Origin: a bacterium
GTDB lineage: Bacteria > Coprothermobacterota > Coprothermobacteria > Coprothermobacterales > JAADFF01
DNA length: 16,365 bases
Reading direction: 5' to 3'
NCBI GenBank assembly: GCA_027063755.1
Contig: JAMORD010000211.1
Coordinates: 1 to 16,365 of the forward strand
Shown here: piece by piece, positions 1 to 16,365 of the stretch
Layout: each line of letters opens with the position of its first letter
Position numbering within the stretch: the stretch's first letter is position 1
Notes under the pieces: model-generated
Databases searched by the model: none
What the model was told of the DNA's origin: nothing
The model's input: only the letters and a program-made list of their open reading frames with translations
Translations under genes and position numbers: made by a program

Positions 1-1103
1 GTTGTGACGATAATATCAGCATCTTTGCCCTCTTTAAGGGAGCCTGTTCTATGGTCTATCCCCAATATCTTGGCAGCATTAATGGTGATTGCCTTGATGG
101 CTTCCTCTTCAGGGAGACCAGCTGCAACAGAATAGATTGCCATTGTGGGAAGATGCTGAATGGGGATAACGGGATGATCTGTCATCAATGCAAAAAGTAT
201 GCCCCTTTTGGCAATTTCCCTTGGTGTTTCAAATGATGCATTGACAACTTCGGGTTTAAATCTATCTGTCATATATGGTCCCAGTATTACACCGATGACA
301 ACACCATCTTCATAGGCCTTTTTGATGTAGTCGGCAATGATATGTCCGTCCATAACATGATCAAGGGTAATTTTGATATTAAATTCCCTTGCTATGCGAA
401 TGGCACGGGATATGTCATCGGCCCTGTGGGAATGTACTTTCAGGGGGATTTCTCTTTTTAGAACAGGAATCAGTGCCTCCCACTTACCATTCCATTCAGG
501 CATCTTGGAAGGATCATCCCCTGCGGCTTCTTTTTTCTTCATATATTCCAGTGTTTTCTGGAATGCTTCCCTCATGAGATACGCTTCTGCCATTCTTGTG
601 TATGGCATGGTATTTCTTGGTCTGTACACCATCTTGGGGTTTTCACCGAAAGCAGCTTTCATAGCTACAGGATCTTTTACAATCATGTCATCTACGACAT
701 CCCTTTTTAGTGTTTTTAGTGCCACAAATGTTCCACCTATAACATTTGCAGATCCAGGACCTGTTGCGACTGTTGTAATACCTGCTTTTCTTGCATCGTC
801 AAAGCCCATCTCTCTGGGGTTAATACCGTCTACACCACGCATTTGTGGGGTAATAGGATCGGACATTTCATTGACATCGTCACCTCTATCTCCTATAACC
901 TCTTCATAGATTCCTATGTGATCATGTGCATCAATGATACCGGGCCATGCGTGGAGTCCATTGGCATTAATAGTAAACTCGGCATCCTCAATAATATTTT
1001 CTTTCATCATGGCAATTTTGCCATCTTTAATGAGAATGTCACCTTTAAAATCTTCTCCCTCAACAGGGTGAATCATTGCTCCTTTGATTAGTATCGTTTT
1101 CAT
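1..1103 (-). CDS. Amidohydrolase, COG1228/imidazolonepropionase-like, partial (C-terminus off the left edge)
   Basis: Open from an ATG at 1103 to the window edge without a stop: 367 codons. The start follows a good GGGAGGTG site. A short beta-sandwich N-terminus (MKTILIKGAMIHP) leads into the metal motif IDAHDHIG, where HxH supplies two metal ligands. Further family motifs are GITTVATGPGSANVIGG, KVHSHRADD (metal-ligand His), LDHVMDGH and the late Asp motif MTDHPVIP. It ends in the usual KAITINAAKILGI...GSLKEGKDADI strand. From family knowledge this is a cytoplasmic metal-dependent hydrolase of the amidohydrolase superfamily; the substrate of this subgroup is not established to my knowledge. 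Members are about 385-390 residues, so only about 20 residues are missing. It is the third gene of a minus-strand operon, 12 bases after the HAD-like gene. Family call firm; substrate unknown. Confidence 0.93.
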   Translation of the reverse strand, partial: MKTILIKGAMIHPVEGEDFKGDILIKDGKIAMMKENIIEDAEFTINANGLHAWPGIIDAHDHIGIYEEVIGDRGDDVNEMSDPITPQMRGVDGINPREMGFDDARKAGITTVATGPGSANVIGGTFVALKTLKRDVVDDMIVKDPVAMKAAFGENPKMVYRPRNTMPYTRMAEAYLMREAFQKTLEYMKKKEAAGDDPSKMPEWNGKWEALIPVLKREIPLKVHSHRADDISRAIRIAREFNIKITLDHVMDGHIIADYIKKAYEDGVVIGVILGPYMTDRFKPEVVNASFETPREIAKRGILFALMTDHPVIPIQHLPTMAIYSVAAGLPEEEAIKAITINAAKILGIDHRTGSLKEGKDADIIVT

Positions 1104-1115
1104 AAAAACACCTCC

Positions 1116-1820
1116 CTATAGTATGGATATTTTTGTTATTATCTCACTGTAGTCTTTTAAAGTGTCAAATATGCTTTCTTCCGTGCATTCTGCATCAGAG
1201 GAGTTCCACTTATATATATTCTTATATCCTGCCAATACCATAGACTTGAGAGAAGGGGCATTTGATGATATGCCTATTGTTCTAATAAACACACCTGGTG
1301 GTGGAATATAGGAAAAAGCCAGTGGTGATGGAGGTATAAATGTCATTGATGATGAAACAAGAATACTGTCAAAGATGTGTAAAAATCCACTAATGGATAG
1401 AAGTTCTCTAATATATTTTTCAGCCTCACAGTCCATACCTACATATGCACCAATAACAATATTTTTTTCTCTTTTTAGCTTTTCAAGGGCAGATAAGAAG
1501 GCGTAATCTATTATTGGTGGGTGTTCAAGAAGTGTTTCAAACCATAGGGGATAGAGGGTGTGTATCTCGCTGGAAGGTATGTCTAAGAAGGCTAATACAG
1601 CTGTGAGCTGATACTCTGGCGAAGGAACCTTAAAGTGTCTTTTATATCGTCTGATAACTTCATGCAGATAGTTTATAGCCTTTTCTGCTCTGTTGGTATT
1701 TATACCATATATTCTTGATAAAATTCGGCTTCTTTCAAGTTTTCTTAGCTGACGAGTTTCTTCTTTGTCATGCCAAACGGTACCGAGTAAGTCTACAAGT
1801 AGGAAGGTATCAAAGCCCAA
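1116..1820 (-). CDS. HAD-superfamily-like protein, apparently catalytically degenerate
   Basis: 234 residues, read from a TTG start that overlaps the end of the HD-domain gene by 11 bases, with AGGGGTG about 10 bases upstream. The start must lie here because the first HAD strand (FLLVDLLGTVW) begins at residue 6. The layout is HAD-like: residue-10 Asp loop, helical cap (about 20-105), a motif II region (LKREKNIVIGAYVG, about 115-128), a motif III region (FDSILVSSSMTFIPPSPLAF, about 150-169) and a motif IV-like strand (TIGISSNAPSLKSMVLAGY). Key residues are missing: the second Asp of DxD is Leu, the motif II Ser/Thr is Tyr or Val, the KPDP-type Lys is Pro, and the GDxxxD acidic pair is absent. 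Phosphatase activity is therefore doubtful. The family call is an inference from motif order. Translationally coupled to the HD gene, so possibly a partner or regulator of it. Confidence 0.75.
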   Translation of the reverse strand: MGFDTFLLVDLLGTVWHDKEETRQLRKLERSRILSRIYGINTNRAEKAINYLHEVIRRYKRHFKVPSPEYQLTAVLAFLDIPSSEIHTLYPLWFETLLEHPPIIDYAFLSALEKLKREKNIVIGAYVGMDCEAEKYIRELLSISGFLHIFDSILVSSSMTFIPPSPLAFSYIPPPGVFIRTIGISSNAPSLKSMVLAGYKNIYKWNSSDAECTEESIFDTLKDYSEIITKISIL

Positions 1821-2367
1821 TATGGTCAGCCACCCCTTGCATGGCTTTGAGGGTTATATCTACAAAGGTTTCAAGATCTACTCCAAAGCTTTCACATGTT
1901 TTGATTAAGTCGCGGTTGGCTCCTGCGGCAAATCGTTTTTCTTTGAAGCGTTTCATAACGCTTTCTGTTTTAAGGTCTTTAATTTTCTTACTTGGTAGCA
2001 CAAGTGTAGAAGCCACAATGAGGCCTGTTAAGGGATCAACAGCTCTTAACACTTGGCCCATAAGACTCTTGGGTTCAACACCATGGGCATCATTGTGCGT
2101 GTATATGGCCCAATATATTTCTTCATCGTCTATGCCAAGCTCATCTCTAACGATTTCAGCTCCCCTAATGGAGTGGATGTTGATATCGTCGGTTTCTCCG
2201 AGGTCTATGTCGTGAAGGAGACCTGCTATTTCCCATCTATCTGGGTCTTTGCCGAAATACTCTGCCCAAGCTCTCATGGCTGCTGCCGTGGCAATCATGT
2301 GTTTAACAAGATTTTTCTTGGGAACTCGTTTTTTTACTTCCTTAAGTGCTTCATCGTATGAAAGCAT
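1810..2367 (-). CDS. HD-domain (HDIG-type) metal-dependent phosphohydrolase
   Basis: 185 residues from the ATG at 2367. A GTG 18 bases upstream is also open, but it sits inside the perfectly spaced GAGGTGAT ribosome binding site of this ATG, so I reject it. HD-fold ligands are visible in order: His23 (LVKHMIATA), His52-Asp53 (GLLHDIDLGE), His65 and His91/His95 (THNDAHG), and Asp111 (LRAVDPLTG). The family is a small stand-alone HDIG phosphohydrolase acting in the cytoplasm on a phosphorylated or nucleotide substrate; the exact substrate is unknown. There is no signal peptide or sensor domain. First gene of a three-gene minus-strand operon with the HAD-like protein (11-base overlap) and the amidohydrolase, which suggests a small salvage or housekeeping hydrolase module. 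It is divergent from the ABC importer operon. Confidence 0.88.
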   Translation of the reverse strand: MLSYDEALKEVKKRVPKKNLVKHMIATAAAMRAWAEYFGKDPDRWEIAGLLHDIDLGETDDINIHSIRGAEIVRDELGIDDEEIYWAIYTHNDAHGVEPKSLMGQVLRAVDPLTGLIVASTLVLPSKKIKDLKTESVMKRFKEKRFAAGANRDLIKTCESFGVDLETFVDITLKAMQGVADHIGL

Positions 2368-2438
2368 ATTTATCACCTCTTCCACATTTTATCATTTTTG
2401 TGATACCCTATATATCCTGAAGCAAAAATCTCAGGCTT

Positions 2439-2453
2439 TGCTACAATTATACT
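2439..2453 (+). promoter_or_regulatory. Probable extended -10 promoter of the ABC importer operon
   Basis: The plus strand reads TGCTACAAT, an extended -10 (TGn followed by TACAAT at 2442-2447), with a second -10-like TATACT at 2448-2453. The -35 region is poor (CTGAAG around 2417-2422), as is common with extended -10 promoters. A start near 2454 would give a leader of about 25 bases carrying the GAGAGGTGAT ribosome binding site. The same TGnTACAAT form recurs before the gene at 6987, which supports it as a house style here. Confidence 0.45.
2446..2451 (-). promoter_or_regulatory. Possible -10 element for the minus-strand HD/HAD/amidohydrolase operon
   Basis: On the minus strand these bases read TATAAT, a perfect consensus -10, about 80 bases before the HD-gene ATG. 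No convincing -35 lies 16-18 bases upstream (the region reads ACCTCT), so this rests on one hexamer in AT-rich DNA. It overlaps the plus-strand -10 of the importer operon. If both are used, the two divergent operons would compete for polymerase. Confidence 0.25.
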
Positions 2454-2478
2454 GACCGATACGAGTTGAGAGGTGATA

Positions 2479-3840
2479 ATGGTGGGAAATACATCGCTTC
2501 GTAGAAAGATTTGGGAGACCTTTATTGGGTACCTTTTCCTTTCCCCAGTTATTATTATTAAAACTTTATTTACCTTTGCTCCGTTTATCTTTGTTATATA
2601 CATGAGTTTTTTCGCATTTGATTCTGTACACATGACACAGCCCAGTACATGGAAACCTGTTGGGCTGAGAAATTATGTGTACTTTCTTGTACCAGCCTCA
2701 TCAAGGGTTGAGACAGGCCAGTTAAATGTCACTGCCACATGGGAGGGTAAAACCATTACCGTTAACGGAAAGATCGGTAGTAAGGATGTTGTCGGTACAC
2801 TAACTTCATCTGTGCCTGCTGGTGAGAAGATAACCCTTACTTTTACTGGTTCTGTTTCTTCTGATCCCCAAAACTTTGGCACGATGAGTGTTTTTATCAG
2901 ATCAAACAACGACAATCTACCAGATACAAATATTTCAGGAACCTTGAATGTTGGTAAGAGAGAATATATATTAAATAATAGCAGCATTGAAGATAATTAT
3001 ATTGCACTTGCCGGCAAATATGGAGAAGATATAGGATTTGACCTTGCCGGTGTTGTAAATGCCGATAGGCCGGCTATAGGTGGTGTTCATGTTAGCTCTG
3101 GAGCAGAGCTGTTTTATAAATCACTGTGGTTTACTGTGAAATATGTGCTTTTTGAAGTTCCTATACTGCTTATTGTGGCTTTGTTTGTGGCCATATTGCT
3201 GTGGGGTAAATTAAAATACCTTGACCTCTACAGAACGGGTATTTTCTTCTCATATGTGACCCCTGCTGTTGCTACGGCTATGATGTGGAAGGCTATGTTC
3301 TACAAAGATGGTTTCTTTAACCATGTGCTCCAGTCCATGCATCTGCCTGTACCGGGTATTGAGACGGCAGCGGGTCATGTTACCATGGCATGGTATCAAG
3401 TGATGCCATGGGCATTCTGGACACTAATTATTTACAGTGTGTGGAAAGGGCTTGGTTTCAATTCTCTTGTGTTCTTGGCAGGTCTCATCAATATACCTGA
3501 AGAACTTATGGAAGCAGCCCGTGTAGATGGTGCCAATGAGTGGCAGGTATTTAAGAGTATTGTGCTACCGCTTTTGTCCCCAACGATTTTCTTCCTAACA
3601 ATGATTAATCTTATTGGTGCTTTTAAGATATTCTCACCTATATTGGTGTTAACCGGTGGTGGTCCTAACAATGAAACAACGTCTATGGTTTATCTTGTGT
3701 ACCAGCTGGGTTTCCAAGATTTTGACTTCGGTAAGGCTGCTTCAGTTTCGGTTGTTCTATTTGTTATAATCTTCGCCGTATCGCTCCTTCAGAAATACCT
3801 TGGCGATAAAATTGTCTTCTACGCAGGAGAAAAGAGGTGA
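2479..3840 (+). CDS. ABC importer permease, CUT1 family (MalF/UgpA-type), with a large extracytoplasmic insertion
   Basis: 453 residues from the ATG at 2479, which follows GAGAGGTGAT; the upstream GTG at 2473 lies in that site, and the GTG at 2482 is a possible alternative. A first membrane helix spans about 17-45. After the usual NY element (GLRNYVYFL, about 70) comes a roughly 130-residue, beta-rich, Thr/Ser/Gly-rich segment (about 75-205, with strands such as ATWEGKTITVNGKI and GEKITLTFTGSV). Five further helices follow. The cytoplasmic ATPase-docking EAA loop is clear: EAARVDGANEWQVFKSIVLP. Normal members are about 290-320 residues, so the insertion explains the excess. E. coli MalF also has a large P2 loop, but between helices 3 and 4. 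Partner of the next gene; substrate probably a sugar, oligosaccharide or glycerol-phosphate-like solute, by family. Confidence 0.93.
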   Translation: MVGNTSLRRKIWETFIGYLFLSPVIIIKTLFTFAPFIFVIYMSFFAFDSVHMTQPSTWKPVGLRNYVYFLVPASSRVETGQLNVTATWEGKTITVNGKIGSKDVVGTLTSSVPAGEKITLTFTGSVSSDPQNFGTMSVFIRSNNDNLPDTNISGTLNVGKREYILNNSSIEDNYIALAGKYGEDIGFDLAGVVNADRPAIGGVHVSSGAELFYKSLWFTVKYVLFEVPILLIVALFVAILLWGKLKYLDLYRTGIFFSYVTPAVATAMMWKAMFYKDGFFNHVLQSMHLPVPGIETAAGHVTMAWYQVMPWAFWTLIIYSVWKGLGFNSLVFLAGLINIPEELMEAARVDGANEWQVFKSIVLPLLSPTIFFLTMINLIGAFKIFSPILVLTGGGPNNETTSMVYLVYQLGFQDFDFGKAASVSVVLFVIIFAVSLLQKYLGDKIVFYAGEKR

Positions 3841-3846
3841 TTGGCT

Positions 3847-5043
3847 GTGAAAGGTACATTCAAGTGGTTAAGATATCTTCTCCTAACGATAGTGCTCGTA
3901 ATAAGTCTGTTTCCATTTTATTGGCTTGTTATGGTATCATTTCAGGCCAATCCTGAGGAAGAACTTAAGCTGATTCCCGATACAGGTGTTTATGTAGTGG
4001 AGACATATGATGAGAATGGTAACCTTCTGCACCGTTTTAGTTATCCCAAAGAAAAGCTATCTGAAATACCAGATTATTTCAAGAATAATGATGGTAAAGT
4101 TGTTTATGTAAAGCGTGATGATGATGGTAATGTGAAGCTTGTTAAGGCTTATCCTTCTTGGGATAAAGTGCCTGCTCGTTTCAAAGATGAGGCAGTTCTT
4201 GTAAGGGTAAAGAAAGAGTCTGTATATCTTGGTAACTACAAAGATGCATGGAGCCAAGTGAAGAAGTGTTATACTGACCCCAGAGAACTGAAATCTTTAG
4301 AACCTTTGCTTCATAAGACATGGATGGATAGAGCCTTTAATGGGCTTTACAATGTAACGGTAAAGGCTATCAATGCTGTGTTTGGCACACATATCAATCC
4401 CTACTGTATTACATGGGGTAGATACTTTTACAATGCTTTGATACTCGCAATATTCCAGACAGTGGCTGTAGTTCTTGTTTCATTACTTGGAGGATATGCA
4501 TTTGCCGAGCTTCATTTTCCTGGTAGAGATGTTATCTTTATGCTGCTTGTGGGTACGATGATGATTCCCGGTCAGGTGCTTCTTGTCCCGAATTACACCA
4601 TTATTAGCAAGCTTGGATGGATGGATTCTTATATGGCGCTAACTATTCCTTGGATTGTTAGCATATTTGGTATATTTCTTATGAGACAGTTTTTCTTATC
4701 CCTTCCAAAAGATTATTGGGATGCTGTCAGAGTAGATGGTGGTAATCGTTTCCATTATCTGTTTTTGGTGGCCTTGCCTATGGCCAAATCATTTGTCGCA
4801 ACAATAGCACTTCAGAGTTTTATTGGTGCATGGAATGCATTCTTGTGGCCATTCATTATGACTAGTCACAATGAATTTATTAGACCTATTGAAGTGGCCC
4901 TTGCGACATTTATGGGTGAGCAAACACAGCTTGGACCGCTGGCTGCAGCATCTGTTATAGCCATTGTACCTGTTGTTATCATGTTCTTCTTTGCCCAGAA
5001 ACAACTTATTGAAGGTGTTATGAAAGGTGGTCTTAAAGGGTAA
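3847..5043 (+). CDS. ABC importer permease, CUT1 family (MalG/UgpE-type), with an extracytoplasmic insertion
   Basis: 398 residues from the GTG at 3847. A TTG directly at the previous stop is also in frame, but the GAGGTGAT site overlaps it and spaces correctly to the GTG. Helix 1 (about 8-32) ends in the canonical MVSFQ. An unusual charged stretch with repeated D-G-N turns follows (about 40-125: TYDENGNL, NNDGKVV, DDDGNVK). The standard NYKDAW element comes next, then another extra stretch of about 50 residues, before YFYNALILAIF starts helix 2. The EAA loop is DAVRVDGGNRFHYLFLVALP. Normal members are about 275-285 residues, so about 120 are extra, all predicted outside the membrane. Forms the channel with the upstream permease, which ends 6 bases earlier. 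No ATPase gene is present, so a shared MsmX/UgpC-type ATPase encoded elsewhere is likely. Confidence 0.93.
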   Translation: MKGTFKWLRYLLLTIVLVISLFPFYWLVMVSFQANPEEELKLIPDTGVYVVETYDENGNLLHRFSYPKEKLSEIPDYFKNNDGKVVYVKRDDDGNVKLVKAYPSWDKVPARFKDEAVLVRVKKESVYLGNYKDAWSQVKKCYTDPRELKSLEPLLHKTWMDRAFNGLYNVTVKAINAVFGTHINPYCITWGRYFYNALILAIFQTVAVVLVSLLGGYAFAELHFPGRDVIFMLLVGTMMIPGQVLLVPNYTIISKLGWMDSYMALTIPWIVSIFGIFLMRQFFLSLPKDYWDAVRVDGGNRFHYLFLVALPMAKSFVATIALQSFIGAWNAFLWPFIMTSHNEFIRPIEVALATFMGEQTQLGPLAAASVIAIVPVVIMFFFAQKQLIEGVMKGGLKG

Positions 5044-5057
5044 TAATATAGATGGAA

Positions 5058-5102
5058 TTGTTGTATCCTTTAAGTACCACCTAATATAAAAAGGAGGTGT
5101 AC
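5058..5102 (+). promoter_or_regulatory. Possible regulatory leader before the binding-protein gene: weak promoter and RBS-sequestering hairpin
   Basis: The 62-base gap between the second permease and the binding protein holds two signals. A weak promoter-like pair is TTGTTG at 5058-5063 and TAATAT at 5082-5087 with an 18-base spacer. An imperfect inverted repeat pairs GTACCACCT (5074-5082) with AGGTGTAC (5095-5102): eight base pairs with one bulged C and a 12-base loop. The 3' arm contains most of the ribosome binding site (AAGGAGGTG), so the fold would hide it. Either could adjust binding-protein level separately from the permeases. Both are short and could be chance. Confidence 0.3.
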
Positions 5103-5105
5103 CGT

Positions 5106-6914
5106 ATGAAGAAATTTATTACTCTTTTGCTGGCAGTAGCCATGGTTCTTACTATGGGTATTGTTGCTCCTACATTTTCTACCCATAAAGCCAATGCTGC
5201 CAGTGTAGTAAAGATTGTTCTTCCTACAAAACCTGCGGCAGATGGAAAGTATTACATGGAAGTTAATGGTGAGAAGAAGGTTCTTGATGCACCACCATTT
5301 ATCTACAATGGTAGAACACTTGTTTCTGCCCGTTGGATTACATCTGCATTTGGTGCAAATGTATCCTGGGATGATAAGACAAGAACTGCCGTATTTGAGA
5401 TGGATGTTGAAGGTGAGACCATCTCTATCACTGTTCAGGACAAAGGCGATCAGTGGGTGAAGACCGCTCTTGGCGATGCCAAGGTCTTTTCCAACAATGT
5501 ATTTGTAAAGAATACATTTGTTTCTGATCAGCCCGTTTCTGTTGTTCTTGATGTTCCTGCAATGAACCCCAAGACAATTGGCCGTATCTATATTCCTCTG
5601 AGATTTGTATCTGAGACATTTGGTGCTGCTGTTACATGGGATGCTCAGACAAAATCTGTTGTTATAGAGTGGAATAAAGATAGCATTATCAATCCTGTTG
5701 AGGTAACATTCTGGCATGCTATGAGGGCCAAGCTCGGTGATGCCCTCAATGAACTCATTGATGAGTTCAATATTACACATCCATATATTCTTATTAAGCC
5801 TATTGCACAGCCAAACTATGGAACACTGTCTCAGAAACTTCTTGCAGCTATTTCCGACGGCAAGCCACCTGTTATGGCACAGGCATATGAAAACTGGGTA
5901 GACCAGTATCTTAAGGGCGATATTCTTGAAGAGATGGGGAAATATATAGACGGTAAGGTTTCTGGTGTAGACCCACTGTATAAGGGTGATAGAGAGGATA
6001 TCTTCCCCATTTTCTGGAAAGATACATATCTGAATGGTAAGCAGTATATGATGCCATTCAACAAGTCTCTAAGGGTTCTCTATGTTAATGCTGATGAGCT
6101 TGAGAAACTTGGTGTAGAGGCTCCAAAGACATGGGAGCAGCTTGCTGATATTTCTAAGCAGGTTACAGAAAAATACAATGGCCAGAAGAAAGGTATTGCC
6201 GTTTATGTCGGTGCAGAGCTGTGGTATTCCATGGTGCATGCATTTGGCGGTAAGGTTATGGACGATAGCCTTTCCAAGTCTATGTATCCTAAGTATCCAC
6301 AGGCCTGGGAGAAGTCATTTGGTTTCTTCAAGGACCTTATTGACCAGGGTTACGCCTACATTGCTCCACCAAACTACGGTGACCAGAAAGAGTTTGGTAA
6401 GGGTAATACTATTTTCTATATCGGAACCACAGCAGGTATCACATATGTTGATAAGGCTGTTGGTGGCAAGTTCCACTATGATGTCTATCCACTACCCGGT
6501 GGAGCTATGACTGTTGAAGGTACCAACCTTGTTATGTTTAAGGGTTCTGAGATTACACCTGAGCAGCAGAAGGCAGCCTGGACATTTATCAGATGGTTGG
6601 CATCTCCAATTCCTCAGGCCAAGTGGTCTATGGCCACAGGTTACTTCCCAGTTAGAAAGTCTTCTTGGGAACTTGATATCTATAAGGAGTATCTCAAAGA
6701 TAATGCTTGGAGAAATAGATTCCTACCTGTCTTTGAGGGTAAGGTTAAAGATTATCAGCTACTTATTACTCCTGCAAGCAGTGCATGGGGTAAGGCAAGA
6801 AGAGATGTTAGTAACCTTGCCTCTCAGGTTCTGAAAGGTGAGATTTCTCCTTCTGATGCTGCACAGACACTCCATAACAAGCTTCAGCAGTATATCCAGG
6901 AGGAAAATCAGTAG
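5106..6914 (+). CDS. Secreted ABC solute-binding protein (SBP_bac_1, UgpB-like) with an N-terminal copper-amine-oxidase-N domain
   Basis: 602 residues from the ATG at 5106, ideally placed after AAAGGAGGTG; the GTG at 5097 is part of that site. A signal peptide (MKKF, then a hydrophobic core) ends at an AxA site (KANA, about residue 31). There is no lipobox Cys, and I see no cysteine in the protein. Residues about 36-195 form a Cu_amine_oxidN1-type domain with two half-repeats: NGRTLVSARWITSAFGANV...WDDKT and IYIPLRFVSETFGAAVTWD. From about 200 it is a periplasmic-binding-type protein: VTFWHAM, WEQLADISKQV, and the UgpB-like end GYFPVRKSSW. Such proteins are usually about 420 residues, so the N-terminal domain is an addition, probably a wall- or surface-holding module replacing a lipid anchor. 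Third gene of the importer operon, ending at a strong terminator. Ligand unknown. Confidence 0.93.
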   Translation: MKKFITLLLAVAMVLTMGIVAPTFSTHKANAASVVKIVLPTKPAADGKYYMEVNGEKKVLDAPPFIYNGRTLVSARWITSAFGANVSWDDKTRTAVFEMDVEGETISITVQDKGDQWVKTALGDAKVFSNNVFVKNTFVSDQPVSVVLDVPAMNPKTIGRIYIPLRFVSETFGAAVTWDAQTKSVVIEWNKDSIINPVEVTFWHAMRAKLGDALNELIDEFNITHPYILIKPIAQPNYGTLSQKLLAAISDGKPPVMAQAYENWVDQYLKGDILEEMGKYIDGKVSGVDPLYKGDREDIFPIFWKDTYLNGKQYMMPFNKSLRVLYVNADELEKLGVEAPKTWEQLADISKQVTEKYNGQKKGIAVYVGAELWYSMVHAFGGKVMDDSLSKSMYPKYPQAWEKSFGFFKDLIDQGYAYIAPPNYGDQKEFGKGNTIFYIGTTAGITYVDKAVGGKFHYDVYPLPGGAMTVEGTNLVMFKGSEITPEQQKAAWTFIRWLASPIPQAKWSMATGYFPVRKSSWELDIYKEYLKDNAWRNRFLPVFEGKVKDYQLLITPASSAWGKARRDVSNLASQVLKGEISPSDAAQTLHNKLQQYIQEENQ

Positions 6915-6936
6915 TTTGTTTATGCGCATTTGACTC

Positions 6937-6969
6937 AAAGGGGGGGCATTGCTCCCCCTTTTTTCTTTT
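6937..6969 (+). terminator. Rho-independent terminator of the ABC importer operon
   Basis: Starts 22 bases after the binding-protein stop. AAAGGGGGGGC pairs with GCTCCCCCTTT (11 pairs, one G-T) around a 3-base ATT loop, followed by a T-rich tail (six T, C, four T). This is a textbook intrinsic terminator. Its right arm and tail overlap the promoter region of the next gene. Confidence 0.9.
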
Positions 6970-6977
6970 GGTACAAT
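6949..6977 (+). promoter_or_regulatory. Promoter of the membrane-protein gene, overlapping the upstream terminator
   Basis: TTGCTC (6949-6954) and TACAAT (6972-6977) are separated by 17 bases, and the -10 is extended (TGG directly before it). Initiation would fall near 6983-6985, only a few bases before the ATG at 6987, implying a leaderless or nearly leaderless mRNA. The -35 lies inside the hairpin of the preceding terminator. Confidence 0.5.
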
Positions 6978-6986
6978 ACAAGGGCT

Positions 6987-8261
6987 ATGAAAAAGTTGTG
7001 GACTTACACAGTACTATTAATAGGGGTATTTTTTATTGTCTTAGGCTTTTCTTCTTCCCATTTGTGGTATTCATTGCCACGATCGAAAAATACAGAAGCT
7101 TTTGTTGTATATTCTAAAGGTAGACCTCCTTATGATATTGTCATTATTTCTTCTATGTTTGATAGAGCACTTTCATATAGAGCGTATGCTTACAAATTTC
7201 AGGATAAGAATGTAGCGCTTGTAGAGTTTAAGCAGCCAATTAAAACGGCCTCAACAGTTGATTACTATGTTCAGCAAATTGCCTCTTTGGGGGCTACTAA
7301 TACTGTGTACATAGGTCAGGCCTTTGCAGGTGAAATTGCTTCTCATTTAAAGAAATCTATTGTTGTCTCGCCTACTACATTTACTATGACATCTACTGTT
7401 GTTGTTGGTACATCTGATTTTGATGGTTCCCGCATGATAGCAAGAGACATGGAAAGAAAAGGTGCTCATGTTGTGTGGACAAAGGCTACCCATGTAACAG
7501 TACCATATGCTGATGGCATATGTAGGGCTTTTGGTAGAGAAGCATGTTCTGATCTGTCGGGGCTATTTTTCAAGATTGTTATGGCTATGGTAGGTATGGC
7601 TTTTCTGTTCTGGTGGCTGTATATGTCTGTAGGTAGTAAACTTGAACCTTCATATGATGTACCTACTGTTCGCGTATGGCTTTTATTGCTTTTGCCTCTG
7701 GCTGGGTTTGTTATACCCTTTGTTTTTAAGTTTTTTAGATTGCCAATTCTTGGTATTGAAGAAATACTGCCTCTTGCAGGTTTTGCCTTGCTTGTGGGAA
7801 TATTGGCTGGTGGAAAATACCATTTTACCGACTTTGGTATGGGACTCTTATTAGCGCTTATTGTATATGTGGTGTTTATGAAACCTATGTACTATATGGG
7901 AATTATTCCTTATATAACTCTCAATAAGCTTGCAGTTATACCTGTTATTGCTCTATTGGTTTCTCCGTATACAGTAGCACTTGAACGATGGAGATATCAT
8001 TTTAGTAGCACACCATTTGCGGGATTATGGCTTCCTTTTGTATACCTTCTCCTGTGGTTTCCTTTTCTATTATCGGCATTTTTTTATACGAATCTTCCTT
8101 TTTATCACATTTTCTTTTACAGCTACAAATTTCTTTGGATATCTATTTTTATAGGGTTTGTATCATTACCATTCTTTAAAAAACACCCAGATTATGTAGG
8201 TCTTATGAATGCCTATCTGTGGGCTATCTATACGGTATTATTACTTGTAGAAATTACTTAG
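6987..8261 (+). CDS. Polytopic membrane protein with an alpha/beta-hydrolase-like extracytoplasmic domain lacking the catalytic Ser
   Basis: 424 residues from the ATG at 6987; the frame opens further upstream only through the terminator, so this start is preferred. One helix (about 5-24) is followed by a soluble segment of about 170 residues, then about seven to eight hydrophobic helices (about 195-424). I do not recognise a named family. The soluble part has the strand/turn pattern of an alpha/beta hydrolase: YDIVIISSM, then VYIGQAFAGEIAS where a GxSxG nucleophile elbow would lie (here G110-Q-A-F-A-G115), then VVVGTSDFDGS resembling the acid loop, and ATHVTVPY with His169 resembling the catalytic His. 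The Ser is Ala, so hydrolysis is unlikely. The hydrolase reading is an inference. It follows the importer terminator with its own promoter, and its stop is one base from that of the convergent aminotransferase-like gene. Confidence 0.85.
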   Translation: MKKLWTYTVLLIGVFFIVLGFSSSHLWYSLPRSKNTEAFVVYSKGRPPYDIVIISSMFDRALSYRAYAYKFQDKNVALVEFKQPIKTASTVDYYVQQIASLGATNTVYIGQAFAGEIASHLKKSIVVSPTTFTMTSTVVVGTSDFDGSRMIARDMERKGAHVVWTKATHVTVPYADGICRAFGREACSDLSGLFFKIVMAMVGMAFLFWWLYMSVGSKLEPSYDVPTVRVWLLLLLPLAGFVIPFVFKFFRLPILGIEEILPLAGFALLVGILAGGKYHFTDFGMGLLLALIVYVVFMKPMYYMGIIPYITLNKLAVIPVIALLVSPYTVALERWRYHFSSTPFAGLWLPFVYLLLWFPFLLSAFFYTNLPFYHIFFYSYKFLWISIFIGFVSLPFFKKHPDYVGLMNAYLWAIYTVLLLVEIT

Positions 8262-8262
8262 A

Positions 8263-9366
8263 TTAACTGTGAATATATTCTTTGGGTGCCTTGGCGATAG
8301 TGGTAAGCAGCTTCTCCATATTTTCTTTCCATGAGATAGATATACGCATATGGCCTGTCATCCATGATGGTTGTGCAAATACTCTAACAAGTATACCGTT
8401 TTCTTCTAAGAAATATGAAAGTTTATCTGGTTGTGCAACCCGAAGGAGTAAGAAGTTTGCCTCTGATGGGTATACGACAATATCCATCTCAAGTAGCTTG
8501 TCTCTTGTATCGTCCCTTATATTTTCAATTTCCTCCCATACTCTTTCGTAGTCTTCTATATTCATCAGGGCTTCAAGGGCAGCCATCTGAGCTATAGGAG
8601 TAATATCTATATCACGGCGTATTTTCCGCAATACCTCAATATTATCTGCATGAGATATTACAGCTCCTATACGAAGCGATGCCAGTCCAAATGTCTGAGA
8701 GAACGAACGGAGAATAATAAGGTTAGGATAGTGTTCTATAAGATCGGCTGCACCAATAAATGATGTATCGGCAAAAGATACATATGTTTCGTCAATAATC
8801 AATGGCACAGAGTCGGGAATGGTGTCTAAAATATCCCATATTCGCTCTACTGGCAGATATTGACCTGTTGGATTATGAGGATTGGTTAGATATATGCCGT
8901 GGGCATCGTAAAGGTCAAAGGCTTCTAAAATTTCTTCAATTTCCAGTGAGTAAATAGGAGATGGTCTTACAGGAATAGGATCTATACCATTTATCTTCAT
9001 TGTCTGATATGCGTGTCCGTATGTGGGTATTCTGTATACCATGCGAAAGTCTTTATAAGTGAATGTTCTTAGCACGCTGTCAAGGGCTGGACTGGAACCG
9101 GGGAATAAGAGAATGTTGTCTGGTTTTACTCCTATTGTATCGGCAAATACTTCTACCAGTCGTGTCATTTCACCATGGGGAAATAAATTGAGTTTGGGAT
9201 TTTCGGCCCATATCTTAACCACTTCTTCAACCTTTGGGTGAACATAAGGTAGCTCATTCATATGTAGCCTGATCATATTTTCTGTGTGTGGTTTGCTGTG
9301 ATTTTTAAGAAACGGATCTTCTTGAATCTCGATGATGTGTGGATTAACCCATAACCCTTTACTCAT
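8263..9366 (-). CDS. HisC-like class I/II aminotransferase homologue lacking the PLP-binding lysine
   Basis: 367 residues, ATG at 9366, with GGAGGT nine bases upstream; it overlaps the glycosyltransferase stop by 8 bases (ATGAGTAA), so the two are translationally coupled. The fold type I features of histidinol-phosphate aminotransferases are present: FPGSSPALD (about 88-96), IPTYGHAY, NPHNPTG with Asn165, IIDETYVSF with Asp192 and Tyr195, Arg232 in SLRIG, and the substrate-carboxylate Arg341 in HMRISIS. The Schiff-base Lys of the SK(A/T)FGLAGLR motif is Gln224 here (LRSFSQTFGLASLRIG; codon CAG at 8695-8697). Without that Lys, ordinary transamination should not occur. It may be a non-catalytic or altered-chemistry PLP protein. 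It lies in an operon with a methyltransferase, phosphoesterase and glycosyltransferase rather than his genes, so a role in histidine synthesis is not supported. Confidence 0.93.
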   Translation of the reverse strand: MSKGLWVNPHIIEIQEDPFLKNHSKPHTENMIRLHMNELPYVHPKVEEVVKIWAENPKLNLFPHGEMTRLVEVFADTIGVKPDNILLFPGSSPALDSVLRTFTYKDFRMVYRIPTYGHAYQTMKINGIDPIPVRPSPIYSLEIEEILEAFDLYDAHGIYLTNPHNPTGQYLPVERIWDILDTIPDSVPLIIDETYVSFADTSFIGAADLIEHYPNLIILRSFSQTFGLASLRIGAVISHADNIEVLRKIRRDIDITPIAQMAALEALMNIEDYERVWEEIENIRDDTRDKLLEMDIVVYPSEANFLLLRVAQPDKLSYFLEENGILVRVFAQPSWMTGHMRISISWKENMEKLLTTIAKAPKEYIHS

Positions 9367-10534
9367 CGTCTTTTACCTCCAGCCTCTTGACTTTGTACCA
9401 CGGTACATTCCCCCTATTTTTTATTATGTCCCATAAAGCCAGTGGAATAACAATGTACACATAGTGTAAGAATATTGTAGTCCATAAACCTTCTATAATA
9501 GCTTTACCTAACGGCATATCCCTTTCTAAGTTTAGGCTGGCTATAGATAAACCGTATATGGCAAGAATGACAGGTACATATGTTACGAGAAATATCCACG
9601 ATATGTGAGAGAAAATCGTTGAAATAAGCACAGGTAGTACAGCTATAATGATGCCAAAAAATATTAATAGCGATAATGCCATTTTGTCTCCCCATATAAC
9701 ACTACTTATGGATTCTATTATTCCCCCCGCAAACCAGCGTATTTGTTGTTTAATAAAGTCTGACCAAGTGTAGGGGAGCTGAATAATTGTTTGGGGATAG
9801 TCTTTAAACCACAATCGTTTATGCATGAGGTAAAGTTTCGTAACGAGAGAAAAGTCATCAACGAGCGTATAAGGGTCCCAGCCTCCTATTGCCCTAATAG
9901 CTTTCTTTTTGAAGAAAAAACCATTACCTATTAGAAATGAACGACCGATAAGGCCTCCATGTGTTACAAGTTGAGACCACGCAAACATGTTATCTTGCAT
10001 ATGAGTAAGTATATTTTGATTTCTATTGAGACCTATATAACCTGAAAGTAAAACATCAACGAATGGAGAAGATATGTAAGGTAAATGGCTTTCTATATAG
10101 TTCTCAGGCAGTATTGTGTCTGCATCTATAACAAGGGCTATATCTCCAGTCATGTAGTCAAGGGCTTCGTTGAGCGATTGTGGTTTGCGGGGAACTCCTT
10201 TTTTCCTGTATACCTTTAGTTTCGGTATTTCTTCCATTAGAGATATGAGCAGTTCATATGTTCCATCAGTAGAGTGATCATCTATCACGATAATCTCTAT
10301 GTTTTTATGGGTTTGCTTAAGTAGCTTGCGAATGGTTGTTTCAATAACCTCTATTTCGTTGTAAACAGGAATTATGACGCTAACAAGAATGTCTTTGTTG
10401 TAGGGTTCAGCCAGTTGTTCCAAACGATAATTTCTATACATATAGTGCAAAAATCCAACCAAGGCCGATACAACAACAATGAGCAAATAAACGACAGTCA
10501 GCCCAATTATCGTATTAATAGATGCAATATCCAC
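9359..10534 (-). CDS. Membrane glycosyltransferase, family GT2 (processive-type, NodC/HasA/BcsA-like)
   Basis: 391 residues from a GTG at 10534 with GGGAG four bases before it. An N-terminal helix (about 8-30) precedes a GT-A catalytic domain: VSVIIPVYNE (51-60), DDHSTDG (Asp85/86), the DxD metal site DAD (137-139), the acceptor-site acid in VDDFSL (226-227) and QQIRW (263-267). This D, DxD, D, QxxRW set defines GT2 enzymes such as chitin, hyaluronan and poly-N-acetylglucosamine synthases. About three further helices (about 287-370) form the membrane part. It should transfer sugar from a UDP-sugar on the cytoplasmic side to a polysaccharide or lipid acceptor; sugar and acceptor cannot be read from sequence. 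Third in a four-gene minus operon, 15 bases after the nucleotidase gene and overlapping the aminotransferase-like gene. Confidence 0.93.
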   Translation of the reverse strand: MDIASINTIIGLTVVYLLIVVVSALVGFLHYMYRNYRLEQLAEPYNKDILVSVIIPVYNEIEVIETTIRKLLKQTHKNIEIIVIDDHSTDGTYELLISLMEEIPKLKVYRKKGVPRKPQSLNEALDYMTGDIALVIDADTILPENYIESHLPYISSPFVDVLLSGYIGLNRNQNILTHMQDNMFAWSQLVTHGGLIGRSFLIGNGFFFKKKAIRAIGGWDPYTLVDDFSLVTKLYLMHKRLWFKDYPQTIIQLPYTWSDFIKQQIRWFAGGIIESISSVIWGDKMALSLLIFFGIIIAVLPVLISTIFSHISWIFLVTYVPVILAIYGLSIASLNLERDMPLGKAIIEGLWTTIFLHYVYIVIPLALWDIIKNRGNVPWYKVKRLEVKDDE

Positions 10535-10549
10535 AATGCTCCCCCTTGT

Positions 10550-12094
10550 TTATACTGGTTCGTATGAGATATTATGGGCATTTTTAATGCATTCAGGTAA
10601 GAAATACCAATTGTTATCGGCTTTTACCTGCTCTATCTTACCATTTTGAATAATATCTCTAATGATAAGGTCTCTAATGGATATACTGCTACTATAGGTT
10701 ATCCCTCTATCTCTGGCTACTCTAAATCCAATATATCCGCCAGAACCACCGGCACGGTATGAGTTAACAGCTACCTTATACTCTTTGTCTGGTATAAGAT
10801 CTGCCGATACCCTCTTACCAAAGGGGCTTGACAGGTCTATAGTGTAGTGAAATCCCCTATAGATATCAAAGTTATAGAAGGCCACAAGTGGATTTCTTAT
10901 TAAAGTGGCCTCATTGTCTTTACACTGGAAATCTTTAAAATATTCTGCTGACTTTTCCAACATATCCAGTATTTCTTTCCCTGTCATAGAGATAACATAT
11001 AGGAGATTTTCATACGGATATATGCGATAAATGTCTTTGATCTTTATAGGGCCTTTCTCCATTACAAATGGTTCTTTGCCCATGAAAGATTGCACACTGA
11101 TGTCGGCTCCTGAATACTTTTCCATAATATATAGCAGATACTCCATACCATTACTGTCTTTGGTTGGGGTAAACTCCATATCATCTTCAAGGGTGCCAAT
11201 TTCTTGGTTCATATATCTTACGGTAAATTTGTGTAGTTCTTCTATGAACTGTGGTGTTTCTGTGATTTGCGATGGCACAAGTTTAATATCAGTAATATCA
11301 AATGTGTCTTTATCAATGTTTACCGATACATGCATAAGGCCTTCTGCGTAGGGTGGTGGGGCTACTACCCATGTGTCGCCTATTTTTTGTGGTTCTTTTC
11401 TTTCGTGGGTGTGTCCGTGGAATATTAGAGGAAACTCACCTGGGAATGTCTGGAGTATTTCGTAAAGGGCATTTTCAAATGGTAAATGCCTTGTTTTTTT
11501 ACCTGTTATAGGGTCTTTTTCAAAGCCCATGTGGGCAAGTAATATAACATGGTCAAAGTCTTCTTCCAATGTGGGAAGCCATCTTTTTATTGTCTGCACG
11601 GAGTCTTCAAATGTATACGGTTTGATATTGTCAGGATGTTCAAACCATGGCACGGCTGGTGTTGTAATGGCAAGAAATGCTATTTTGACATCACCAACAT
11701 ACACAGGTAGGAATGGTATAAATGCCTCTTTGTCTTTTCTAAGCACATTGGCCGCAAGATATGCAAACTTACTGTGTCTAAATATGCTGTCTACAAATGC
11801 ATATCCGTAGTTAAAATCATGATTGCCTACTACAACACCATCGTAGCCTAGCATCTCAAAGACAGTCTTCATAGGATGGCTTTCCGGACGGTACATGTAT
11901 GTTGATATGTGTGATATGGGGCTACCTTGAAACGAATCACCAATGTCTATCAAAGTCGTATATCCGCTGTTTCTTACATCCTCAATGTAGTTTTTTAGAC
12001 CCCACAGTCCTCTTGGTTTTCTTTCATCGGCAATATAGTCATATGCGTGTATATTACCATGTACATCTGTTGTGGCAAGAATATTAAGGTGCAA
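10550..12094 (-). CDS. 5'-nucleotidase/cyclic phosphodiesterase-family metallophosphoesterase, cytoplasmic
   Basis: 514 residues from a TTG at 12094. The ribosome binding site AGGAGGGGAT is formed by the last codons of the upstream methyltransferase gene, which stops two bases before this start. The dimetal phosphoesterase motifs are complete: TTDVHG (Asp10, His12), DIGDSFQGSP (Asp53), VGNHDFNYG (Asn91-His92), LLAHMG and HGHTHE. The C-terminal 5'-nucleotidase substrate domain follows (ADISVQSF, YRIYPYENLLYVISMTG, VNSYRAGGSGGY). The family (UshA, YfkN, YunD) removes phosphate from nucleotides or opens 2',3'-cyclic nucleotides. There is no signal peptide, as in YunD, so it should act in the cytoplasm. 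Second gene of the minus operon. Exact substrate uncertain. Confidence 0.93.
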   Translation of the reverse strand: MHLNILATTDVHGNIHAYDYIADERKPRGLWGLKNYIEDVRNSGYTTLIDIGDSFQGSPISHISTYMYRPESHPMKTVFEMLGYDGVVVGNHDFNYGYAFVDSIFRHSKFAYLAANVLRKDKEAFIPFLPVYVGDVKIAFLAITTPAVPWFEHPDNIKPYTFEDSVQTIKRWLPTLEEDFDHVILLAHMGFEKDPITGKKTRHLPFENALYEILQTFPGEFPLIFHGHTHERKEPQKIGDTWVVAPPPYAEGLMHVSVNIDKDTFDITDIKLVPSQITETPQFIEELHKFTVRYMNQEIGTLEDDMEFTPTKDSNGMEYLLYIMEKYSGADISVQSFMGKEPFVMEKGPIKIKDIYRIYPYENLLYVISMTGKEILDMLEKSAEYFKDFQCKDNEATLIRNPLVAFYNFDIYRGFHYTIDLSSPFGKRVSADLIPDKEYKVAVNSYRAGGSGGYIGFRVARDRGITYSSSISIRDLIIRDIIQNGKIEQVKADNNWYFLPECIKNAHNISYEPV

Positions 12095-12096
12095 TG

Positions 12097-13341
12097 TTAT
12101 CCCCTCCTGAGTTTCAGAATGGTTAACATTTCAATATGCCATGTTCTAGGGAACATGTCAATAGGTATTATTGTCTCTATCTCGTAGTATTCGGATAGTA
12201 GGGTAATATCTCTAAACATCGCCGGTGGATGGCAAGAGATGTAAGCTATCTGCCTGGGCTTGTACTGAATAATCTTTTCTATGATTTCCTCTGAGATACC
12301 CGAGCGGGGAGGGTCAAGTACCAGTGTTTCTGTTCCCGGTAGTACATCATCGGCAACCTCTTCGGCCTTGTTAGGGTATACGGTGATAGGAATCTTATTA
12401 TTTTTACCATTGATTTTCATAGCCCTTGCCGATTCGCGGTTTGCCTCTACACCTATTCTAAAGCCGTGATACTGGGTCAGTGGTAGCAGTAATGCACCAA
12501 CACCTGCGTAAAGGTCTACGATCTTTTCTGATGGTTCAAGGTGTGTCTTTAATATGTTAATGATATGATTCAGCCCTTCATTGTTGACTTGGAAAAATGC
12601 CCTTGGTGGTATAGTAATCTGCAGTCCATCAACTGTCTCCGTCAGACGGGAATGTCCCCATGAGTTCCATATCTTTCCGTGAAGTATTTCCCTGTTGTTT
12701 TTGTTAATCATAGTGACAAGTCCTGCCCATTTGCCGCGAGGGGGAAGTTTCTTGATGACAAAGCTTTCAGGTTCATACATAACGATTATCATGAGCACCT
12801 TCCCACCGTGTTGTCTCATAACAACGGCTCTTGTTGTCTGGGGAAACTGTTCTACCTCATAGAGTATTTCTGAAAATGCCTTGGGGCCTAAAACACAGTC
12901 AAGGGTCGGTACCAGTGTTCGTTTACCTCTTGACCAAAAGCCCAACTTTCCACGGTAAAAGTGCCATGTGATACGATTTCTGTATCTTACAGGCACTGTT
13001 GGTCTAATATCCTCTACAGGTACGCCTCCCAAGCCACTACGGGATAACATGTCCTCTATCATATGCTCTTTAATGGACAGCTCGTCTTCATACGATACAC
13101 TTCTAAAACGGCATCCACCGCATTGTGGAAATACAGGGCAATCTGGTGTTTTTCGCATGGGAGAAGGTTCGTTTATCTCAAGGAGTACACCAAAATTGGT
13201 ACCTTTTTTACGCTGAACTATCTCATATGTGATCTTATCTCCGGGAAGCACATCGTCATCTATCAGAACAACACCCTCTTCGGGGTCTCTAATAAGCCCA
13301 TATCCACCGTATACGATTTTTTCTACCTCTGCTATCTTCAT
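12097..13341 (-). CDS. rlmD: 23S rRNA (uracil-C5)-methyltransferase, RumA/RlmD family
   Basis: 414 residues, ATG at 13341 after GGGAGGG. A TRAM RNA-binding domain (about 1-57) is followed by the [4Fe-4S] cysteines Cys68, Cys74, Cys77 (CPVFPQCGGC) and Cys149. Then come FFQVN (249-253), the SAM-binding loop IVDLYAGVGALLLP (about 274-287, Ala where Cys is common), LDPPRSGI (342-349), the catalytic Cys370 in YISCHPPAMFRD and the base Glu404 in WHIEML. Together these define the RNA m5U methyltransferase family, which methylates uridine C5 with S-adenosylmethionine. Target specificity (RlmD, RlmC, dual RlmCD or TrmA-like) cannot be settled from sequence, so the symbol is the nearest family name. 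First gene of the minus operon; its last codons carry the ribosome binding site of the nucleotidase gene. Confidence 0.92.
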   Translation of the reverse strand: MKIAEVEKIVYGGYGLIRDPEEGVVLIDDDVLPGDKITYEIVQRKKGTNFGVLLEINEPSPMRKTPDCPVFPQCGGCRFRSVSYEDELSIKEHMIEDMLSRSGLGGVPVEDIRPTVPVRYRNRITWHFYRGKLGFWSRGKRTLVPTLDCVLGPKAFSEILYEVEQFPQTTRAVVMRQHGGKVLMIIVMYEPESFVIKKLPPRGKWAGLVTMINKNNREILHGKIWNSWGHSRLTETVDGLQITIPPRAFFQVNNEGLNHIINILKTHLEPSEKIVDLYAGVGALLLPLTQYHGFRIGVEANRESARAMKINGKNNKIPITVYPNKAEEVADDVLPGTETLVLDPPRSGISEEIIEKIIQYKPRQIAYISCHPPAMFRDITLLSEYYEIETIIPIDMFPRTWHIEMLTILKLRRG

Positions 13342-13371
13342 AACTAATCCCTCCCATCTTATCTCTTATTC

Positions 13372-13377
13372 TATAAT
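13372..13377 (+). promoter_or_regulatory. Possible -10 element of the beta-propeller gene
   Basis: TATAAT matches consensus and lies 26 bases before the ATG at 13404, leaving room for a short leader with the AAAGGTGG ribosome binding site. No -35 or TGn extension is evident. It sits in the 62-base gap between divergent genes, which must also hold the promoter of the minus-strand methyltransferase operon; I see no clear element for that one. Confidence 0.35.
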
Positions 13378-13403
13378 AAAGGGAAGGGAAAGGTGGACTG
13401 GAT

Positions 13404-14609
13404 ATGAAGTATGCAAAGTATATTTGGACACTTTTGATAATAGGTCTCATTATTAATGGATTCTTCATGTTTTCTGTTTCTTCTCAGGACAGTGGTATTG
13501 TATGGGTTTATCAATCACCTCAGAAATATAGGGATTTATACCTGAGGGAAGCGGCTGTTTGTGGCGATATAGCCATTGTTTCCCCTATGTCTGTTTCGTC
13601 TACTGGTGAGTTTTACCCATTTACGCAGGCGATAGATGTGCAAACTGGGAGTGTGGTATGGACTGCCAGCGTAGGTGGGCATGTTATGTGTACCCGTGAT
13701 GGTATATATCTTCTTGATGATTTTCAGCATGTAGTGAGGTATCTGTCTATATGGGGACATGTGCAGCGGGAAAGGTATGTACCTGTAGCTCGCGGTCGCT
13801 TCATGGCAGAAACTAACTATGGTATTGCCGTTTTACAGTCTGATGGTACGGTGCTTCTCATGGGAGCAGGGCTTACAGGAGGTGCTTCTATTACGACATT
13901 GTATCCTCCCACTATTGGTTCTATGCTTGTATCTGATGGGCAGATGCTATTTTGGAAAACAATAGTAGATGACCACTATGCCATTGTGGGCTTTGATATT
14001 CTTCATGCTAATGTAGTATGGGTAAAGCAGATTAATATCCATAAGTCTTATATGGTGCCATACGATAAATATCTCTTTGTTAGTGGGTTTGAAAAACTCT
14101 ATGTGATAGACAAGATGAGCGGTAATATTCTACGCTCTTATGATGTGGCATATTATGAACCATATATTGTGGCTTCAGATGGCAAACTGCTTATCCCTCG
14201 TAAAGATTGGCTTGATGTGTTTGATAAAGACAATGGACTACTCGTTAGGGTTTATAAAGACAGCGACATGGTGTTTTCTGCCTATTCTATAGCAGGCAGT
14301 CGTGTTATCAATGTAGATAGCGATGCCGGTAAGGCCTATGCCTGCACCATAACATCAGATTTGCAGTGCACAGGCCGTAAGGTATGGACTTTTTTAGAGA
14401 ATATGATTATGGGTGATAAGGTTTATGGTACAGGCTTGAACTTTGTTGTGCCTGTAAAAGATGGTTGGCTTGTGTTTCTGACCTATCGTACTGTACCCAC
14501 AAGGTATATTAACGGCTATGAGGTTATCTTCTTAGAAGATAAAGGGGTGTCTCCCACGAATGAGTGGGAGACACCCTTTGGTGGTCCTGATGGTAATGGC
14601 ATGCCATAG
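13404..14609 (+). CDS. Signal-anchored beta-propeller protein (PQQ-like repeats), function unknown
   Basis: 401 residues, ATG at 13404 after AAAGGTGG. One N-terminal hydrophobic helix (about 7-27, FMFSVSS) without a lipobox Cys predicts secretion or membrane anchoring with the rest outside. The body is a series of beta blades with the PQQ/quinoprotein-type cadence of an acid, a turn and then a V-x-W or equivalent strand: VQTGSVVWTASVGG, ILHANVVWVKQI, DKMSGNILRSYDV, DKDNGLLVRVYKD. Such propellers (PQQ_2, BamB-like) serve as scaffolds or ligand binders; no enzyme motif is visible. The tail after about 375 (YEVIFLEDKGVSPTNEW) is encoded through a terminator-like hairpin and may not be part of the fold. 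It is a single gene, divergent from the methyltransferase operon and convergent with topB, one base between stops. Confidence 0.85.
   Translation: MKYAKYIWTLLIIGLIINGFFMFSVSSQDSGIVWVYQSPQKYRDLYLREAAVCGDIAIVSPMSVSSTGEFYPFTQAIDVQTGSVVWTASVGGHVMCTRDGIYLLDDFQHVVRYLSIWGHVQRERYVPVARGRFMAETNYGIAVLQSDGTVLLMGAGLTGGASITTLYPPTIGSMLVSDGQMLFWKTIVDDHYAIVGFDILHANVVWVKQINIHKSYMVPYDKYLFVSGFEKLYVIDKMSGNILRSYDVAYYEPYIVASDGKLLIPRKDWLDVFDKDNGLLVRVYKDSDMVFSAYSIAGSRVINVDSDAGKAYACTITSDLQCTGRKVWTFLENMIMGDKVYGTGLNFVVPVKDGWLVFLTYRTVPTRYINGYEVIFLEDKGVSPTNEWETPFGGPDGNGMP
14541..14580 (-). terminator. Terminator-like hairpin for topB, embedded in the opposing coding end
   Basis: GGGTGTCTCCCAC and GTGGGAGACACCC form a perfect 13-pair stem with a 6-base GAATGA loop; flanking AAA/TTT extends it with one bulged G. 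On the minus strand it begins about 30 bases past the topB stop and is followed by a moderately T-rich run (TTTATCTTCT). On the plus strand it is followed by GGTGG, a poor tail, so it fits topB better than the propeller gene in which it lies. Confidence 0.65.
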
Positions 14610-14610
14610 A

Positions 14611-16365
14611 TTATGATTTTTTCTTAGCTATAAACTCCGGCACAACTTTACCATCTTCTGTAAGCACAAGCTTGGAGAAATATGCTTTATGTTTGCCTCT
14701 ACTGTATAACCTTACAGGTTTTGCTGTCTGTCCGTTTTCTAAAAGTTCTTTCATAATGTCATCTGTAATTTTTCCACCGTATGTGTTTTCTTCTACTACA
14801 AATGTGCATGTAGGAGGATTTTCAAGGGCACCTATACATGCATATCCCCTGTCAGTCTTGACGACATCTTTGCCACACAGTGGACATTTACCTATAACTT
14901 CACCTGATATGGCCGAGTGTTTAGGAATCTCTTTTTCTCCTGTACTTTGTAGTGCAAATTCTGGCACAACTTTACCATCTTCTGTTAGTACAAGGTGGGC
15001 CCTATAACTTCTCCGTTTGCCACGACTATATAACCTGACAGGTTTGGAAGTTTTTCCATCTTTTAGTAGCTCACGGGCCATGTCTGGTGTGATTGTTCCG
15101 CCATATGTGTTTTTATAGATTTTAAAAGTACATGTTGGTGGGTCTTTTAGCGCATTTTCGCAGAAATATCCTTTAGATTTCACTATGACATTGCCTCCAC
15201 ATAGTGGACATTTACCAACAACGGCATCTCTTTCTGTGGCTTCTGTAAGGTTTTCTCTAATCTTGTCAAAGTCTTTACCTCTAATGGTTTCTATAATATG
15301 CCTTGTAAGGTCCACCACCTCGTTTATAAATTCTTCTTTTTTCTTCTTGCCCTCTTCAATAAGCCTTAGTCTATGTTCCCATTCACCAGTCAGTAGCGGT
15401 TCTGTCAGTGTTTTTAACCCCACACTTCTTAGGGTATCTATAAGTTCTATACCTTTTCTTGTGGCTTTAAGTGCTTTGCCAACCCTTTCTACATAGCCCC
15501 TTTGAATGAGTGTTTCAATGATGGCGGCGCGGGTTGCGGGGGTGCCGAGTCCTTTGCCTTTCATGGCATCTTTCAATTCTTCATCTTCAATGTCTCTACC
15601 GGCTGTTTCCATGAGTTTGATAAGTGTTCCGTCGGTATAACGGGCCGGTGGTTTTGTCTCTTTTTCCCTAAGTTCTATATTCCTAACATTCAGTATTTCG
15701 CCTTCAGTGACAATTGGAGTGCTTTCCAGCCGTTGCATATACGCCTCATAACTACTGACTTTTTCTCCTTCTTCATCTTCACTGAAAGAACTCTTTATGG
15801 AGAAAACATCGTAAGGATATATGCGGAGGTATCCTCTGTTTGTCAGTATGCTCAGAGATGCTTTGAAGGGTTCACCTGCTATATCTATAGCTACATTTTG
15901 AGTGGTATACTCTGCTGGTGGATAAAAAGAGGCAAAGAATCTGCGTGATACCAGTTCATACGCTTTTTTCAATGCATCTTTCATGTTGAGATGGGGTTTT
16001 TTGCCTGTTGGCACTATTGCATAGTGATCTGAGACTTTACTATCGTCAAACAGCGATGGGCGGTATTTAGCCGATATTCTACTTGTATCAAGTTCCGGAA
16101 ATACATCGGATAGGGCCTTGGCTATTTTCCCTACCTCTTTTTTCATAGCACTGGGTAAATGGTCAGAATCTGTTCTTGGATATGTGATAAGTCCCATTTC
16201 GTATAAGTTTTGCAGGTAAGCAAGCGATGTCTTAGCTGTCCAGCCAAATAGGGCCGATGCCGTTCTTTGGAATGTTGCCAATCTGAATGGTAGAGGTGGT
16301 TGTTTTTTTCTCTTAGATGACTTAACCGACTGTGCAATACCTGTATCTGCCGAATCTACTTTTTC
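14611..16365 (-). CDS. topB: DNA topoisomerase III (type IA), partial: N-terminal TOPRIM part off the right edge
   Basis: 585 codons are present and the frame stays open to the right edge, so the true start lies outside the window. The catalytic strand ITYPRTDS carries the tyrosine that attacks DNA (codon 16180-16182); PRTDS rather than MRTDS favours TopB over TopA. The preceding LPFRLATFQRTA and later KGLGTPATRAAIIETL are family motifs. After the catalytic core come two Topo_C/zinc-ribbon repeats, each CPLCG...C...CTF followed by GKTSKPVRLYSRGK or GQTAKPVRLYSRGK and LVLTEDGKVVPEF. By analogy with known TopB the missing part is about 250-270 residues, giving about 850 in all. The enzyme relaxes or decatenates DNA through single-strand passage, with Mg2+. 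Convergent with the propeller gene. Confidence 0.93.
   Translation of the reverse strand, partial: EKVDSADTGIAQSVKSSKRKKQPPLPFRLATFQRTASALFGWTAKTSLAYLQNLYEMGLITYPRTDSDHLPSAMKKEVGKIAKALSDVFPELDTSRISAKYRPSLFDDSKVSDHYAIVPTGKKPHLNMKDALKKAYELVSRRFFASFYPPAEYTTQNVAIDIAGEPFKASLSILTNRGYLRIYPYDVFSIKSSFSEDEEGEKVSSYEAYMQRLESTPIVTEGEILNVRNIELREKETKPPARYTDGTLIKLMETAGRDIEDEELKDAMKGKGLGTPATRAAIIETLIQRGYVERVGKALKATRKGIELIDTLRSVGLKTLTEPLLTGEWEHRLRLIEEGKKKKEEFINEVVDLTRHIIETIRGKDFDKIRENLTEATERDAVVGKCPLCGGNVIVKSKGYFCENALKDPPTCTFKIYKNTYGGTITPDMARELLKDGKTSKPVRLYSRGKRRSYRAHLVLTEDGKVVPEFALQSTGEKEIPKHSAISGEVIGKCPLCGKDVVKTDRGYACIGALENPPTCTFVVEENTYGGKITDDIMKELLENGQTAKPVRLYSRGKHKAYFSKLVLTEDGKVVPEFIAKKKS
14620..15235 (-). 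repeat. Tandem 324-bp duplication encoding two Topo_C/zinc-ribbon units of topB
   Basis: Matching stretches recur at a constant offset of 324 bases (108 codons). CACAACTTTACCATCTTCTG lies at 14641 and 14965; the zinc-finger segment CAGTGGACATTTACC near 14879 matches TAGTGGACATTTACC near 15203. Protein identity is highest in VRLYSRGK and LVLTEDGKVVPEF, and all four Cys positions are kept in both units. The 20-base identity and near-identical codons suggest recent duplication or gene conversion. Outer edges are approximate. Confidence 0.8.

Follow-up and report, generated by a model that had tools for sequence, protein, structure and literature searches.

A lysine that forms a Schiff base with PLP is the hallmark catalytic residue of the fold-type-I PLP superfamily, and in aspartate aminotransferase (AAT) it is critical for catalysis (PMC6389717). 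In AAT a tyrosine of the active site is supplied across subunits (PMC6715241). Relatives of PLP enzymes that have lost the lysine are already known. The nucleotide-sugar 3-dehydratases ColD, E1 and SpnQ, which are aminotransferase relatives, have a histidine in its place that serves as acid/base, and E1 and SpnQ carry an iron-sulfur cluster (PMC8987622). LCB1 of serine palmitoyltransferase is not thought to bind PLP and is needed beside a related active paralogue (PMC5519370). For natural class I aminotransferase-like proteins in which the lysine is replaced by glutamine, we found no paper in the open-access literature.

Here, we describe a HisC-like protein with glutamine at this position, encoded in a 16,365-nucleotide stretch of DNA (the window) that makes up contig C211 in a draft genome of 1.5 Mb and 88% completeness (Table 1). 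Around residue 224 the open reading frame reads NLIILRSFSQTFGLASLRIGA, and the CAG codon appears as CTG on the plus strand. Gln224 lies opposite the lysine of the SK motif in solved HisC structures (8bj1, rtfsKragla; 3hdo, rtlsKsysla; E. coli 1fg3, rtlsKafala; phmmer alignments), and, judged from these alignments, its register as the PLP-lysine position is beyond doubt. The protein matches Aminotran_1_2 (PF00155, 8.4e-40) and is predicted to adopt the full HisC fold (AlphaFold2 model, pLDDT 84.2, pTM 0.85), the solved structures closest to the model being HisC (8bj1, Z 40.0). It shares sequence match and whole fold with aminotransferase class I/II of the fold-type-I superfamily but not the Schiff-base lysine, which is Gln224 in both species of the genus in which the gene was found. 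The resemblance to HisC extends to length and to the PLP-anchoring and carboxylate-binding residues, whereas the lysine and the equivalent of Tyr55 differ, and the score against TIGR01141 hisC, the best NCBIfam model, is below the curated cut-off (212.7 versus 276.55 bits). No hisG was found in any of the nine Dictyoglomota genomes (control found in 13 of 14), so neither this protein nor its Lys-bearing paralogue is likely to act in histidine synthesis. The Lys-less protein is a warning against labelling genes of this kind hisC. L-Threonine/L-serine-O-phosphate decarboxylases are also near in fold (CobD 1lkc, Z 38.1; SMUL_1544 6oux, Z 34.2). CobD has its own lysine, unlike the protein described here, which scores below the TIGR01140 cut-off (148.7 versus 290.55 bits).

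Table 1. Features of the Lys-less gene and its operon-like run, in window coordinates.
Feature	Position	Strand	Basis
PLP-lysine-less HisC-fold protein (367 aa)	8263..9366	-	Pfam, NCBIfam, AlphaFold2 model
Gln224 (CAG), replacing PLP Schiff-base lysine	8695..8697	-	ORF translation and alignments to HisC structures
Phe62 (TTT), equivalent of E. coli HisC Tyr55	9181..9183	-	alignment to 1fg3
Asn165, PLP-ring contact, kept	8872..8874	-	41-homologue alignment and 1fg3
Asp192, PLP pyridine-nitrogen partner, kept	8791..8793	-	invariant 41/41
Tyr195, PLP O3' partner, kept	8782..8784	-	invariant 41/41
Arg232, PLP-phosphate arginine, kept	8671..8673	-	invariant 41/41
Arg251, also in Lys paralogue; AAT Arg292* position by spacing (putative substrate side-chain role)	8614..8616	-	R in 4/41
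Arg328 (HisC Arg322 equivalent), kept	8383..8385	-	39/41
Arg341 (HisC Arg335 / AAT Arg386 equivalent, substrate carboxylate), kept	8344..8346	-	41/41
Family-2 glycosyltransferase, processive-type; overlaps Lys-less gene by 8 bp	9359..10534	-	PF00535, 2.6e-30
5'-nucleotidase / cyclic-phosphodiesterase family protein, upstream in run	10550..12094	-	PF00149, PF02872
RlmD-like 23S rRNA methyltransferase, first gene of run	12097..13341	-	TIGR00479, 206.6 bits (cut-off 183.55)

A preliminary description of the locus had already assigned Gln224 to the PLP-lysine position and listed the equivalents of Asn165, Asp192, Tyr195, Arg232 and Arg341 as kept, and the alignments agree on both points. Ser223, counted among the PLP anchors, is also kept. 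The further statement that the rest of the pocket is conserved holds for the PLP anchors and the carboxylate arginines, but not for Phe62 or for the near-invariant columns as a whole. The Phe62 column has tyrosine in all 38 of the other homologues with a letter there (41-homologue alignment) and in 71 of 72 relatives from IMG/VR. In HisC the subunit that supplies this tyrosine is presumably the same as in AAT. The Gln pair departs from the family at seven of 29 near-invariant columns, compared to 0-4 in any other homologue; the PLP-anchoring positions among these columns belong to the 22 that are kept. Both Gln proteins combine Gln224 with Phe62, and neither residue occurs in the other genome-derived aligned homologues. 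A further phenylalanine, Phe19, may stand opposite E. coli Tyr20, but this pairing is tentative, because the model has a pLDDT below 50 over residues 1-27. Given Phe62 and the number of altered near-invariant columns, alignment and model together indicate that the catalytic center is a coordinated re-tooling on an intact scaffold rather than a single swap.

The glutamine is conserved and rare. A second species of the genus, represented by an independently assembled public Dictyoglomota MAG contig (G001, JAADFF010000048.1, L035), has Gln at the same site, encoded by CAA, and the two proteins are 95% identical. None of their 19 differences falls on the anchor residues Asn165, Asp192, Tyr195, Ser223, Arg232, Arg251, Arg328 and Arg341. 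Between the two species the gene has a dS of 1.27, a dN of 0.025 and a dN/dS of 0.020, lower than the values for the glycosyltransferase (0.039) and nucleotidase (0.071). The Lys paralogue is 79% identical between the same species, with a dN/dS of 0.041 that is rough because its dS of 3.1 is near saturation. The Gln form is thus constrained at least as strongly as its active-looking Lys sister. At the Gln224 column, all 39 other homologues in an alignment of 41 from genome searches have lysine. When the Gln version of the HisC motif was searched as a DNA pattern, 2 of 386 genomes matched, the pair that belongs to this genus, compared to 21 of 60 genomes for the Lys version. A scan of some 85,000 species genomes with a peptide pattern recovered the sister species as the only orthologue beyond the source, a profile search of 372 genomes gave only Lys forms outside the genus among aligned loci, and searches of the phyla of genomes G235, G009 and G286 found no Gln form. 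The first scan of viral contigs found no relative; a second scan (IMG/VR) with a broader alignment found relatives, with lysine in 72 of 72 distinct ORFs, a result biased by the presence of the lysine in one of the three seed patterns. Only two Gln-type sequences are known, which limits arguments from co-conservation. On this comparative evidence, the protein is a real, conserved and lineage-restricted Lys-less member of the HisC fold, in a superfamily where ColD/E1 and LCB1 are already known as Lys-less relatives.

In a phylogenetic tree the Gln pair is sister to a Lys paralogue present in both genomes (support 100/97), indicating that the lysine was lost from one of the two copies left by an old duplication. 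The paralogue is 35% identical to the Gln protein and shares with it Arg251 and the motif FADT.F.GA...E, but it has both the lysine and the tyrosine. Its operon also differs, running from the HisC-like gene (Lys) through an NTP_transf_3 nucleotidyltransferase and a CDP-alcohol phosphatidyltransferase to an LPG_synthase_TM flippase-like protein (L036:653-4098 in G000:C139; L037:6443-9889 in G001:C87). This arrangement is reminiscent of a Kennedy-type route to a phospholipid head group with a phospho-amino acid as its starting compound. Both genomes of the genus carry the PLP synthesis gene pdxS, so the cofactor can be synthesized.

The Lys-less gene is the last of four on the minus strand, after genes for an RlmD-like methyltransferase, a 5'-nucleotidase family protein and a family-2 glycosyltransferase, with gaps of 2, 15 and -8 bp. 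This order and these spacings, including the 8-bp overlap, are the same in G001. In the glycosyltransferase the DDH, DAD, DDF and QQIRW motifs are intact and hydrophobic segments lie towards both termini, so that it has the look of an active membrane protein. The overlap points to coupled translation and is a weak hint of shared function. The sugar-linked or regulatory role put forward in the preliminary description draws solely on this overlap, which is kept in both species.

Our preferred interpretation, held tentatively and somewhat short of probable, is that the protein holds PLP, PMP or an anionic ligand without classical transamination, as a partner of the glycosyltransferase. In this view, a HisC-like aminotransferase that arose by duplication in one lineage of the Dictyoglomota would have lost the Schiff-base lysine and the partner tyrosine and been retained for a new role. 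Its putative homodimer would keep the B6 cofactor sites (Asp192, Tyr195, Asn165, Ser223, Arg232) and the sites for an anionic ligand (Arg341, Arg328, Arg251). With the lysine gone, an internal aldimine could not form and the 1,3-proton shift would lack its base, and the proton transfer needed for transamination would presumably not take place. PLP or PMP would instead most likely be held without a covalent bond, or in a stable adduct whose ligand is an amino acid or a phospho-amino alcohol, making the protein a ligand-responsive, non-transaminating partner of the enzyme whose gene overlaps its own. Counted in favor of this interpretation are the Gln in both species, the low dN/dS, the lower divergence than that of the Lys paralogue, the pairing of Gln224 with Phe62, the kept anchors, the predicted HisC fold, the conserved overlap and four-gene order, the absence of hisG and the presence of pdxS. 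The loss of the lysine and tyrosine, the selection and the gene overlap are observations, while cofactor binding, the dimer state, the lack of transamination and the link with the glycosyltransferase are inferred. Counted against it are the weak argument that gene overlap by itself provides for the partnership, and the fact that the kept substrate arginines could equally be used by an unusual catalytic activity. With its very strong purifying selection, the coupled Tyr-to-Phe substitution and a sister copy in the same cell that looks active, the protein is a clean natural experiment on the capabilities of the fold without its lysine. The locus also draws attention to an unstudied pair of genes, linked to a glycosyltransferase, in a little-known lineage of uncultured bacteria.

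Two other explanations are the main rivals. The first, which we consider unlikely though the best placed of the alternatives, is that the protein is catalytically active through B6 chemistry that needs no lysine: a removable PMP would condense with a keto or aldehyde substrate, such as a sugar, to give a Schiff base, and another residue or water would move the protons. The retained cofactor-anchoring residues and the adjoining glycosyltransferase are consistent with this possibility. An engineered D-amino acid transaminase, K145Q, has been studied as an enzyme (Bhatia 1993, cited in PMC8105722). It is reported to have residual activity. ColD, E1 and SpnQ, with His for Lys, provide natural precedents that use PMP (PMC8987622). 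The likeness to ColD noted in the preliminary description stands as far as the loss of the lysine is concerned, but the acid/base role of the ColD/E1 histidine (PMC8987622) is impossible for glutamine. The protein also lies outside the DegT/DnrJ/EryC1/StrS family to which ColD/E1-type enzymes belong, matching only PF00155 in Pfam at an E-value threshold of 0.001. The tyrosine that would assist is Phe62, and no gene for a nucleotide-sugar 4,6-dehydratase or similar enzyme was recognized in the window. A related reading, somewhat more doubtful, is a Gln-type B6 enzyme that uses PMP or PLP with neither a Schiff-base lysine nor a substitute histidine and modifies a sugar or amino-alcohol phosphate that the glycosyltransferase uses or makes. 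We favor the non-transaminating holder over such catalysis because glutamine cannot act as the histidine of ColD, E1 and SpnQ does and because the assisting tyrosine is lost as well.

The second rival, to which we give a rather low probability, is that the protein pairs with the Lys paralogue (G000:C139) in a mixed dimer and serves as the non-catalytic partner, much as LCB1 does with LCB2 in serine palmitoyltransferase (PMC5519370). Both copies are present in both genomes, as sister clades, so that an active-looking paralogue accompanies the Lys-less protein in each (C139 in G000, C87 in G001). The pattern of loss runs the other way, since the residue that would be lent to the partner's site (Tyr55*/Tyr70*) is lost and the protein's own-site anchors remain, the opposite of the needs of a supporting subunit and a difference from LCB1. 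In addition, the paralogue is encoded in another operon and has the higher rate of evolution.

The remaining explanations fare worse. A slow but real Lys-free transaminase, adequate at high growth temperature, is improbable. The lineage is related to the thermophilic Dictyoglomus, and the substrate arginines and carboxylate site are kept, but such an enzyme would have to work without a residue that is critical in aspartate aminotransferase (PMC6389717), and the added Tyr-to-Phe change would be left unexplained. Slightly less probable again is a relocated lysine that forms the Schiff base from elsewhere in the chain, making the protein an ordinary PLP enzyme; 16 lysines are common to both Gln proteins and some of them are not in the Lys paralogue, but none is at a known PLP-contact position of HisC, and in the alignments Lys248 is an ordinary family lysine. 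Least of all can Gln224 be attributed to sequencing or assembly error, recent mutation or a decaying pseudogene, a concern raised in the preliminary description since AAG and CAG are one base apart: the sole close orthologue found has Gln with a CAA codon, and a dS of 1.27 with a dN/dS of 0.02 rules out these origins and supports the earlier view that the gene is not simply decaying.

Further features were noted elsewhere in the window. An ABC transporter sugar-binding protein (5097-6914) has a copper-amine-oxidase-N-terminal-like domain fused before its binding domain, and both ABC permeases (2473-3840 and 3841-5043) have long inserts ahead of the permease core that recall the MalF periplasmic loop. 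Convergent with the Lys-less gene, across a 1-bp gap, is a gene for a 442-aa protein (6930-8261) with about eight hydrophobic segments that is conserved in G001 and has no Pfam or NCBIfam match. A 401-aa protein encoded divergently from the operon start (13404-14609) has no Pfam match, is also conserved in G001, and looks from its sequence like a secreted PQQ-type beta-propeller.
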